DNA of 64,000 nt. It comes from Glycomyces artemisiae. Its GTDB lineage: Bacteria; Actinomycetota; Actinomycetes; Mycobacteriales; Micromonosporaceae. The DNA lies in the NCBI RefSeq assembly GCF_003002955.1, contig NZ_PVTJ01000001.1, positions 248,001-312,000 on the forward strand, written 5' to 3'. Of the stretch, positions 1-64,000 are shown in pieces. How positions within the stretch are numbered: the first letter of the stretch is position 1; each line of letters opens with the position of its first letter. Below the pieces are notes generated by a model that saw nothing but the letters and a program-made list of their open reading frames with translations, was not told the origin of the DNA and made no database searches. Position numbers and translations under genes: made by a program.

Positions 1-1
1 G

Positions 2-1054
2 CTCTCGGGTCTCAAAGGGGTCGCGTTCGTGCTCCCGCACGCGGCGTCCCCGTCGGCCCGGCCCGCGCACCGCGTCCACCTGAAGCGGATGCTGCTCACC
101 GAGACCGCCGACAACCTGGTCCCCGAGTGGGCGTTCTTCGTCCGCTGCGTCGTCGACACGGACTCCCTGCGGCCCACCGCGTCCCGCGAGTCGCTCTACG
201 ACGACGAGGCCCTGGCCGTCGCCCGCGACGCGATCGGCGCGCAGATCCGCGAGTGGATCTCCCGCCTCGCCGCCGAGGACCCGACCCGCCTGGAGGCGTT
301 CCTCGCCGTCCACGAACTCGGCGTCAAAGCCCTTGCGCGCCACGACGAGGAACTGCTCGCCGCGATGCTCCCGTGGCTGCGGTTCGAGACCACCGCCGGG
401 CGCACCAGCCTCCCCGAGTTCGCGCGCGCCTACGAGCCCGTCTACCTCGCCGCCACCGTCGACGAGTTCCGGCAGGTCGCGCAGATCGCCGCCGCCCAAG
501 GGATCGGCGTCGTCAACGGCGGCTACACCTACGACGCCGAACTCGTGCAGGCCCTGCCGCGCATCGACCCCGACGTCAAGATCGAGCAGCTCCAGCCCGG
601 CGTCATCTCCGCGAGCCTCGACCCGGTCGCCACCCGCGACGAGCTGGCGCTCCAGTCGTTCCTCGCCGCCGCCCGCGCCCGCCTCGACGCCGTGGACGTC
701 GACGTCGTCGTCCGCGAGTTCAACCCCGTCTCCGTGCCCGCGCTCCTCCTCGACGACCGCGAAGCGCGCCGCGAGCGCCAGCGCGCCGAAGCCGAAGCGC
801 AGGCCGACGACCTGTGGGGCGGCATCCTCGCGTCGATCAAGCAGCACGCGCCGCGCGCGCAACTGGTCCTCAACCACCGCAACCCCACCGTGCGCCGCAT
901 CAGCGGCATCGCCGACGCCGACCTGGCCGGGACCGCCGTCGAGTCGCTGTACGGGCAGGCGCTGCTCATGAGCCACCGGCCGCTGCGCAGCGCCGACACC
1001 GCGCTCCTGAACCGGTCCTTCATGAACCTGCTGGAACACGTTACAAAGGACTAG
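2..1054 (+). CDS. HSP90-family molecular chaperone, C-terminal part (5' end outside window)
   Basis: The reading frame is open from the first bases of the window, so the N-terminal ATPase domain lies upstream and only about 350 residues of the middle and C-terminal domains are visible. The stretch around LVPEWAFFVRCVVDTDSL followed by a SRE motif corresponds to the HSP90/HtpG middle-domain signature, in which VP-W-FV-GVVDS is followed by a SRE box. The family is a cytosolic ATP-driven chaperone. The C-terminal half (residues about 180-345) diverges from classical HtpG, as in the shorter actinobacterial HSP90-like proteins. A TPR-protein gene follows after 32 bases on the same strand and is probably co-transcribed; TPR proteins are frequent HSP90 partners, but that link is inferred here. 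Confidence 0.85.
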   Translation, partial: LSGLKGVAFVLPHAASPSARPAHRVHLKRMLLTETADNLVPEWAFFVRCVVDTDSLRPTASRESLYDDEALAVARDAIGAQIREWISRLAAEDPTRLEAFLAVHELGVKALARHDEELLAAMLPWLRFETTAGRTSLPEFARAYEPVYLAATVDEFRQVAQIAAAQGIGVVNGGYTYDAELVQALPRIDPDVKIEQLQPGVISASLDPVATRDELALQSFLAAARARLDAVDVDVVVREFNPVSVPALLLDDREARRERQRAEAEAQADDLWGGILASIKQHAPRAQLVLNHRNPTVRRISGIADADLAGTAVESLYGQALLMSHRPLRSADTALLNRSFMNLLEHVTKD

Positions 1055-1086
1055 AACCCCCCGCCGAGAAGGACCGAGGACCCGCG

Positions 1087-3993
1087 ATGGCCACTCCCGA
1101 CCCCGACGCGATCTGGCGTCTGCTCAACGAGGCCCGCTTCGAGGAGCCCGGCGAGGCGAAGGTCGCGGCACTGGAGCGGGCCGTGGAGGCCGCCGACGCG
1201 GTGGGCGACCCCGAGCTGGTCAACTACGCGCTCAACGGCCTGGTCGACGCCTACGAGTTCTCCCGCGACTCCACGCGCCTGCTCGTGCCCTTCGCGCGGC
1301 TCCTGCGCGCCTTCGACACCCGGCCCGAGCACTTCGACGCGTACCTGACGCGGTCGCTGTACTGGACGTTCAAGTGGATCGTCGACTCGATGATCGAGCA
1401 GCCCGACGTGCCGCTCGAATCGATCGAGCACTGGCTCCAGGAGATGCGCCGCCGCTACGCCGAGGCCGGGTACTCCATGCACGCGCCCGCCGCCTACGAG
1501 ATGCAGCTGGCGTTCCACACCGGCGACTACGACCGGGTCGCGCGCGCGATCGAGGCCCTCGGCGAGGCCGAGGAGGACGACATGTCCGACTGCACCGCCT
1601 GCCAGTACACGACCCTCGCGACCATCGTGTTCTACGCCGAGGAGGACTCCGCCGACGCCGCCATGGAGATGCTGGAGCCCGTCCTCGCGGGCGAGCACTC
1701 CTGCGCGCACGAGCCGCACTACGGGCTCGCGCTCTCGCTCCTGCCGCTCGTGGAGCTCGGCCGCCCCGCCGAGGCCCGCGCGAACCACCTGCGCGGCTAC
1801 CAGATGTGCCGCGGCAAGGAGGACATGGTCCCCATGATCGCGCTGCACATCGAGTTCTGCGCGCTCACCGGGAACGAGCACCGGGCCGTCGAGATCCTCG
1901 CCGACCACGCCCGCTTCTTCGACCTCGACCTGGGAGTGCGCGAACGGCAGCGGCTCCTCGAAGTCGCCGTCCTCACCTGCCGCCGGCTCGCCGCCCTCGG
2001 GTACGCCGACGCGGCCGTGCCCGGCCCCGGCGGACGCGAATGGACCGCCGCGGAACTCCACGACTGGGCCGAAGCCGAGCGGACCGCGATCTGCGCGCGC
2101 TTCGACGCCCGCAACGGCAACGACCACCACTCGCGCATGTCCGACTGCGTCGTCGAGTCCACCCCCTACGACGAGCCGGTCCACCTGGGCCTCAAGGAGC
2201 CCCGCGCCGTCGAGCCGCCCGTGGCCCTCGCCGCCGGCGAGCCCGTCGAAGGCCCCGCGCTCGACGCGGCCATCGACGCCGCCTACGCCGCGTACGACGC
2301 CTGCTCCCCGGACACGTGGAAGGCCTGGCTGAAAGTCGGCGCCATCGCCGACGCGCTCGGCATCGAACTCATCGCCGAGCACCGCGCCGAGATCGCCCAC
2401 GCCGAATCCGCCCGCGCCGACGACCCCGAGGCCGTCGAGGCGGGCCTGCGCCGCGCCGTCGCCCTCTTCGGCACCGCCGGCCAGCCCGGCCGGGCCCTCG
2501 TCGCCGAGGCGTTCCTGCTCATCCACCGCGCCGAGACCGCCCCCGACGAAGTGCGGGCCGCTGCCGCGCAGATCGCCGCCACCGCCCTGCGGCTGCGCGA
2601 CGAGCACCGCATCGACGACCGGAGCCTGCACACCAGCCAGGTCCTCGCCATGCGTGCCGAATACCTCACCGGCGACCCCGCCCCCGACCTCGACGCCCGC
2701 GCCGAGGCCCTCGACGCCGAACTCGCCGACCTCCCCGACCGCCGGTACGCGCTCATCCGCCGCTGCGACCTGCTCGACCTGCGCGCCCGCCTCACCGACG
2801 ACACCGACGCGAAGACCTGGCTCCTCACCGCCGAACGCGACGTCGCGCGCGCCGCCGACGCCGGATGGGCCGTGGCCCGCGCCAGCGCCGACCTCGCCGA
2901 CCAGGTGGGCCTCACCGGCGACTTCGCCCAGGCGTACGCGATCACCCGCGAGGGCCTGACCGCCCTCGGCGACGAGCCGAGCCGCACCATCGCCGCGAAG
3001 CTCCACCTCCAGGCCGCCGAGTTCCGGATGCGCGAGGGCGACCACCCCGGCACCTACGAGCACGCCCTCGCGGCCTCCGTCCACTGCGACGCCGTCGGCA
3101 TGACCGTCCCCGGCGCCGTCGCCCGCCACCTCATGGGGACCGCGCTCGTGGAGATGGACCGCCGCGCCGAGGCCGTCCCGATCCTCGAAGCGGCCCTCGA
3201 CGACCTGCCCGACTCGGAGGCGTGGCGGGCGTGCAACATCCGCTTCAACCTCGCCGAGGCCTACGACAAGCAGGACGACACCAGGCGCGGCGTCGAGCAC
3301 GGCCTGGCCGCGCTCGCACTCATGGAGACCCGCCCCGAGCTGGGCCGCGCGCCGCTGTACGCCGACACGCTGTTCCTCACCGGGGAGCTGCTGGAGAAGC
3401 TCGGGGAGCACGAGCACGCCCTGGAGGTGTACACGCGCGCGGCCGAGGCCGCCGAGGAGGTCGGCGACCTCACCTCGTGGGCGCGGGTGAGCCGCGCCCG
3501 CGTGTGGCTGCTGCGCACGATCTCCGGCGACGCCGCGTTCGGCGAGGGCCTCCAGTCGATGGCGCACATCGCCGCGGGCCTGATCGCCGAGCGCGCCAAC
3601 CCGGAGGCCCCGGAGGCGGTGCGCGAGTCCGCCCGGTTCGAGCTGGGGGAGACGTACCGGCAGCACGCGCAGCTGACGTTCCAGTTCCTGGAGTCGCAGG
3701 CCGGGGAGCCGGGGCTGCGCCGCGACGAGGCCGAACCGGTGCTGGACCTCCAGCGGCGGGCGCTGGCGGTGTTCCGGGACGGGCCGCTGCTGCTGGAGCG
3801 GGCGTCGCTGACGGCGCATCAGACGATGTGGCTCCTCGCGGAGCTGGGCGACACCGCGGGCGCGGTCGAGGCGGGGGAGGACGCCCTGGGCTGGCTGGTG
3901 TCGCCCGAGCACGCCGAGGCCCGGGAGGGGTTCGTGCAGCACCTCGCGGATCTGCGCGGCGGCGGAGCCGCGGGTCAGGGCGGCGGGGCCTGA
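1087..3993 (+). CDS. Large tetratricopeptide-repeat protein (968 aa)
   Basis: This is a soluble, acidic, almost wholly helical 968-residue protein built from degenerate helix-turn-helix repeats rich in Ala, Leu, Glu and Arg. TPR-like units are clearest in the C-terminal half, for example [15 protein letters not shown] and [19 protein letters not shown] Cys/His-bearing patch (MSDCTACQ, then SCAHEPH and later an FCALTG segment) lies at about residues 170-260 and could bind metal, although no standard finger is evident. No signal peptide or membrane segment is seen. The ATG at 1087 fits the start of similarity-rich sequence and follows a GAGAAGGACCGAGGA purine stretch. It lies 32 bases after the HSP90-like gene, so a co-chaperone or scaffold role is plausible but not shown. 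Confidence 0.85.
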
Positions 3994-4210
3994 CGGCGGC
4001 CGGGCCGCCCGTGCGAGGTACGCTTGCGCACTGGCGGCACGGGCTCACTCCGGCGAAGCTTGCGAGCTGGATCGAGCAGCACAGTCAGTGCGCCCGCCCG
4101 TTCACCACCGGATCGAAACCGGGTTGAACATCCGCCGAAAAGCGAACAGTCTGTTCGCGGAATCTTATTCGCAGTCTCACCGACCGCCAGCCGGATCGAG
4201 AGGAATCATC

Positions 4211-5587
4211 GTGTCCCAGGACCGCACCGAAGCGCTCATCAGCCTGTCCAAACGCCGCGGCTTCGTCTTCCCCAGTTCGGAGATCTACGGAGGCACCCGC
4301 TCTGCTTGGGACTACGGCCCGCTCGGTGTGGAGCTGAAGGAGAACATCCGCCGCGAGTGGTGGAACGCGATGGTCCGCGAGCGCGACGACGTCGTCGGCC
4401 TCGACTCCGCCGTGGTCCTCAACCCGCAGGTGTGGGTCGCCTCGGGCCACCTGGAGGAGTTCACCGACCCGCTCACCGAGTGCCAGTCCTGCCACAAGCG
4501 CTTCCGCGCCGACCACCTCATCGAGGCGTACCAGGAGAAGCACGACGGCGCCGAGCCCGAGGGCGGCCTGGCCGACCTCGCGTGCCCGCACTGCGGGGCC
4601 CGCGGCTCCTTCACCGAGCCGCGCATGTTCAACGGCATGATGAAGACGTTCCTGGGCGCCGTCGAGGACTCGGAGAACACGCACTACCTGCGCCCGGAGA
4701 CCGCGCAGGGCATCTTCGTGAACTTCACGAACGTGATGACGGCCTCGCGCCGCAAGCCGCCGTTCGGCATCGCGCAGACCGGCAAGAGCTTCCGCAACGA
4801 GATCACGCCGGGCAACTTCATCTTCCGCACCCGCGAGTTCGAGCAGATGGAGATGGAGTTCTTCGTCGAGCCGGGCACGGACGAGGAGTGGCACGAGTAC
4901 TGGCTCACCGAGCGGTGGAACTGGTACGTGAACCTGGGCCTCTCGGAGTCGAACCTGCGCCGCTACGAGCACCCGAAGGACAAGCTGTCCCACTACTCGA
5001 AGCGCACCGTCGACATCGAGTACCGGTTCAACTTCGCGGGCAGCGAGTTCGGCGAGCTCGAAGGCATCGCGAACCGCACCGACTTCGACCTGTCGACGCA
5101 CTCGAAGCACTCGGGCGCCGACCTGTCCTACTTCGACCAGGCCAAGGGCGAGCGGTGGACGCCGTACGTCATCGAGCCCGCGGCGGGCCTGACCCGCTCG
5201 GTGCTGGCGTTCCTGCTGGAGGCGTACGACGTCGACGAGGCCCCGAACACCAAGGGCGGCGTCGACAAGCGCACGGTGCTCCGCTTCGACCCGCGCCTGG
5301 CGCCGGTGAAGGCCGCGGTGCTGCCGCTGAGCCGCAACGAGGACCTGTCGCCGAAGGCGAAGGACCTGGCCGCGCGCCTGCGCCGCCACTGGAACGTCGA
5401 CTTCGACGACGCCGGGGCGATCGGCCGCCGCTACCGCCGCGCCGACGAGATCGGCACGCCGTACTGCATCACCGTGGACTTCGACACCCTGGAGGACCAG
5501 GCCGTGACGATCCGCGACCGCGACTCGATGAAGCAGGAGCGCGTGGCCCTCGACCAGGTCGAGCGCTACCTCCTCGAACGGCTCTAG
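4211..5587 (+). CDS. glyS: Glycyl-tRNA synthetase, single-chain class II type
   Basis: The enzyme charges tRNA-Gly with glycine in the cytosol. The 458-residue length matches the homodimeric bacterial/eukaryotic-like form rather than the alpha2beta2 form. Class II landmarks are visible: [18 protein letters not shown] near the N-terminus, a CQSCHKRF and CPHCG pair of zinc-type Cys motifs at about residues 95-135, the [10 protein letters not shown] motif (about 158-167), FRNEITPG and [16 protein letters not shown], and a C-terminal anticodon-binding domain ending in [11 protein letters not shown] at 4211 is chosen because a GAGAGGAA ribosome site precedes it by six bases and family similarity begins there; an upstream ATG at 4088 would add 41 unrelated residues. 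It is an isolated housekeeping gene. Confidence 0.97.
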
Positions 5588-5594
5588 CCGCGCG

Positions 5595-6494
5595 CTAGGC
5601 GCCGCCCATCGTGCGGGGGCCGATCTCGATCCTGTCGAGGTCGGCCCCTTCGGGTATCCAGGCCGCGTGCAGGTCGAGCTCCTGCACCGACTCGCCTTCG
5701 CCGACGGTGCGCCAGCCCGCGGAGCCGAGGTCGAACGAGAACGGGTCCTGCCCGGCGGGCAGGCCGCCGATGAGCACCCCGTCCGCGTTCCGGAAGATGA
5801 TGGACACCCGGATCTCCTGCTCGACGGCGCTCACGACCCGGTAGTGGACGCGGTAGCCGTCGGGGCTGAGCAGCGGCTCCACCGAGACGACCGACACCTC
5901 CGGCAGCGGCGCGACGAACGTCCAGCCCCGCTCCTCCTCGGTGAGCCCCTCGGGGTCGGGGGCGAGGAACGACGGCTCGCGGGAGGTCAGCCGCAGGTTC
6001 TCGATCGGCGTGTCGAACAGCGCGGCCGACAGCACGAACCCGAGCTGCACCGTCGTGTCGGCGGGGATCGGGTTGGGGTAGAAGCTCTCCAGGTCGTCCT
6101 CGGTGCCGTCCTCGGCCACGGCCCACACGTCGAGCGACCCGGGCGTGGGCATGTCCGCGTCGAACGGGTTGCGCAGGACCGCGCCGAGGATCACGCGCGG
6201 CGTCCCCAGCTCGTCCACGACGGGGCTGAACCCGTACTCCAGGATCTCGAACTCGACCTGCCGCCCCGACGTGAAGTCGGGGCCGAGCGCGGGCGCGGTC
6301 CCCAGCTCGGTCACGTCGGCGATGCCGTCGTCGGGGAGCGGCTGCCACTCGACCGCCACCGCCAGGGCCGCCGCGCAGGCCGCGAGCGCCACCGCGAACG
6401 GCAGGCGCGGCATCGGCGCGGTGCGGCGGACGATGCGCGAGGCGAACCCCCGCAGTCGCCTTGCGGGGGCGCTGATCCAGCTGGTCGAGGGCAT
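5595..6494 (-). CDS. Membrane-anchored protein of unknown function (299 aa)
   Basis: I do not recognise a named family. One hydrophobic segment (FAVALAACAAALAVAVEW, about residues 33-50) follows a basic N-terminus with several Arg, so the protein should be anchored with its remaining 250 residues outside the cell. The exported part is beta-rich, acidic and lacks cysteines, with two similar-looking halves that contain VILGAVLRNPFDADMP and RVSIIFRNADGVLIGG strands, reminiscent of immunoglobulin-like folds (FxxE/DUF4352-type extracellular domains). It converges on glyS with seven bases between stops and is divergent from another single-span protein gene, so the two may be co-regulated from the 60-base gap. 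Confidence 0.75.
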   Translation of the reverse strand: MPSTSWISAPARRLRGFASRIVRRTAPMPRLPFAVALAACAAALAVAVEWQPLPDDGIADVTELGTAPALGPDFTSGRQVEFEILEYGFSPVVDELGTPRVILGAVLRNPFDADMPTPGSLDVWAVAEDGTEDDLESFYPNPIPADTTVQLGFVLSAALFDTPIENLRLTSREPSFLAPDPEGLTEEERGWTFVAPLPEVSVVSVEPLLSPDGYRVHYRVVSAVEQEIRVSIIFRNADGVLIGGLPAGQDPFSFDLGSAGWRTVGEGESVQELDLHAAWIPEGADLDRIEIGPRTMGGA

Positions 6495-6516
6495 CGGGGG
6501 TCCCGTGTGAGAACGC

Positions 6517-6522
6517 TACACT
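6517..6522 (+). promoter_or_regulatory. Candidate -10 box for the 6555 gene
   Basis: TACACT lies 33 bases ahead of the GTG start, inside the 60-base divergent gap. It is a weak single-motif assignment. Confidence 0.3.
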
Positions 6523-6554
6523 TTGTGCACCACGGTAGCAGTCGAGGAGCCAGA

Positions 6555-7721
6555 GTGTCCGGAGCGGCGTCACCCGACCGCTGGGGCGACGAGCACGCGA
6601 TCGACCTCGGCGCGGTCGACGCGCCCGCCGACGAGGCCCCTCCGGTTCCGACCACTATAGGCGTACCGCGGCGCCGCTTCCGCTTCCCGAACGCCGCCAT
6701 GGCCCTCGCCGCGGTCCTCTTCCTGGTCGCCGCGGGCGCGATCGCCGTCGCCAAGTGGTCCCCGTTCGGCAAGCGCGACGCCGAGGGCGTCGTCACCGCC
6801 TTCCTGGAGGCCGCGCAGGCCGGCGACATCCGGGGGGCCCTGGCCTTCACCGACCAGCCGCACGCCACGGGGGACTTCCTCGTGGACGAGGCGCTCGACA
6901 CCCGCTGGAGCATCGTCGAGGTCGGGCAGGTCGCGAGCGCGCCGAGCGCCCGCGAGGGCCGGTACGTCTCGCAGGTGTACGCCGAGATCGAGGCGTTCGA
7001 CGGCACCCGCATCGGGTTCCGCTACTTCGTGGGCATCGAGGACGGCGAGGTCCGCATCGAGAACGCGCTCAGCGGGAGCGAGGCGTACCCGGCGTTCGAC
7101 CACCTCGACGTCAACGGCGTCACCGTCCCGGTCGACGAGGCCTTGGGGATCACCAACATCGTGCTGCTGCCGGGGATCTACGAGTTCTACCCCGAGCTGC
7201 CGTCCACGATGGAACTGGAGACCGAGGGGGTCCTGCTGACCCTGGGGAACCGGTTCATCCCGCTCGGCGGCGACTACGCCGACGAGTGGCTGCCGATCCC
7301 GTGGCCCACCGTCTCGGCCGAGGGCGCGGCGCTCATCGACCGGGCGCTCCGCGCGCACCTCGACGCCTGCGCGCTCGACACTGAACGGGCGGACTGCCCG
7401 TTCGCGTTCCCCGAGGACGACGCGCGCACGATCGCGCCCGCGCCCGGCGCGGTCTGGGAGATCACGGCCTACCCGACGGTGCGGGCGCAGTGGTGGGGGT
7501 ACGAGCTGCTCCAGGGGTTCACCCTGGTGACGACCGTGCCCGGCGAGGCGCGCATGGCGGTCGTCGTCACCGAGGACGGCGAGTCACGGGAGACGGTGGT
7601 GAGCTGCCCGGTCTGGGCCGACGGCCTCTACGCGGACCTGGACTTCGACGGCGGCGCGGTCATCCGCCGCCCCGACGGCACGACGCTCGAACGGTGCAGC
7701 TCGCTCGTGGAAGTGGGCTGA
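6555..7721 (+). CDS. Single-span membrane protein with extracytoplasmic domain (388 aa)
   Basis: An N-terminal cytoplasmic stretch of about 50 residues ends in basic PRRRFRFP and is followed by one membrane segment (MALAAVLFLVAAGAIAVA, about residues 49-66), then an exported domain of over 300 residues. The first exported section (about 75-170) has the size and pattern of a DUF4878/NTF2-like lumenal domain (VVTAFLEAAQAGDIRGAL). The distal section contains three Cys (ACALDTERADC and the later VVSCPVW/ERCSS), which may form disulfides. GTG at 6555 is preceded by GAGGAG with suitable spacing, and a TACACT -10-like box lies at 6517-6522. No specific function can be assigned. Confidence 0.75.
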   Translation: MSGAASPDRWGDEHAIDLGAVDAPADEAPPVPTTIGVPRRRFRFPNAAMALAAVLFLVAAGAIAVAKWSPFGKRDAEGVVTAFLEAAQAGDIRGALAFTDQPHATGDFLVDEALDTRWSIVEVGQVASAPSAREGRYVSQVYAEIEAFDGTRIGFRYFVGIEDGEVRIENALSGSEAYPAFDHLDVNGVTVPVDEALGITNIVLLPGIYEFYPELPSTMELETEGVLLTLGNRFIPLGGDYADEWLPIPWPTVSAEGAALIDRALRAHLDACALDTERADCPFAFPEDDARTIAPAPGAVWEITAYPTVRAQWWGYELLQGFTLVTTVPGEARMAVVVTEDGESRETVVSCPVWADGLYADLDFDGGAVIRRPDGTTLERCSSLVEVG

Positions 7722-7772
7722 CGAGGCGGACCGGGGCACGGCCTCGCGGCCGCACCCGTCGGTACCGGAACC

Positions 7773-7979
7773 TCAGTCGCTGTGGATGACGCAGTCGCAG
7801 TCGACCCACGCGGGGGCCGCGGCGCGGTCGGTGTGCGTGATGGAGTAGTGGCCGCGGCTCTCCGACGCCCACAGGGACGCGGGGCTGGCGGGCACGTCGG
7901 CCCCGACCTCGTCGGACAGTTCGACGGGTTCGGGCGCCTCGGCCGGGGCGGTCTCCAATTGCTGGACCATTGCGTTCAT
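7773..7979 (-). CDS. Small acidic peptide with C-terminal DCDC motif (68 or 65 aa)
   Basis: The gene encodes an acidic peptide of unknown function. The N-terminal half is rich in Glu, Pro and Ala, like a soluble leader; the C-terminal third (HYSITHTD..APAWVDCDCVIHSD) holds all cysteines, Trp, His, Ser and Thr. This leader-plus-core layout resembles precursors of ribosomally made, modified peptides. A perfect AAGGAG at 7982-7988 supports translation; its spacing fits the second ATG (7970, giving MVQQLE) at 11 bases better than the first ATG at 2 bases. No RiPP-modifying enzyme is encoded nearby in the window, so the class is unknown and the peptide could simply be a small regulatory or metal-binding protein. 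Confidence 0.55.
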   Translation of the reverse strand: MNAMVQQLETAPAEAPEPVELSDEVGADVPASPASLWASESRGHYSITHTDRAAAPAWVDCDCVIHSD

Positions 7980-8074
7980 CGCTCCTTAGTCTCTATCCGA
8001 GTCAAACGCAGAAACGGCTCGCATGGTTCCGGGCTTGAGAGCAGTCTCACAGCGCACTCGCACCGCCCAGATTA

Positions 8075-8130
8075 GCGCCCCCCGGCGACAGGCACATAAC
8101 GGTTTCATGCCAATGGATCGCCGGGGGCGC
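8075..8130 (-). terminator. Long inverted repeat downstream of the rpmB-rpmG-rpsN operon
   Basis: GCGCCCCCCGGCGA (8075-8088) pairs with TCGCCGGGGGCGC (8118-8130), and an inner GGCA/TGCC stem extends the structure. It starts about 40 bases past the rpsN stop and has no U-tract. It may terminate the ribosomal operon or insulate the peptide gene that follows. Confidence 0.45.
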
Positions 8131-8168
8131 AGGTCAGGGTCGCCTTATCAACCGTTCAGGTGAGGCTC

Positions 8169-8474
8169 CTACCAGGACGATTTCCGTATTCCGGGCAATT
8201 CTCCGCGGTGCGCCATCGCCCTGAGTCGGACACGCGACAGTTGGAACTTGCGATACACGCCACGCGGACGGCCGTCCACCGCGTCCCGGCTCCGCAGCCG
8301 CACCGGCGAGGAGTCCCGCGGCAGCCGCTGGAGCGCCCGCACGGCCGCCGCCCGTTCCTCCGGGTCGGTCCCCGGGGCCGCGATCAGGCGCTTCAGTGCC
8401 GACCGCCGCTCCCGGTACCGGTCCACCAGGACCTCGCGCCGCCGCTGCTTCGCGATCGCGCTCTTCTTCGCCAT
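8169..8474 (-). CDS. rpsN: 30S ribosomal protein S14, zinc-independent paralogue
   Basis: A 101-residue S14 of the long, cysteine-free (C-) type: MAKKSAIAK at the N-terminus, [22 protein letters not shown] in the middle and [22 protein letters not shown] at the end. The short zinc form would carry two CxxC pairs, which are absent. C- paralogues replace the zinc-binding version in ribosomes during zinc starvation and release zinc. It is last in the rpmB-rpmG-rpsN operon; its ATG overlaps the rpmG stop by one base (TAATG). Control by Zur is inferred from the palindrome at 8913-8930. Confidence 0.95.
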
Positions 8475-8644
8475 TACCGCTCCTCCCTGAACTCCACGTG
8501 CCTGCGCACGACCGGGTCGTACTTTCTCAGGACCAGCCGGTCCGGGTCGTTGCGGCGGTTCTTGCGGGTCACGTACGTGTAGCCGGTGCCCGCGGTCGAC
8601 CGCAGCTTGATCTTCGGCCGCACGTCGGTGCTCTTGGACGCCAT
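8474..8644 (-). CDS. rpmG: 50S ribosomal protein L33, zinc-independent paralogue
   Basis: A 56-residue L33 beginning [21 protein letters not shown]. The CxxC pairs of zinc L33 are replaced by RSTAGTG and [10 protein letters not shown], as in the cysteine-free form. The protein binds 23S rRNA in the large subunit near the E site. The internal ATG at 8644 is the start, because upstream codons in this frame belong to antisense sequence of rpmB. One base separates it from the rpmB stop and it overlaps rpsN by one base, consistent with translational coupling under zinc control. Confidence 0.95.
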
Positions 8645-8645
8645 C

Positions 8646-8882
8646 TCAGACCTTCCTTCCCTGTGCTCGCAGCCGCTGCACGACGGCCTCGACGCCATCG
8701 CGGTCCACGACCTTGATCCCCTTGGTCGACAATCGCAACCGCACATGCCGCCCCTCGCTGGGCAGGTAGTACCGCTTCGTCTGCAGGTTCACGTTCCAGC
8801 GCCGGCGGGTCTTCCGCTTCGACCACGGCACGTTGTTGCCGAACCCGGGTCCGGCCCCGGTCACATCGCATGTTCTGGACAC
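8646..8882 (-). CDS. rpmB: 50S ribosomal protein L28, zinc-independent paralogue
   Basis: A 78-residue L28: [17 protein letters not shown], then [16 protein letters not shown] and a C-terminal [15 protein letters not shown]. Only one Cys remains, so the four-Cys zinc site of the C+ form is missing. GTG at 8882 is chosen because it encodes the conserved SRxCxVTG start and follows GAGGAGG by six bases. It is the first gene of the minus-strand half of the zinc-starvation island, and its promoter overlaps the Zur box in the divergent gap with mrf. Confidence 0.95.
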
Positions 8883-8912
8883 GGTCGCCCTCCTCTCGTC
8901 GAGCACTACTAT

Positions 8913-8930
8913 AATGACAATCGTTTTCAA
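8913..8930. promoter_or_regulatory. Zur box in the divergent rpmB/mrf promoter
   Basis: AATGACAATCGTTTTCAA is a near-palindrome that matches the actinobacterial Zur consensus (TGAAAAtGATTTTCA core). A TATAAT box for mrf overlaps it at 8910-8915 and a TATAGT box for rpmB lies on the other strand at 8908-8913. Zinc-loaded Zur bound here would block both directions. The assignment rests on motif and gene content. Confidence 0.85.
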
Positions 8931-8946
8931 TTGGATCGGAGGTCCC

Positions 8947-10203
8947 ATGTCCCAGCTCGCCCAGCCCGGCGCGGCACCGCCGCAGGCCGACCTGCGCCCC
9001 GCGCTGACGCTCCTGACCGGCTTCGCACCCGAGGCGACCCGCGCGACCGCCGACCTGCTCACCCGCGCCGACCCGGCCCTCCTCGTCGTCTCCTACGACC
9101 TCTCCTCGCTCGTCGCCGACGGCACCGTCCGCCGCACCGTCCGCGACGGCAGAGGCGTCATCGAGGACGAGCGCACCGCCCTCGAACACGGCTGCCTCTC
9201 CTGCACCGTCCGCGAAGACCTCCTCCCGGCCCTCGTCCGCCTGGCCCGCGAGCGGCCCGGCGGCGACCTGGCCCTGGTCCTTCCGCCGTCCATGGAGCCC
9301 GAGACCGTCGCCGCCGCCTGCTCCTGGTGCGAGATCGACGGCAGGCCCGTGACCGACGCGATCCGCATCGACTCCGTCGTCGCCGTCTGCGACCCCGCGA
9401 CCCTCCTCGACACGCTCGACTCGGACCAGGACCTCGCCGACCGCGGACTCCAGGCCGCCGACGACGACACCCGCTCGGTCGCCGACACGGCCGCCCGCCA
9501 GATCGAGTACGCCGACACCGTCGTCATGTGGGCCCCGGGCGCCGACGCCGACTTCGAGCACACCCGCGTCTCAGTCCTCCTCCAGCGGCTCAACCCGTGG
9601 GCCCGCCACCTCGTCGTCGACCTCGACGAGCCCGTCTGGCTCTCCGCGCGCCTGCGCCGCAGCGGCGGCTTCGACCCCGACGGGCCCGAGCCGTACGGCC
9701 GCGGCCTGGAGGGCTACAGCGTCGGATGCCATGAGCCCGAACCGGACTGCGGCGTCGTCGCTGCCCTCTACCGGGCCCGCCGCCCGTTCCACCCCGGCCG
9801 CTTCCACGCGGCGCTCCCGAAGATCGCGGGCTCCACGCTCCGCGGCCGCGGCCACCTGTGGCTCGCCTCCCAGCCCGACTTCATCGGGGCCTGGGAGTCC
9901 GGCGGCGGCGGGGTCTCCATGGGCGGCCTCGGCCGCTGGCTCGCCGCCACCCCCGACGCGGAGTGGGGCGAGTCCAGCCCCGAGCGCCGCGTCAACGCCG
10001 ACCTGCACTGGGACGACGACTACGGCGACCGCGAGATCCAGCTCGCGTTCGTCGGGCTGCACTTCGCGGCCGACGAGCTGGCCGCCGTCCTGGACGCGTG
10101 CCTCCTCACCGACGAGGAGGCCGCCGCGGGCCTGGACGCGTGGCGGGAATACGCCGACCCGTTCGAGGGTTGTCTCGAAGGCAAGGAAGGGATTGAGGAA
10201 TGA
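8947..10203 (+). CDS. mrf: Ribosome-hibernation recruitment factor MRF (CobW/G3E-like)
   Basis: A 418-residue COG0523/CobW-like protein with the diagnostic [10 protein letters not shown] motif (CxxCT, about residues 85-94) and the C-terminal [12 protein letters not shown] and [21 protein letters not shown] motifs seen in mycobacterial MRF. In mycobacteria this protein recruits the hibernation factor Mpy to cysteine-free ribosomes under zinc limitation. The P-loop expected in true G3E GTPases is degenerate ([14 protein letters not shown]), so GTP hydrolysis is doubtful. ATG at 8947 is preceded by GGAGG (8938-8942). Its stop overlaps the rpmE2 start (ATGA), and the Zur box lies 17 bases upstream, which strongly supports the zinc-starvation role. 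Confidence 0.9.
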
Positions 10204-10451
10204 AGCAAGGCATCCACCCGAACTACGACTACGTGGTCTTCCGCGACCGCGGCGCCGACTTCGCCTTCCTCACGCGGTCCACGGCCACCTCGGCCGAGAC
10301 CGTCGAGTGGGAGGACGGCCGGACCTACCCGGTGATCGACGTCCAGATCTCCTCGGCCTCGCACCCGTTCTGGACCGGCAAGAGCCGCGTCCTGGACGAC
10401 GAGGGCCGCGTCGCCAAGTTCTACAAGCGCTACGGCCAGAAGGGCAAGTAG
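10200..10451 (+). CDS. rpmE2: 50S ribosomal protein L31 type B, zinc-independent
   Basis: An 83-residue type B L31: [16 protein letters not shown] at the N-terminus and [28 protein letters not shown] at the C-terminus. It has no cysteine, unlike type A L31 with its CxxC zinc site. It overlaps mrf by four bases (ATGA) and ends just before a strong terminator, so mrf-rpmE2 form the plus-strand half of the zinc-starvation island. Confidence 0.97.
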
Positions 10452-10462
10452 CCCGACGACCG

Positions 10463-10499
10463 CAGCAGGGGCCTCCCCGGCACCGGGAGGCCCCTGCTG
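10463..10499 (+). terminator. Rho-independent-type terminator after rpmE2
   Basis: A 15-bp perfect stem, CAGCAGGGGCCTCCC with its complement, and a 7-base loop start 12 bases past the rpmE2 stop. There is no clear U-tract, as is common in actinomycetes. Confidence 0.85.
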
Positions 10500-10514
10500 T
10501 CGTGTCCGGGATCG

Positions 10515-10536
10515 TATTTCCTGTAGGAAATAGGAT
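10515..10536. repeat. AT-rich inverted repeat between convergent genes, copy 1
   Basis: TATTTCCT-GT-AGGAAATA (10515-10532) is a perfect 8-bp palindrome in very GC-rich DNA, placed between the rpmE2 terminator and the dusB stop. The segment 10517-10536 matches 18 of 20 bases of 27991-28010, which sits in another convergent gap. Confidence 0.6.
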
Positions 10537-10548
10537 GCAGGATGCGGT

Positions 10549-11712
10549 TCAGCCGCCGGAGGAGTCGATCTCGGCCCCCACCGGGACCGTCCGGTCGTCG
10601 CGGTCGTCGAGCCACCCGTCGGGCAGCGAGACCTTGCCGGGGGAGTTGGTGCGCCCGCGGGGCTTGCCGATCGTCGAGACGGGGAACGGCGCGTCGGCGT
10701 CGAGCTTCCCGAGCAGGTCTTCCAGCTCGTTCAGGGTCGAGACCATCGCCAGCTCGCGGCGCAGCTCGCCGCCGACCGGGAACCCCTTGAGGTACCAGGC
10801 GACGTGCTTGCGGAACTCGCGGCAGCCGTGCTCCTCCGCGTCGATGTTCCGCCGCGCCTCGTACGACTCGGCGCCCGCGATCCACTCCACGAGCAGCTGC
10901 GCGTGCCGCAGCATCACCTTCGCGACCTCCCCGAGCGACGGCATGAGGCGCGTTTCCCGCCCGCTGAACGCCGCCTCAAGGTCCCCGAAGAGCCAGGGCC
11001 GCCCCAGGCAGCCCCGGCCCACGACGACGCCGTCGCAGCCCGTCTGGGCGGCCATGCGCACGGCGTCGTCGGCCTCCCAGACGTCGCCGTTGCCGAGCAC
11101 CGGGACGTCGAGGAGGTCCTTCAGGTCGGCGATGGCGTCCCAGTCGGCGGTCCCCGAATACCGCTCGGCCGCGGTGCGGCCGTGGAGGGCGACCCACGCG
11201 ACGCCCGCGTCCTGCGCGATGAGGCCCGCCTCGCGGTAGGTGAGGTGGTCGTCGTCGATGCCCTTGCGCATCTTCACCGTGACGGGGATGCCCCGCTCGG
11301 CCGCGGTGTCCACGGCCGCGGTCACGATCTCGCGGAACAGCCGCCGCTTCCACGGCAGCGCCGAGCCGCCGCCGCGCCGGGTCACCTTCGGGACCGGGCA
11401 GCCGAAGTTCAGGTCGACGTGGTCGGCGAGGTCCTCCTCGACGACCATCCGCACGGCCTTGCGCACCCCTTCGGGGTCCACGCCGTAGAGCTGGAGGCTG
11501 CGGGTCTCCTCGTCGGGGTCGAACTCGATGAGCCGCATGGTCTTCGGGTTGCGCTCGGTGAGCGCCACGGTCGTGATCATCTCGCACACGTAGATCCCCG
11601 CACCCTGCTCGCGGCAGAGCTTGCGGAACGGCAGGTTCGTGATCCCGGCCATCGGCGCCAGGACCACGGGAGGCGACACGGGCTTCCCCGCGAGCGAGAG
11701 CTGATTCGTCAC
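10549..11712 (-). CDS. dusB: tRNA-dihydrouridine synthase, DusB type
   Basis: This FMN enzyme reduces uridine to dihydrouridine in the tRNA D-loop. Motifs in order are VLAPMAGITNLPFR (about residues 17-30), SLQLYGVDP, the catalytic-cysteine motif LNFGCPVPKVTRRGGGSAL (about 100-118), VTVKMRKGID, LHGRTAAERYSG, PVLGNGDVW and DGVVVGRGCLGRPWLF for FMN phosphate binding. The 387-residue length is usual for the family, with a helical C-terminal domain that ends in an Asp-rich tail. It converges with rpmE2. Confidence 0.95.
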   Translation of the reverse strand: MTNQLSLAGKPVSPPVVLAPMAGITNLPFRKLCREQGAGIYVCEMITTVALTERNPKTMRLIEFDPDEETRSLQLYGVDPEGVRKAVRMVVEEDLADHVDLNFGCPVPKVTRRGGGSALPWKRRLFREIVTAAVDTAAERGIPVTVKMRKGIDDDHLTYREAGLIAQDAGVAWVALHGRTAAERYSGTADWDAIADLKDLLDVPVLGNGDVWEADDAVRMAAQTGCDGVVVGRGCLGRPWLFGDLEAAFSGRETRLMPSLGEVAKVMLRHAQLLVEWIAGAESYEARRNIDAEEHGCREFRKHVAWYLKGFPVGGELRRELAMVSTLNELEDLLGKLDADAPFPVSTIGKPRGRTNSPGKVSLPDGWLDDRDDRTVPVGAEIDSSGG

Positions 11713-11751
11713 CGGTCGATTATCCCAGCGTCGGCCGGGTCCGGCAAAGCG

Positions 11752-11787
11752 CGAAGGGGGTGACCGCGGCCGCGGTCACCCCCTTCG
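11752..11787 (-). terminator. Terminator of the 929-aa membrane protein gene
   Basis: CGAAGGGGGTGACCGCG pairs perfectly with CGCGGTCACCCCCTTCG across a two-base loop, ten bases past the stop of the gene at 11797 and downstream of it on the minus strand. Confidence 0.8.
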
Positions 11788-11796
11788 GTGCGAGTG

Positions 11797-14586
11797 CTAT
11801 TCGAGGTCGACCGTGACCGAAGCGGCCCAGGGCTTTCCGGCGACGTCGTACGCCCCGGCATAGCTGAAGCCGTCGCCGCCGACGGTCGCGCCGCCGGGGA
11901 TCGCGGCCTGGCCGTCGAGGTAGGCGTGGAGCTTCTGGCCCTCGAAGTCGGAGACCAGGACCACCGCGGCGCTCCCGGCGTAGTCCTTCACGCCGAGCGC
12001 GGGCGTCTCCGAAGCGCACAGCGGGTCGGTCAGCCGCGAGTCCGCGAGCTGCTTGGCGACCTCGCCGCCCGCGACCCAGCTGATCGTCCCGGTGCCGCGG
12101 CTCGTCGCGATGAACTGGCCGCTCTGCGCGCCCACGACCAGGCACGTCGGGTTCGCCCCGACCTCCGTCGCCGCGGTCTCCGCGAGCTCCCGGTCCAGCT
12201 CGTGGACCGTGCCGTCGCTCGTCGCGACGGCCGGACCGGCCTCCGCGGCGGCCACGTCGGCCACGCCGCCGTCGAACCCGATCGCCTCGCCCGCGGCGGC
12301 GTCGAACTCCAGCGCCGTCCCGTCGTAGTACTGCGCCGCGACGCCCTGCAGCGTCGAGGTGAGGTCCACGACCGCGACCTGGCTCGCGCTCAGGTCGCCC
12401 ACGACCGCGTATCCGGAGCCCGCGACCGTGTCGCGGTGCGCCCCGTCCTCCACGGTCCCGCGCTCCAGCGAGAGCGAGCCCGCCGAGTCCGACCACGCGT
12501 CGACCGAGGTCGGCGCCGTGAACGGCAGCGCCACGGTCCCGAGGATCTGCGCCGACGCGAAATGCCCGGGGTTCGGCAGGCCGGGGTAGGACTCCGACCA
12601 GCTCGACGAGTACGAGCCGCTCTTGTCGCCCATGGCGATCACCACGAGCGCACCGGTCTGCGACGCCGGGTTCCACGTCGTCACGAGCGCCAGCTCGTTC
12701 CCGTCGGTCAGCGCCACGTCCGTGGGCACCTGCCCGTCGGGCAGGAGCAGGCACGTGCCGCCCTGCGCGCCGGAGATCCCCGCCGTGGCGATGACCCCCG
12801 ACGAGAACGCGATCACCGAGTGCGCGCTGACCTCGGCGCTCTGCTCCGGCCGCGCCAGCGCGACCGGCCGCCCGAGGTCCACGCCGAGCCCGGCGATGCA
12901 CTCGGCGGTCGAGCCCTCCTGGAGCTCCAGTTCAGGGGTGCCGTCCTCGGAGAACCGGCCGCCCGCGCGCGGCGTGAGGCCGATGAGGTCGTCGGTGGAC
13001 TCGACGGCGGTGACGTGGTCGATGCCGCTGAGGCCCGACTCGTCGGTGAGGTAGCCGAGCTGGCCCTGGACGCTGCGGTCCGCATCGCCCAACAGCGGCT
13101 CGGTGGCGAGCGCGTCGCCGCCGGTCGCGGCCACTTCCTCTGCGCCAGAGCCGGAATCGGCCTCGCCGTAGCGCCACGAGAACCACTCGGCGCTGCCCGC
13201 GGCGGCCGCGAGCTCGGTGTACTGCTCCGCGCTCAGGGCCGCGTCGGCGCCGGGGCTCTCGCTCGCGCCGCCGTCGTCGGACTCGTCGCCCGGGTTCGAC
13301 GGCTCGCTCGGCGGGGCCGCGCCCAGCATGAGGACGATGCCGATGATGAGGCCGAGGGTGATGAGCCCGCCGATGCCGTAGATGGCGTAGCGGACGCCGC
13401 GGTGCGTCGGCGGCGCGGCCCGGACCGGCGGGGCCTGCGAGGGCTCCGGCTCGGCCGCGGTCTCCTCGCTGCGGCGCTGCGCGGGGACCGCCTCGGCGGG
13501 GGCGGTCTCGGTGGCGGCGGCCTGCTCGCCGAAGGGCTCCGGGGCGTCGGCGGGGAACCGCTCGGCGCCGTAGGCGCTCTGCGGCGCTTCGGGGAAGCCT
13601 CCGGGCTGCTGCTCGCCGTACGAGGACTCGCCGTACTGCGGCTCCCCGTACCGGGGCTCGCCGAACGGCTGCTCCTGGAAGGCGCCGGGCGCCTGGTCCT
13701 GGTAGGCGTCCTGCGGGGCCTGGCCGAAGGCGTCCGACCCCTGCCCGACAGAGCCCTGCCCGACCGTGCCCTGTCCGAACGCGGCCTGCTCCTGGAACTG
13801 CTGCTGCTCCGGGTACGCGCCCTGCGGGGCGGCCGGGAACGGGTCGGCCTGGTACTGCTGCTGCTCGGCCTGGTACGCGTCGCGGGCGGCCTGGGCCTCG
13901 GCCGCGAGGCGGTCGGCCTGGTACGGGTCGGACTGGTAGAGGTCCTGCCCGCCGGCGTCGCCGCGGTACTGGGTCTGGCCGTAGACGTCGGCCTCGTACG
14001 GGTCGGCGCGCAGCTCGGGGAACTCCAGGCTCCCGCCCTGCTGCGGCTCGGGGGCGTTGAAGCCGGGCCCGGACGCGGGGGCGGCGCCCGGGTCGGGGCG
14101 GAACGCCTGCGGGTCGGCGGGGCCGGGCTGTCCGGGGACGCCCGGCGGGGGCCACGCGGCGCCGCCTCCGGTGAGGCCGCGGCCGGTGTGCGACTGCTGG
14201 GAGATCCAGTCCTGGTTCGAGCGGGGCGGCCAGTCGGCGGACTCGCCCCACTCGCCCTGCTGCTGCGGGGGCGCGCTCGGAGGCGCGCCCGGGGTCTCGA
14301 AGAGCGTCCCGCGGACCTCCCCGGCGCGCGGCGGCTGGGCGCCGCCGAGGTCGCTCGCCCACTCGTTCCGCCGCGCCTCGGGGTCGAGGTCGTCGCGGGG
14401 CGCGGGGTCGCCCAACAGGTTCGGGCCCGCGGGCGGACGGGGATCGGACGACGCCTCTTCTTCCGGCGCTGCGGAAGGCAGGTGACCCACCCCGCGCGCG
14501 GTGATTCGGGGCGGATTCGTGGGTGTGGCCGCGGGTTCGCTGGTGGGAGGCCAGGAGGGCGGCTGCTCGGGCGATGGGTCCGGCAT
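11797..14586 (-). CDS. Gln/Pro-rich single-span membrane protein with large exported domain (929 aa)
   Basis: Residues 1 to about 420 are low-complexity and rich in Gln, Pro, Ala, Tyr and Gly, with irregular repeats of the type YGEPQYGES and QADPYQAD, so a disordered cytoplasmic region is expected. One membrane span (YAIYGIGGLITLGLIIGIVLML) lies at about 425-450. The remaining 480 residues are exported, beta-rich and contain paired cysteines, with a blade-like periodicity (for example VVGDLSASQVAVVDLTSTL and GAVTTWNPASQTGALVVIAMG-type strands) that suggests a beta-propeller; this fold is inferred. ATG at 14586 begins MPDPSPEQ; upstream in-frame codons lack the same composition. It is divergent from dnaG. 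No function is known. Confidence 0.8.
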   Translation of the reverse strand: MPDPSPEQPPSWPPTSEPAATPTNPPRITARGVGHLPSAAPEEEASSDPRPPAGPNLLGDPAPRDDLDPEARRNEWASDLGGAQPPRAGEVRGTLFETPGAPPSAPPQQQGEWGESADWPPRSNQDWISQQSHTGRGLTGGGAAWPPPGVPGQPGPADPQAFRPDPGAAPASGPGFNAPEPQQGGSLEFPELRADPYEADVYGQTQYRGDAGGQDLYQSDPYQADRLAAEAQAARDAYQAEQQQYQADPFPAAPQGAYPEQQQFQEQAAFGQGTVGQGSVGQGSDAFGQAPQDAYQDQAPGAFQEQPFGEPRYGEPQYGESSYGEQQPGGFPEAPQSAYGAERFPADAPEPFGEQAAATETAPAEAVPAQRRSEETAAEPEPSQAPPVRAAPPTHRGVRYAIYGIGGLITLGLIIGIVLMLGAAPPSEPSNPGDESDDGGASESPGADAALSAEQYTELAAAAGSAEWFSWRYGEADSGSGAEEVAATGGDALATEPLLGDADRSVQGQLGYLTDESGLSGIDHVTAVESTDDLIGLTPRAGGRFSEDGTPELELQEGSTAECIAGLGVDLGRPVALARPEQSAEVSAHSVIAFSSGVIATAGISGAQGGTCLLLPDGQVPTDVALTDGNELALVTTWNPASQTGALVVIAMGDKSGSYSSSWSESYPGLPNPGHFASAQILGTVALPFTAPTSVDAWSDSAGSLSLERGTVEDGAHRDTVAGSGYAVVGDLSASQVAVVDLTSTLQGVAAQYYDGTALEFDAAAGEAIGFDGGVADVAAAEAGPAVATSDGTVHELDRELAETAATEVGANPTCLVVGAQSGQFIATSRGTGTISWVAGGEVAKQLADSRLTDPLCASETPALGVKDYAGSAAVVLVSDFEGQKLHAYLDGQAAIPGGATVGGDGFSYAGAYDVAGKPWAASVTVDLE

Positions 14587-14830
14587 GATAGGCGACTCTA
14601 GCCGATCGGGGCGCGAGGCCGTGAGGCGTGGTCGGGAAAGATGTGACCGAGGAACATGGTACAGCGGGGGTTCGACCTCGAAGTTCTTCGGCGCCAAGCG
14701 GTTCCGGGCCGCCCGAAGGGGACGTGACGTTCGCCGCGGGCGTGTCGCCGCGTCGCCTCACAACCGCCGCGTCCGCCGCCGCGGTGTCGGACCCGGCAGG
14801 CAGAATGGTGGAGGCAGAAAGAGGTGAACA

Positions 14831-16696
14831 GTGGCGGGGCGAATCCGGGACGCCGACATCCAGCTCGTGCGCGAGCGGGTGGACATCGCCGAGGTCATCG
14901 GCGAGCGCGTCACCCTGCGCAACGCCGGAGGCGGAAACCTCAAGGGCCTGTGCCCCTTCCACGACGAGCGCTCCCCGAGCTTCAACGTCACCCCCGCGCG
15001 CGGCGTCTACCACTGCTTCGGCTGCGGCGTGGGCGGCGACGCGATCACGTTCCTCACCGAGCTCGACGGGCTCACGTTCGTCGAAGCCGTCGAACGGCTC
15101 GCGGGGAAGGCCGGGCTCAAGCTCACCTACGAGGACGTCGACGGTCGAGTCCAGCGCGGACCCTCGGGCCAGCCGGGCCTGAAGCAGCGGCTCCTCGACG
15201 CGCACACCGCCGCCGCCGAGTTCTACACCGGGAAGCTCCTGTCGCCCGAGGCGATGACGGCCCGGCAGTTCCTGTCCGCACGCGGTTTCGACCGCGACGC
15301 GGCGGCCACCTTCGGCTGCGGGTACGCACCCGACGCGTGGGACGCGCTCGCGAAGCACCTGCGCGCCAAGGGCTTCACCGCCGAGGAGCTGACCCAGGCG
15401 GGCCTGGCGAAGCCGTCCAGGTCGGGCAGCCTCATCGACCGGTTCCGGCGGCGCCTGGTGTGGCCGATCCGCGACTCGTCGGGGTCGGTCATCGGCTTCG
15501 GGGCGCGCAAGCTCTTCGACGACGACCAGGGCCCGAAGTACCTGAACACGCCCGAGACGCCCCTGTACAAGAAGTCGCAGGTGCTCTACGGGATCGACCT
15601 GGCGCGCAAGGAGATCGCGAAGACCGGCCGGGTCGTGATCGTCGAGGGGTACACCGACGTCATGGCCTGCCACCTCGCGGGCGTGCCGATGGCGGTCGCC
15701 ACGTGCGGCACCGCGTTCGGCGCCGAGCACATCCGGGTGCTGCGCCGGTTCCTGTTCGACTCCGAGTCCGCCGACGGGCGGATCATCTTCACGTTCGACG
15801 GCGACGAGGCGGGCCAGCGGGCCGCCCTCAAGGCCTTCGACGAGGAGCAGCGGTTCGTCTCGCAGACGTACATCGCGGTCACCCCAGGGGGACAGGACCC
15901 GTGCGAGCTGCGCCAGTCCGCGGGCGACACCGCGGTGCGCGAGCTCATCGAGCGGCACACGCCGCTGGTGCAGTTCGCGATCGAGCGGGCCATCGCCAAG
16001 CACGACCTCGACACCGCCGAGGGCCGCCTGCACGCGACGCGCGCCATCGCGCCGCTGCTCGCGCGCGTCAAGGACCGCGGCCTCGTCGAGGAGTACCTCG
16101 GCGTGTACGCCGGGCGGCTCGGCAAGGAGAAGGCCGAGCTGCGCCGCGCCGTCCAGGGCGCCGCCGCCGGGCAGGCCCCCGCCGAGGCGCCGCCGCAGCC
16201 GCGCCGGGAGATGCGCGCCGACTCGATGCAGCTGCGCGCCCAGCGCGAGGTCCTCAAGGTCGCGTTGCAGCAGCCGCAGGTCGCCGGGCCGTACTTCGAC
16301 GCCGTCGACGCCGCGCCCTACACCGACCCGAACTACCGGGCCGTGCGCGAGGCCATCGCCGCCGCGGGCGGCGCCGCGCACGCCGCGGCCGGGCCCAACT
16401 GGGTCGCCGCCGTCCAGGCCGCGTGCGCCGAGATCGCCGCCGGGGCGCTCGTCTCCGAACTCGCCGTGGAGGAGCTGCGGCTCGCGGGCGAGCCCGACGC
16501 CCTCTACGTGCGCACGATCCTCGCGCGCATCCAGCGGCCCGTCGTCGAAGCCGAGGTCGCCGACCTCAAGCGCCGCCTCCAGCGCATCAACCCCAGCACC
16601 GACAAGGACCAGTACATGTCCCTGTTCGGCCAGCTCATGGGCCTGGAGCAGCACGTGCGGTCCCTGCGCGACCAGGCCGCGAACGCCTTCGAGTGA
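14831..16696 (+). CDS. dnaG: DNA primase
   Basis: Makes RNA primers at the replication fork together with DnaB helicase. The 621-residue protein has the CHC2 zinc domain (LCPFHDERSPSF and later YHCFGCGVGGDAI, about residues 40-70), the RNA-polymerase-like core (GRKL/IGFGARKL region), the TOPRIM motifs VIVEGYTDVMACH (about 268-280) and FTFDGDEAGQRAA with acidic metal ligands, and a C-terminal helical DnaB-interaction domain. The GTG at 14831 encodes AGRIRDADIQLVRERVDI, the typical start, after a GAGGTGAACA ribosome site. The stop overlaps the next start (TGATG). Confidence 0.97.
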   Translation: MAGRIRDADIQLVRERVDIAEVIGERVTLRNAGGGNLKGLCPFHDERSPSFNVTPARGVYHCFGCGVGGDAITFLTELDGLTFVEAVERLAGKAGLKLTYEDVDGRVQRGPSGQPGLKQRLLDAHTAAAEFYTGKLLSPEAMTARQFLSARGFDRDAAATFGCGYAPDAWDALAKHLRAKGFTAEELTQAGLAKPSRSGSLIDRFRRRLVWPIRDSSGSVIGFGARKLFDDDQGPKYLNTPETPLYKKSQVLYGIDLARKEIAKTGRVVIVEGYTDVMACHLAGVPMAVATCGTAFGAEHIRVLRRFLFDSESADGRIIFTFDGDEAGQRAALKAFDEEQRFVSQTYIAVTPGGQDPCELRQSAGDTAVRELIERHTPLVQFAIERAIAKHDLDTAEGRLHATRAIAPLLARVKDRGLVEEYLGVYAGRLGKEKAELRRAVQGAAAGQAPAEAPPQPRREMRADSMQLRAQREVLKVALQQPQVAGPYFDAVDAAPYTDPNYRAVREAIAAAGGAAHAAAGPNWVAAVQAACAEIAAGALVSELAVEELRLAGEPDALYVRTILARIQRPVVEAEVADLKRRLQRINPSTDKDQYMSLFGQLMGLEQHVRSLRDQAANAFE

Positions 16697-16935
16697 TGAA
16701 GCTCAAGGACACGTACACCTCGCCCGAGCACGGCTACTCCCTCGGGGTCGAGACCGTCTTCGGCCGCTTCTACCTCTCGATCCCCAAGGGGGACGGCGGA
16801 AGCGAGTGCTTCGAGATCACGCAGGAGCGCTACGAGGCGTTCCTCGCCGACCCGGCGCTGGCGCTGCGGTTCGCCGAGGCGGCCCGCCGCGGCGAGCGCG
16901 ACCGGCGGCGCATGTTCGGGCCGCACGGGGACTGA
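16696..16935 (+). CDS. Small conserved-looking protein after dnaG (79 aa)
   Basis: A soluble 79-residue protein: an N-terminal beta segment (YSLGVETVFGRFYLSIPK) followed by a helix (CFEITQERYEAFLADPALALRFAEAARR) and a very basic tail. The ATG overlaps the dnaG stop by one base, so it is translated by coupling with primase. I do not recognise the family; function in replication is suggested only by the coupling. The next gene is convergent. Confidence 0.7.
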   Translation: MKLKDTYTSPEHGYSLGVETVFGRFYLSIPKGDGGSECFEITQERYEAFLADPALALRFAEAARRGERDRRRMFGPHGD

Positions 16936-16987
16936 GATGCGCCGAGGTCGCCCCCGTCGCCGGGAGCGGCCTTCGAAGACTCGTTTG

Positions 16988-18037
16988 CTAGAGCGCGGCC
17001 TTGATCGGCTGCGGCTTCGGGTTGCGCAGCGGCTCGCCGTGGGCGTGGAGCTCGCCGAGGGCTTCCTTCCACGACTGGATCAGGCCCGTCGCGTGGTAGG
17101 GGATGCCCTTCTCGATGCAGAACTCCTCGACGATCGGCTGCGCGTACTTCAGGTGCACCGACGGCATCGCCGGGAACAGGTGGTGCTCGATCTGGTAGTT
17201 CAGGCCGCCGAGCGCGAAGTCGGTGAACCAGCCGCCCTTGACGTTCCGGGAGGTCAGCACCTGCTTGCGGAGGAAGTCCAGCTCGGTCTCGCCGACGAAC
17301 GTCGGCATGCCCTTGTGGTTCGGCGCGAAGACCGAGCCCATGTACACGCCCCACGCGGCCTTGTGCACCAGGATGAAGACGATCGCCTTGCCCGGGGACA
17401 GGAACGTGAAGACCAGCGAGAGGTACGCGGCCCAGTGGATCGCGAGGAACAGCGCCTCGAATCCGCGGTTCTTCAGGCCCGGCTTGAGGACCGACTTGAT
17501 GCCCGAGACGTTCAGGTTCAGGCCCTCAAGGGTGAGGATCGGGAAGAACAGCTGCGCCTGGTACTTGCCGAACCAGGTGGTGATGCCCTGCGCGAAGCCC
17601 GCCTGGCGCTTCGACCACACGAACAGGCCCGGCGCGACGTCCGGGTCGAGCTCCTCGTGGTTGGGGTTGGCGTGGTGGCGGTTGTGCTTGTCGTTCCACC
17701 AGCCGTAGCCCATGCCGTTGGCGAGGTTGCCGGTGAACCAGCCGACCCGCTCGGAGGTGGAGCGGCTGCGGATGACCTGGCGGTGCGCGAGGTCGTGGCC
17801 GAGGAACGCGACCTGCGCGCTCACGATCGCGAGGAACACGCCCGTCAGCAGCTGCCACCAGGTGTTCCCGATCATGGCGAACGCCACCCAGCCGCCGATG
17901 AACACCGCGCCCGTGAGGGCGAAGCGGACGATGTAGTACGCGGGACGGCGGCGCATCAGCCCGGCCGCGTTGATGCGACGCGAGAGCTGCGCGAAATCGC
18001 TGCCGGTCCGCTGCGGGGCCTCGGCGGTGAGCGTCAT
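16988..18037 (-). CDS. Acyl-lipid/acyl-CoA fatty acid desaturase
   Basis: An integral-membrane di-iron desaturase that inserts a double bond into acyl chains. All three histidine boxes are present: HDLAHR (residues 81-86), HNRHH (118-122) and QIEHH (282-286), the last being typical of front-end/DesA3-type enzymes. Hydrophobic spans at about 35-60, 62-80 and 195-235 surround them. The 349-residue length is normal. No fused cytochrome b5 or reductase is seen, so electrons must come from separate partners. A palindrome at 18123-18142 in the divergent promoter is a candidate regulator site. Confidence 0.93.
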   Translation of the reverse strand: MTLTAEAPQRTGSDFAQLSRRINAAGLMRRRPAYYIVRFALTGAVFIGGWVAFAMIGNTWWQLLTGVFLAIVSAQVAFLGHDLAHRQVIRSRSTSERVGWFTGNLANGMGYGWWNDKHNRHHANPNHEELDPDVAPGLFVWSKRQAGFAQGITTWFGKYQAQLFFPILTLEGLNLNVSGIKSVLKPGLKNRGFEALFLAIHWAAYLSLVFTFLSPGKAIVFILVHKAAWGVYMGSVFAPNHKGMPTFVGETELDFLRKQVLTSRNVKGGWFTDFALGGLNYQIEHHLFPAMPSVHLKYAQPIVEEFCIEKGIPYHATGLIQSWKEALGELHAHGEPLRNPKPQPIKAAL

Positions 18038-18122
18038 GGAAGCTTCCGATCTGTCGGGGTCGTTCTCGACCTCTCAAGCCTCCCCGTCCGCGGCCTGGAA
18101 GTCGCTACCGCTGACCCGTCAA

Positions 18123-18142
18123 TAGGGGTAGTGCTTGCCCTA
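18123..18142. promoter_or_regulatory. Palindrome in the desaturase/ABC divergent promoter
   Basis: TAGGG and CCCTA half-sites are separated by ten bases (TAGGGGTAGTGCTTGCCCTA) about 85 bases upstream of both genes. It is a possible repressor operator; the regulator is unknown. Confidence 0.4.
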
Positions 18143-18235
18143 CCTTTCACAGCGGGCTCCCAGGTTCACCCAGCGCAACGTAAGGGAACGCCCCGGATCG
18201 CGTAAGGCTCATAACGGTGAGTAAGGAGTGGAACG

Positions 18236-19219
18236 GTGTCACATGAGGGATCTAGGCTCGACCACATGCCTGATGACAACGAGATCCTGGTCAGCGCCGC
18301 CGACCTGCGGAAGAGCTACGGCGAGCACGAGGCCGTGCGCGGCGTGGACTTCGAGATCCGCCGCGGCGAGGCCTTCGGCTTCCTCGGCGCGAACGGGGCC
18401 GGCAAGTCCACCACCATGCGGATGATCGGCTGCGTCTCCCAACCCACCGGCGGCACCCTGGAGGTCTTCGGCCGCGACCCGCACACCGAAGGCGCCGCCA
18501 TCCGCGCCCGCCTCGGCGTCGTCCCCCAGGACAACACCCTCGACGACATGCTCACCGTCTTCGAGAACCTCGTGGTCTACGCCGGGTACTTCGGCATCAG
18601 AAAGAAGGCCGCCCGCGCGAAGGCCGAAGAGCTCCTCGACTTCGTGCAGCTCAGCGCCCGCGCCAAGGACCAGGTCTCCGACCTCTCCGGCGGCATGCAG
18701 CGCCGCCTCGCCATCGCCAGGTCCCTCATCAACGACCCCGAACTGGTCATCCTCGACGAGCCCACCACCGGCCTCGACCCGCAGGCCCGCCACCTCGTCT
18801 GGGAGCGCCTCTTCCAGCTCAAGCACCGCGGCGTCTCCATCCTCCTCACCACCCACTACATGGACGAGGCCGAGCAGCTCTGCGACCGCCTCGTCGTCAT
18901 GGACGAAGGCCGCATCATCGCCTCCGGCTCCCCCCGCGAGCTCATCGACACCCACGTCACCAAGGAGGTCGTGGAGCTGCGCTTCGGCACCGCCCACACC
19001 GCCGAGCTCGCCGCCCTCGCCCACACCCTCGACGGCGTCGGCGCCCAGATCGAGCCGCTGCCCGACAAGATCCTCGTCTACACCGACGACGCCGACGACA
19101 CGAACGCCGCCCTCGAAGCCCGCGACATCCACCCGTCGTCGGTCCTCGCCCGCCGCGCCACCCTCGAAGACGTCTTCCTGCGCCTCACCGGCCGCGCCCT
19201 CGTGGAGGACGAGGCGTGA
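18236..19219 (+). CDS. DrrA-type ABC exporter, ATP-binding subunit
   Basis: A 327-residue nucleotide-binding subunit of an ABC-2 exporter. Walker A GANGAGKST is at residues 51-59, the signature LSGGMQRR at about 154-161, Walker B LVILDEPTTGLD follows, and an LTTHYMDEAEQL switch region and a DrrA-like C-terminal extension (EDVFLRLTGRALVEDEA) are present. GTG at 18236 is preferred to ATG 18266 because AAGGAG lies seven bases upstream. Its stop overlaps the first permease start (GTGA). DrrAB-type systems export drugs, lipids or polyketides; the substrate here cannot be told. Confidence 0.93.
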   Translation: MSHEGSRLDHMPDDNEILVSAADLRKSYGEHEAVRGVDFEIRRGEAFGFLGANGAGKSTTMRMIGCVSQPTGGTLEVFGRDPHTEGAAIRARLGVVPQDNTLDDMLTVFENLVVYAGYFGIRKKAARAKAEELLDFVQLSARAKDQVSDLSGGMQRRLAIARSLINDPELVILDEPTTGLDPQARHLVWERLFQLKHRGVSILLTTHYMDEAEQLCDRLVVMDEGRIIASGSPRELIDTHVTKEVVELRFGTAHTAELAALAHTLDGVGAQIEPLPDKILVYTDDADDTNAALEARDIHPSSVLARRATLEDVFLRLTGRALVEDEA

Positions 19220-20040
19220 CCACCGCAACCGCCGCGACGGAAACGGCCGTCGACCGCGAGGCCCCCACCGCCCTCACCGGCGCCTGGCGCGCGTTCACGC
19301 TCCAGCTCGCCCTCTTCAAGCACGTCTGGCACGGCACCGTCTTCACCTCCGTGCTCCTGCCGATCCTCTACATGGTCTCGATCGGCATCGGCGTCGGCGC
19401 CTACATCGACCCCGCCTCCCTCGGCGGCCTCGACTACGCCGCGTTCATCGCCCCCGGCCTCATCTGCTCCGTCGCCGTCATGATGCTCGGCAACGACATG
19501 GTCTTCCCCGTCTTCGGCGGCTACGCCGACTGGGGCGGCGGCTACCTCGCCCAGCGGGCCACCCCGCTGCGCCCCGTGGACATCCTCAACGGCCACCTCG
19601 CCTACGCGGTCCTGTTCCGCCCCTTCACGAACTGCACGATCGTCGCGGTCGTCATGGCGTTCTTCGGCGTCTACACCTCCTGGTGGGCCGCGTTCGCCGT
19701 CATCGCCGCCGCGCTCGTCTCCGCCGCGATGGCCCCGTGGATGCACGCCTGGGCCTCGACGCTCAAGAACGACTCGAACCTGAACATGATCTTCCGGTTC
19801 GCCGTCATGCCGATCTCCCTGTTCTCCGGGGTGTTCTTCCCCGCCGACCAGATGCCGGCGTTCCTCCAGCCGCTCGTGTGGATCTCGCCCCTGTGGCACG
19901 GCACCGAGCTCGCCCGGGCCGCCACCGCCGACGTCGCGCCCGCACTGCCGCCCTACGCCCACATCGCCTACCTCGCGCTGCTCGCCGTGACGGGCTGGTT
20001 CGCCGCCCGCCGCGTCATCGAGCGACGCCTGAACTTCTAG
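19216..20040 (+). CDS. ABC-2 type exporter permease (DrrB-like), first copy
   Basis: A 274-residue six-span membrane protein. It starts with a polar N-terminus, then spans with VFTSVLLPILYMVSIGIGVGAYI and the conserved AFIAPGLICSVAVMMLGNDMVF motif, and ends in an FSGVFFPADQMPAFLQPLVWISPLWHGTEL segment typical of ABC-2 permeases. It overlaps the ATPase gene by four bases and lies nine bases ahead of a second permease, so the transporter is probably a heterodimer of two permeases with one ATPase. Confidence 0.92.
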   Translation: MTTATAATETAVDREAPTALTGAWRAFTLQLALFKHVWHGTVFTSVLLPILYMVSIGIGVGAYIDPASLGGLDYAAFIAPGLICSVAVMMLGNDMVFPVFGGYADWGGGYLAQRATPLRPVDILNGHLAYAVLFRPFTNCTIVAVVMAFFGVYTSWWAAFAVIAAALVSAAMAPWMHAWASTLKNDSNLNMIFRFAVMPISLFSGVFFPADQMPAFLQPLVWISPLWHGTELARAATADVAPALPPYAHIAYLALLAVTGWFAARRVIERRLNF

Positions 20041-20049
20041 GGAGCCCGC

Positions 20050-20847
20050 GTGTCCGTCATCGCCTACGGCGCCGCCCGCGCCGGCCTCCGCAACTCCGGG
20101 GCCCTGCTCAACCGCAACTGGGTCGCCATGCGCCGCGCCTGGATCCTCATCCTCTCCGGCGCCGTCGAATCGCTGCTGTTCCTGTTCGCCTTCGGATTCG
20201 GCGTCGGCGCCCTCGTCGGGGACATCACGCTCCCGAACGGCACCACCGTCTCCTACACCGCCTACGTGGCGCCCGCGATCCTCGCGAACGCCGCCATGAT
20301 GGGCGTCCTCGCCGAGACCTCCATCAACGTGTTCGCCAAGTTCAAGTGGATGAAGGTCTACGACGGCATCCTCAACACCCCGCTGCGCCCCTGGGACGTC
20401 GCCCTCGGCGAGGTCTGGTGGGCCCTCATCCGCGGCTTCACCTACATCGGCGCGTTCGTGGTCGTCATGGGGCTCTTCGGACTCCTCGACTCCTGGTGGG
20501 CGCTCCTGGCGATCCCCGCGTGCGTGTTCATCGCGCTCGCGTTCGCCGGGATCGGCCTCACCCTCGCCACGCTGTTCCGCGACTGGACCGACTTCGACTG
20601 GATGAACGCCGTCGTCTTCGCGATGTTCCTGTTCGGCGGCACCTTCACGCCCGTCGAGGCCTACCCGGCCTTCGCGCAGCCGATCGTCTACGTCATGCCG
20701 CTGTACCACGGCATCGAGCTCGTCCGCGGCATCAGCCTCGGCCAGCTCGGCCCGATGATGCTCGTCCACATCGCCTACCTCCTCGCGCTCGCGGTGGGCG
20801 GCATGTGGATCGCGCAGCGCCGACTTGCACGGGCTCTGTATAAGTAG
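20050..20847 (+). CDS. ABC-2 type exporter permease (DrrB/DrrC-like), second copy
   Basis: A 265-residue paralogue of the preceding permease: AWILILSGAVESLLFLFAFGFGVGALV, then YVAPAILANAAMMGVLAETS, and the matching FGGTFTPVEAYPAFAQPIVYVMPLYHGIELVRG segment. GTG at 20050 follows the upstream stop by nine bases. It completes an ATPase-permease-permease operon that ends at a hairpin 17 bases downstream. A role in exporting a hydrophobic compound is the family expectation. Confidence 0.92.
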   Translation: MSVIAYGAARAGLRNSGALLNRNWVAMRRAWILILSGAVESLLFLFAFGFGVGALVGDITLPNGTTVSYTAYVAPAILANAAMMGVLAETSINVFAKFKWMKVYDGILNTPLRPWDVALGEVWWALIRGFTYIGAFVVVMGLFGLLDSWWALLAIPACVFIALAFAGIGLTLATLFRDWTDFDWMNAVVFAMFLFGGTFTPVEAYPAFAQPIVYVMPLYHGIELVRGISLGQLGPMMLVHIAYLLALAVGGMWIAQRRLARALYK

Positions 20848-20864
20848 CAGTGGTCAAGCAGCAG

Positions 20865-20892
20865 GCCGCGTCCCCGTCCGCGGGGGCGCGGC
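20865..20892 (+). terminator. Terminator of the ABC exporter operon
   Basis: GCCGCGTCCCCG pairs with CGGGGGCGCGGC around a TCCG loop, 17 bases past the last permease stop. Confidence 0.7.
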
Positions 20893-20964
20893 TGACCCGT
20901 TTGTAAGAAAGTTTTCTTCATATGTGATCTTCACAACGGAGTAAATCTTCGGTACGTTCCCCTT

Positions 20965-21855
20965 ATGAGACACCGAAACCGACGAATCGCACTCCTCGTC
21001 GCGGCGCTCTTCACCGCGGTCGCCGCCTCCTTCGCGCCGACCCTGGTCTCGAACGCCGACGACTTCACGGCGCAGGCCGTCTCCCACAAGAGCCCGTTCA
21101 ACTGCAACAAGACGTTCTACGCGAACAACTGGTCGGGCGGGCACAACCCGAGCAACTCCATCGACTGGCAGACCTACGGGTCCGACGCCATCAACGGCGA
21201 GACCGTCCGGGCCACCGCCGCGGGCACCGCCTACTTCTACAACGAGGGCTCCACCAGCTACGGCCGGTGGGTCAAGGTCGTCCACTCCGACGGCACCCAG
21301 ACCCGCTACGCCCACCTCGCCACGCAGGTGAAGGCCCCCGGCTCCTCCATGTCCGTCTCGCAGGGCACCGTCATCGGCACCGTCGGCTCCACCGGCGGAT
21401 CCACCGCTCCCCATCTGCACTACGAGCAGCGGAACGCCAGCGGCTCGGTCGTCAGCCCCGTCGTCGAGGGCGTCTCGGTCCCCTTGGGCACCAAGAAGGC
21501 CGTCACCTCCTCCAACGGCTGCTCCGGCGGCAACCCGTACACCCCGGGCCAGGTCTGCGGCTCCGGCTACTCCCAGATCAACCAGCACGCTCTCGGCACG
21601 GTCGGCGCGGTCTTCCTGATGTACAACAGCTCCAACGGCTACAACTGCGTCGTGACCCTGAAGTACACCAGCGTCGGCACCGCCTCCGCGGTCTCCGCCA
21701 GCCTCCAGGTCGAAGGCGGCACCACCACCAAGGACTCCGGCAACTTCGCCTACTACGCAGGCCCGGTGAAGAAGTCCGCCCCCAACACCTGCGTCAAATG
21801 GGGCGGCTCCGTCGGCTCGACCACCTGGACGAGCGCCTGGAGCCATTGCGGCTGA
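20965..21855 (+). CDS. Secreted M23 (LytM-type) metallopeptidase
   Basis: A 296-residue exported cell-wall endopeptidase. A signal peptide (basic RHRNRR, hydrophobic core to about residue 30, cleavage near SNA-DD) is followed by the M23 domain with putative zinc ligands H60 and D67 (GGHNPSNSIDW) and the HLHYE motif with H150 and H152; H117 in RYAHL fits the catalytic position. The last 100 residues (from about 190) form a Cys-containing beta domain of unknown fold that may bind wall polymers. The promoter region is AT-rich, and a terminator follows. It stands alone. Confidence 0.9.
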   Translation: MRHRNRRIALLVAALFTAVAASFAPTLVSNADDFTAQAVSHKSPFNCNKTFYANNWSGGHNPSNSIDWQTYGSDAINGETVRATAAGTAYFYNEGSTSYGRWVKVVHSDGTQTRYAHLATQVKAPGSSMSVSQGTVIGTVGSTGGSTAPHLHYEQRNASGSVVSPVVEGVSVPLGTKKAVTSSNGCSGGNPYTPGQVCGSGYSQINQHALGTVGAVFLMYNSSNGYNCVVTLKYTSVGTASAVSASLQVEGGTTTKDSGNFAYYAGPVKKSAPNTCVKWGGSVGSTTWTSAWSHCG

Positions 21856-21902
21856 CCCGCCGCATCATGAAGCGCCCGCCCTGAGTTTGGCGCTTTGATC
21901 GT

Positions 21903-21922
21903 CCCCTCCCGAAAGGGAGGGG
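21903..21922 (+). terminator. Intrinsic terminator of the M23 gene
   Basis: CCCCTCCC and GGGAGGGG form an 8-bp stem with a GAAA tetraloop, followed by ATTTT. It is one of few canonical U-tailed terminators in the window. Confidence 0.9.
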
Positions 21923-22550
21923 ATTTTCGCTTCCCAACTGCTCGCTGCCGGCTTGCGGGTGGGGTGGGGGTTGGGGTTCGTGCGGGCGGCGACGAGAGGG
22001 TGGACGGTGGGCCGGGGTGGGGCGGGTTGCCTTGGGGCCGTGGGGGTCCGGGGGTGGAACGTGAGGATGTTCCCCGCGTGTGGGTGATGACAGTGGTGCC
22101 TGGTGCGAGGGATGATTGGGGTACGCACAGGGACAGGGAAATCGTACAGGTGTCGGGCGGTGCAAGCAGACTAAGCCAAGCCTCTGGCCGACCGGCAGAC
22201 CAGACGATCTCCGAGGCAGCGCCGCCGACGCAAGGTGTCGGGCCGACGGCAGATCTCATCCCCGGAGTGCTATCGGGACCCGCAGCAGTCAACCACCCCC
22301 CACTGGGGCATGGTGATCGGGCGGGGGACCCGGGGAAGGGATCACCTCGACCCCGGGCGGTGTCCGCTACGAGGCACACGACCGGAACACCAAGCGACCG
22401 ACAGGCCGAACCACACGCCGCACCAGGCGCGACATGCGCGTAGGGGCCGCGTCGCACCCGGCCGGGCATTCGAGGACCCGGCACCGCGACACCACCCCCA
22501 CACGCACAAACTCGCACCACTGCGGCCACGGCCCACCACCGCACCACCCC

Positions 22551-22665
22551 GACACGGGCGCGAGCCTGCCCACAGGGACACACTCTCCTGACACGGGCGA
22601 AGCCTGCCCGGACGGGCGCACTCTCCCGACGGGCAGCCAACACGCCCACCGGGACGCATCACCCC
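22551..22665. repeat. Tandem repeat of about 38-39 bases, three degenerate units
   Basis: Units begin at 22551, 22590 and 22628 and share GACACGGGCG-(N)-GCCTGCCC-(N)-GGG-CAC-CTCC. The first two are close copies, the third is diverged. The near-39-base period equals 13 codons, but neither strand gives a credible protein. Confidence 0.55.
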
Positions 22666-23007
22666 GCGGCGGGCGAGAGCACACGCCCGTCACGGGAGCA
22701 CCAACCCCGCCAGGCATCGAGTATGCCCACGGGAGCGAACACCCGCCGGGCGAGAGCATGGCGGGACCGGGAACCGGGGGACGAGGCCCCGGACCCCAGA
22801 ACTGATCCGATCCCGAAACAGGGACCGAGACCGGAGCCGGGGGGAAGGACAGGAGGACAGGAGGACAGGAGGGGCAAGGGAGACCACGGAAGCCGCACCG
22901 CCGAGGACCGGCACGACACCGGCACCGGCATCGAGGCCTGGCGCCCGCAGACAGAGGCCGGATGCCAGGAGGCCGGGAGGCCGCACCTGCGAAGGAGGTG
23001 ACACACC

Positions 23008-23418
23008 ATGCACACCACGACCACGCCACACCCGCTGCCGCACCCGCGCCCGCTGTCGGCGCCGCGCCCCCGCGAGCAGGCCAGCGCCACCGGGAGCCGA
23101 CCCCGCCCCGCCCCGGCAACGCACGCCGAACCGACCCCGCGCTCCGCCGTCGCTGATCGCCCGAACCCCGACCCGAACGCCGCCTCAACCCAGCCGCGCA
23201 CGCCCAACCAATCCCACGCACCACCGGCACCCGAACCCTCCCCGCCCCGGCGACGCACCCCGAATCGAGCCCGTCCATCCCCGTCGCTGGTTGGCCGAAC
23301 CTCAACTCCGTCGTCGCCCCAGCCCGGCCACGCCCCCCGGACCAATCCCGCGCTTCTCCGTCGCCGCCTGCCCGAACCCCAACCCCATCACCGCCCTAGC
23401 CCGGACAACACCACCTAG
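23008..23418 (+). CDS. Doubtful Pro/Arg/Thr-rich peptide with a strong ribosome site (136 aa)
   Basis: An ATG is preceded at ideal distance by AAGGAGGTG (22992-23000), one of the strongest Shine-Dalgarno matches in the window. The encoded product is low-complexity (Pro, Arg, Thr, Ala, Ser), has no domain, membrane span or cysteine, and its frame runs through the 90-base repeats. The ribosome site argues for translation, the composition against a folded protein. It may be chance in a G/A-rich stretch. Confidence 0.25.
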   Translation: MHTTTTPHPLPHPRPLSAPRPREQASATGSRPRPAPATHAEPTPRSAVADRPNPDPNAASTQPRTPNQSHAPPAPEPSPPRRRTPNRARPSPSLVGRTSTPSSPQPGHAPRTNPALLRRRLPEPQPHHRPSPDNTT

Positions 23419-23571
23419 ACACCACTCATGCGGCTCTGGGCGGCTTCAGCCATGTGCGGGCGGGGCACGTCGCGCACCGGCGGGGCGCGTTTTAGGGCCG
23501 AGCTGCCTTCCGACGCCTCGGGCCCCCGTGATTCGCTATGAGGCAAACCGGACCGGCATCTTGGAGTTGAC

Positions 23572-24447
23572 GTGAGAACCCTCCTGCGACTGTGCATCGT
23601 CGTCGCGTTGGCCTGCGCGCCCGCCTTCGCCCCTTCGGCCGCTTTCGCCGCCGGGGGGCCGCAGGTGCTCGTCTTGACGACCGGGGCCGAGGCCGAGGAC
23701 GTGGCGGACTACGCGGTCGAGCGCCTCCAGATGGAGGCCCGCCGCTGGAACTTCACCCTCACCGAGGGCGGGCCCGCCGACCTGGAAGACCTCGGCGACG
23801 TCGACGTGGTCGTCTTCGTCAACACCGGGGTCGACATCCTCGACCAGGCGCAGGAGGCGTCGCTCCAGTCGTTCGTCACGCGCGGGGGCGGGTTCGTCGC
23901 CACGAACTCGGCCGCGCTCAGCGAGCCGGACTGGAACTTCTACGGCGAGATGATCGGCGCCACCGCGCTCGCGCCGCCGCAGGACCCGCCCACCGAGCAG
24001 GACGTCTCGTTCAACTCCGGCTCCCCGATCACCGACGGCCTCGACGAGGAGCTGACGCTCAACGAGCGCTGGTACTTCTTCGATCCCGAACCGGTGCAAC
24101 CGGAGTCGACGATCCTCGCGCAGCTCGGCTCCGGCGACCCGGTCGCCTGGAGCTCCGAGTCGCACCACGCCTTCTACGCCTCCCCGGGCGGCGAGGGCAA
24201 GACCTGGGGCGACCGCGACTTCCTCCAGCTGATCCGCCAGGCCATCTGGTGGGCCGCGGGCGAGGAGGGCGTGCTGCTCCAGAACTCCGACGACGCGGCC
24301 CCCGAATGGCCCTACACGTGGACGTTCGCGTTCTTCGTCATCGCGGTCGCCGGCGGCGGCTCGATCGCCGTGTGGCGCCTCGACAAGGACGAGACGCGGC
24401 GCGAGGCCGAAGCCGAGGCGGACAAGAGCGTGGGCGCGGGCATCTAA
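23572..24447 (+). CDS. Secreted ThuA-like (glutamine amidotransferase-fold) protein with C-terminal anchor
   Basis: A signal peptide (LRLCIVVALACAPAFAPSAAFA) is followed by a ThuA/GATase1-like domain from about residue 30 to 235: VLVLTTGAEAEDVADYAVERL, VVVFVNTGVDILDQAQEASLQSFVTRGGGFVATNSAA and a late WWAAGEEG motif. Near the C-terminus a membrane span (TFAFFVIAVAGGGSIAVW, about 255-272) and a charged tail anchor it. ThuA proteins act in sugar metabolism or surface carbohydrate binding; the role here is unclear. GTG at 23572 is the start. It ends at a strong terminator and has no operon partner. Confidence 0.8.
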   Translation: MRTLLRLCIVVALACAPAFAPSAAFAAGGPQVLVLTTGAEAEDVADYAVERLQMEARRWNFTLTEGGPADLEDLGDVDVVVFVNTGVDILDQAQEASLQSFVTRGGGFVATNSAALSEPDWNFYGEMIGATALAPPQDPPTEQDVSFNSGSPITDGLDEELTLNERWYFFDPEPVQPESTILAQLGSGDPVAWSSESHHAFYASPGGEGKTWGDRDFLQLIRQAIWWAAGEEGVLLQNSDDAAPEWPYTWTFAFFVIAVAGGGSIAVWRLDKDETRREAEAEADKSVGAGI

Positions 24448-24459
24448 GCACTGCAAGCA

Positions 24460-24489
24460 AAAAGGGCGGACCTCTCGGTCCGCCCTTTT
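24460..24489 (+). terminator. Terminator after the ThuA-like gene
   Basis: AAAAGGGCGGACC and GGTCCGCCCTTTT form a perfect 13-bp stem with a TCTC loop, with A and T ends suited to termination in both directions. Confidence 0.9.
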
Positions 24490-24626
24490 CTCGTCCCCGC
24501 GACTGTGCTTTTGCACGACGGTGCCGGACCGCTCGGAGCAAGAAGTTCCCACGACCCGCTCACACCCCCGGAGCGCCCATACGGCCCAGGTGGCCGAGCC
24601 GCGCCCGGCACCGCGCGGATCGGAGT

Positions 24627-25244
24627 CTACAACCGCCCGGTCACAAGGGTCCGCACATTCGCGACGCCGTTCTCGAAGGGCAGGTCCTCGTCCTCGGGCT
24701 CCTCTACGGGCCCGCCCGAGCGCTGCTTGATCGAGACCTCTTCGAGCGGGATCGCGAGCAGCGCCGACATCGCGTTCTCCTTCTCGCTGGCCTCGCGGGA
24801 CCGCTCGGAGCGGCCCTCCGCGAACCGGTCGATCAGGGCCTTGAACGTGCTCCAGCGCACGTCCTCGTCCTCCACCAGCCGGGCCTCGGCGTGCACCACG
24901 ACGCTCCGGTAGTTCATCGAGTGGTGGAACCAGCTCTTGGAGAAGACGAGCCCGTCGACCACGGTGGCGCTCACCGTGACCGGGAACGGCCCGCGCGCGC
25001 CCAGTCCCATGCTCCCGCCGGTGGAGCCGTGGACGTACAGCGTGTCGCCAACGCGCACATGGAACGTCGGCAGGATGCGGGGCGCACCGTCGGGGCCGAC
25101 GAACGCGAGGTCGCAGAACAGCGCCTCGTCGAGGACCCGGTAGGACTCGGCCTTCTCGTAGGTGACCCGCTCGCGCGAGCGCTTCGGCGTCGTCCGCTCG
25201 GTCTGCTCGAACCGGCCGCTGGAGGGGCATTCGAGGGTGGACAT
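24627..25244 (-). CDS. Pyridoxamine 5'-phosphate oxidase-like flavoprotein
   Basis: A 205-residue protein with a PNPOx-like split beta-barrel: an EALFCDLAFVGPDGAPRILPTFHVRVGDTLYVHGSTGG stretch (in pieces of strand-turn-strand, about residues 40-78) and FSKSWFHHSMNYRSVVVHAEARLVEDEDV (about 101-128), both hallmarks of this FMN/F420-binding superfamily (COG3467). True PdxH activity is not implied. It is divergent from a MocR-type regulator gene 48 bases away, a common arrangement in which the regulator senses PLP, so it may act in B6 or related redox metabolism. The ATG at 25244 gives the family-like N-terminus. Confidence 0.88.
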   Translation of the reverse strand: MSTLECPSSGRFEQTERTTPKRSRERVTYEKAESYRVLDEALFCDLAFVGPDGAPRILPTFHVRVGDTLYVHGSTGGSMGLGARGPFPVTVSATVVDGLVFSKSWFHHSMNYRSVVVHAEARLVEDEDVRWSTFKALIDRFAEGRSERSREASEKENAMSALLAIPLEEVSIKQRSGGPVEEPEDEDLPFENGVANVRTLVTGRL

Positions 25245-25268
25245 CGAGGGGGGCTCCCATCGTAACAT

Positions 25269-25312
25269 ATGTACTGATACAATACTGAAGTTATGTCGGT
25301 ACAGTATCAGAT
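25269..25312. promoter_or_regulatory. MocR operator and leaderless promoter
   Basis: CTGATAC (25274-25280) and GTATCAG (25304-25310) are inverted half-sites, with further ACTG/CAGT elements between them, covering the regulator's own start codon at 25293. TACAAT at 25278-25283 is a good -10 box ten bases before that ATG, so the transcript probably begins at or near the start codon. Confidence 0.55.
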
Positions 25313-26603
25313 CACCGGTGCCGCGGCAACCGAGATCGCCGCCAGCGTCGAGGCCGGCGTGCGCTCCGGCGAGCTCGCGCCCGGCCGCACCCTGCCCCCC
25401 GTCCGCAAGCTCGCCGCCGACCTCGGCGTCGCGCCCGGCACCGTCGCGTCCGCCTACCGGCGGCTGCGCGAGCGCGGCGTGGTCGAGACCGGCGGCCGCG
25501 CGGGCACCTTCGTGCGCCAGCGGTCCGCGTTCACGCCCGTCGGCACGCTCACCGTGCCCGCCGGTGTCCGCGACCTCGTCTCCGGCGAGCCCGACCCCGC
25601 GCTCCTGCCCGACCTGAGCCTTCTGCGGGACAAGGTCGAGATCAGCGGCGGCAACTACCGCGACGGCGGCCCCTGCCCCGACCTGCTCGACCTCGCCCGC
25701 GAGCGCTTCGCCGCCGACGGCGTCCGCGGCGAGCTCACCGTCACCTCCGGCGCCCTCGACGCGTTCGAGCGCGGCCTCGCCGCCCGGCTCGAACCCGGCG
25801 ACACGATCGCGATCGAGGAGCCCACCTGGGCCAGCGGCCGCGACCTGCTCCTGGCGGCCGGATACCAGGTCGCGCCGATCGCCATCGACGGCGAGGGCCC
25901 GCTGCCGGATCAGCTCGACGCGGCGCTCGCCTCCGGCGCCCGCGCGTTCATCCTCACGTCGAGGGGCCAGAACCCCACGGGCGCAACGGTCTCCGCCGAA
26001 CGCGCGCGGCGGCTCCGCGAGGTGATCGCCCGCCATCCGGGCGTCTTCGTCATCGAGGACGACCACTGGGCCGAGCTGTCGCAGACGCCGCTGCACTTCG
26101 TCGCCGACGCCGCCGACCTGTGGATGTTCGTGCGCTCGGTCTCCAAGCCCTACGGGCCCGACCTGCGCACCGCCCTCGTCGCCGCCGACGCCGACACCAA
26201 GGCCCGCATCCAGGGCCGCATGGCCCTCGGCCACGGCTGGGTCTCCCGGCTGCTCCAGCACTTCGTCATCGCCGCGTGGACCGACGACGGCGTCGCGGAG
26301 ACGATCCGCCGCGCCGGCCGCGTCTACGTCGAGCGCCAGACGGCCCTGCGGGAGGCCCTCGCCGCCCGCGGCATCGCGACGTGGGGGACCTCCGGCCTGA
26401 ACCTGTGGGTGCCCGTCGCCGACGAGACGGCCGCGGTCGTCGCGCTGCGCGACGCCGGGTACGCCGTCGCCCCCGGCCGCGGCTTCTCCTTCCACGGCGA
26501 CCAGGGCATCCGGATCAGCACCTCCCGGCTCGACCCCGAAGCCGCCCCCGCGGTCGCCGACGCGATCGCCTATGCCTCCGGTCCGGCGACGCCGCCGATC
26601 TGA
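25293..26603 (+). CDS. MocR-family transcriptional regulator (GntR HTH plus aminotransferase domain)
   Basis: A 436-residue regulator. A winged-helix GntR domain occupies residues 1-75 (LAPGRTLPPVRKLAADLGVAPGTVASAYRRLRERGVVE in two adjacent motifs). A fold-type I aminotransferase domain follows, with NPTG (227-230), the acidic FVIEDDHWAEL and the PLP-anchoring lysine K285 in SVSKPYGPDLR. Such proteins use PLP as effector and often autoregulate divergent genes; here a split palindrome spans its start. It likely controls the PNPOx-like gene and itself. The MFS gene 55 bases downstream may belong to the same unit. Confidence 0.93.
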   Translation: MSVQYQITGAAATEIAASVEAGVRSGELAPGRTLPPVRKLAADLGVAPGTVASAYRRLRERGVVETGGRAGTFVRQRSAFTPVGTLTVPAGVRDLVSGEPDPALLPDLSLLRDKVEISGGNYRDGGPCPDLLDLARERFAADGVRGELTVTSGALDAFERGLAARLEPGDTIAIEEPTWASGRDLLLAAGYQVAPIAIDGEGPLPDQLDAALASGARAFILTSRGQNPTGATVSAERARRLREVIARHPGVFVIEDDHWAELSQTPLHFVADAADLWMFVRSVSKPYGPDLRTALVAADADTKARIQGRMALGHGWVSRLLQHFVIAAWTDDGVAETIRRAGRVYVERQTALREALAARGIATWGTSGLNLWVPVADETAAVVALRDAGYAVAPGRGFSFHGDQGIRISTSRLDPEAAPAVADAIAYASGPATPPI

Positions 26604-26658
26604 CCGGGACCCGGGCCGACCTCAGCGGCCCGGTCTACAACTCCAGAAAGGACACCCC

Positions 26659-27978
26659 GTGACCGCGTCCCACCCGTCTCCCCCCACCACCCGGACCGGA
26701 GTAAACGCTGTACCTCGCACTCCAACGGACACGACTCGAATCCAGAAGCGGGTCCTGCGCACCCTGTTCGCCACGCAGGTCCTCGGCGGCCTAGCCGTGG
26801 GCATCGGCATCGCCGTCGGCGCCCTCCTCGTGGAGGACATGACGGGCTCGTCGACCTACGCGGGCCTCGCGCAGAGCCTCTTCGTCGGCGGCTCCGCGCT
26901 CGTCGTCGTCCCGGCCGTGCGCATCACCGAGCGCTTCGGCCGCCGCGGCGGCCTCGCCTTCGGCTACGCGTGCGCCGTCGCCGGCACGCTGGTCATCATC
27001 GCGGCGATCCACCTCGACAACGCCCCCGTCGCCGTCCTCGGCTACTTCCTGCTCGGCTCGGCCTCCTTCGCCGGACTCCAGTCCCGGTACGCCGCAGCGG
27101 ATCTCGCCCCCGAGGCGCGCCGCGGCTCCCACCTCGCGATCGTCGTGTGGGCGACCACGCTCGGCTCCGTCGTCGGCCCCTCGGTCGCCGGGCTCGCCGA
27201 GCGCGCGTGGGCGGCCTGGTTCGGCGGCCCCGAGTACGTCGGCTCGATGGCCGCGATCGGGATCCTGTGCGTGCTCACCGCCGCCGTCATCGGCGTGTTC
27301 CTGCGCCCCGACCCGCTGCTCACCGCCCGCCAGATCAGCGGCGAGACCGACGCGCCGCGCCGCTCCATCGCCGACGGGTTCCGCACCGCCAAGGCCAATC
27401 CGGCCGTGCGCACCGGCGTCGTCGCCGCGGCCCTCGGGCACTTCGTCATGGTCGGCGTCATGGCGATGACGGCCCTGCACATCAAGCACGGCATGGCCGA
27501 CCCCGACCAGGCCCTCACCGTCGTCGGCGTCATCCTCGGCCTGCACATCGGCGGCATGTACGCCCTCGCGCCGGTCGTCGGCCGCCTCGTGGACCGCCGC
27601 GGCTCGCGCCCGGTCCTGGTGGGCGGCACCGCGATCCTCGTCGCCGCGTGCGCGGTCGCGGGCTCGGCGCCCTCGGACGACCACGTGCGCATCACGATCG
27701 GGCTGATCCTGCTCGGCCTCGGCTGGTCCGCGATGACCGTCGGCTCGGCCGCGCTCGTCACGGGCGCGGTCACCCCCGCGCAGCGCCCGTCGACGCAGGG
27801 CTTCTCGGACCTCGTGATGGGCCTGGCGGCCATGGGCGCAGGCATCGCCTCGGGCCCGATCGTGGAGTACTGGGGCTACGGGATGCTGTGCGTCTTCTGC
27901 GCCGTCGTGGCGCTGTGCGTCGTGCCGTTCCTCTTGGGCGGCTTCGCTGGCCCGAAGCCCGCCGAGGAATCCGCGTAA
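26659..27978 (+). CDS. Major facilitator superfamily transporter
   Basis: A 439-residue protein with about 12 hydrophobic spans. Recognisable features are the N-terminal spans with VLGGLAVGIGIAVGALLVEDM, the loop 2-3 motif ERFGRRGG, a central basic loop (about residues 215-245) and a matching GRLVDRRGSRPVLVGG loop in the second half, typical of drug/metabolite MFS antiporters. GTG at 26659 is chosen because AAAGGA precedes it and the first span then starts at about residue 37. It could serve the upstream MocR unit or export a product; the substrate is unknown. Confidence 0.9.
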   Translation: MTASHPSPPTTRTGVNAVPRTPTDTTRIQKRVLRTLFATQVLGGLAVGIGIAVGALLVEDMTGSSTYAGLAQSLFVGGSALVVVPAVRITERFGRRGGLAFGYACAVAGTLVIIAAIHLDNAPVAVLGYFLLGSASFAGLQSRYAAADLAPEARRGSHLAIVVWATTLGSVVGPSVAGLAERAWAAWFGGPEYVGSMAAIGILCVLTAAVIGVFLRPDPLLTARQISGETDAPRRSIADGFRTAKANPAVRTGVVAAALGHFVMVGVMAMTALHIKHGMADPDQALTVVGVILGLHIGGMYALAPVVGRLVDRRGSRPVLVGGTAILVAACAVAGSAPSDDHVRITIGLILLGLGWSAMTVGSAALVTGAVTPAQRPSTQGFSDLVMGLAAMGAGIASGPIVEYWGYGMLCVFCAVVALCVVPFLLGGFAGPKPAEESA

Positions 27979-27979
27979 C

Positions 27980-28010
27980 CCTATATCCTATTTCCTATAG
28001 GATATAGGAT
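27980..28010. repeat. AT-rich inverted repeat between convergent genes, copy 2
   Basis: CCTATATCCTA (27980-27990) and TAGGATATAGG (27998-28008) form a perfect 11-bp stem with a 7-base loop between the MFS stop and the SDR stop. Bases 27991-28010 match 18 of 20 bases of 10517-10536. It may act as a two-way terminator. Confidence 0.65.
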
Positions 28011-28011
28011 T

Positions 28012-28788
<777 letters not shown>

Positions 28789-28861
28789 TTTGACCTGACG
28801 TGTCTCGTCCGGTCCACGTCCGACCGGCGGGGGTGAGCCCCGCCGGCCGGACGGTTCGCCG

Positions 28862-30622
28862 TCAGCGCCAAGCGGACAGAGGGTTATCGAGCCTGCCCGC
28901 GTAGATCAGGCTCTCCTCCTGGTTCTCGATGTCCACCATCTGCTGGTTGTTCTTGAGCTGCAAGCGGTTCAGGCACGAGAGTGGGAACGCGTCCTCGAAC
29001 AGCGGGAACCGCGCGAACGCCTCGGCCAGCTCGGGGTGGTCCTTCTCATAGTCCTTGAGCGCCTCGGCGGCGACCCGCCAGAACTCGTCCTCGCTGAGCA
29101 CGCCGTCGACGTGCAGGGTCCCGGCGAGGAACCGCAGGAAGCAGTCGGCGACGTCGGTGAGGATCGACAGCGCCCGCACCCCGTCGGGCACGTCGGCCCT
29201 GATCCGCCCGATCGCCTCGGGCACCTCGGTGGTCGGCTCCAGGACCGCGCACTCCTCGCCGATGTCCTTGAGGAACACCCGCTCCACGGCGCCGTCCTTG
29301 AGCACCAGGATGATGTTCTCGCCGTGCGGCATGAAGACCAGCCCGTACCGGTACAGGCAGTGCACGAGCGGCACCAGGTACGCGTCGAGGTACCCGCGCA
29401 GCCAGTCGGCCGGGCGCAGGCCCGAGCGGCGGATGAGCGCCGACGCGAACGGCTTCCCGTCCCGGTCGACGTGCAGCAGCGACGCCATCGTGGCGGCGCG
29501 CTCCCCCTTGCCCAGCTTGGGGACCGGGCTCTCGCGCCACAGGGCCGCGAGCATCTTCCGGTAGGGGGACCCCTTCGGCGCCCCGGCCGTGTAGGCCGGG
29601 TGCCGGTAGCCCACGGCCGCGCGCTCGCGGAGCACGGTCGTGCCGTGGCGCTTCAGGGTCGGGTCGCCGTGCACGAGGTCCGCCACCCAGTCGCAGATCG
29701 CGGGCGTGACCTCCATGTACTCGGTCGACAGGCCTCGCATGAACCCCATGTTCAGCACCGACAGCGCGGTCTTGACGTAGTCGCGGCCGGGGTCGGTGCG
29801 GTCGAAGAACGTGCGGATCGACTGCTGCGCCTGGAACTCGTCGTGGCCCTCGCCGAGCGGGATGAGCCGCCCGGCGGCGATCTCGGGCGCGAACGTCACG
29901 GAGATCTTGTTGCGCCACTGCCACGGGTGCACCGGAATCAGGTAGACGTCCTCATAGGTCAGTCCCCGGTCGGTGAGGACCGACGCGAAGTACTCGCGCG
30001 AGTCGGCGTCGACCTGAGTGTCCAGGAGCCACTGGAAGTCCAGCTCCGGCGAGGAGGCGAACATCGCGTGCTCGCGCGGCGCGGCGAGCCACATGAGCCG
30101 CACGCCCGCACCGGCTTCGGGCGCGTAGGCCCGGTAGTCCTCGGCGGTGAACCCGAGGCGCCCCGACCCGGCCACGAAGCACGGGTGCCCGCCGGTCATG
30201 GCCGCCTCGATCGCCTGGAAGCCCGCGCCGACGAGCGCTGCCGAGGTCGGCTGGTCCTCCGCGAGCTGGAACGCCCCGCGGTTGACGGTGGCCGCGACCT
30301 CTTCGAGGTAGACCGGCAGCACCGCGTCGCTCAGGCCCAGTTCGCCCTTGAACGCCAGGAAGAACGCGGCCGCGTCGGCCTCCAGCGCCGCCCCGTCGGG
30401 GCCGGTGCGCTCGACCGAGTCCGGGTCGACCACCCAGTGGTCGAGCTTGAACCGCCGCGCGCTGAACCGGTACTGCTCACCGTCCGCTTGCAGCACATAC
30501 GATGCGCCGTCCTTGACGGGCACGAGCAGCCGCTCGTGGGCGAACTCGCCGATGGCCTTGGCCAGCAGGTTCCTGGTGGCCCGCTGCCACAGGGACGGGG
30601 TCAGGTGGTCGATCGCGCTCAC
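28862..30622 (-). CDS. desD: NIS siderophore synthetase (desferrioxamine-type, DesD)
   Basis: A 586-residue IucA/IucC-family enzyme that ATP-dependently joins and cyclises N-hydroxy-N-succinyl-cadaverine units into desferrioxamine. Family motifs include LIPVHPWQWRNKI (about residue 225-237), QQSIRTFFD, LSVLNMGFMRGLS, a GYRHPAYTAG segment and the FMPHGENIILVLKDG/FLKDIGEE pair near 430-460. It is last in a tightly coupled desABCD operon, overlapping desC by four bases, and iron control comes from the box at 34020-34038. Its product may differ slightly from desferrioxamine E or B. Confidence 0.93.
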   Translation of the reverse strand: MSAIDHLTPSLWQRATRNLLAKAIGEFAHERLLVPVKDGASYVLQADGEQYRFSARRFKLDHWVVDPDSVERTGPDGAALEADAAAFFLAFKGELGLSDAVLPVYLEEVAATVNRGAFQLAEDQPTSAALVGAGFQAIEAAMTGGHPCFVAGSGRLGFTAEDYRAYAPEAGAGVRLMWLAAPREHAMFASSPELDFQWLLDTQVDADSREYFASVLTDRGLTYEDVYLIPVHPWQWRNKISVTFAPEIAAGRLIPLGEGHDEFQAQQSIRTFFDRTDPGRDYVKTALSVLNMGFMRGLSTEYMEVTPAICDWVADLVHGDPTLKRHGTTVLRERAAVGYRHPAYTAGAPKGSPYRKMLAALWRESPVPKLGKGERAATMASLLHVDRDGKPFASALIRRSGLRPADWLRGYLDAYLVPLVHCLYRYGLVFMPHGENIILVLKDGAVERVFLKDIGEECAVLEPTTEVPEAIGRIRADVPDGVRALSILTDVADCFLRFLAGTLHVDGVLSEDEFWRVAAEALKDYEKDHPELAEAFARFPLFEDAFPLSCLNRLQLKNNQQMVDIENQEESLIYAGRLDNPLSAWR

Positions 30623-31206
30623 GCGTTCACTCCTCTCGCTTCGGACCGCTCGAAGTCCATGCGGGTGCAGAAGCTCAGCAGCGCCTCCTTGTCCTTGAGC
30701 GCCACCGTCCTCTCCGGATGGAAGCCGGCGAACTCGTTGAGCCGGTGGATGGCCTCGTTGCCGGAGTCGGGCTCGACCACGACCCGCTCGGCGCGGAAGC
30801 CCTCGAACAGCAGGTGCATCACCGCGGTCATGACGCCGCGCGTGAACCCGGGGATCGGCTTTTCGGTCGGGGCCGTGAGCACGTGCATGCCCACGTCCCC
30901 CTCCTGCGGGTCGTACACCGACGCCAGCTCGGAGTGCGCCGGGTCGTAGACCTCGACGAGGAACCGGGCCCGGTAGTGGTAGAGCCCCATGTACGCGAAG
31001 TGGTACGGATCATCCTGAATGGACTCGTGCTCGGCGAGCACGTCGGCCACGGCGGCGTCCTGCATCATCCAGTAGCGCGCCTTCGGGTGCGTGACCCACT
31101 CGTGGATCAGCGGCGAGTCGGTCGGCGGGTCGACCGGGCGCAGCCCGAAGTCGCCCAGGTTCGGATGCAGGTGGTAGAAGGTCGCGGGGGCGGTCGCAAA
31201 GGTCAT
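30619..31206 (-). CDS. desC: N-hydroxycadaverine acyltransferase (DesC-like GNAT)
   Basis: A 195-residue GNAT of the siderophore (RhbD/IucB-like) type that acylates N-hydroxycadaverine with succinyl- or acetyl-CoA. Visible motifs are LRPVDPPTDSPLIHEWVTHPKARYWMMQ in pieces near the N-terminus, DDPYHFAYMGLYHYRARFLVEVYDP, and GFTRGVMTAVMHLLFEGFRAERVVVEPD with the GNAT core. ATG at 31206 overlaps the desB stop by four bases; earlier in-frame sequence is antisense to desB. It sits between the hydroxylase and the synthetase, the standard pathway order. Confidence 0.92.
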   Translation of the reverse strand: MTFATAPATFYHLHPNLGDFGLRPVDPPTDSPLIHEWVTHPKARYWMMQDAAVADVLAEHESIQDDPYHFAYMGLYHYRARFLVEVYDPAHSELASVYDPQEGDVGMHVLTAPTEKPIPGFTRGVMTAVMHLLFEGFRAERVVVEPDSGNEAIHRLNEFAGFHPERTVALKDKEALLSFCTRMDFERSEARGVNA

Positions 31207-32477
31207 GGTGTCGGTGCTCCGAACTCCTGGAAGCCGATTCGCTGCTCGATGGGGTAGACCTCCCGGCCGGTCATCGACCGGATGATCCAGGAGTTGCGGT
31301 GGGCGGCCATGCCCAGGTCGGGGGCGGTGAAGCCGTGGGTCGCGAGTTCGGCGTTCTGGACGAAGACCTCGCCCTCGCCCGCTTTGTCGACGCTGTAGTC
31401 GCGGCGGGGCTCCAGGCGGCCGGTCGCGTCGAAGCGCAGCCGGTCCCGGACCTGGTCGAGGAAGGCGGGGACGCGGTAACTGTAGCCGGTGGCGAGCACG
31501 AGGCCCTCGGTGACCAGCTCGAAGCTCCGGTCCTGCTCGTGCTGGCGCACGCCGAGTCGCACGCTGCCGCATCCGGCGGCCTTCTCCACGGTGCAGTTCG
31601 TGAACAGGCGCGTCGGCACCGACCCCATGGTGAACTGCTTCTCGTACAGCACGTCGAAGATGTCGTTGATCAGCTCCGCGTTGATGCCCTTGTACAGTCC
31701 CTTGTGGGCCTGGTTGAGCTCGTCGCGCTTCGCCGCCGGAAGCGCGTGGAAGTAGTCCACGTACTCCGGGCTGGTCATCTCCAGGGTCAGCTTGGTGTAT
31801 TCGAGCGGGAAGAACCGCGGCGAACGCGTCACCCAGTTCAGCTCGTACCCGCCTTCCTCGATGCCCCCCAATAGGTCCCGGTAGATCTCGGCGGCGCTCT
31901 GGCCCGAGCCGACCACGGTGATCGACCTGCAGCCCTTGAGCTTGTCGCGATTCTCAAGGTAGGACGAGGCGTGGCAGACGGTCTCGGACTCCAGCTCCCG
32001 GCACGCGGGCGGCACCCACGGCGGCGTGCCGGTGCCGAGCACCAGGCGCTTCGCGCGGTCGGTGCGCGTCCCGCCGGGCCCTTCGGAGGTGACGGCGTAG
32101 GCGCCGTCCTCCCAGGCCACGGCGGTGACCTCCCGCTCGAACTCCAAGTTCGCCATCCTCCTCGCGGCCCACCGCAGGTAGTCCTGGAACTCGGCGCGCA
32201 GCTGGAAGAACGACTCGCGGATGTAGAACGGGTAGATCCGCCCGGTGTCCTTGAGGTAGTTGAGGAACGAGTACGTCGAGGTCGGGTCGGCGAGCGTCAC
32301 GAGGTCGGCCATGAACGGCACCTGCATGGTGGTGCCCTCGATGAGCATCCCGGGGTGCCAGTCGACGTCCGGCTTGCGCTCCAGGAACAGACCGTCGAGG
32401 TCGAGCGGGGCGGTGAGCGCGGCCAGGCCGAGGTTGAACGGCCCCAGGCCGATGCCGATGAAGTCGCGGACGGTCAC
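31203..32477 (-). CDS. desB: Cadaverine/lysine N-hydroxylase (DesB-like flavoprotein)
   Basis: A 424-residue FAD- and NADPH-dependent N-hydroxylating monooxygenase that oxidises the terminal amine of cadaverine. The FAD motif GIGLGPFNLGLAAL is at about residues 7-20, the NADPH motif VVGSGQSAAEIYRDLL in the middle (about 210-225), and the C-terminal ATGYSYRVPAFL is diagnostic of the IucD/SidA/PvdA family. GTG at 32477 overlaps the desA stop by four bases and the desC start overlaps its own stop, giving full translational coupling. Confidence 0.94.
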   Translation of the reverse strand: MTVRDFIGIGLGPFNLGLAALTAPLDLDGLFLERKPDVDWHPGMLIEGTTMQVPFMADLVTLADPTSTYSFLNYLKDTGRIYPFYIRESFFQLRAEFQDYLRWAARRMANLEFEREVTAVAWEDGAYAVTSEGPGGTRTDRAKRLVLGTGTPPWVPPACRELESETVCHASSYLENRDKLKGCRSITVVGSGQSAAEIYRDLLGGIEEGGYELNWVTRSPRFFPLEYTKLTLEMTSPEYVDYFHALPAAKRDELNQAHKGLYKGINAELINDIFDVLYEKQFTMGSVPTRLFTNCTVEKAAGCGSVRLGVRQHEQDRSFELVTEGLVLATGYSYRVPAFLDQVRDRLRFDATGRLEPRRDYSVDKAGEGEVFVQNAELATHGFTAPDLGMAAHRNSWIIRSMTGREVYPIEQRIGFQEFGAPTP

Positions 32478-33967
32478 TTGGCCTCCTTGCCGTGGCGCGC
32501 GAGCGCCTCCAGCACCGGGACGACGTCCTCAAGGGACGTCTCGGGGTTGAGCAGGGTGAGCTTGAGGGCGATGCGGCCCTCGACGCGGGTCGCGGCGACC
32601 ATGCCCTCGCCGGAGGCCGCGAGGGCCTCGCGCGCGGTGCGGTGCACCTCGTCGTCGGCGCCCGCCAGGCGGAACAGCACGGTCGAGAGCTGCGAGGGCG
32701 GCGCGGCGACCTCGAAGCGCGGGTCGGAGGCGAGCCAGTCCCAGGTCTGGTCGGCGAGCGCGCAGACGCGGTCGAACATGGCGCCGAGGGCGTCGGGTCC
32801 CAAGGTGCGCAGCGTCATCCACAGCTTCAGCGCGTCGAAGCGGCGCGTGGTCTGGAGGCTCTTGTCGACCTGGTTCGGCAGCGCGCCCTCGACGGGGTTG
32901 AGGTAGTCGGCGTGGTGCGTGACGTGCCGCAGCGCGGCCCGGTCCTTGACGAGCAGCGCGGAGGAGCTCACGGGCTGGAAGAACGACTTGTGGTAGTCGA
33001 CGGTGACCGAGTCGGCCTGCCCGATACCGTCGAGGAGCCCGCGGTGCTCCAGCGACACGAGCAGCCCGCACCCGTACGCGGCGTCGACGTGGAGCCAGAC
33101 CCCGTGCGCCGCAGCGATTTCGGCGATCGGCCCGAGCGGGTCGACGGACCCGAAGTCGGTGGTCCCGGCGGTGGCGACGACCGCGGCGGGCACGTTCCCC
33201 TGCTCGCGGCAGGTCTCGATGGCGGCGTCGAGGGCCGCGGGGTTCAGGCGGAACCAGTCGTCGGCGGGCACCGTCACTACGGCGTCCTCGCCGAGGCCGA
33301 GGATCCTGGCGGCCTTGACGACCGAGAAGTGCGAGTGCGGGGAGGCGAAGAACCGCAGGCGGGGAAGGACCTCGACGCTCCGCGGCGGCGTCCCGGCCTC
33401 GACGCGGTGCTTGAGGAGCACGGCCTCCACGGCCTCGTCTCGGGCGAGGAGGAGCGCGTGCAGGTTCGACTGCGTCCCACCGGAGGTGAACACCCCGTCG
33501 GCGTCCGGGCCGAGGCCGACGCGCTGCGCCGTCCAGTCGATGAGCCGCTGCTCGATGAGGGTCCCGCCCGCGCTCTGGTCCCAGGTGTCCAAGGAGGTGT
33601 TCACGGCCGCGAGGACGGTCTCGGCGGCGACGGCCGGGAGTGCCACGGGGCAGTTGAGGTGGGCGAGGTAGCGCGGGTGGTGGAACCAGACCGCGTCGTC
33701 GAGGTAGAGCCCGCCGACCTCGTCGAACGCGGCCTCGAAGGACTCCAGGGGCCGGTCGAGGTCGACGGCCGCGACGGCGGGCGCGAGGGCCGCCGGTGCG
33801 GCGCCGGTCCACGGCTGATCGACCGCCGCGAACCGCTCGGCCAGGCGGGCGGCGACGTCGGCGACGAGGCCGCGGTAGGCGGCCGCCGAGTCGCGGCCGA
33901 GGAGGGCCGGGGGTGCGGTGCGGTCGAGCGGCGCGGGGGCCGGACGGAGGTCGGCGCTTGTCAGCAC
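32474..33967 (-). CDS. desA: Lysine decarboxylase (DesA-like, PLP group II)
   Basis: First step of desferrioxamine synthesis: lysine to cadaverine. The 497-residue protein has the group II decarboxylase motifs FTSGGTQSNLHALLLAR (about 160-176), TAGTTDFGSVDP (267-278), HVDAAYGCG with D295 that contacts the PLP nitrogen, and the PLP lysine K327 in VDYHKSFFQP. It is promoter-proximal in desABCD, directly downstream of the iron box. The family also contains glutamate and diaminobutyrate decarboxylases, but the neighbours make lysine the likely substrate. Confidence 0.93.
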   Translation of the reverse strand: MLTSADLRPAPAPLDRTAPPALLGRDSAAAYRGLVADVAARLAERFAAVDQPWTGAAPAALAPAVAAVDLDRPLESFEAAFDEVGGLYLDDAVWFHHPRYLAHLNCPVALPAVAAETVLAAVNTSLDTWDQSAGGTLIEQRLIDWTAQRVGLGPDADGVFTSGGTQSNLHALLLARDEAVEAVLLKHRVEAGTPPRSVEVLPRLRFFASPHSHFSVVKAARILGLGEDAVVTVPADDWFRLNPAALDAAIETCREQGNVPAAVVATAGTTDFGSVDPLGPIAEIAAAHGVWLHVDAAYGCGLLVSLEHRGLLDGIGQADSVTVDYHKSFFQPVSSSALLVKDRAALRHVTHHADYLNPVEGALPNQVDKSLQTTRRFDALKLWMTLRTLGPDALGAMFDRVCALADQTWDWLASDPRFEVAAPPSQLSTVLFRLAGADDEVHRTAREALAASGEGMVAATRVEGRIALKLTLLNPETSLEDVVPVLEALARHGKEAK

Positions 33968-34019
33968 GGAGTGTCACCTTTCTCGGAGGGACTGCGCGGA
34001 TGGGGAACCCGGGGAGCGT

Positions 34020-34038
34020 GTAGGTTAGGCTAACCTAA
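34020..34038 (-). promoter_or_regulatory. Iron box (DmdR1/IdeR-type operator) upstream of desA
   Basis: TAGGTTAG-G-CTAACCTAA matches the 19-base actinobacterial iron-box consensus at every position but the first. It is centred about 60 bases upstream of the desA start, so Fe2+-loaded DmdR1/IdeR should repress desABCD. Confidence 0.92.
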
Positions 34039-34308
34039 GCCCGTGTCGGGCGAAAGGCCTCATCCCGAATGGTGATGTTCTCCACGGTTCTCTGTGCGAA
34101 CGACCGCTAATCGGCTTTTGTGTGAAATGACGGCGAGCCTCATACTCCATTGTGGAGCGACGGGGTGCGCTGCGGCTCAGCCGGTCCGCCGCTCCTGGGG
34201 CGGCTGGAAAGAATGTCGCGGCGGCGCCCGGGGGGAGTCGCCGCCGCGTTCACATCATCTCGGACCGCTCGGTCGCTGTCTGTCGGCGATCCGACACCGG
34301 TCGGGGGA
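34039..34308. other. Intergenic region between desA promoter and the DUF885 gene
   Basis: This gap holds the distal desA promoter sequence and no convincing gene. A hairpin near 34217-34248 belongs to the DUF885 gene that ends at 34309. Confidence 0.5.
34217..34248 (-). terminator. Hairpin downstream of the DUF885 gene
   Basis: CGCGGCGGCG and CGCCGCCGCG form a 10-bp GC stem with a 12-base loop, about 60 bases past the stop at 34309. It lacks a U-tract. Confidence 0.55.
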
Positions 34309-35985
34309 CTACCTGGACTCGGCGATCCAGGCGTCCACGACGCCGGTCATCGTCTCCAGCGGGATCGAGCCGCTGCTGAGGATGCGGTCGTGGAAGTGCC
34401 GCAGGTCGAACGCGGCCCCCAGCTCCCGCTCGGCTCTGGAGCGCAGGCCCTGGATGTGCCTGCGGCCGATCATGTACGCGAGGGCCTGGCCGGGCCAGGC
34501 GATGTACCGGTCGACCTCGTTGGCGATGTTCACTTCGGACAGGGCGGTGTTGTCGCGCATGAACTGCACGGCCCGCTCCCGCGACCACCCGAACGCGTGC
34601 ATCCCGGTGTCGACCACGAGCCGGCAGGCCCGCCACGCGTCGAACGAGACCATCCCGAGCCGCGCCAGATCGCCGCTGTAGAGCCCGATCTCGTCGCACA
34701 GCCGCTCGGTGTACAGGCCCCAGCCCTCGCCGAACGCCGTCACGTACCCGAACTGCCGGAACTGCGGCAGGTCCTTCAGGGTCTGGCCCAGCGCGAACTG
34801 GAGGTGGTGCCCGGGGACGCTCTCGTGGAACGCGAGCGCCTCGTACTCGTAGCGCGAGCGCGTCTGCGGCGCATAGGTGTTCACCCAGTGCGTGCCGGGC
34901 CGCGAGCCGTCGGAGGCCGGGACGGTGTAGTACGCGAGGGTCGAGCCCTTGGCCGCGTGCTCGGGGATCACCTCGACCGAGCACGGGGCGAAGTCGTACT
35001 CCAGGAACGCCGCGGGGAGCGCGTCCTCGGCCCGCCGCAGCGCCGCGGTCACGTCGGCCACGATCTGCTCGGCGGTCTCGTACCGCAGCGAGGTGTCGCC
35101 GCGCAGCCGCTCCACGACCTCGGCGACGTCCCCGGTCCCCAGCTCCCTGGCCCCGATCTCGGCGAACTCGGCCCGGTTCCGCTCGACCTCTTCGAGCCCG
35201 ATCCGGTGCACCGCTTCGGGGTCGAGGTCGGTGGTGGTGAACTGCCGCGACGCGGCCGCGTATCCCTCCAGGCCGCCCGGCACGTGGCACACGCCGACCT
35301 CGCCGTCGCCGCGGGCGACCGGCAGGAACTCCGCCTCAAGGGCCTCGCGCCACCGCGCGAGCGCGGGCCGGACCCGCTCGGCGACGAGCGCGCGGGCCTC
35401 GGCCTTCCACTCGTCGACGTCCACACCGGACGGCTCCGGCGCCGCGAGGGCGTCCCGTTCTATATCGGTCGCAAGGTAATCGGCCACCTGCTCCATGACC
35501 CCGAGCACGCCGCCCCGGGTCTGGTGCCGCCCTTCGGCCCCGGCCTGCCGGTACCGGTCCAGCACCGCGCCGAAGTAGTCGTCGAGCTTCCCGAGCCTGA
35601 CGAGGTAGTCGCGGCTGCGCTGTTCGGAGTCGAGGCTCTGGCGCGGCAGCGAGGACAGCATCGAGGTGACCGGCCCGCTGATGGTGTTGCTCAGCGCGAC
35701 CTCGCCGAGCCGGGACTCGATGACCGCGGACTGGTCGCGCACGAGCCGCCCGAGCATCGAGTGCGTGATCCGGTCCTGGCCTTCGAGCCCGCCCGCGTCG
35801 AGCGCGGCGAGGCCCTCGCGGACCTCCGCGTGGTGGGCGAGGCGAGCGGCGTCGCCGTCCCGGCCCGGGTCCGGCAGGAGGTGGTCGTAACCGGGAATCC
35901 CGTAGAAGCTCGCCGACATGGGGTTGTCGGCCAGGTGAAAGTCGAAGTACCGCTGCGCCAGCGCAGCGAGCTGCGGATCGCCCAT
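34309..35985 (-). CDS. DUF885-family putative zinc metallopeptidase
   Basis: A 558-residue, cytosolic-looking helical protein with the DUF885 signature ALAFHESVPGHHLQF, an HExxxGHH variant of the zinc peptidase motif, at about residues 400-414. FGEGWGLYTERLCDEIG supplies the downstream Glu, and WPGQALAYMIGR is also conserved in the family. The ATG at 35985 follows GGAAGGG with good spacing; an upstream in-frame start would add 21 unlikely residues. DUF885 proteins are thought to be peptidases of unknown substrate. The gene is divergent from the small-peptide/DsbA operon. Confidence 0.9.
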   Translation of the reverse strand: MGDPQLAALAQRYFDFHLADNPMSASFYGIPGYDHLLPDPGRDGDAARLAHHAEVREGLAALDAGGLEGQDRITHSMLGRLVRDQSAVIESRLGEVALSNTISGPVTSMLSSLPRQSLDSEQRSRDYLVRLGKLDDYFGAVLDRYRQAGAEGRHQTRGGVLGVMEQVADYLATDIERDALAAPEPSGVDVDEWKAEARALVAERVRPALARWREALEAEFLPVARGDGEVGVCHVPGGLEGYAAASRQFTTTDLDPEAVHRIGLEEVERNRAEFAEIGARELGTGDVAEVVERLRGDTSLRYETAEQIVADVTAALRRAEDALPAAFLEYDFAPCSVEVIPEHAAKGSTLAYYTVPASDGSRPGTHWVNTYAPQTRSRYEYEALAFHESVPGHHLQFALGQTLKDLPQFRQFGYVTAFGEGWGLYTERLCDEIGLYSGDLARLGMVSFDAWRACRLVVDTGMHAFGWSRERAVQFMRDNTALSEVNIANEVDRYIAWPGQALAYMIGRRHIQGLRSRAERELGAAFDLRHFHDRILSSGSIPLETMTGVVDAWIAESR

Positions 35986-36097
35986 GTGCACCCTTCCGAA
36001 TCTGAGGTGCCCCGACCCTACTGCCCCCGCTAGCCGCCCGGCAAGCAAGCTTCCGTCGTGCGCTAACTTGGCGGCGGCCTCAAGTTGCGGTAGCGTT

Positions 36098-36115
36098 GTT
36101 GACTATGGCGTCAAC
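36098..36115. promoter_or_regulatory. TetR-type operator overlapping the peptide start codon
   Basis: GTTGAC and GTCAAC flank TATGGC as a perfect 6-bp inverted repeat. The ATG of the peptide gene (36105) is in the spacer. The core TTGACTATGGCGTCAA is echoed by TTGACAATGTCCTCAA upstream of the tetR gene. Confidence 0.65.
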
Positions 36116-36266
36116 TTACGAGAACGCGACAGCGACCGAGGAGCCCGAGGCTCCCGAGACCGAAGCGCCCGAGCCGCAGCGGCCCGTCGCGCTCAAGGCA
36201 CCGCTCCTCCTGGTGACCTCCGACGAGGCCTACGGCGTGTGCGGCGCGGACGGGGTGTGCGAGTGA
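36105..36266 (+). CDS. 53-residue peptide with C-terminal CX5C motif, precursor-like
   Basis: The peptide runs MASTYENATATEEPEAPE then a Pro/Glu stretch, QRPVALKAPLLLVTSDEAYG and ends VCGADGVCE. Its acidic, Pro-rich N-terminal part and compact Cys-containing end look like a leader and core. The two cysteines (C46, C52) are the only ones and sit in a Gly-rich hexad, as for an intramolecular disulfide, thioether or metal site. The ATG has no Shine-Dalgarno site and lies within an operator, which suggests a leaderless transcript. The stop overlaps the DsbA/FrnE start (TGATG). No radical-SAM or cyclodehydratase gene is near. The family is unknown to me. Confidence 0.7.
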   Translation: MASTYENATATEEPEAPETEAPEPQRPVALKAPLLLVTSDEAYGVCGADGVCE

Positions 36267-36931
36267 TGGCCGGCGAGGTCTTCGGCCGCAGCGCCGACCC
36301 CGTGTCGATCGACGTCTGGTCCGACGTCATGTGCCCCTTCTGCTACATGGGCGACGCGCTCCTGGGCCAGGCCCTCGAACGCTTCCCGCACGAGACCGTC
36401 ACCCGCTACCACGCGTTCCAGCTCATGCCGGAGCTGCCGAGCGACAAGCCGCAGAACGTGCTCGACATCCTGGAGCGGGAGAAGGGCTTCCCGCGCGCCC
36501 AGGCCGAGGCCATGAACGCCCAGGTCGCCGAGCGCGGCAAGAGCCTCGGCCTCGACTACCGGTTCGACACGGCCCTCGCGGTCAACACCCGCGACGCCCA
36601 CCGGCTCTCCCACTTCGCCGCCGCGCACGGCAGCCAGACCGCCCTGGTCCACCGCCTCTTCAAGGCCTTCTTCACCGACGGCCTCAACGTCGCCGACCAC
36701 GACGTGCTCGCCGACCTCGCCGCCGAGACCGGCCTCGACCGGGCCGCCGCGCTGAGCGCGCTCAAGAACGGCGACTACGACGACGCCGTCGACGCCGACA
36801 TCCGGCAGGCCCGCGAACTGCGCGTCACCGGCGTCCCGTTCTTCGTCATCGACGGCAAGTACGGCGTCTCCGGCGCCCAGCCCGTCGAGGCGTTCCTCCA
36901 GGCCCTCGACACCGCCTGGTCCGACCGCTAA
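36266..36931 (+). CDS. DsbA-family (FrnE-like) thiol oxidoreductase
   Basis: A 221-residue thioredoxin-fold protein without a signal peptide, so cytosolic. The active site is SDVMCPFCYMG (CPFC at about residues 23-26), and the FrnE-type insert (ALAVNTRDAHRLSHFAAAHG) and the cis-Pro loop VTGVPFFVIDGKYGVSGAQ follow. FrnE-like proteins are disulfide isomerases/oxidoreductases active under oxidative stress. It starts on the last base of the peptide gene's stop codon, so the two products are made together, and the peptide's cysteine pair is an obvious candidate substrate. A TetR gene converges on it ten bases downstream. Confidence 0.93.
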   Translation: MAGEVFGRSADPVSIDVWSDVMCPFCYMGDALLGQALERFPHETVTRYHAFQLMPELPSDKPQNVLDILEREKGFPRAQAEAMNAQVAERGKSLGLDYRFDTALAVNTRDAHRLSHFAAAHGSQTALVHRLFKAFFTDGLNVADHDVLADLAAETGLDRAAALSALKNGDYDDAVDADIRQARELRVTGVPFFVIDGKYGVSGAQPVEAFLQALDTAWSDR

Positions 36932-36941
36932 CGCCCGCCGG

Positions 36942-37601
36942 CTACGCGCCGCCGCGGCTCTGCATGACCCGCTCGACCTGCTCGGGCGTCAGAGCCGCGG
37001 TCGGCAGCGGCCGCGCCCCCTCCGACCTGAGCCCGTCGAGCGTGAACGCCAGGCTCCGCCGCCACGCGTCCGGCGCGTCCTCCGCCGTGAACCGCACCAG
37101 CATCGCGGTGGACCAGAACACGAACAGCAGGTCCTCCGCCGCGAAGTCCGCCCGCAGCGACCCGTCGGCCTGCGCCCGCTCCGCGATCCGCCGCGCCTGC
37201 TCCTGCGACCGGTGGCAGACCTCCGCGAGCCGCGCCGTCCCCGGGTGGTTCCGCGAGATCACGTCGTTCAACGCCAGGTTCTGCACCTGGAGCTCGCACA
37301 CCCGCTCCACGTACTGCGCGAACCCCTCCCACGGGTCCGCGCACGCCAGCGCCCGCCCCGCGGCGGCGTCGAGCCGCTCCTCCGCGTACTGCGGGACCAC
37401 GGCGTCGATGAGGCCCTCGCGGCTGCCGAACCGGTGGTAGATCGTCCCGGTGCTCACCCCGGCGCGCTGCGCGATGGCGTCGAGCGGCGCGTGCAGGCCG
37501 CGCTCGCCGAAGACCTCGGCGGCGGCGCACAGGAGCTTCTCGATGTTGCGGCGGGCGTCCGCCCGCACCGTCCGCGCCTCGCCCACGGCCGCCCCCTCCA
37601 T
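36942..37601 (-). CDS. TetR-family repressor
   Basis: A 219-residue regulator with an N-terminal helix-turn-helix (AAEVFGERGLHAPLDAIAQRAGVSTGTIYHRFGSREGLI in adjacent segments, residues about 27-65) and a helical ligand domain. It has Cys residues at about 25, 86, 102 and 129, which could serve redox or metal sensing but are not diagnostic. A TTGA-N8-TCAA palindrome lies 16 bases upstream of its start and recurs at the peptide/DsbA promoter, so it probably controls both itself and that operon. Confidence 0.92.
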   Translation of the reverse strand: MEGAAVGEARTVRADARRNIEKLLCAAAEVFGERGLHAPLDAIAQRAGVSTGTIYHRFGSREGLIDAVVPQYAEERLDAAAGRALACADPWEGFAQYVERVCELQVQNLALNDVISRNHPGTARLAEVCHRSQEQARRIAERAQADGSLRADFAAEDLLFVFWSTAMLVRFTAEDAPDAWRRSLAFTLDGLRSEGARPLPTAALTPEQVERVMQSRGGA

Positions 37602-37616
37602 CCCGACGATCCCATC

Positions 37617-37632
37617 TTGACAATGTCCTCAA
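37617..37632. promoter_or_regulatory. TetR operator upstream of the tetR gene
   Basis: TTGACAATGTCCTCAA is an imperfect palindrome 16 bases before the TetR start and shares 13 of 16 positions with the operator at 36099-36114. Confidence 0.65.
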
Positions 37633-37677
37633 CTTTACCGCGTTGCGCGCGGCCCGCGCCCGTGCGAAGCTGGCCCG

Positions 37678-38181
37678 ATGCCGACCCCCGACTACCTGTT
37701 CTTCTGGAACGAGAAGCCCGAGCCCGACGGCCCCGGCCGCGGCTGCCTGAGCCAGTGGTGGCCTTCGGTGTTCACCGACGACGGCCGCCGCTACGACACC
37801 GCCGAGCACTACATGATGGCGCACAAGGCATGGCTGTTCGGCGACACCGAGGCCGCCGACAGGATCCTCGCCTCCGGCCACCCGCGGAACGCCCAGAAAC
37901 TCGGCCGCCAGGTCCGCGGCTACGCCCAGGACGTCTGGGAGGCCGAGCGGTTCGCCATCGTCGTGCGCGGCAACGTGCTCAAGTTCGGCCAGCACCCCGA
38001 GCTCCTCGCCTACCTCCGCTCGACCGGCGACCGGGTCCTCGTGGAGGCGAGCCCGAAGGACCGCATCTGGGGCATCGGCCTCGCCGGGGACGACCCGCGC
38101 GCCGCCGACCCGGCGACGTGGCGCGGCCTCAACCTCCTCGGGCAGGCCCTCATGGAGGCCCGCGCGCAGCTCGCCGCGTAG
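37678..38181 (+). CDS. NADAR-family protein (DUF1768, YbiA-like)
   Basis: A 167-residue NADAR domain: FFWNEKPEPDG, LSQWWPSVFTDDGRRYDTAEHYMMAHKA in pieces, ILASGHPRNAQKLGRQVRGY and a closing SPKDRIWGIGLAGDDPRAADP. Members cleave N-glycosidic bonds, for example removing ADP-ribose from DNA or hydrolysing damaged riboflavin intermediates. The conserved W, E and D/R residues are present, so it should be active. It has its own promoter region and a two-way terminator after it. Confidence 0.93.
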   Translation: MPTPDYLFFWNEKPEPDGPGRGCLSQWWPSVFTDDGRRYDTAEHYMMAHKAWLFGDTEAADRILASGHPRNAQKLGRQVRGYAQDVWEAERFAIVVRGNVLKFGQHPELLAYLRSTGDRVLVEASPKDRIWGIGLAGDDPRAADPATWRGLNLLGQALMEARAQLAA

Positions 38182-38184
38182 CGA

Positions 38185-38213
38185 AAAGGCCGGTCGCACC
38201 GCGACCGGCCTTT
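38185..38213. terminator. Bidirectional terminator between NADAR and OpuC genes
   Basis: AAAGGCCGGTCGC and GCGACCGGCCTTT make a perfect 13-bp stem with an ACC loop, with A/T-rich edges on both sides. The stem core recurs at 46556 and 47860. Confidence 0.9.
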
Positions 38214-38223
38214 CCCGTTGCGT

Positions 38224-39147
38224 CTAGCTCAATCCGTTGTCTTCGAGCCACTGCTTCGCGATGTCGGGCGTCGACATCTGGTCGACCGTGCTCTGCACGT
38301 TCAGCGCGATCAGGCCCTCCGGGGTGAGCGCGGCGCTCACCGCGTTGATCACCTCGGACACCTCGGACACCTCGTCGGCGATGTCCTCGCTGACCAGCGG
38401 GACCACGTTCGACGCCAGGAACAGCGACTCGGGGTCCTCCAGGACCACGAGGTCGTCGGTCTGGATGCGCGGGTCGGCGGTGAACACGTTCGCGACGTTC
38501 ACGGTCCCGGCCACGAGGTCCTCGACGGTGGTGTCGCCGGTCGCGGAGAACTCGACCTGCACGCCGTAGACGTCTTCGAGGCCGGTCGGCCCGTACGGGC
38601 GCTCGGCGAGCTCGGGCGGGCCGCCGAGGGTGAGCGTCTCGGAGACGTTCGCGAGGTCGGCGATCGAGGTGAGGGAGTTCGCGTCGGCGAACGCCTTCGT
38701 GACGGTGTAGGAGTCCTGGTCGCTCGCGGTCGACTGCTCCAGGACCGTGAGGCCGTCGGGGAGGGCCTCGCCGAGCGCGGCGTAGACGTCCTCGGGGGAG
38801 CGGGCCTCGGTCTCGGCGTCGAAGAACTGGAGGAGGTTCCCGGTGTACTCGGGGAACAGCGTGATGGCGCCGCTCTCCAGCTCGGGGATGTAGGCGTCGC
38901 GCTGGCCGATGCTGAAGCGGCGCTCGACCTCCTGCCCGGCGCCTTCGAGGGCCTGGGCGTAGATCTCGGCGATGATCTCGTTGGAGTAGTAGGCCTGCGA
39001 TCCGATGACGATGGCGCCGTTCGCGGCCTCGCCGGTCGACTCGTTCTCGCCGAGCGGGTCGTCGGAGGAGCAGCCGGTCATCGCGATCGCGGTGCCGAGG
39101 ACGGCGGCGGCGGCGAGTCCTCTGCGTGTGCCCCGCATTGTGAACAT
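38224..39147 (-). CDS. opuCC: Osmoprotectant ABC importer, substrate-binding lipoprotein
   Basis: A 307-residue glycine betaine/choline/carnitine-binding protein of the OpuAC/ProX type. A lipoprotein signal ends at ALAMTGC-like AIAMTGC (C26). The mature part has IVIGSQAYYSNEIIAEIYAQALEGAG, LFPEYTGNLLQFF and VVPLVSEDIADEV, which match the quaternary-ammonium binding fold. ATG at 39147 follows GAGGAAG. It is last in a four-gene operon (ATPase, two permeases, binding protein). Confidence 0.92.
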   Translation of the reverse strand: MFTMRGTRRGLAAAAVLGTAIAMTGCSSDDPLGENESTGEAANGAIVIGSQAYYSNEIIAEIYAQALEGAGQEVERRFSIGQRDAYIPELESGAITLFPEYTGNLLQFFDAETEARSPEDVYAALGEALPDGLTVLEQSTASDQDSYTVTKAFADANSLTSIADLANVSETLTLGGPPELAERPYGPTGLEDVYGVQVEFSATGDTTVEDLVAGTVNVANVFTADPRIQTDDLVVLEDPESLFLASNVVPLVSEDIADEVSEVSEVINAVSAALTPEGLIALNVQSTVDQMSTPDIAKQWLEDNGLS

Positions 39148-39194
39148 GGGTCTTCCTCTCACTGATGGGTCATTGCTCGGGTGGTGGTGTCGGG

Positions 39195-39899
39195 TCAGGA
39201 TTCGGTGCGGCGCCGCGGCGCGTGGCCTTGCGCGGCGAGCACGCCGTGGGGGACCGCGGCCCGCTGCGCGAGGGCCAGGAGCGCGTCGAGGACGAGCGCG
39301 AGGACCGCGACCAGGACGGCGCCGCCGAGGACGACCTCGTACCGGCGCAGGCTCAGGCCCGTGATGATCGGCAGGCCCAGGCCGCCGAGGTTGACGTACG
39401 CCGCGATCGTCACGGTCGCGACCACTTGCAGGACCGCGGAGCGGAGCCCGCCGACGAGCAGCGGCAGCCCGAGCGGGACCTCCACGCGCCACAGGACCTG
39501 CGCCTCGGTCATGCCGACGGCGCGCGCGGCGTCGACGGTGCGCCGGTCGATGGCCTCGAACCCCGAGTACGCCCCGGCCAGGAGCGGCGGGATCGCGAGG
39601 ATCACGAACGTCACGACGGCCGCTTCTGGCTTGTGGAGCACGCCGAAGAGGAGCACGAGCAGGACCAGCAGGCCGAATGAGGGCACGGCGCGCGCGGCGC
39701 CCGCGAACGCGACGGCGACTTCGCGGCCCTTGCCGGTGTGGCCGATGGCCCAGCCGAGCGGGACGGCGATGACCGCGGCGATGCCGACGGCGATCGCGGT
39801 GAAGTACAGCTGCTGGAACAGCAGGTGCTGCAACGCGTTCGGCCCGGTCCACTGCTCGGGGTCGGTGAGCCAGGCGAAGGCCTCGGAGAGCAGGTTCAC
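39195..39899 (-). CDS. opuCD: Osmoprotectant ABC importer, permease
   Basis: A 234-residue permease with about six spans; the BPD-transporter EAA loop is AIDRRTVDAARAVGMTEAQVLWRVEVPLGLPLLVGG. GTG at 39899 overlaps the upstream permease stop by four bases. Hydrophobic segments YFTAIAVGIAAVIAVPLGWAIG and SFGLLVLLVLLFGVL are typical. It should form a heterodimer with the following permease for uptake of betaine-type solutes. Confidence 0.92.
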   Translation of the reverse strand: MNLLSEAFAWLTDPEQWTGPNALQHLLFQQLYFTAIAVGIAAVIAVPLGWAIGHTGKGREVAVAFAGAARAVPSFGLLVLLVLLFGVLHKPEAAVVTFVILAIPPLLAGAYSGFEAIDRRTVDAARAVGMTEAQVLWRVEVPLGLPLLVGGLRSAVLQVVATVTIAAYVNLGGLGLPIITGLSLRRYEVVLGGAVLVAVLALVLDALLALAQRAAVPHGVLAAQGHAPRRRTES

Positions 39900-40570
39900 G
39901 CGGCGGCCCCTGCGGAGGCGCGGCGCCGCGCGGGCGTCTTGCTTCGGGCCCAAGGCATCAGGGACCGTCCGGCGAGCATGAGCAGCAGGTCCACCAGGAG
40001 CGCGATGAGCGCGACGGCGACGATCCCGGCGAGCACTTCGGGGATGATGCGCCGTTGGAGGCCGTTGGTGAACAGGTAGCCGAGGTTCGTGACGCCCACG
40101 AGAATCCCGACCGTGGCGAGCGAAATGGTGCTGACCGCGGTGACCCGCAGGCCCGCGAGGATCACCGGCCCGGCGAGCGGCAGGTCCACGGCCCAGAACC
40201 GGCGCGCGTCGCCGTACCCGACGGCGGTGGCCGCGCGGCGCACCGCGGGGTCGACCGAGTCGAGGCCGTCGGTGACGGCCCGGACCATGATCGCGACGGC
40301 GTAGATCGTCAGGGCGATCACGAGGTTCGTCTCGCTCGTCGCCGGATAGCCCGCGACGACCGGCAGGATCATCAGCAGCGCGAGCGAGGGGATCGTGTAC
40401 AGCAGGCCGGTCACGGTGATGACCCAGCCGCGCAGGAGCCGGTACCGCCACGCCACCCACCCCAGGGGCAGGGACAGGAGGAACCCGGCGACGATGGCGA
40501 TGACGCTCTGGCGCAGGTGGTCGAGCGTCAGGGATCCGATCAGGTCGAGGTTGTCGGACACCCAGTCCAT
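39896..40570 (-). CDS. opuCB: Osmoprotectant ABC importer, permease
   Basis: A 224-residue partner permease with an EAA loop (SVDPAVRRAATAVGYGDARRFWAVDLPLAGPVILAGL). MDWVSDNLDLIGSLTLDHLRQSVIAIVAGFLLSLPLGW is the usual OpuCB beginning (given here in two halves). It abuts the ATPase gene with no spacer and overlaps the next permease by four bases. The two permeases share the family motif but not length, as in OpuCB/OpuCD pairs. Confidence 0.92.
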   Translation of the reverse strand: MDWVSDNLDLIGSLTLDHLRQSVIAIVAGFLLSLPLGWVAWRYRLLRGWVITVTGLLYTIPSLALLMILPVVAGYPATSETNLVIALTIYAVAIMVRAVTDGLDSVDPAVRRAATAVGYGDARRFWAVDLPLAGPVILAGLRVTAVSTISLATVGILVGVTNLGYLFTNGLQRRIIPEVLAGIVAVALIALLVDLLLMLAGRSLMPWARSKTPARRRASAGAAA

Positions 40571-41392
40571 TCAGGCCCCGCCTTCGACGAGGACGCCCTG
40601 CGTGCGGCCCTCGGCGTCCACGAGCACCGGCCCGTGCGGGGTCTGCTTCACGCGCAGCGCCCGCTTGCCGCGCTCGGCGCCGATGAACGCCGCCACGAAC
40701 TCGTCGGCGGGGTCCTCGGTGATCTCGCTGGGGCTGCCGACCTGGAGGCGCTCGGCACCCTTCGCGAGGATCGCGACCTGGTCGCCCAGGAGGAACGCCT
40801 CGTCGATGTCGTGCGTCACGAACACCACGGTCTTGTCCAGCTCCCGCTGCAACCGGATCAGCTCGGTCTGGAGCTCGGCCCGCACGATCGGGTCGACCGC
40901 GCCGAACGGCTCGTCCATGAGCAGGATGTTCGGGTCCGCGGCGAGCCCGCGGGCCACGCCCACGCGCTGCTGCTGCCCGCCCGACAGCTGGCTGGGGTAC
41001 CGGTCGGCCATCGACGCGTCGAGGCCCACGGTCGCCATCAGTTCCAGCGCCCTGGCCTTCGCGGCCCGCCGCGTCTCCCCGGTCAGCCGCGGCACGGTGG
41101 CGATGTTCTCGGCGACGGTGAAGTGCGGCATGAGGCCGCTGTTCTGCATCACGTACCCGATGGAGCGGCGCAGGTGCACGGCCTGCTTGGCGGCGACGTC
41201 CTCGCCGTCGATCTCCACTGTGCCCGAGGTCGGCTCGACCATGCGGTTGATCATCCGCAGCAGCGTGGTCTTCCCGCAGCCCGAGGACCCCACGAACACG
41301 GTGGTCTTGTGCGACGGGATCACCAGGTCGAACGAGTCGACGGCCACCGTCCCGTCCGGGAATCGCTTGGTGACGTTGCGGAACTCGATCAT
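40571..41392 (-). CDS. opuCA: Osmoprotectant ABC importer, ATP-binding subunit
   Basis: A 273-residue ATPase: Walker A GSSGCGKTT at residues 35-43, signature LSGGQQQR at about 135-142, Walker B ILLMDEPFGAVDPI and H-loop VTHDIDEAF. The tandem CBS domains that sense ionic strength in many OpuA/OpuC ATPases are missing; the protein ends shortly after residue 240 with a short extension. It is the first gene of the operon, and its promoter faces an oxidoreductase gene. Confidence 0.93.
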   Translation of the reverse strand: MIEFRNVTKRFPDGTVAVDSFDLVIPSHKTTVFVGSSGCGKTTLLRMINRMVEPTSGTVEIDGEDVAAKQAVHLRRSIGYVMQNSGLMPHFTVAENIATVPRLTGETRRAAKARALELMATVGLDASMADRYPSQLSGGQQQRVGVARGLAADPNILLMDEPFGAVDPIVRAELQTELIRLQRELDKTVVFVTHDIDEAFLLGDQVAILAKGAERLQVGSPSEITEDPADEFVAAFIGAERGKRALRVKQTPHGPVLVDAEGRTQGVLVEGGA

Positions 41393-41553
41393 CGGGCTGC
41401 TCCTCGGGTCCGGGCGCTCACGCGACCCTACCCGATTTGCACCAGCCTTACTCCTCCTCGCTCTTACGTTTTCCGAAACAGAGTGTTCGACTCGGATACG
41501 GTGCGCCCCCGCGCCGGTATGGTGGGGCGCAAAGACAAGGAAGGGAGCCGGAC

Positions 41554-42909
41554 ATGGCGGAGCAAGTGGACGTGGTCGTCGTCGGCATGGGCCCCGGAGG
41601 TGAGTCCGCCGCGGCCGAACTCGCGCGCGCCGGACTCACCGTGGTCGGCGTGGAGCGCCGCCTCGTCGGCGGCGAATGCCCCTACTACGGCTGCATCCCC
41701 ACCAAGATGATGGTTCGCGGCTCCGACGCGCTCGCCGAGGCCCGCCGCGTCTCCGGCCTCTCCGGCTCGGCCGACGTCACCCCCGACTTCGCGACCGTCG
41801 CCGCCCGCATCCGCGGCGAGGCCACCGACGACTGGAACGACCAGGTCGCCGCCGACCGCTTCACCGACGCCGGCGGCCGCCTCGTCCGCGGCGCCGCCGC
41901 CATCACCGGCCCCGGCGCCGTCCGCGTCGGCGACCAGGACTTCACCGTCGCCAAGGCCATCATCCTCAACACCGGCACCGAACCGGCCGTCCCGCCCATC
42001 CCCGGCCTCGCCGACACCCCTTACTGGACCAACCGCGACGCCGTCGCCGCCACCGAGGCCCCCGACTCGCTGATCGTCCTCGGCGGCGGCGCCATCGGCC
42101 TCGAAATGGCCCAGGCGTTCTCCCGCTTCGGCACCCAGGTCACCGTCTTCGAAGCCGCCGACCGCCTCCTCGCCCTCGAAGAACCCGAATCCGGCGACCT
42201 CATCGCCAACGTCTTCCGCACCGAGGGCATCGCCCTCCACACGGGCGCCGCCGTCGAGCACGTCTCCCACGACGACGGCCGCTTCGCCGTCAAGGCGGGC
42301 ACGGTGACCGTGGAAGCCGACCGGCTCCTGGTGGCGACGGGCAGGAAGCCCAACATCAAGGACCTGGGCCTCGAAACGGTGGGCGTCGACGCGGGCGGCC
42401 GCTCGCTGTCCCCGGACGACCACATGAAGGTCGCCGATGGCGTCTACGCGATCGGCGACATCGCGGGTAAGGGCGCGTTCACCCACATGTCGATGTACCA
42501 GGCCAGGATCGCCGTCGACCACATCCTCGGCAACGACAACCCGGGCGCCGAGTACCACGCCGTCCCGCGCGTGACCTTCACCGACCCGGAGGTGGGCGCG
42601 GTCGGCCTCACCGAACAACAGGCCAAGGACCAGGGCATCCAGGTGGCGACGTCGGTCTCGGAGATCCCGTCCTCGTCGAGAGGCTGGATCCACAAGTCGG
42701 GCAACGAGGGCTTCATCAAACTCGTCGCCGACACCGACCGCGGCATCCTCGTCGGAGCCACCTCCGCCGGCCCCACCGGCGGCGAAGTCCTCTCCATGCT
42801 CACCCTCGCCGTCCACGAACACACCCCCATCCCCCGCCTCCGCCAAATGATCTACGCCTACCCGACCTTCCACCGCGCAGTAGAAGACGCCCTGAGCCGC
42901 CTGCCGTAG
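41554..42909 (+). CDS. FAD-dependent pyridine nucleotide-disulfide oxidoreductase
   Basis: A 451-residue group I flavin disulfide reductase related to mercuric and lipoamide reductases. It has FAD motif VVVGMGPGGESAA (residues 8-20), redox cysteines C42 and C47 in GGECPYYGCIPTK, NAD(P) motif LIVLGGGAIGLEMAQ (about 170-184), and the FAD site VADGVYAIGDIAG. The C-terminal dimer-interface motif reads YAYPTFHRAVEDAL instead of HxHPTxxE, so the usual catalytic His is replaced by Tyr. Activity may thus be that of a quinone or unidentified disulfide reductase. ATG at 41554 follows AAGGGAG. It has a hairpin at the end. Confidence 0.9.
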   Translation: MAEQVDVVVVGMGPGGESAAAELARAGLTVVGVERRLVGGECPYYGCIPTKMMVRGSDALAEARRVSGLSGSADVTPDFATVAARIRGEATDDWNDQVAADRFTDAGGRLVRGAAAITGPGAVRVGDQDFTVAKAIILNTGTEPAVPPIPGLADTPYWTNRDAVAATEAPDSLIVLGGGAIGLEMAQAFSRFGTQVTVFEAADRLLALEEPESGDLIANVFRTEGIALHTGAAVEHVSHDDGRFAVKAGTVTVEADRLLVATGRKPNIKDLGLETVGVDAGGRSLSPDDHMKVADGVYAIGDIAGKGAFTHMSMYQARIAVDHILGNDNPGAEYHAVPRVTFTDPEVGAVGLTEQQAKDQGIQVATSVSEIPSSSRGWIHKSGNEGFIKLVADTDRGILVGATSAGPTGGEVLSMLTLAVHEHTPIPRLRQMIYAYPTFHRAVEDALSRLP

Positions 42910-42930
42910 CCCTGTCGTATATCCGACTCG

Positions 42931-42962
42931 GGGATCGGCACATTCGGCATTGTGCCGATCCC
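42931..42962 (+). terminator. Terminator after the flavin oxidoreductase
   Basis: GGGATCGGCACA and TGTGCCGATCCC form a perfect 12-bp stem with an 8-base loop about 20 bases past the stop. Confidence 0.8.
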
Positions 42963-43255
42963 ACAATTCCGGCTGTGGAACCGCATCATCCGCCTGAAGA
43001 GCGGATATTACCGGGTCTCGACGAAAAATATTGGGGCGCAACGGAACCGGCTTGCCAAGACCACTCGGTCGCGGAATTCAAAACAAATCGAAGTAAGTAG
43101 ATCCTTACATGCGTAATGTGCACGCCTCTGCCATCATTGAAGGTCCGCATGTTTCAGTTGCAATGGCGCGCTGAGCAAACGAACCCGATGGCAGAAGTGC
43201 GCCTTGCTCCACCCGATTCACGGCGCCGCTTCCGCCCTCTCCGTGGAGGTGCGCG
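42963..43255. other. Low-GC intergenic stretch at the start of the accessory region
   Basis: Base composition drops clearly compared with the flanks (runs such as ATTCAAAACAAATCG and GACGAAAAATATTG). No protein fragment or RNA was recognised; it may include the promoter of the alpha-toroid gene. Confidence 0.5.
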
Positions 43256-44536
43256 ATGCCCAGAAGGCGTTGGCCCACTGAGGCCGAACTCAACAAGAGC
43301 CTGACGCTCGCGGCGATGTGGATCCGGCGGCACCGGATGCCGGGCATGCAGGCATGGCCGGTCTCGGCGGGCGGGGCGGATCCGTCCCTGTGGGGCGGAA
43401 CCGTGGACGCGGTCTGCGCGATCACCGCGCTCCGGAGGTCGGGATGGTTCGACGTCAGCGTCCTCGACGACGTCGACCTCGGCGCCGCGAAGCGCTGGGC
43501 CATGACGCAGCAGAACAAGAACGGGTCGTTCCGCAGCGGCGAGTTCGCGTTCTCCGGCGCGGAGCCGACCGCGTGGACGCTCATCGCACTCCACCAGATC
43601 ACCCCCGACGAGCCGAGCCGCGAAGTCAAAGCGGCCCTCGCCTACCTGGAATCCTGCGTCGACCTGAACGACGGGTCGGTGTCCTCCACCCCGAACGGCG
43701 ACCTGCCGCGCACCATGCCGACCGCACTGACGCTCTGGGCGTTCGCGCTCTGGCGGCACCATGACGACCTCCGATCGAAGATCGCGTCCTACCTGCTGCG
43801 CTGCCAGGACACCTCCAGCCACGGCTGGGGCGTGACCAGCTCGGCCCGGCCGAACCCCGCGACGACGGCCCAGGTCCTCGTCGCGTTCCAGGCCGCACGG
43901 GTCGCCGAGGACGACTACCGGCTCGCCGTCGAATACCTCGTGGACCAGCAGCGCGAGAGCGGCCGGTGGCCCAACAGCCTCGACGAGTGGGTGGCGGAGC
44001 GCCTCACTAACAAGTGCGCCAACAGCGGCACCGCGTGGTCCCTGCTCGCCCTCGCGAAGCGACGGGACCACCGCTCCCGCACGGCCTGCCTCCGCGCCGT
44101 CAACTACCTCATCGCCGGCGACCAGACGGTCTCGGGCCCGACCGCCGACCGTGGCTCCTGGAAGCTCTCGGACGACGGAGCGCAGCGGCACGTCTGGCTC
44201 ACCGGCCAGATCGTCGTGGCGCTCGCGGCCTGGCGCAACGCGCTGCCGCCCGAAGGGTTCCACCGCGAGGGCATGCGCCTGACGACCTGGCTCCTGACCG
44301 CCTTCGACTTCCTCGTCAGCCGGGCGCCCCTGATCTCGACCCTCGGCGTCCTCGGCGCGGTCGTGGCCCTCACGATCGACAGCACCGACGCGGGACTCCG
44401 CTATCAACTCTTCGGCGACGGCGTGACCTTCCGCCAGAGCCTCCTGACCTCCGGGCTCGGCACCGCAATGCTCGGCGCGATCACCTGGCTCTACCGAGGC
44501 GCCCGAAACTGGCGCGCCCGCCGCCGCCGCGACTGA
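43256..44536 (+). CDS. Alpha-toroid (prenyltransferase/squalene-cyclase-like) protein with C-terminal membrane segments
   Basis: A 426-residue protein. Residues about 15-335 show repeating helix pairs with QW-like motifs, such as QQNKNGSFRSGEFAFSGAEPTAWTLIAL, CQDTSSHGWGV and QQRESGRWPNSLDEW, and a matching GSWKLSDDG..VWLTGQIVVALAAWR, as in squalene-hopene cyclase and terpene cyclase alpha-toroids. The catalytic DXDD motif of those enzymes is absent, so a non-cyclase role is likely. Two hydrophobic spans (about 350-370 and 390-412) end the protein, with an Arg-rich tail. It precedes a DUF262 nuclease remnant. Function is unknown; a defence role is possible but unsupported beyond location. Confidence 0.75.
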   Translation: MPRRRWPTEAELNKSLTLAAMWIRRHRMPGMQAWPVSAGGADPSLWGGTVDAVCAITALRRSGWFDVSVLDDVDLGAAKRWAMTQQNKNGSFRSGEFAFSGAEPTAWTLIALHQITPDEPSREVKAALAYLESCVDLNDGSVSSTPNGDLPRTMPTALTLWAFALWRHHDDLRSKIASYLLRCQDTSSHGWGVTSSARPNPATTAQVLVAFQAARVAEDDYRLAVEYLVDQQRESGRWPNSLDEWVAERLTNKCANSGTAWSLLALAKRRDHRSRTACLRAVNYLIAGDQTVSGPTADRGSWKLSDDGAQRHVWLTGQIVVALAAWRNALPPEGFHREGMRLTTWLLTAFDFLVSRAPLISTLGVLGAVVALTIDSTDAGLRYQLFGDGVTFRQSLLTSGLGTAMLGAITWLYRGARNWRARRRRD

Positions 44537-44829
44537 GTGGCCACATTTCTGAGGGCATCGTCCCAGGGCTTGGGTAGGGCATGGGGTGCCGAGCCAGTTC
44601 AGAGTCCGCGGAAAGCTGGGCCATGGCTCCTATATCGATGCTCGCCTGACCTGCGGCGGCCGACGCCACTGTGAGCACTTATTGCGTTATCATCACTCAA
44701 TCGCATTGGAGCGGTTCCCATATGCTTCTGGCTCGACAACGCCGGAGGACCGGCCGAACCACCGCGGTGAGTGTCCTGTCCTAGTTGTCGGCATTGAAGC
44801 CGTGGCCATGAACCGCCTGATGGAGCAAC

Positions 44830-46553
44830 TTGAGCACCCCCGCTTCCGACCCTAAACCCCCTTTTAAGGACCCGAAGCCGAGCGCGGAGCGCATTGTCCA
44901 GCTTGCGCAGCGAGTGCTTACAGGGGATATTCTTCTTCCCAGGTTCCAACGGAACTTCGTCTGGAGCAGAAAACAGATCATCGACCTGCTCGATTCCGTC
45001 GCCCGCAACTACCCGATCGGGAGCATGCTGCTTTGGCAGTCTCGTCAGGAGCTGGCGAACGAACGCGCGATCGCCGACCTTCCCGTCGCCGAGACCAAGC
45101 CCGACTACCCTGTGAACTACTTGCTCGACGGGCAGCAGAGACTCTCGACGATCTGCGGCGCCCTTCATTGGACCCCAGGCGATCCCATGAGTGTATGAAA
45201 CGTTGCGTATGACCTGAAAGCGGAAGCTTTCCTGCACCTTGACACGCCAGGAGAGCCGGCGCTACAAATCGTTCCTCTTCGGTATCTTTCGACCGCGTCG
45301 AAGTACTTCAGCAGACTGACCGGGCTTGACGACGAGCTCCAAGCAAGGGCGAAGGCGTTGTTTGACCGTTTCACGGACTACCAGGTCGCGACAGTGACCC
45401 TGGGCGACATGTCGATCGAAGACGTCGCCCCCGTATTTGAACGTATCAACAGCACCGGAACTCCGCTGACCATAGTCGACTTGATGCGCGCGGCTACATG
45501 GAAGCCGACCTTCGACCTTGTCGACTCCATTGACCGACTCTCGGCCTCGCTTGAGCCGAAGCAATTCGATGCGATCGACCGGAAGACGCTGCTGCGAGCT
45601 ATCGCTTCAGCCGCGGGCCATGGGTTCGACTCTGCATCGATTGACGATCTCCGGCACCGTAGCAAGGAGGATCTTCTCGCGGCAGTCAATGCAGTTGAAG
45701 CGGCTGCCAAGCGCACCAGCGACTTCCTTGCCACCGAGATCGGTGTGCCCGGCGCACGGGCGTTGCCGTACGTCAACCAATTCGCAGTCTTGTGCGAGCT
45801 GTTCCGGCAACTCCCCTCCCCAACGTCGAAGCAGTACGACCAAGTAATCCGATGGTTCTGGCGAACCACTCTCGGAAGCTACTTCGGCGGCTGGAATACT
45901 GGCCAGATGACCGCGGATCGTGACGCTGTCACCGCGTTCGCGAACGGCGACACCTCGAGCATCCAAACCTCGGCGTCGGCGCCTGCGGCGTCGATCTGGT
46001 CGACCCGAGACTTCCGCTCTAACAGTGCGACATCGAAGATGATGGCGCTTATGCTAGGCCAGAAGAAGCCCGTCGACCTCATCACCGGCCAGGCGATCGA
46101 CGTGGCCAAGGCGTTGGCCTGGAACAACGACAAAGAGTTCCATCACTTCTTTCCTCGCGGATTCTTGAAGTCGACCAATATCGCAAAGAAGACGAATGTC
46201 ATCGCCAACATCGTGATGCTTACCTCGATGAGTAATATTCGCATTCGAGATCGAGCGCCATCCGAGTACTTGCGATCCATATCGCAAACGGTCGGTGAGG
46301 GAGTTCTCCGATCTCGGCTTCGGTCTTGCATGGTGCCTGAAGCCGCCTATGAGGCGGCGCTGGCTGACGACTACATGGGGTTTCTTGCCGCTCGTTCCAG
46401 TCACTTGCAAGAGGAAGCGCTTCGCTTGGCCGGGCTCGACGACCCTGATGCGAGGCTCTTCTTATCGAGTTTAGTGATGCGGTTCAGGCGGGGACCGCGA
46501 TGTTGTGCAATATCGAGGAGAACGGTATCGGCCGCTCCAAGCGGTCGGAATGA
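44830..46553 (+). pseudogene. Broken DUF262/HNH (GmrSD-like) nuclease gene
   Basis: The reading frame encodes an N-terminal DUF262 domain (LLPRFQRNFVWSRKQIIDLLDSV, in parts, and the hallmark LDGQQRLSTI), a middle with VFERINSTGTPLTIVDLMRAATW, and a C-terminal HNH/DUF1524-type motif EFHHFFPRGFL followed by ANIVMLTSMSNIRIRDRAPSEYL. These match modification-dependent GmrSD-type nucleases. It is interrupted by TGA at 45196-45198, where the family expects Trp (DPMSV-W-NVAYDL). A second lesion is likely near 46450: the current frame runs through a terminator, while the next frame gives a plausible tail ending at 46553. The start is TTG at 44830 with GGAG upstream. GC is lower than the flanks. Readthrough could in principle rescue the first lesion. 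Confidence 0.82.
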
Positions 46554-46555
46554 CG

Positions 46556-46583
46556 AAAGGCCGGTCATTTTCGATCGGCCTTT
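46556..46583 (+). terminator. Terminator after the DUF262 pseudogene
   Basis: AAAGGCCGGTC pairs with GATCGGCCTTT (one G-T pair) and runs into CTGTG. It is nearly the same as the element at 47860. Confidence 0.75.
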
Positions 46584-46675
46584 CTGTGCCGGCTCAGCTG
46601 ATCAGGGCCTTTGCGTGTCTGTTCTCGCAGGCAGAAGATCTCTGCGGGCGGGTTGGTCAACTTAGATCTCAGCGA

Positions 46676-46694
46676 ACTTAGATATGATCTAAGT
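46676..46694. repeat. Palindrome upstream of the ATPase remnant
   Basis: ACTTAGAT-ATG-ATCTAAGT is a perfect 8-bp inverted repeat, and a third ACTTAGATC half-site lies at 46659-46667. It may be an old operator. Confidence 0.4.
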
Positions 46695-46798
46695 CAGAGA
46701 CTGGACTGCCGAGGCTGTGTTTTCAGGCGAGCAGGGGCGGTAGCGCCGAAACGCTGGAACTGTCATGGTCGCGCTTCGCGTCTCCGATCTTCCCGGAG

Positions 46799-47075
46799 CC
46801 GAGGCGCTCCCGAGCGCCGTGGCTGGAGGCGTTCGAACTTCTCGCGCTCGCGCTGCTCCACGGCCGCGCCTCGATTGTGGTCGTCGATGAGGTCTCCTGG
46901 CTGTTCCAGCAGAATGCGCGGCTTGAAGACTCTCTGTAGACCGCGTGGAACCGCCTCCTGCGAAGCAAACCCGTGCTCCTGCTCCTGGTCGGCAGCGACC
47001 CCCACATGATGGAGGCATTCGTCGGCTACGGCCGTCCGCTTTACGACCGGACCGATTCGATGGTGGTAGCCGCTG
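46799..47075 (+). pseudogene. Decayed AAA ATPase (DUF234-type) fragment
   Basis: One frame reads ASIVVVDEVSWLFQQNARLEDSL, then an in-frame TAG at 46937-46939, then TAWNRLLRSKPVLLLLVGSDPHMMEAF and GYGRPLYDRTDSMVV (each shown in part). This matches the Walker B and sensor segment of ATPases that carry a DUF234 domain, in which LQTAWDR spans the break, so CAG to TAG is the simplest lesion. The Walker A part and the C-terminal domain are missing. It is a remnant of a defence- or mobile-element-type ATPase. Confidence 0.75.
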
Positions 47076-47195
47076 GATCCTGCGGACACCGCGAAACTGA
47101 CCGGTTCCCAACGATCGAGGGTATCTGCCGCTTGGAACTAGCAACGCCGTATGACAAGAAGACGAGAGGGCGGTCGATCTTCTCGCCCGGGCTTT

Positions 47196-47453
47196 TCAGC
47201 GCTCGGAGGTCTCCGCGTCCCGGCACCCCTGGCGCCAGGTCTCCATGAGCTGCATGCCCTGCAAGTTGATGATGACTCCCAGCGCGAACATCAACCCCGC
47301 CCCGGGGAGTGCCACCAAGAACCCGAACCCATAGGTCCCGAAGCTCGCAAAGAGCCCCAGCAACAGCGTCAACACTCCGATGGCGAACATCCACCCGGCA
47401 GCTTTCCCCGCCCGCTTGACCGCCTTCTCGATTTCATCGTCGAATTCCCTCAT
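47196..47453 (-). CDS. Small two-span membrane protein (85 aa)
   Basis: Basic and amphipathic N-terminus (MREFDDEIEKAVKRAGKAAGW), two hydrophobic segments (MFAIGVLTLLLGLFASFGTY and FLVALPGAGLMFALGVII) and a short charged tail. ATG at 47453 is chosen over an upstream start that would add Gly/Pro-rich sequence. No known domain. It is divergent from another small membrane protein. Confidence 0.6.
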   Translation of the reverse strand: MREFDDEIEKAVKRAGKAAGWMFAIGVLTLLLGLFASFGTYGFGFLVALPGAGLMFALGVIINLQGMQLMETWRQGCRDAETSER

Positions 47454-47570
47454 GCCCCCACCATATGGGCCGCAGCCCGTATTCGGGGTCCCGGCGATCC
47501 TCGAAAGGCCGGGCCCGGCTCGCCCGTTCGTGCGCTTCCCAGCCCGTCCGGCCCCATCTACCGTCAACGG

Positions 47571-47840
47571 ATGGACGACAGAAAACCTCTCGACAACCCC
47601 TTGCTCACCGGGATGATCTCCACCGGTGTCGGCGCGCTCGTTCTGGGCACCGTGATCTGGATCGCCACGACGGACTTCGACCCAAGCTCATACAGCGGCA
47701 TGGACGAGTCCAACCCGGCCGGCCAGTTCATCGGCGCTTCGATCGCCGGCTTCGGCCTCATGCTTCTCGCCCTTGCCTGGACTGCGGCCGTGGTCTGCCG
47801 CCAGCTCCTCGACATCTCCACCCCCGCCGACAAGCCGTGA
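47571..47840 (+). CDS. Small two-span membrane protein (89 aa)
   Basis: MDDRKPLDNPLLTG followed by a span (MISTGVGALVLGTVIWIA), a polar acidic loop (TTDFDPSSYSGMDESNPAGQ) and a second span (FIGASIAGFGLMLLALAWTAAVV). No domain is recognised. It lies 117 bases from the divergent small membrane protein and 20 bases before a strong terminator adjoining tRNA-Asn. Confidence 0.6.
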   Translation: MDDRKPLDNPLLTGMISTGVGALVLGTVIWIATTDFDPSSYSGMDESNPAGQFIGASIAGFGLMLLALAWTAAVVCRQLLDISTPADKP

Positions 47841-47859
47841 CCAGAACCGAGAAAAAAGC

Positions 47860-47887
47860 AAAGGCCGGTCATGAATGACCGGCCTTT
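47860..47887 (+). terminator. Terminator between small membrane protein and tRNA-Asn
   Basis: AAAGGCCGGTCAT and ATGACCGGCCTTT form a perfect 13-bp stem with a two-base loop. The stem plus CTGTG tail recurs at 46556-46590. Confidence 0.9.
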
Positions 47888-47896
47888 CTGTGTCTG

Positions 47897-47969
47897 CTCC
47901 CCAACTTGGACTCGAACCAAGAACCTGCCGATTAACAGTCGGCTGCTCTGCCAATTGAGCTATTGGGGA
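47897..47969 (-). tRNA. tRNA-Asn (anticodon GTT)
   Basis: A full cloverleaf of 73 bases: acceptor TCCCCAA/TTGGGGA, D-arm GCTC..GAGC, anticodon loop CTGTTAA with GTT, and T-arm with GTTCGAGTC. CCA is not encoded. It borders the accessory region. Confidence 0.97.
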
Positions 47970-48193
47970 ATGGTTCTGCCGTGGTGGCGAACCGGATACG
48001 AGAGTACAGGAGGGGAGGGGGCGGGTGCCACGGGGGTGGGTGTGGTGTGGGTCCTCGGGTGGGTGGAATCGGGGGTGCGTTTCGTGCTTGGGCGGGCGGG
48101 GCACCCCGGGATGCGGCAGAATGGCCGCTGTGTGCGGGGGACGCACGGATAACGAGGAGCGTCCGGCCCGAGGGCCGGCCGGGGGAGGCAATT

Positions 48194-48526
48194 ATGCGGA
48201 AGTGGTATCTCGTGGCCGGGTTCGCGGTCGGGTACATCCTGGGGGCGAAGGCGGGCCGCGAGCGGTACGACCAGATCGTCGACTACACGCGCCGGGTGGC
48301 CGGCAATGACAAGGTCCAGCAGGTCGCCTCGTCTGTGCGCAACCAGGCGGGGAAGGCCGTGAACGCGGCGCAGGACAAGATCAAGGACACGAAGTTCGGC
48401 GAGATCATCGAGAACTTCACCACCAGCGCCGACGAGCCCCCGAAGGCCGAGCCCTGGGACTCCGCCGGGGTCACCACCCCTGCGCGGAGTGAACGGGCCC
48501 TTCGCGAGGACTCTCCGGGTTTTTGA
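48194..48526 (+). CDS. YtxH-like small membrane protein (110 aa)
   Basis: An N-terminal span (WYLVAGFAVGYILGAKAG) ending in the GAKAGRERYD motif typical of YtxH-like proteins, then a long amphipathic helix (VAGNDKVQQVASSVRNQAGKAVNAAQDKIKD), and an acidic/Pro C-terminus. It follows a GGGGGAGG ribosome site. Such proteins are of unknown or stress-related function. The gene is monocistronic. Confidence 0.8.
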   Translation: MRKWYLVAGFAVGYILGAKAGRERYDQIVDYTRRVAGNDKVQQVASSVRNQAGKAVNAAQDKIKDTKFGEIIENFTTSADEPPKAEPWDSAGVTTPARSERALREDSPGF

Positions 48527-48546
48527 GTCAGAGCAGACTGAGAATG

Positions 48547-48574
48547 AAGGGCGGGATCCCGAGATCCCGCCCTT
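48547..48574. terminator. Bidirectional terminator between YtxH-like and GH3 genes
   Basis: AAGGGCGGGATC and GATCCCGCCCTT form a perfect 12-bp stem with a CCGA loop in a convergent gap. Confidence 0.88.
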
Positions 48575-48579
48575 CTCTC

Positions 48580-51057
48580 TTATCCCTCAACCAGCAAGGT
48601 TTCGAGGGGGAGGTCCGCCACGTTCCTTCCGGCCTTCACCTTCCAGGTGCCCGGGACGGTCTCCCACGAGTGGGTCTGCTCGTTCCAGAACTGCCGCGAG
48701 CGTGCTTCCAGGGGAATCGTCACTTCGACTTCTTCGCCGGGGCCCGCTTCCACCGCCTGGAAGCCTGCCAGGCGGGTTCGCTCGATGCCGCCTGCCACCT
48801 CGGCGGACTCGTCCGGGGACAGGTAGACCTGGACCACCTCTCGGCCGGTCACCGCCCCCTTGTTCCTCACCTTGACCTTGACGGTGCTGCCGACCACCTC
48901 TATCGACTCGTACGCCCAGTCGGTGTAGGACAGGCCGTGGCCGAACCAGAACGCCGGCTCGACCGTCCCCCTGCGCTGCCAGGCCCGGTAGCCGATGAAG
49001 ACGCCCTCTTCGTAGTGGAGCTTGCCCTCGTCGTCCGGGACGACCTGCGTCACGGGGGCGTCGGCGAGGGTCTTCGGCCAGGTGGTCGTCAGGCGGCCGC
49101 CCGGTTCGGCGCCGAGGAGGACCTCGGCGAGGGCGTTGCCGCCCTCCTGGCCGGGGAACCAGGTGAGGAGGATGCCGGCGACGTCGGCGGCCCAGGGCAT
49201 CTCGACCGGGGAGCCGGTGTTGACCACGACGACCGTGTTCGGGTTGGCGGCGGCGACGGCGGCGACGAGTTCGTCCTGTCGGCCGGGGAGGCGCAGGTCG
49301 GCGCGGTCGAAGCCCTCGGATTCGGTGAGGGCGGTGGTGGAGACGACGACCACGGCGATCTCGGCGCCGCGGGCGGCGGCGACGGCCTCGTCGATGAGGG
49401 TCTGCTCGTCGGGCCGCGGCTCGGTGTGCATGAGTCCGAACAGGACCGAGGGCGGGAACCCGGGCGGGAAGTCGAACGGCGTGAACTCGTGGCGCAGCTC
49501 GACCTCCTGGCCTTCGTCGAGGCGGATGCGGACGCGCTCGACGCCGGGGCCGAAGAACGCCTCGAACGGGTCGTCGCTGACGAACTCCTGGTCCTGGTCG
49601 AACACGGTCTCGCCGTCGATGACGAGCTTGTGGTGCCCGAAGCCGCGGGTGCCGAAGACGTGCTCGCCGGTCTTGGTCGCGACGTAGCGGCCCTCGACGA
49701 GCGCGTGGTCGAACTCGTCGGCGGTGAGGCCGCCGGGGACGTATCCCATCCACTTGACGTCGCCGTTGGCGAGCGGTTCGGCGGGCAGCTGCGTCCCGTC
49801 CTTCGCGACGGGCCGCGCGGTGAGCGTGAAGCCGCGGTTCGCGGCCTCGATCTGCTCGAACAGGTCGACGCCTTGGGCGTAGACGACGCGGTCGCCGAGC
49901 TTGGCCCGCAGGCCGTCGAGCGGGGAGACCACGTGCGGCGGGAACACCGTCGCGGAGCCGCCGCCCAGGACGCGGGCCTCGGCCGCGGCGGGGCCGATGA
50001 GCGCGAGGCTGTGGACGACGTCGGCGTGGAGCGGCAGGATGCGCGTCTCGTCGCCCGCGGGGACGTCGTTCTTGGCGAGGACGAAGGAGCGCCGGGCGAT
50101 CTCGCGCAGCAGCGCGTCGGGGTCCTCGATCGCCTCCAGACGCCCGGTGACCGCGGCCTCGACGCCGTCGAGAGCGCCGACACGGGCGGCGAGCTTGAGG
50201 ATGCGGCGGACGTTCGCGTCCACGGCCGCCTCGGTGGTCCGGCCCTCGCGGACCGCGTCGACCAGCGCCTTCCCGAACACGGTGAGCGGCCCGGGCATCG
50301 CGAGGTCGAGCCCTGCTTCGACGCCCTCGACGGTGTGCCGCGCGGCGCCCCAGTCGGAGACGTTGAAGCCGTCGAACCCGAACTCCTCGCGGAGGACGTC
50401 CATGAGCTCCTTGTGCGCGGTCATGGTGGTGCCGTTGACGGTGTTGTACGCGGTCATGACGCCCCACGGGTTGACCGCGGCGGCGACCATCTCGAACGGC
50501 CGCAGGTACAGCTCGCGCAGGGCCCGCTCGCCGATGACGTTGTCGACGGTGAACCGGTCGGTCTCGGCGTCGTTGGCGACGTAGTGCTTCATGGTGGTGC
50601 CGACGCCGCGCTCCTGCACGCCCGCGACGTACGCCTCGGCGATGCGCCCGGTCAGGTACGGGTCCTCGCTGAACGCCTCGAAGTGGCGCCCGCCCAGCGG
50701 CGAGCGGTGCAGGTTGATCGTCGGCGCCAGGAGCACGTCGACGTCCTTGCGGCGGGCCTCGGCGGCGAGGAGGTTCCCGGTGCGGCGCACCAGCTCCGGG
50801 TCCCAGGACGCGGCCTGCGCGGTGGGGCTGGGCAGCGCCAGGGACGGGTCGGCGGCGGTCCAGAAGCGGCCGCGCACGCCGATGGGGCCGTCGGAGACGG
50901 TCATCGACCGCAGGCCCGCGTCGGGGGCGGCGAGGGTCCGCCACATGTCGATGCCGGCCAGCAGGTCGGCCTTGGTCTCCAGGTCCAGCTTCGCGAGCGC
51001 CGCCTCGACGGCCTCCTCGTAGTCGGGCCGGTCGGCGGGGACGGTCCAGTCGCTCAT
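48580..51057 (-). CDS. Glycoside hydrolase family 3 beta-glycosidase
   Basis: An 825-residue intracellular GH3 enzyme (no signal peptide). The TIM-barrel domain carries LRSMTVSDGPIGVRG, LAPTINLHRSPLGGRHFEAFSEDPYLTG (in two parts), VKHYVAN-like MKHYVANDAETDR and the nucleophile region GFDGFNVSDWGA with the catalytic Asp. The alpha/beta sandwich, a PA14-like insert (VDIDGETVFDQDQEF region, about residues 400-560) and a C-terminal fibronectin-like domain follow, as in bacterial beta-glucosidases of this length. It removes terminal beta-linked glucose or xylose from oligosaccharides. The TetR gene is divergent, with a palindrome between. Confidence 0.94.
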   Translation of the reverse strand: MSDWTVPADRPDYEEAVEAALAKLDLETKADLLAGIDMWRTLAAPDAGLRSMTVSDGPIGVRGRFWTAADPSLALPSPTAQAASWDPELVRRTGNLLAAEARRKDVDVLLAPTINLHRSPLGGRHFEAFSEDPYLTGRIAEAYVAGVQERGVGTTMKHYVANDAETDRFTVDNVIGERALRELYLRPFEMVAAAVNPWGVMTAYNTVNGTTMTAHKELMDVLREEFGFDGFNVSDWGAARHTVEGVEAGLDLAMPGPLTVFGKALVDAVREGRTTEAAVDANVRRILKLAARVGALDGVEAAVTGRLEAIEDPDALLREIARRSFVLAKNDVPAGDETRILPLHADVVHSLALIGPAAAEARVLGGGSATVFPPHVVSPLDGLRAKLGDRVVYAQGVDLFEQIEAANRGFTLTARPVAKDGTQLPAEPLANGDVKWMGYVPGGLTADEFDHALVEGRYVATKTGEHVFGTRGFGHHKLVIDGETVFDQDQEFVSDDPFEAFFGPGVERVRIRLDEGQEVELRHEFTPFDFPPGFPPSVLFGLMHTEPRPDEQTLIDEAVAAARGAEIAVVVVSTTALTESEGFDRADLRLPGRQDELVAAVAAANPNTVVVVNTGSPVEMPWAADVAGILLTWFPGQEGGNALAEVLLGAEPGGRLTTTWPKTLADAPVTQVVPDDEGKLHYEEGVFIGYRAWQRRGTVEPAFWFGHGLSYTDWAYESIEVVGSTVKVKVRNKGAVTGREVVQVYLSPDESAEVAGGIERTRLAGFQAVEAGPGEEVEVTIPLEARSRQFWNEQTHSWETVPGTWKVKAGRNVADLPLETLLVEG

Positions 51058-51110
51058 GGCGTGCCTTTCTTCGGTCTGCGCTGCGGTGCGCCGCCCCGAG
51101 TCTGCCACCG

Positions 51111-51128
51111 CTACCGAGCGACCGGTAG
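51111..51128. promoter_or_regulatory. Palindrome between GH3 and TetR genes
   Basis: CTACCG-AGCGAC-CGGTAG is a 6-bp inverted repeat with a 6-base spacer, about 55 bases upstream of the GH3 start and 70 upstream of tetR. It is the likely operator for the adjacent TetR regulator. Confidence 0.6.
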
Positions 51129-51197
51129 TGCCTGTGGCCGAATCGTGATTATCTATGCTGGAGTGCCATCGAGACCGAGCCCAGATCGAGGCCAGCA

Positions 51198-51806
51198 ATG
51201 CCGAACCCGCCGCGACCGCACGGCGTCCGCCACGGTGCCCGCGGGCAGGCCCGCCGCGAGGAGATCGTGCGCGCCGCCATGGAGGTCATCGCCGAGCGCG
51301 GCTACCGCGGGGCCAGCCTCGCCGCCGTCGCCGAGAAGGTGGGCCTGACCCAGCAGGGCCTTCTCCACTACTTCCCGTCCAAAGAGGACTTGCTGATCGC
51401 GGTGCTCACCATGCGCGACGAATGGGACCGCGGCGACCGCGTCTCCTCCGACGGCAACCCGATGACCGTGGCCCAGACCGTCGGCGTGGTCGAGGCCAAC
51501 GCGCACCGGTCGGCGATCATCCGCACCTTCTCCGCCCTGCTCGGCGAGTCCGTCACCGAGGACCACCCGGCCGAGCCCTACTTCCGCGAGCGCTACCGCC
51601 GCGTGCGCGGCGAGATGGCCGCCACGCTGCGCGCCCAGTGGGGTGACCGGCTCCCCTCCGGGCTCACCCCGGAGGAGGTGGCGCCGCTGGTCGTGGCGAT
51701 CATGGACGGTCTCCAGTTCCAGTGGCTCCACGATCCCGAAGGCGTCGACATGCCCGCATCCTTCCGCGCGTTCCTGCGCCTCATCGACCCCGAGGCCCTC
51801 GCGTGA
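51198..51806 (+). CDS. TetR-family regulator, probably of the GH3 gene
   Basis: A 202-residue regulator with HTH in residues about 20-60 (ERGYRGASLAAVAEKVGLTQQGLLHYFPSKEDLL). The C-terminal domain (TetR_C_6-like, with DEWDRGD and a PEEVAPLVVAIMDGLQFQWLHDPEGVDM end) is usual for sugar-related TetR proteins. It is divergent from the GH3 gene and overlaps the downstream methyltransferase gene by four bases (GTGA). Confidence 0.92.
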   Translation: MPNPPRPHGVRHGARGQARREEIVRAAMEVIAERGYRGASLAAVAEKVGLTQQGLLHYFPSKEDLLIAVLTMRDEWDRGDRVSSDGNPMTVAQTVGVVEANAHRSAIIRTFSALLGESVTEDHPAEPYFRERYRRVRGEMAATLRAQWGDRLPSGLTPEEVAPLVVAIMDGLQFQWLHDPEGVDMPASFRAFLRLIDPEALA

Positions 51807-52684
51807 CGCTGCCCGCGCTCGACGCGCTCGCCTGCCCCAACTGCGGCCAGGCCCTCGACCAGGCCGACCGGCGCCTGTCCTGCCGCTCCGGCCACTCCTT
51901 CGACCTCGCCAAGCAGGGCTACGCGCCGCTGCTCGCCCCCGGCTCCAACGCCACCACCGGCGACACCGCCGACCAGGTCGCCGCCCGCGAGGAGTTCCTC
52001 TCCGCGGGCTTCTACGACCCGCTCCTGACAGCCGTCGCCGAAGCCTCGCTCACCGACGCCCCCGGCGTCGTCATCGAGCCGGGCTGCGGCACCGGCCACT
52101 ACCTCGCCGCCGCGCTCGCGGCCGCCCCCGGACGCGAGGGCATCGGCCTCGACACCTCCAAGTACGCGCTGCGGCGCTGCGCCAAACGGCAACTGCTCCA
52201 AGCGGAAACGGACGAACCGCGGCGAGCCGCCGGAACTCAGGCGCGACTCGCCGCGGTGCTCGCCGACGCGTGGAATCGACTTCCGGTACGCGACGGCGCC
52301 GCCGCCGCGGTGCTGAACGTCTTCGCTCCCCGCAACGCCGACGAGCTCGCACGCGTCCTCCACCCAAGAGGCGCTCTAGTGGTCCTGACCCCCCGGCTGG
52401 ACCACCTCCGCGAACTCGTCGACGCCTTGGACTTGCTGAGCGTCGACCCCGCCAAACCGCAGCGGACCGCCGACCAGCTCGGCTCGGTGTTCGAGGCCGA
52501 GCGGGCCGACGAGATCTCCTATTCGATTGGCCTCGGACACGAGGACGTGCGCCGGCTCGTCGGGATGGGCCCCAGCGCCCGCCACCACGGCCCCGCCGAG
52601 CTCGACGCGGCCGTCGCCGCGCTCCCCGAGCGGATCGACGTCACCGTCGCGGCGACCGTCGCCCGCTGGCGCCGCAAGGGCTGA
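51803..52684 (+). CDS. RlmA-like 23S rRNA (guanine-N1) methyltransferase
   Basis: A 293-residue SAM enzyme with the zinc finger of RlmA: C11, C14, C27 and H31 (CPNCG..CRSGH) followed by FDLAKQGYAPLL and GDTADQVAAREEFLSAGFYDPL. SAM motif VVIEPGCGTGHYL is at about 89-101. RlmA(I) methylates G745 and RlmA(II)/TlrB G748; the latter gives resistance to tylosin-type macrolides. The subtype cannot be fixed. It is translationally coupled to the TetR gene, which is an odd partnership and suggests shared promoter use. Confidence 0.9.
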   Translation: MTLPALDALACPNCGQALDQADRRLSCRSGHSFDLAKQGYAPLLAPGSNATTGDTADQVAAREEFLSAGFYDPLLTAVAEASLTDAPGVVIEPGCGTGHYLAAALAAAPGREGIGLDTSKYALRRCAKRQLLQAETDEPRRAAGTQARLAAVLADAWNRLPVRDGAAAAVLNVFAPRNADELARVLHPRGALVVLTPRLDHLRELVDALDLLSVDPAKPQRTADQLGSVFEAERADEISYSIGLGHEDVRRLVGMGPSARHHGPAELDAAVAALPERIDVTVAATVARWRRKG

Positions 52685-52754
52685 GAGCGGCCTGCGAGCC
52701 GACCCCTCCCGGTGCCGCGGACGAGGTCGGCCCCCGATGCCCTCCCCGTTGCAC

Positions 52755-52792
52755 GGCAAACGCTTCGCACGGAAGTCTTGTCCTCGTTTGCC
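52755..52792. promoter_or_regulatory. Inverted repeat ahead of the glutaminyl cyclase gene
   Basis: GGCAAACG and CGTTTGCC are separated by 22 bases, 44 bases before the start. It is either an operator or a hairpin ending the methyltransferase transcript. Confidence 0.4.
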
Positions 52793-52835
52793 ATGACCGA
52801 TACGGTACGAGGCATCACCCCTGAAGCACCTGGAG

Positions 52836-53687
52836 ATGAGTTCAGTGTTCGATGAGAAGCGGGCGGCCCGGCACGGCCTCGCCTTCACCGCCGCCGGGCT
52901 CCTCGCCCTCGCGGCGTGCAGCACCGGCGACGCCAACGCCCAGGAATCCGTGACCGTCCCCGACGAGGCGGTCGCGGCGGGCGAGGTCGAGGAGCTCACG
53001 GTCGAGGTCATCGAGTCCTACCCGCACGACCCCGGCTCGTTCACTCAGGGCCTCGAACTCGCCGAGCATCCCGAATACGGCGCGGTCCTCTACGAGTCCG
53101 CGGGCCTCTACGGCGAGTCCGACGTGCGCATCACCGACCCCGCCACCGGCGAAGTGCTCGCCTCCCAGGACCTCCCCGCCGAGGACTTCGCAGAGGGCCT
53201 CACCCTCACCGACGACGCCGTCTGGCAGATCACCTGGCAGGAGCACCACGCTTACAAGAGGGACCCCGCCACACTCGAAATCGTCGAGACCGTCGACTAC
53301 GACGGCGAGGGCTGGGGCATCTGCTACGACGGCGAGCAGCTCGTCATGAGCGACGGCTCCGACACCCTCACCTTCCGCGACCCGGCCACCTTCGAGCCCA
53401 CCGGGACCGTCAAGGTCACCCTCGACGGCGAACCGGTCTACTCGATCAACGAGCTCGAATGCACCGGCGGCCAGGTCTGGGCCAACCTCTGGCAGACCGA
53501 CCAGATCGTCCGCATCGACCCCGCCACAGGCGAAGTCTGCGCCGTCGTCGACGCCGCCGGGCTCCTCAGCGACGACGAAGCCGCGGGCGCCGACGTCCTC
53601 AACGGCATCGCCGCCGCCGAAGAAGACGGCACCTTCTACATCACCGGGAAGCACTGGCCGAAGCTGTTCCTCGTGCGGTTCGTGTGA
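52836..53687 (+). CDS. Glutaminyl-peptide cyclotransferase lipoprotein
   Basis: A 283-residue plant/bacterial-type glutaminyl cyclase, which turns N-terminal Gln into pyroglutamate. The lipoprotein signal ends at LALAAC (C28), so the enzyme is anchored outside the cell. The beta-propeller bears the family motif YPHDPGSFTQGLEL (about residues 63-76), the YESAGLYGESDVRITD segment, LTDDAVWQITWQEH and a late INELECTGGQVWANLWQTDQIVRIDP. The substrate proteins are unknown. Promoter sequence lies in the preceding 150 bases. Confidence 0.92.
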   Translation: MSSVFDEKRAARHGLAFTAAGLLALAACSTGDANAQESVTVPDEAVAAGEVEELTVEVIESYPHDPGSFTQGLELAEHPEYGAVLYESAGLYGESDVRITDPATGEVLASQDLPAEDFAEGLTLTDDAVWQITWQEHHAYKRDPATLEIVETVDYDGEGWGICYDGEQLVMSDGSDTLTFRDPATFEPTGTVKVTLDGEPVYSINELECTGGQVWANLWQTDQIVRIDPATGEVCAVVDAAGLLSDDEAAGADVLNGIAAAEEDGTFYITGKHWPKLFLVRFV

Positions 53688-53753
53688 GCACAGTGCGCAG
53701 ACCGTGACGATCCGGCGATTGCGCCGCTGGTCGCGGTGGGCCATGATGGCCTC

Positions 53754-54923
53754 ATGGCCATCACCCCCCTTGACCGATTGCTGGAGTACAAGATGCACCT
53801 CTTGGCCGACTCCCGGCAGCCCCGCGTCTTCGCCGCCTGGTGGCAGGACCTCACCACCGCCGCGTTCTCCGCGTGGTTCATCGGCGGGCTGATCCTCGAC
53901 GTCAACGCCCACGCCCGCGGCTGGGCCGAGTCCTTCTTCACCTGGTGGCACCTGGCGTTCTACACCGGCTTCTTCGCCACCGCCGCATGGATCGCCTGGA
54001 TGCTCGTGCGCGCCCACCGCGCCGACGGGCGCACCGGCATGGCCGCCGTCCCCCACGGCTACGGCCCCGCGATCATCGGCGTCCCGCTGTTCCTGGTCTC
54101 CGGGATCGCCGACATGATCTGGCACCAGCTGCTCGGCGTCGAAGCCGACCTCGACATCTTCTTCAGCCCCTCCCACCTCGGCCTCGCCGCCGCCGGGTGC
54201 CTCATCGCCCTGGCGCCGTGGCTGTCCGCGTGGCGGCGCGAGGTCCTCTCCGTCGAGCCCGAGCCGATCCCGATCGAAGCGCGCCTCGCCGCGCCCGCGC
54301 TGTCCCTCGGCTTCGCCATCGCGACGCTCGTGCTGTTCCTCAACTACCTGGTCCCGTTCACCGACACGCCGTTCGCCACGGGCGTGGCCCTCGAAGGGCG
54401 CTTCGGTTACGACTCGGGCCCCGTGGCGGGCATGGTGTTCACGACGGTGCTCGTGCTCGCGCTGGCGGTCTTCACGACCGGCCGGTTCCGGCTGCCGCTC
54501 GGGTTCTTCACCGTGGCGTTCGCGTACCCGTGCATCATGGCCGGGGCGTTCACCGGCTTCGACAACGGCGCCTACGTGTGGGTGCTGCTCCTGTCGGGCG
54601 CGTGGCTCGACTTCCTCATCTGGCTCATCCGGCCCGAGCTGCGGCGCCGCCGCGACCTCATGGTCCTCGCGGGCGGCTGGGCGGTCCCGGTGTGGGCGGC
54701 ATACATGATCGCGACCGGCGCGCACGCAGGGAACTGGCCGGTCGCCGAGATCGGCATCGGCGCGCCCGTGGTCGCCGCCGCGGTCGGGTGCCTGTTCATG
54801 CTGGTGGTCCAGCCCGAGCACCGCGACGCGGTCCGCCCGAGCCCGGCCGAGCCGTCGCCGTTCGACGACGTGATCGCCCGCGCGAAGGCCATGACCGCCA
54901 ACCGCGGCACCGAGCAGCAGTAG
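53754..54923 (+). CDS. Multi-span membrane protein of unknown function (389 aa)
   Basis: About ten hydrophobic segments, for example AAFSAWFIGGLILDVNAHARG, TWWHLAFYTGFFATAAWIAWM and MVFTTVLVLALAVFTTG, with several His/Asp/Trp within or next to spans (WWHLAFY, IADMIWHQLLG), which could bind a metal or heme. No characterised family is recognised. ATG at 53754 (MAITPL) is preferred; GTG at 53736 would add six residues. The gene follows a lipoprotein gene after 66 bases and could share its transcript. Confidence 0.75.
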   Translation: MAITPLDRLLEYKMHLLADSRQPRVFAAWWQDLTTAAFSAWFIGGLILDVNAHARGWAESFFTWWHLAFYTGFFATAAWIAWMLVRAHRADGRTGMAAVPHGYGPAIIGVPLFLVSGIADMIWHQLLGVEADLDIFFSPSHLGLAAAGCLIALAPWLSAWRREVLSVEPEPIPIEARLAAPALSLGFAIATLVLFLNYLVPFTDTPFATGVALEGRFGYDSGPVAGMVFTTVLVLALAVFTTGRFRLPLGFFTVAFAYPCIMAGAFTGFDNGAYVWVLLLSGAWLDFLIWLIRPELRRRRDLMVLAGGWAVPVWAAYMIATGAHAGNWPVAEIGIGAPVVAAAVGCLFMLVVQPEHRDAVRPSPAEPSPFDDVIARAKAMTANRGTEQQ

Positions 54924-54961
54924 GGGGTCGGCCGCCGCCCGCGGACGGCGGCCGACCTTGA

Positions 54962-55891
54962 CTACTTCAGGGCCGCAAGACTTTCTGCCATGAGCGCGTC
55001 GGAGATGAGGGCCGTGCTCGTGCCCTTCGTGCGGCACGCGTACGCGCCCGAGATCCGGCCCGCGTCGAGGGCCTCGGCGAGCCCGTAGCCCTTGCCGCGC
55101 GCCCACAGCAGGCCCGACACGAACGCGTCGCCCGCGCCGTTGGAGTCCACCGGCGCCCACTCGGCCCACTCCGGCGAGACCGCGCCGAGCTCGGCCACGG
55201 GGTCGATGGCCCGGTACCGCTCCAGCGACCCGCCGCGTTCGAGGACGTAGCCGCCGTGCTCGCCGTCGGTCGCGATGACGACCGCCGCGCGGCCGTTGTC
55301 GATGATCCAGCGCATGGCCTTCTCCGGGTCGCCGCCGAGGCGGGCCGCGGAGAGGGTCACCAGGTCGGCGCGGCGTGCGAAGTCCTTCTGGTGCTCGGCC
55401 TCGCCGTCCCAGCCGTGCAGGTCGGTGGAGACGGTGACGCCCTCGGGGATGGCCGCCAGCACGTCGCGGGTGTGGTTGGGGATCGACACGTGGACGTGCT
55501 TCGCCTCGGCCACATGGGGTCCGAAGAAGGACTCGGGCATCCGCAGGTCGGGGTCGTGGCGGTAGTCGTAGAAGGAGTAGCGGCGGCCACCGGCGTCGAC
55601 GAGGTTCACCGAGCGGGAGGTCCCGTTGGGGGAGATGAGGTAGCGGAAGTCCAGCCCGTGCGCGTCGTAGTGGCGGCGGATGAGCGCGCCCTGCTCGTCG
55701 TCGCCGATGTAGTCGATGAACCGGGTCGCGAGCCCGAGGTGGAGGCACCCGAGCGCGACGCCGTTCCCGGTGTGCGCCACGTAGTCGAGGATCGGCTCCA
55801 CGTGCGTGGAGTCGCCGTCGCCGATCGCGATCTCCGGGACGCGCACGATGGTGTCGACGCCGACGCCGCCGACGACCAGGATGTCCAGCAT
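54962..55891 (-). CDS. PfkB-family carbohydrate kinase
   Basis: A 309-residue ribokinase-like kinase: N-terminal LVVGGVGVDTIVRVPEI, the substrate-binding HTGNGVALGCLHLGL, and the catalytic DSNGAGDAFVSGLLWARG (about residues 250-267) with the anion hole GAGD and catalytic Asp. ATG at 55891 follows AAAGGAAG at seven bases. The first sugar-binding motif resembles those of fructokinase/adenosine-like kinases, but the substrate is not certain. It is divergent from wrbA. Confidence 0.93.
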   Translation of the reverse strand: MLDILVVGGVGVDTIVRVPEIAIGDGDSTHVEPILDYVAHTGNGVALGCLHLGLATRFIDYIGDDEQGALIRRHYDAHGLDFRYLISPNGTSRSVNLVDAGGRRYSFYDYRHDPDLRMPESFFGPHVAEAKHVHVSIPNHTRDVLAAIPEGVTVSTDLHGWDGEAEHQKDFARRADLVTLSAARLGGDPEKAMRWIIDNGRAAVVIATDGEHGGYVLERGGSLERYRAIDPVAELGAVSPEWAEWAPVDSNGAGDAFVSGLLWARGKGYGLAEALDAGRISGAYACRTKGTSTALISDALMAESLAALK

Positions 55892-56006
55892 GTGATTGCT
55901 TCCTTTGAAAAAATTTGCAGGATTGTGTGGAATCTGTTGCGAGGGCAACCCTATGGGAACGACTGTGCCAGGGTCAACACCGATTCTCACGCAAGGGGGA
56001 CGCATC

Positions 56007-56603
56007 ATGGTCAAGCTGGCCGTCATCTACTACTCGCAGACCGGGAACGTCTACGAGATGGCGAAGACCGCCGCGAGGGAGGGCCGGGACGCCGGCGCCG
56101 AGGTGCGCCTGCGGAAGGTGCGCGAGCTGGCCCCGCCCGAGGCGATCGCGTCGAACGAGGCATGGGCCGAGCACGCCGAGGCCACCGCCGACGTCGAGGA
56201 GGCGGCGCTCGACGACCTCGACTGGGCCGACGCGGTCCTGTGGGGCACGCCGACGCGGTACGGGCTGCCGACGGCGCAGATCAAGCAGTTCATCGACATC
56301 ACGGGCCCGCTGTGGCAGGAGGGGAGGCTCGCCGACAAGGTGATGTCGACGTTCACGTCGACGCAGACGAGCCACGGCGGCCAGGAGTCGACGATCCTCG
56401 CGATGAACAACACGTTCTACCACTGGGGCGCGATCATCGTCTCGCCCGGCTACACCGACCCGCTCCAGTTCGACGTGGAGATCGGGAACCCTTACGGCGC
56501 CAGCCACATCGGGCTCAAGGGCCCGGTGTCGGAGAAGGACCGCGCCGCGGTGGCGATCCAGACCAAGCGCGTGGTGTCGATCGCGCGGCGCCTGCACGGC
56601 TGA
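56007..56603 (+). CDS. wrbA: NAD(P)H:quinone oxidoreductase, WrbA type
   Basis: A 198-residue flavodoxin-like FMN enzyme that reduces quinones by two electrons. Features are KLAVIYYSQTGNVYEMA (phosphate-binding loop, about residues 3-19), LWGTPTRYGLPTAQIKQF (about 78-95), and STFTSTQTSHGGQESTI followed by NTFYHWG and IVSPGYTD, as in WrbA. ATG at 56007 has an AGGGGGA ribosome site. A strong bidirectional terminator follows. Confidence 0.95.
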   Translation: MVKLAVIYYSQTGNVYEMAKTAAREGRDAGAEVRLRKVRELAPPEAIASNEAWAEHAEATADVEEAALDDLDWADAVLWGTPTRYGLPTAQIKQFIDITGPLWQEGRLADKVMSTFTSTQTSHGGQESTILAMNNTFYHWGAIIVSPGYTDPLQFDVEIGNPYGASHIGLKGPVSEKDRAAVAIQTKRVVSIARRLHG

Positions 56604-56609
56604 AGGCGC

Positions 56610-56648
56610 GGCGAAGGGCCCCGAGGGATCGCCTCGGGGCCCTTCGCC
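56610..56648. terminator. Bidirectional terminator between wrbA and membrane protein gene
   Basis: GGCGAAGGGCCCCGAGG and its complement form a perfect 17-bp stem around a 5-base loop in a convergent gap. Confidence 0.9.
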
Positions 56649-56653
56649 GCCGC

Positions 56654-57775
56654 TCAGCGGGGCTGGACGACGCCGCGGCGGATCGCGTAGGCGAGGGTCG
56701 CCGCGCCCAGGGCCGGGCCCCAGACGTAGAACGGGAACGACCAGATCAGCTCCGGCGCGTCCTGGCGGATCGCCAAGGCCGCGAAGGGGAGCGCCATGAA
56801 CGTGAACATCGCGGCCATGACCGAGGCGGGGACGATCGCGACCATCGGCGGCACGGGCCGGCCTTTGAGGCCGGGCATCCAGAACGGCCAGCGGACGCCC
56901 CACCGGTAGGTCATGCCGAGGCACAGCACGCCGCCGCCGAGGGCCGCGAGACCCAGGCACAGGCCCCAGACGCGGGTGGCCGGGTCGATCATGGAGCTGT
57001 CGAGCGGGCCGCCGATCCACGCCCACGGCGTCAGCCACGACATGCGCACGAGCCCGTAGGGGAGCGAGCAGGCGAACGCGATCCACGCGGCGGTGCGGCC
57101 CCAGCGGGCGGCGCGCTCGGGGGCGAGCCATGCGGGCGCGGGCTGCCCGTCGCGTCCGCTGAGGAGCAGCGTGAGCGCCAGGGCGGCCCAGATGCCGCCG
57201 CCGACGGTCATCCACACCTGGACGAGCATGTAGGCGGCGATGTCGGCGAAGCGGCCGCCGAGCATCGACAGGAAGTCGCCGACGGCGGGGAAGTCGATCA
57301 CCCCGGTGAGGCCCAGGGCCGTGAAGACACCGACGACGGCGAGGCCCGCGATCGTCTTCGCGATGGGCCCGCGCGCGATGAGCACCGGGCTCGCGGCGAT
57401 CAGGAGCGGGATGAACAGCGCGCACAGGTACCCGGCGAGGGACATCGGCGCGGTGGTGCTCATGACGACGCCGAAGGCGACGGCGAACAGGGCCGGGAGG
57501 GCCCAGCGCGTCGAGCGGGCGGCGAGGAGGCCGAGGACCCCGGCGGCGATGAGCGCGGCGGGTCCGGCCCAGTCGGGGACGGCCTCGGGGAGGCGGACGG
57601 TGGGGTCGTACAGCTCGTGCGAGAACGGCCCGGTCGCGGGGTCGAGGAGCTGCCAGAGCCCGATGGGGATCACGGTGAGGGACCACAGGAACGCCGCGAG
57701 GGCGGCGCGTCCGGTGCGGCGGTGCCGTTCGGGGCGCAGCTTTTCCAAGCGCTGGGTGGCGGGTTGCGTTGTCAT
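56654..57775 (-). CDS. Multi-span membrane protein of unknown function (373 aa)
   Basis: About ten hydrophobic segments with a polar N-terminus: ALAAFLWSLTVIPIGLWQLLD, AALIAAGVLGLLAA, AMYLCALFIPLL-type spans and MVQVWMTVGGGIWAALALTLLLSG. Aromatic and Arg-rich loops (LVRMSWLTPWAWIGGPLD, MTYRWGVRWPFWMPGLKG) are notable. I do not recognise a family. ATG at 57775 (MTTQPATQ) is the best start. Nothing links it to its neighbours. Confidence 0.72.
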   Translation of the reverse strand: MTTQPATQRLEKLRPERHRRTGRAALAAFLWSLTVIPIGLWQLLDPATGPFSHELYDPTVRLPEAVPDWAGPAALIAAGVLGLLAARSTRWALPALFAVAFGVVMSTTAPMSLAGYLCALFIPLLIAASPVLIARGPIAKTIAGLAVVGVFTALGLTGVIDFPAVGDFLSMLGGRFADIAAYMLVQVWMTVGGGIWAALALTLLLSGRDGQPAPAWLAPERAARWGRTAAWIAFACSLPYGLVRMSWLTPWAWIGGPLDSSMIDPATRVWGLCLGLAALGGGVLCLGMTYRWGVRWPFWMPGLKGRPVPPMVAIVPASVMAAMFTFMALPFAALAIRQDAPELIWSFPFYVWGPALGAATLAYAIRRGVVQPR

Positions 57776-58059
57776 GCCTTCAGCCTCGCGGCGGACGCGC
57801 CCCGGCCCCTCCCGCGCGCGGGCGAACCGCCTCCCCCTCGCGGGGGAACATTCCCGAGGCCGCTGCGAAACGCGGGCTTTCCTTCCCCGCAAAGCGATTG
57901 CAATACCGGATCGGCAAGGTCACGGAGCCATCACGAACTGGAACGGGTTCGGGCACGGCATGTGGCATCCACTCCCCGCCTGCCATAGGGTGTAACTCGG
58001 ATCACGTCAACCTCCATGTCCACCTGCGGATCCATCTCGAACACTCAATAGGAGAAACC

Positions 58060-59316
58060 ATGGCTCGCTTTCCCCGAGCACTGCTCGCTGTAGCCACCGC
58101 CGGCATCACAGCGTTGTCGCTGGCCGCCTGCGGCGAGGACGAGGACCCGTCGGCGTCCGGAGGTGAATGCACCGAGAGCGACGACGCACTGAAGATCGGC
58201 ACGATCCTGCCGCAGACCGGTTCCCTCGCCTTCCTCGGCCCGCCCGAATTCGCGGGCGTCCACCTGGCCCAGCAGGAGATCAACGAGTACGGCGGCGTCC
58301 TCGGCAGCTGCGTCGACGTGCTCGACCAGGACTCGGGCGACACCTCGACCGACATCGCCAGCCAGTCCGCCGACGCCCTCATCGCGCAGGGCGTGCACGC
58401 GGTCATCGGCGCGGCCTCCTCGGGCGTCTCCTTCCAGTTCATCGACAAGCTGTACGAAGAGGGCATCGTCCAGGTGTCCCCGGCGAACACGTCGCCGGAC
58501 TTCACCACCTATGAGCGCGGCGACTACTACTTCCGCACCGCGCCCTCGGACGTCCTCCAGGGCCGCGTCCTCGCCGACACGATCATCCAGGACGGCCACG
58601 AGAAGATCGCGATCCTCGCCCTCCAGGACGCGTACGGCACCGGCCTGGCCGACTCCGTCGAGCAGAACTTCACCGAGTTCGGCGGCGAGGTCGTCCTCAA
58701 GACGATCTACGACCCGACCGCGACCGAGTTCTCCGCCGAGGTCAGCGCCGTCGCCGACTCCGGCGCCGACGCGATCGTCCTGGTCACCTTCAACGAGATC
58801 GTCAACCTCGGCCCGGCCCTCGCCGAAGGCGGCCTGAGCGCCCAGGACATCCCCTGGTACCTCGTCGACGGCAACCTCGCCGACTACAGCGAGACCTTCC
58901 CGGCCGGCTTCATGGAGGGCGCGAAGGGCACCTTCCCGGGCGCCGACCCGGCGGAGATCCGCGACCGCCTCCTCGAAGTGGACCCGGAGCTGACCGACTT
59001 CACGTACGGCCCCGAGTCCTACGACGCCACCTCGCTCGTCGCCCTCGCGGCCATCGCCGGCGACAGCATCGACTCCGAGACCATCAAGGACAACCTGATC
59101 GACGTCTCCAGCGGCGGCACCAAGTGCACCGGCTTCACCGAGTGCGCCGAGCTGCTCGCCGAGGACAACACCGCCGACATCGACTACGAGGGCTACTCCG
59201 GCCCGATCGAGTTCTCGCCCGAGGGCGACGTCAACGCGGCGACGATCGGCGTCTACCAGTACCTGCCCGACAACACCTACGAGAACCTCACCTACACCTT
59301 CGGCGAGCTGAGCTAA
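58060..59316 (+). CDS. livK: Branched-chain amino-acid ABC importer, substrate-binding lipoprotein
   Basis: A 418-residue periplasmic-binding-type protein (LivJ/LivK, Peripla_BP_6). The lipoprotein signal ends LSLAAC (C24), followed by a Glu/Asp/Ser linker. The mature domain starts ALKIGTILPQTGSLAFLGPPEFAGVHLAQQEIN (in pieces) and includes HAVIGAASSGVSFQF, and IAILALQDAYGTGLADSVEQ. ATG at 58060 follows AGGAGA. It faces the livHMGF genes across a terminator, so it is a separately transcribed partner of that importer. The acidic linker resembles that of LivH. Confidence 0.92.
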   Translation: MARFPRALLAVATAGITALSLAACGEDEDPSASGGECTESDDALKIGTILPQTGSLAFLGPPEFAGVHLAQQEINEYGGVLGSCVDVLDQDSGDTSTDIASQSADALIAQGVHAVIGAASSGVSFQFIDKLYEEGIVQVSPANTSPDFTTYERGDYYFRTAPSDVLQGRVLADTIIQDGHEKIAILALQDAYGTGLADSVEQNFTEFGGEVVLKTIYDPTATEFSAEVSAVADSGADAIVLVTFNEIVNLGPALAEGGLSAQDIPWYLVDGNLADYSETFPAGFMEGAKGTFPGADPAEIRDRLLEVDPELTDFTYGPESYDATSLVALAAIAGDSIDSETIKDNLIDVSSGGTKCTGFTECAELLAEDNTADIDYEGYSGPIEFSPEGDVNAATIGVYQYLPDNTYENLTYTFGELS

Positions 59317-59339
59317 CCGAAGCGGCGCAAGCCAAAAGA

Positions 59340-59370
59340 AGCCCCCCGGGACCACAGGACCCGGGGGGCT
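59340..59370. terminator. Terminator between livK and livF
   Basis: AGCCCCCCGGG and CCCGGGGGGCT form an 11-bp perfect stem with a 9-base loop in the convergent gap. Confidence 0.85.
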
Positions 59371-59385
59371 CCGCCTTGCTCTCCG

Positions 59386-60219
59386 CTAGCTGGCCCGGCC
59401 GAGCGTGCCGAGGTACAGCTCCACGACCTTCGGGTCGTCGATCAGGCCGTCACCGGGACCGGTGTAGGCGCTGCGGCCCTGGTCCAGCACGTAGCCGCGG
59501 TCGCAGATCTGGAGGCACCGCCGCGCGTTCTGCTCGACCATGACCACCGTGACGCCGGTCTGGTTGATCTGCTTCGTGTTGAAGAAGACCTCGTCCTGCA
59601 TCGCGGGGGACAGGCCCGCCGACGGCTCGTCCAGCAGCAGCACCGACGGCTCCATCATGAGCGCCCGGCCCATCGCCACCATCTGCCGCTCGCCGCCCGA
59701 GAGCGAGCCGGCCCGCTGCGCGCGCCGGTCCCCGAGCACCGGGAACAGGTCCGTCACGAACTCGAACCGCTCCTTGAACGCCTTGGGCCGCAGGAACACC
59801 CCCATTTCGAGGTTCTCCTCGACCGTGAGCGCCGCGAACACGTTGTTCGTCTGCGGCACGAACCCCACCCCCAGCGGCACCAGCTGGTGCGCCTTGCGGT
59901 TGGTGATGTCCTCCCCGCGCAGCACGACCTTCCCGGACGTGATGCCCACCAGGCCGAACATGGCCTTCAGCAGCGTCGACTTCCCGGCCCCGTTCGGGCC
60001 GATGATGCCGACCAGCTCGCCCTCGTTCGCGTACAGGTCGGTCCCGTTCAGGATCGACACGCCCGGGAGGTACCCCGCGACGACCTCGTCGGCGCGCAGC
60101 AGCGCGTCCTGCGAGGCCGCCAGGTGCCCTTCGCGGCTGCACACCTCGGTGGACGACTCGGCGGCCTCGTCGATGGGGGCGCCCGTCGGGCCGATCCCCT
60201 CGGTCTCGTTGTCGCTCAT
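59386..60219 (-). CDS. livF: Branched-chain amino-acid ABC importer ATPase (LivF)
   Basis: A 277-residue ATPase of the HAAT (LivF) type. A non-conserved acidic N-terminal extension of about 40 residues precedes the domain; Walker A GPNGAGKST is at about 74-82, the signature LSGGERQMVAMGRALM at about 175-190, Walker B VLLLDEPSAGLSP, and the LivF-specific MVEQNARRCLQICDRGYVLDQGR end. ATG at 60219 is preferred to the adjacent GTG at 60222 because AGGAGG lies four bases before the ATG. It is last in livHMGF. Confidence 0.93.
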   Translation of the reverse strand: MSDNETEGIGPTGAPIDEAAESSTEVCSREGHLAASQDALLRADEVVAGYLPGVSILNGTDLYANEGELVGIIGPNGAGKSTLLKAMFGLVGITSGKVVLRGEDITNRKAHQLVPLGVGFVPQTNNVFAALTVEENLEMGVFLRPKAFKERFEFVTDLFPVLGDRRAQRAGSLSGGERQMVAMGRALMMEPSVLLLDEPSAGLSPAMQDEVFFNTKQINQTGVTVVMVEQNARRCLQICDRGYVLDQGRSAYTGPGDGLIDDPKVVELYLGTLGRAS

Positions 60220-60227
60220 CACGCCTC

Positions 60228-61085
60228 CTAATGCTGTGCCGCGTCGTGGTGGGCGCCCAGGTACGCGTCGATCACCCGCTGGTCGGCCGAGATCTGGTCC
60301 GGCGTCCCCTCGGTGATGAGCTGCCCGGCCGCCATGACGGCCACCCAGTCCGCGATCTCGTGGACCATGTCCATGTCGTGCTCGACGAACAGCACGGTCA
60401 TGCCCTCTTCGCGCAGGTCCTTGATGTGCTCCAGCAGCGACTGCTTCAGCGCCGGGTTCACCCCGGCCATCGGCTCGTCGAGCATGATCATCTTCGGCTT
60501 GAGCATGAGCGCCCGCGCCATCTCAAGGAGCTTGCGCTGCCCGCCGGAGAGCTCCCCGGCGTAGTGGTCGCGCTTGTCCGCCAGCTTGAACCGCTCCAGC
60601 AGGTCCAGGGCCCGGGCGGCGTTCTGCGCCTCCTCCTTGAGCCACAGCCACCTGAACGGCGCCGCCCACAGGCGCTCCCCGCGCTGGCGGTCGGCGCCGA
60701 TGAGCATGTTCTCCAGGACCGTCATGCGCGACAGGGCCTTCGTCAACTGGAACGTGCGGACCATGCCCGACCGGGCCACCTGGTACGACCGCATCCGGTC
60801 GGCCCGGCGCCCGTCGAACTCCCACGAGCCGCGGCTCGGCCGGTCGAACCCGGTGAGCAGGTTGAAGAACGTGGTCTTCCCCGCCCCGTTCGGGCCGATC
60901 AGCGCGGTGATCGCGCCCCGCTGGACCTCGATGTGCGCGACGTCCACGGCCACGAGGCCGCCGAACGCGCGCCGCACCCCGGTCGCGGTGAGGATCGCGT
61001 CCTGCTTCGGCGCGCCCGGCTCGGCGGGCACGCCCGCGAGGGCCGCCTTCGCCGCCGCGACGCCCGCCTTCACGTCATCGGACAT
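60228..61085 (-). CDS. livG: Branched-chain amino-acid ABC importer ATPase (LivG)
   Basis: A 285-residue ATPase: about 30 extra N-terminal residues, VRRAFGGLVAVDVAHIEVQRG, Walker A GPNGAGKTT (64-72), the LivG insert with GMVRTFQLTKALSRMTVLENMLIGADRQRG (in parts), signature LSGGQRKLLEMARALM, Walker B MIMLDEPMAGVNP and FVEHDMDMVHEIADWVAVM. The ATG overlaps the livM stop by 11 bases. It pairs with LivF as the ATPase heterodimer. Confidence 0.94.
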   Translation of the reverse strand: MSDDVKAGVAAAKAALAGVPAEPGAPKQDAILTATGVRRAFGGLVAVDVAHIEVQRGAITALIGPNGAGKTTFFNLLTGFDRPSRGSWEFDGRRADRMRSYQVARSGMVRTFQLTKALSRMTVLENMLIGADRQRGERLWAAPFRWLWLKEEAQNAARALDLLERFKLADKRDHYAGELSGGQRKLLEMARALMLKPKMIMLDEPMAGVNPALKQSLLEHIKDLREEGMTVLFVEHDMDMVHEIADWVAVMAAGQLITEGTPDQISADQRVIDAYLGAHHDAAQH

Positions 61086-62118
61086 CGAACATCAGCTCCT
61101 TCCGGTTGCCGATGAGCCCCTGCGGCCGGAAGATCAGCAGCAGGACCATTCCCAGACCCAGCAGGAAGAACACCAGCGGGCCCACCTGCGTCGAGTCGAT
61201 CACGCTCGGCGGGATCACGTCGGCGGAGATCGCCTGGATGAGCCCCTGCGCGAGGATGTTGTACAGGAACCAGAACAGCGCCGCGCCGAGCACCGGCCCG
61301 AAGATCCGGGCCGCGCCGCCGAGGATGAGCACCACGTAGAAGTAGAACGTGAAGTCCGTGGTGAACGCGTCCGGCTGGACGTTCGCGCGGCTGAGCGCGA
61401 ACACGAAGCCCGCGATCGCGCCGATGATGCCGCCGAGGACCAGCGCCTGCATCTTGTACGCGAAGACGTTCTTGCCGAGGCTGCGCACGGCCTCCTCGTC
61501 CTCGCGGATGCCCTTGAGGACCCGGCCCCACGGGCTGTGGATGAGGAACGCCATGACCACCAGGATGACCGCGACGAGCGTCCACCCCACGATCATGACC
61601 CAGGTGTCGCGGTAGGAGTACTGGAGCTCGAAGATCCCGAAGTCCACGGCCAGGCGGCCGTTGTCCATCGACACGAACAGGAACGACCAGGTCGTGTCGC
61701 GGTCCCACGGGATCATCTCGAAGAACGGCTCCGAGAAGCCGCGCATGCCGTCCGAGCCGCCGGTGGTGTCCGACCAGACCGTCGCGCGCGCGATGCGCCG
61801 CACGATCTCGGCCGCCGCGATCGTCACGATCGCCAGGTAGTCGGCTCTCAATCGGAGCGTCGGGATGCCGAGCAGCAGCGCCATCACGCACGCCGCGAGC
61901 AGCCCGATCACGATGCCCCACCAGAACGGCAGGCCCATCGCGACCACGCTGAGCGCCAGGCCGTACGCGCCCATCGCCGCGAACGCCGCCTGCCCGAAGT
62001 TGAGCAGACCGGTGTAGCCGAACTGGAGGTTCAGGCCGATCGCGCCGAGCGCGTACACCAGCATCGTCGGACCGATGGCCTGCGTGAGCGCCTGGCTGAA
62101 TACGAATTGCCAATCCAT
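61075..62118 (-). CDS. livM: Branched-chain amino-acid ABC importer permease (LivM)
   Basis: A 347-residue permease with about nine spans: MLVYALGAIGLNLQFGYTGLLNFGQAAFAAMGAYG (in adjacent pieces, the LivM start), GIPTLRLRADYLAIVTIAAAEI, and the EAA-like GRVLKGIREDEEAVRSLGKNVFAYKMQALVLGG. A cytosolic C-terminus (LLIFRPQGLIGNRKELM) closes it. ATG at 62118 is 12 bases after the livH stop; its 3' end overlaps livG by 11 bases. Confidence 0.93.
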   Translation of the reverse strand: MDWQFVFSQALTQAIGPTMLVYALGAIGLNLQFGYTGLLNFGQAAFAAMGAYGLALSVVAMGLPFWWGIVIGLLAACVMALLLGIPTLRLRADYLAIVTIAAAEIVRRIARATVWSDTTGGSDGMRGFSEPFFEMIPWDRDTTWSFLFVSMDNGRLAVDFGIFELQYSYRDTWVMIVGWTLVAVILVVMAFLIHSPWGRVLKGIREDEEAVRSLGKNVFAYKMQALVLGGIIGAIAGFVFALSRANVQPDAFTTDFTFYFYVVLILGGAARIFGPVLGAALFWFLYNILAQGLIQAISADVIPPSVIDSTQVGPLVFFLLGLGMVLLLIFRPQGLIGNRKELMFDVR

Positions 62119-62129
62119 CGCGGGGCCCC

Positions 62130-63530
62130 CTAACCGATTCGCTCGCGGCGGCCCAGGATGCCCTGGGGACGGGTGAGCATGATGATGATGAGGACGGCCA
62201 GCGCGCCGACGTACTTGAGCTCGGGCGCCACCACGAGGGTCGACATCTGCACGAACACGCCGATGAGCATCGCGCCGACGAACGCGCCGAACGCGGTGCC
62301 GAGCCCGCCGAGGACCACGGCCGCGAACACGAGCAGCAGCAGGTGCTGGCCCATGTCGAACTTGACGCCGTCGCTGATCGACAGGAACACGCCCGACATG
62401 GCGGCGAGCGCGCCGCCGATCGTCCACACCAGGCGCACGACCTTGTTCACGTCGATGCCGGTGGACGCGGCGAGCGACGGGTTGTCCGCGACCGCGCGGG
62501 TCGCCTTGCCGAGTCTGGTGAACACCAGCGCCAGCCCGACGGCGACGCAGACCGCGAGCGCGATCAGGCCGGTGACGACCTCCTTGGGGGAGATGACGAG
62601 CCAGCCGAAGTCCCACGGAGGCTGGCCCACGTACTCGGTGTAGCGCTGGCGCTCGCCGCCGACGAAGAACAGCGTCGCGAAGCGGATGAGCAGGGCCACG
62701 CCGATCGAGATGATCATCATCGAGACCAGGCCGGTCCCTCTGCGCCGCAGCGGGGACCACAAGCCCCAGTCCTGCGCCCAGCCGAACGCGGCGCCCAGGA
62801 CGACCGCCGCGATGGCGGCGATCCACACGGGCAGGCCGAACGTGACGTTGAACAGCAGCGCCATGACGCCGCCGAAGGTGACCAGGTCGCCGTGGGCGAA
62901 GTTGGTGAGGCCCGTCGTGCCGAAGACCATCGAGAGGCCGACGGCGGCGAGGGCGATCATGAGGCCGAAGTGGAGGCCGGAGACCAGGAGGCTGATGGCG
63001 CGGGTCGCCCCGCCCTCGCCCTCGATCTCGCCGACCTCGTCGGCGGCGGCGTCGTCCGCGGCGGCGTCCTCGCTCTCGGAGGACTCCTCGCCGGGCTCGC
63101 CGCTCTCGTCCTCGGAGGAGGAGGGCGTCTCGCCGCCGCCGGGGCTCTCGCCCGGGGTGCAGCCGTCCACCTGGGTGTCGAGCGGGAACAGGGCGGTGCG
63201 GTCGCCGGTGACGTTGACTTCGAGCTGCGGTTTGCAGTTGCGTACGACGAGTCCTTCGGGCAGGGTGGACTCGTCCAGGGTGACGACGTAGTCGCCTTCC
63301 GCGTCGAGCGGTACGGCCCAGGTGCCGTCCGCCGCGGTGGTGACGGTGGCGATCTCCGCCCCCGACGCGTCGGACACGGTGATCGACACGCCCTCTACGG
63401 GCTGGTCCTGCTGGTCGTCGAGTGTGCCGTGGATGCCGTACGCGTCCTGTGCGGCGGCACTGCTGCTCACCCCCAGACACAGCGACAGGCCGGCCAGCGC
63501 AGCCGACAGCAGCAACAATGCTCGTCTCAA
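62130..63530 (-). CDS. livH: Branched-chain amino-acid ABC permease (LivH) fused to a secreted Ig-like domain
   Basis: A 466-residue protein (or 486 from GTG at 63590). A signal peptide (RRALLLLSAALAGLSLCLG, to about residue 28) is followed by a carboxypeptidase-regulatory/SpaA-like beta domain (YGIHGTLDDQQDQPVEGVSITVSDASG, in parts; about 30-125), a Glu/Ser/Asp-rich linker (about 126-175) and then a standard LivH permease with eight spans (GLMIALAAVGLSMVFGTTGLTNFAHGDLVTFGG, in parts; EAA loop RLGKATRAVADNPSLAASTG). TTG at 63530 fits the signal peptide start and has GAGGGGG upstream. It heads livHMGF. Normal LivH proteins are about 290-310 residues long, so the extra domain is unusual. Confidence 0.88.
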   Translation of the reverse strand: MRRALLLLSAALAGLSLCLGVSSSAAAQDAYGIHGTLDDQQDQPVEGVSITVSDASGAEIATVTTAADGTWAVPLDAEGDYVVTLDESTLPEGLVVRNCKPQLEVNVTGDRTALFPLDTQVDGCTPGESPGGGETPSSSEDESGEPGEESSESEDAAADDAAADEVGEIEGEGGATRAISLLVSGLHFGLMIALAAVGLSMVFGTTGLTNFAHGDLVTFGGVMALLFNVTFGLPVWIAAIAAVVLGAAFGWAQDWGLWSPLRRRGTGLVSMMIISIGVALLIRFATLFFVGGERQRYTEYVGQPPWDFGWLVISPKEVVTGLIALAVCVAVGLALVFTRLGKATRAVADNPSLAASTGIDVNKVVRLVWTIGGALAAMSGVFLSISDGVKFDMGQHLLLLVFAAVVLGGLGTAFGAFVGAMLIGVFVQMSTLVVAPELKYVGALAVLIIIMLTRPQGILGRRERIG

Positions 63531-63843
63531 TGGGCCCCCTCGGGAGGTTTCGGGCGTCGGAACCCGCCGGGTGCAATGTTCGAGAAACACCGAACGGCGG
63601 GAGTGAGTCGGATCTTAAAGAGACCTGTCTAACATCAGCACGTGTCGTTATAGAACCGTTGCAAATGTGGCGCGAATGTTACCGCCGCGTCGCCCGCGCC
63701 CCAGGGGCCGTGCCACACGGTCGTTTCGGTCTCGTTCGACACCAGTGAACACTTATTGCTCCCGTCGCCCGCACCCGCACCCCGCCCTCCGCAACCCTGG
63801 GGCCACCGCGCCGACACGGGGTGTGAGAGGATATTGCCCGCTC
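63531..63843. other. Intergenic region with the livH promoter
   Basis: About 310 bases between livH and the tRNA. It likely carries the livHMGF promoter on the minus strand (a TATAAC-like box lies near 63645). No gene or known RNA is seen. Confidence 0.45.
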
Positions 63844-63917
63844 GGGGCAGTAGCTCAGCTGGTTAGAGCAGGGGACTCATAATCCCTGGGTCGCGGGTTC
63901 AAGTCCTGCCTGCCCTA
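63844..63917 (+). tRNA. tRNA with CAT anticodon (Met, possibly Ile2)
   Basis: A 74-base cloverleaf: acceptor GGGGCAG/CTGCCCT with a G-U first pair, D-arm GCTC..GAGC, anticodon stem GGGGA/TCCCT with loop CTCATAA, T-arm GCGGG..CCTGC. The CAT anticodon is shared by elongator Met and lysidine-modified Ile2 tRNAs, and the sequence alone does not settle which. No CCA is encoded. Confidence 0.9.
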
Positions 63918-63922
63918 CGCAG

Positions 63923-63946
63923 AAGGCCCCGCTTCTGCGGGGCCTT
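63923..63946 (+). terminator. Terminator after the CAT tRNA
   Basis: AAGGCCCCGC and GCGGGGCCTT form a 10-bp stem with a TTCT loop, followed by TCGTCTTT, six bases past the tRNA. Confidence 0.85.
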
Positions 63947-64000
63947 TCGTCTTTCACTTTCCTTTGCGCACCAATGGAACTCGATTACCAGGGGACCGTC

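Follow-up and report, generated by a model that had tools for sequence, protein, structure and literature searches.

Some redox enzymes, such as ribonucleotide reductase, carry a mobile C-terminal cysteine pair that relays electrons to the active site. The FrnE protein of Deinococcus radiodurans (drFrnE; DR_0659; PDB 5cnw, 5co3, 5coh, 5xwh and 5cp1) is a cytosolic enzyme with a CP(W/F)C active site. In its crystals, the C-terminal tail, which holds a second Cys pair, extends to the active site of a different molecule; a Cys244–Cys22 disulfide is seen, and the tail is described as working between molecules (PMC8945050). The FrnE proteins of S. roseofulvus and D. maricopensis have no such C-terminal pair, and the same review states that their regeneration must differ (PMC8945050). 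In Pseudomonas, a gene set with tetR, dsbA/frnE-like and trx genes gives allicin resistance, and the dsbA gene by itself confers resistance to a disulfide-stress toxin (PMC7119367).

The window analysed here is a stretch of 64,000 nucleotides from Glycomyces artemisiae (contig NZ_PVTJ01000001.1, positions 248,001 to 312,000), and all coordinates without a contig label refer to it. A gene of 53 codons lies on the forward strand at 36105–36266 (ATG at 36105, TGA at 36264–36266) and encodes the peptide MASTYENATATEEPEAPETEAPEPQRPVALKAPLLLVTSDEAYGVCGADGVCE. Its only two cysteines, C46 and C52 (codons 36240–36242 and 36258–36260), form a CX5C motif in the C-terminal end ...GVCGADGVCE, with C52 one residue short of the C-terminus, while the N-terminal half is acidic and rich in Pro and Glu. 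The stop codon overlaps the start codon of a DsbA-type gene in the sequence TGATG (36264–36268, forward strand). An earlier sequence-only reading had drawn attention to the 53-codon gene, its two-Cys CX5C end, its acidic, leader-like Pro/Glu half and the overlap, and all of these are present as it described.

The downstream gene (36266–36931, forward strand) encodes a FrnE-type DsbA oxidoreductase of 221 amino acids with a CPFC active site (C23 and C26) and without a C-terminal Cys tail. It matches the Pfam DSBA family at 4.5e-43, drFrnE at 7.1e-47 and Streptomyces coelicolor SCO1869 at 7.4e-39 in sequence searches. Its AlphaFold model has a mean pLDDT of 93.1 and superposes on drFrnE (5cnw) with a TM score of 0.92 and an rmsd of 1.1; the fold search also returns YjbH, a DsbA-fold adaptor. 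The N-terminus, MAGEVFGRSADPV, contains no hydrophobic stretch by eye. Sequence and predicted structure identify it as a FrnE-type disulfide oxidoreductase, which is probably cytosolic. The same genome encodes a second FrnE (L133, G000:C1:726583-727242), which ends in ...EKAWDERQPAN and has no Cys tail, unlike six Glycomyces FrnE paralogs (L007–L012), all of which have ...CGP(D/E)GC tails.

The peptide and the DsbA enzyme are a conserved pair. The sequence-only reading had tied its proposal to homologous small genes upstream of this enzyme family and to conservation of the CX5C tail; a search upstream of FrnE-like genes, with alignment of the C-termini, looked for the lack of either and found both in place. 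A peptide homologue precedes 47 of the 48 distinct DsbA enzymes of the FrnE clade (a gene present in two collections being entered once), and the CX5C spacing is kept in 47/47. The TGATG overlap is kept in 45 of the 47 pairs, the exceptions being L098 and G105, in which another gene has been inserted. In G105 (L016:1632-2951, L089) this is a TnpB/OrfB-like gene of 439 amino acids located exactly between the peptide and DsbA genes, and the peptide ends in ...CDC with the stop codon TAG.

Across the 354 genomes of the GTDB family, 37 contain a DsbA match at E 1e-75 or better. The clade within the family was defined as the 35 enzymes above 330 bits, leaving out G160 and G162 (262 and 272 bits), and all 35 have the upstream peptide, including G105 with its inserted gene. 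Within the genus Glycomyces, a close DsbA (at least 62% identity) occurs in 3/22 genomes, the peptide occurs in the same three, and the next-best DsbA matches reach at most 40% identity. A scan of named genomes returned 29 loci, of which 17 belong to the clade (at least 56% identity) and 16 of these 17 carry the peptide; the peptide-bearing loci are from Promicromonospora, Glycomyces, Dactylosporangium fulvum, Micromonosporaceae KJ-029, Diaminobutyricibacter tongyongensis (now Leifsonia), Propionicicella and a Microbacteriaceae MAG. By NCBI lineages, the clade is found in the orders Glycomycetales, Micromonosporales, Micrococcales and Propionibacteriales. The clade enzyme of Ruania rhizosphaerae has no upstream peptide, and the peptide HMM found none elsewhere in that genome, its match in L141 (E 0.13) stopping short of the Cys pair. 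In a tree of 104 FrnE domains, the 48 clade enzymes form one group (SH-aLRT 100); on this topology the clade has one origin, and Ruania, nested inside it, represents a loss of the peptide.

Searches with the peptide HMM alone recover fewer loci. In the 354 family genomes it gave 24 matches, of which 20 were kept (L032–L035, which have no Cys tail, were set aside), against 35 found through the DsbA enzyme. The class scan (394 genomes) returned the genome studied here and one weak match (L069, E 0.009), and the phylum scan (296) this genome alone; since an HMM-only search for this peptide is insensitive, these near-empty scans are no proof of rarity. The DsbA model matched a FrnE in 37 of 198 phylum genomes, and only this genome scored at the level of the clade. 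Plasmid records gave a DsbA match in 22 cases, all below 60% identity, the best among those shown being 48.5%.

The 34 aligned peptides have 41–64 residues and a net charge of −12 to −4, with two Cys in 32 and three in 2. Each comprises an M-x-S-(S/T) start, a variable acidic Pro/Glu linker and an end close to PLIxLE..D..GVC-x-(V/L)-D-G-x-C-x, and only C46, G50 and C52 are invariant (the L022 row is without its first two residues). Over all homologues, the gene ranges from 30 to 64 codons. The peptides of L100 and L101, which lie outside this alignment, are short at about 30 residues, end in VCTPGEVCD and VCTPDEVCD, and have Glu where the other peptides have the invariant Gly. Pooled over 12 near pairs, one of which (L024/L029) is one residue out of register, pN/pS for the last 19 codons is 0.41. 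Pfam and NCBIfam models gave nothing beyond isolated weak chance matches to the 34 aligned peptides. In Dactylosporangium fulvum (L049/L094), the peptide has a third Cys, and the pair is found without a TetR gene and without palindromes.

Part of the conserved end may reflect translation of the next gene. A GGGG at 36252–36255 (forward strand), within the Asp-Gly-Val codons of the peptide, is the likely ribosome site of the DsbA gene, as judged by codon bias: the Gly codon of the DG is GGG or GGA in 34/34 peptides, compared with 243/1160 Gly codons across the cassettes' DsbA domains and 6/28 in fused FrnE tails. This Gly codon thus probably doubles as the DsbA ribosome site, which partly explains the DG of the peptide and makes the DG match weigh less as protein evidence.

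The enzyme has the DsbA-like thioredoxin domain with CP(W/F)C that marks the FrnE subfamily. The second Cys pair that tailed FrnE enzymes carry on their own C-terminus occurs in 0/48 clade enzymes, 47 of which have the separate Cys-pair peptide. Such a tail was read in 34 of 56 other FrnE enzymes, a set fetched by searches and no random sample, with the incomplete gene L063 left out of the tail count. Fused tail and peptide have the same layout, namely PLxxL, an acidic stretch and a Cys pair at the very end, although the spacing is CX4C in 30/34 fused tails and CX5C in the peptide. The tails most like the peptide are those of L112 (TVGGDAAACDTDGACEV), L057 (VTELVEVTGQVCSTDGNCN) and drFrnE (PLTMLGQDAPAEGCEDGQC), to be compared with a peptide end such as PALIFLESADDAGICDVDGVCD; L112, a FrnE from another family of the class (G414), has a fused CX5C tail, CDTDGAC, and is the closest. 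In 22 of the 56, including the second FrnE of this genome, neither a tail nor a nearby peptide was found; together with the loss in Ruania, this makes the tail an aid rather than a universal need.

Profile comparisons give a modest likeness. With a tail HMM, 16 of the 34 peptides pass the 1% point, and 20 the 5% point, of shuffles in which Cys is fixed, and in the reverse test a peptide HMM scored 5/34 tails above the 1% point and 10/34 above the 5% point; the rows are related, so these counts are not independent, and the highest-scoring shuffles (16.1 and 14.3 bits) lie above the top real scores (14.2 and 12.6 bits). In hhalign, PLxxL, C, DG and C fall in register (P 0.0021, probability 13%). 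This modest likeness suggests common descent of tail and peptide. The likeness of design between them is independent of common descent.

Downstream of the pair, a TetR regulator with an SbtR-like C-terminal domain is encoded on the reverse strand (36942–37601; Pfam TetR_N 3.7e-15 and TetR_C_43 7.6e-08, both above the curated cut-offs). In Glycomyces it is convergent to the pair and therefore outside its transcript, and in the other genera checked it follows the DsbA gene on the same strand. TetR adjoins 45 of the 47 distinct pairs (34/35 cassettes of the GTDB family and 14/16 peptide-linked loci among the named genomes); in the named scan it is missing at Dactylosporangium and the MAG contig L051. 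Two palindromes, each with 10/12 consensus bases, are found at the front of the peptide gene: IR1 (CTTGGCGGCGGCCTCAAG; 36067–36084), whose left arm lies over the presumed −35 box TTGGCG (36068–36073), and IR2 (GTTGACTATGGCGTCAAC; 36098–36115), which spans the start codon. The presumed −10 box TAGCGT (36091–36096, forward strand; both boxes were read by eye) ends 8 nt before the ATG, and a TAnnnT box in this position predicts a near-leaderless transcript.

In 32/32 aligned TetR-linked cassettes, a palindrome like CTTGAC-N6-GTCAAG stands at −39 to −37 with 10–12 of 12 bases, and a second stands at −7 with 9–12 of 12. Among the other 13 TetR-linked cassettes, L091 and L099 lack the start-codon palindrome and L081, L100 and L101 lack the upstream one (present in 11 and 10, respectively), so that all 45 TetR-linked pairs have at least one palindrome and most have two. 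L091 (G068) and L099 (G151) retain both the TetR gene and the upstream palindrome. Dactylosporangium, the sole TetR-less pair with readable upstream DNA, has at most 6/12 palindrome bases, where shuffles average 6.3 and 6.0. From this co-occurrence, we infer that TetR binds the palindromes of the pair. The palindrome over the start codon also accounts for the conserved first residues, M-x-S-(S/T), of the peptide. A HxlR- or MarR-type regulator for these palindromes was considered and dropped, as TetR co-occurs instead. The motif TTGAC-N6-GTCAA occurs in four places in the genome, the other three being near unrelated genes, and no further regulon member was found among these sites; one of them (L068:1501-1516; G000:C9:178738-178753) precedes the start of an unrelated TetR gene by 22 bases.

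By analogy with drFrnE, the peptide is probably a FrnE redox tail that is made as a separate, co-translated chain and acts in trans. The locus would then be a cassette for thiol/disulfide chemistry, composed of a redox-tail peptide, a FrnE enzyme and a TetR regulator, in which a tail-less FrnE would receive its tail from the upstream peptide as a separate chain. The PLI-x-L-E, acidic and C-x5-C end of the peptide would dock at the CPFC site and form a mixed disulfide, and the peptide would relay electrons between a reductant and the enzyme. Synthesis of the two chains may be coupled by the TGATG overlap together with the ribosome site that lies within the peptide gene. TetR would keep the promoter repressed from the two palindromes, one over the −35 region and one over the start codon, and could be released by a thiol-reactive or oxidant signal. 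The allicin-resistance gene set of Pseudomonas, with its tetR and dsbA/frnE-like genes, fits a disulfide-stress role of the cassette. In a further, rather unlikely reading, the peptide of 30–64 residues would be a free, genetically encoded carrier of dithiols, split from FrnE and shuttling electrons in trans, and other tail-less enzymes, for instance the second FrnE of this genome, may also draw on it.

Of the functions offered by the sequence-only reading, the one retained as the best is a small redox peptide in the cytosol, exchanging with the enzyme; the RiPP and metal-peptide options are not supported. If the peptide were a substrate or product, oxidation or isomerisation of its Cys pair by the DsbA enzyme would yield a small disulfide-looped peptide of RiPP-like or signalling type, and both the gene pairing and the conserved C-terminal Cys pair would be expected. 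We consider this unlikely. A usual RiPP precursor has a conserved leader and a variable core; here this is reversed, as the core would fall at the conserved end and the leader in the variable half. Within 6 kb, no transporter, protease or second tailoring gene is common to the six genus groups, which share only the DsbA and TetR genes, barring one weak match far from the cassette (33% identity, between KJ-029 and Promicromonospora panici, two of the six groups). The enzyme is also nearest to cytosolic FrnE, and no signal peptide is seen by eye. Binding of a metal or thiol-reactive compound by the Cys pair and acidic residues, with the peptide as a sink or sensor that DsbA reduces, would suit two Cys and a net charge of −12 to −4, and cadmium raises drFrnE expression (PMC8945050). 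It is nevertheless very improbable, as 32/34 peptides have only two Cys and the other two only three, and a metal transporter is absent from the genes common around the cassette.

The small gene could instead be a regulatory leader, a leaderless first gene that sets DsbA expression by coupling or cysteine-responsive attenuation and whose peptide is of little use. The TGATG overlap in 45/47 pairs, the ribosome site in the last codons and the operator-like DNA in the first codons all agree with this, but PLIxLE and GVC are conserved outside both DNA signals, pN/pS is 0.41, there are just two Cys codons, six apart, and the gene varies in length from 30 to 64 codons; such a role is therefore quite unlikely. 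A role as a ligand or inhibitor, whether by blocking the groove of DsbA or by signalling thiol state to TetR, would draw on the TetR gene adjoining 34/35 family cassettes and on the presence of YjbH among the fold-search matches. Dactylosporangium has the peptide without TetR, and an alignment of 14 TetR rows contains no invariant Cys, which leaves little likelihood for this role. If the peptide is indeed a FrnE redox tail in trans, a gene of its own can encode the mobile redox tail of a thiol oxidoreductase, FrnE recycling becomes testable by adding or omitting one small peptide, and the locus offers a natural split pair for the study of docking and electron relay. It would also be a compact TetR/operator system over a likely leaderless start, and would give a function to a small gene outside all Pfam and NCBIfam models.

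In the literature searched, which included the available parts of PMC8945050, PMC11164402 and PMC7119367, there was no prior account of a detached FrnE tail or a DsbA-linked CX5C peptide. The tail of ribonucleotide reductase, likened to the peptide by description only, belongs to the same chain as its enzyme. The Pseudomonas allicin-resistance set (osmC, sdr, tetR, dsbA/frnE-like and trx) also places a FrnE-like gene beside tetR, but includes several further redox genes, and the available part of its description does not mention a Cys-tail peptide (PMC7119367). S. roseofulvus and D. maricopensis FrnE resemble the clade enzymes in having no C-terminal Cys pair; no peptide has been reported with them, and the tail-less FrnE loci examined here gave no peptide match. 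SCO1869 (PDB 3gl5), a fold match at 39% identity, has a tail, PLKLIDDGGAEACGPDGCAVP, that resembles the peptide end; in this protein and in actinobacterial FrnE with ...ACGPDGC tails, the tail is fused and CX4C, and the clade model scores 190–250 bits, compared with more than 330 for clade enzymes. drFrnE has a like fold and carries its second Cys pair on an end that is flexible, of acidic type, and active between molecules (PMC8945050). Its CX4C pair is on its own C-terminus, whereas the CX5C pair described here is on a separate peptide encoded upstream. The enzyme is of a known kind, and what is new is a FrnE redox tail that is probably made as a separate molecule.
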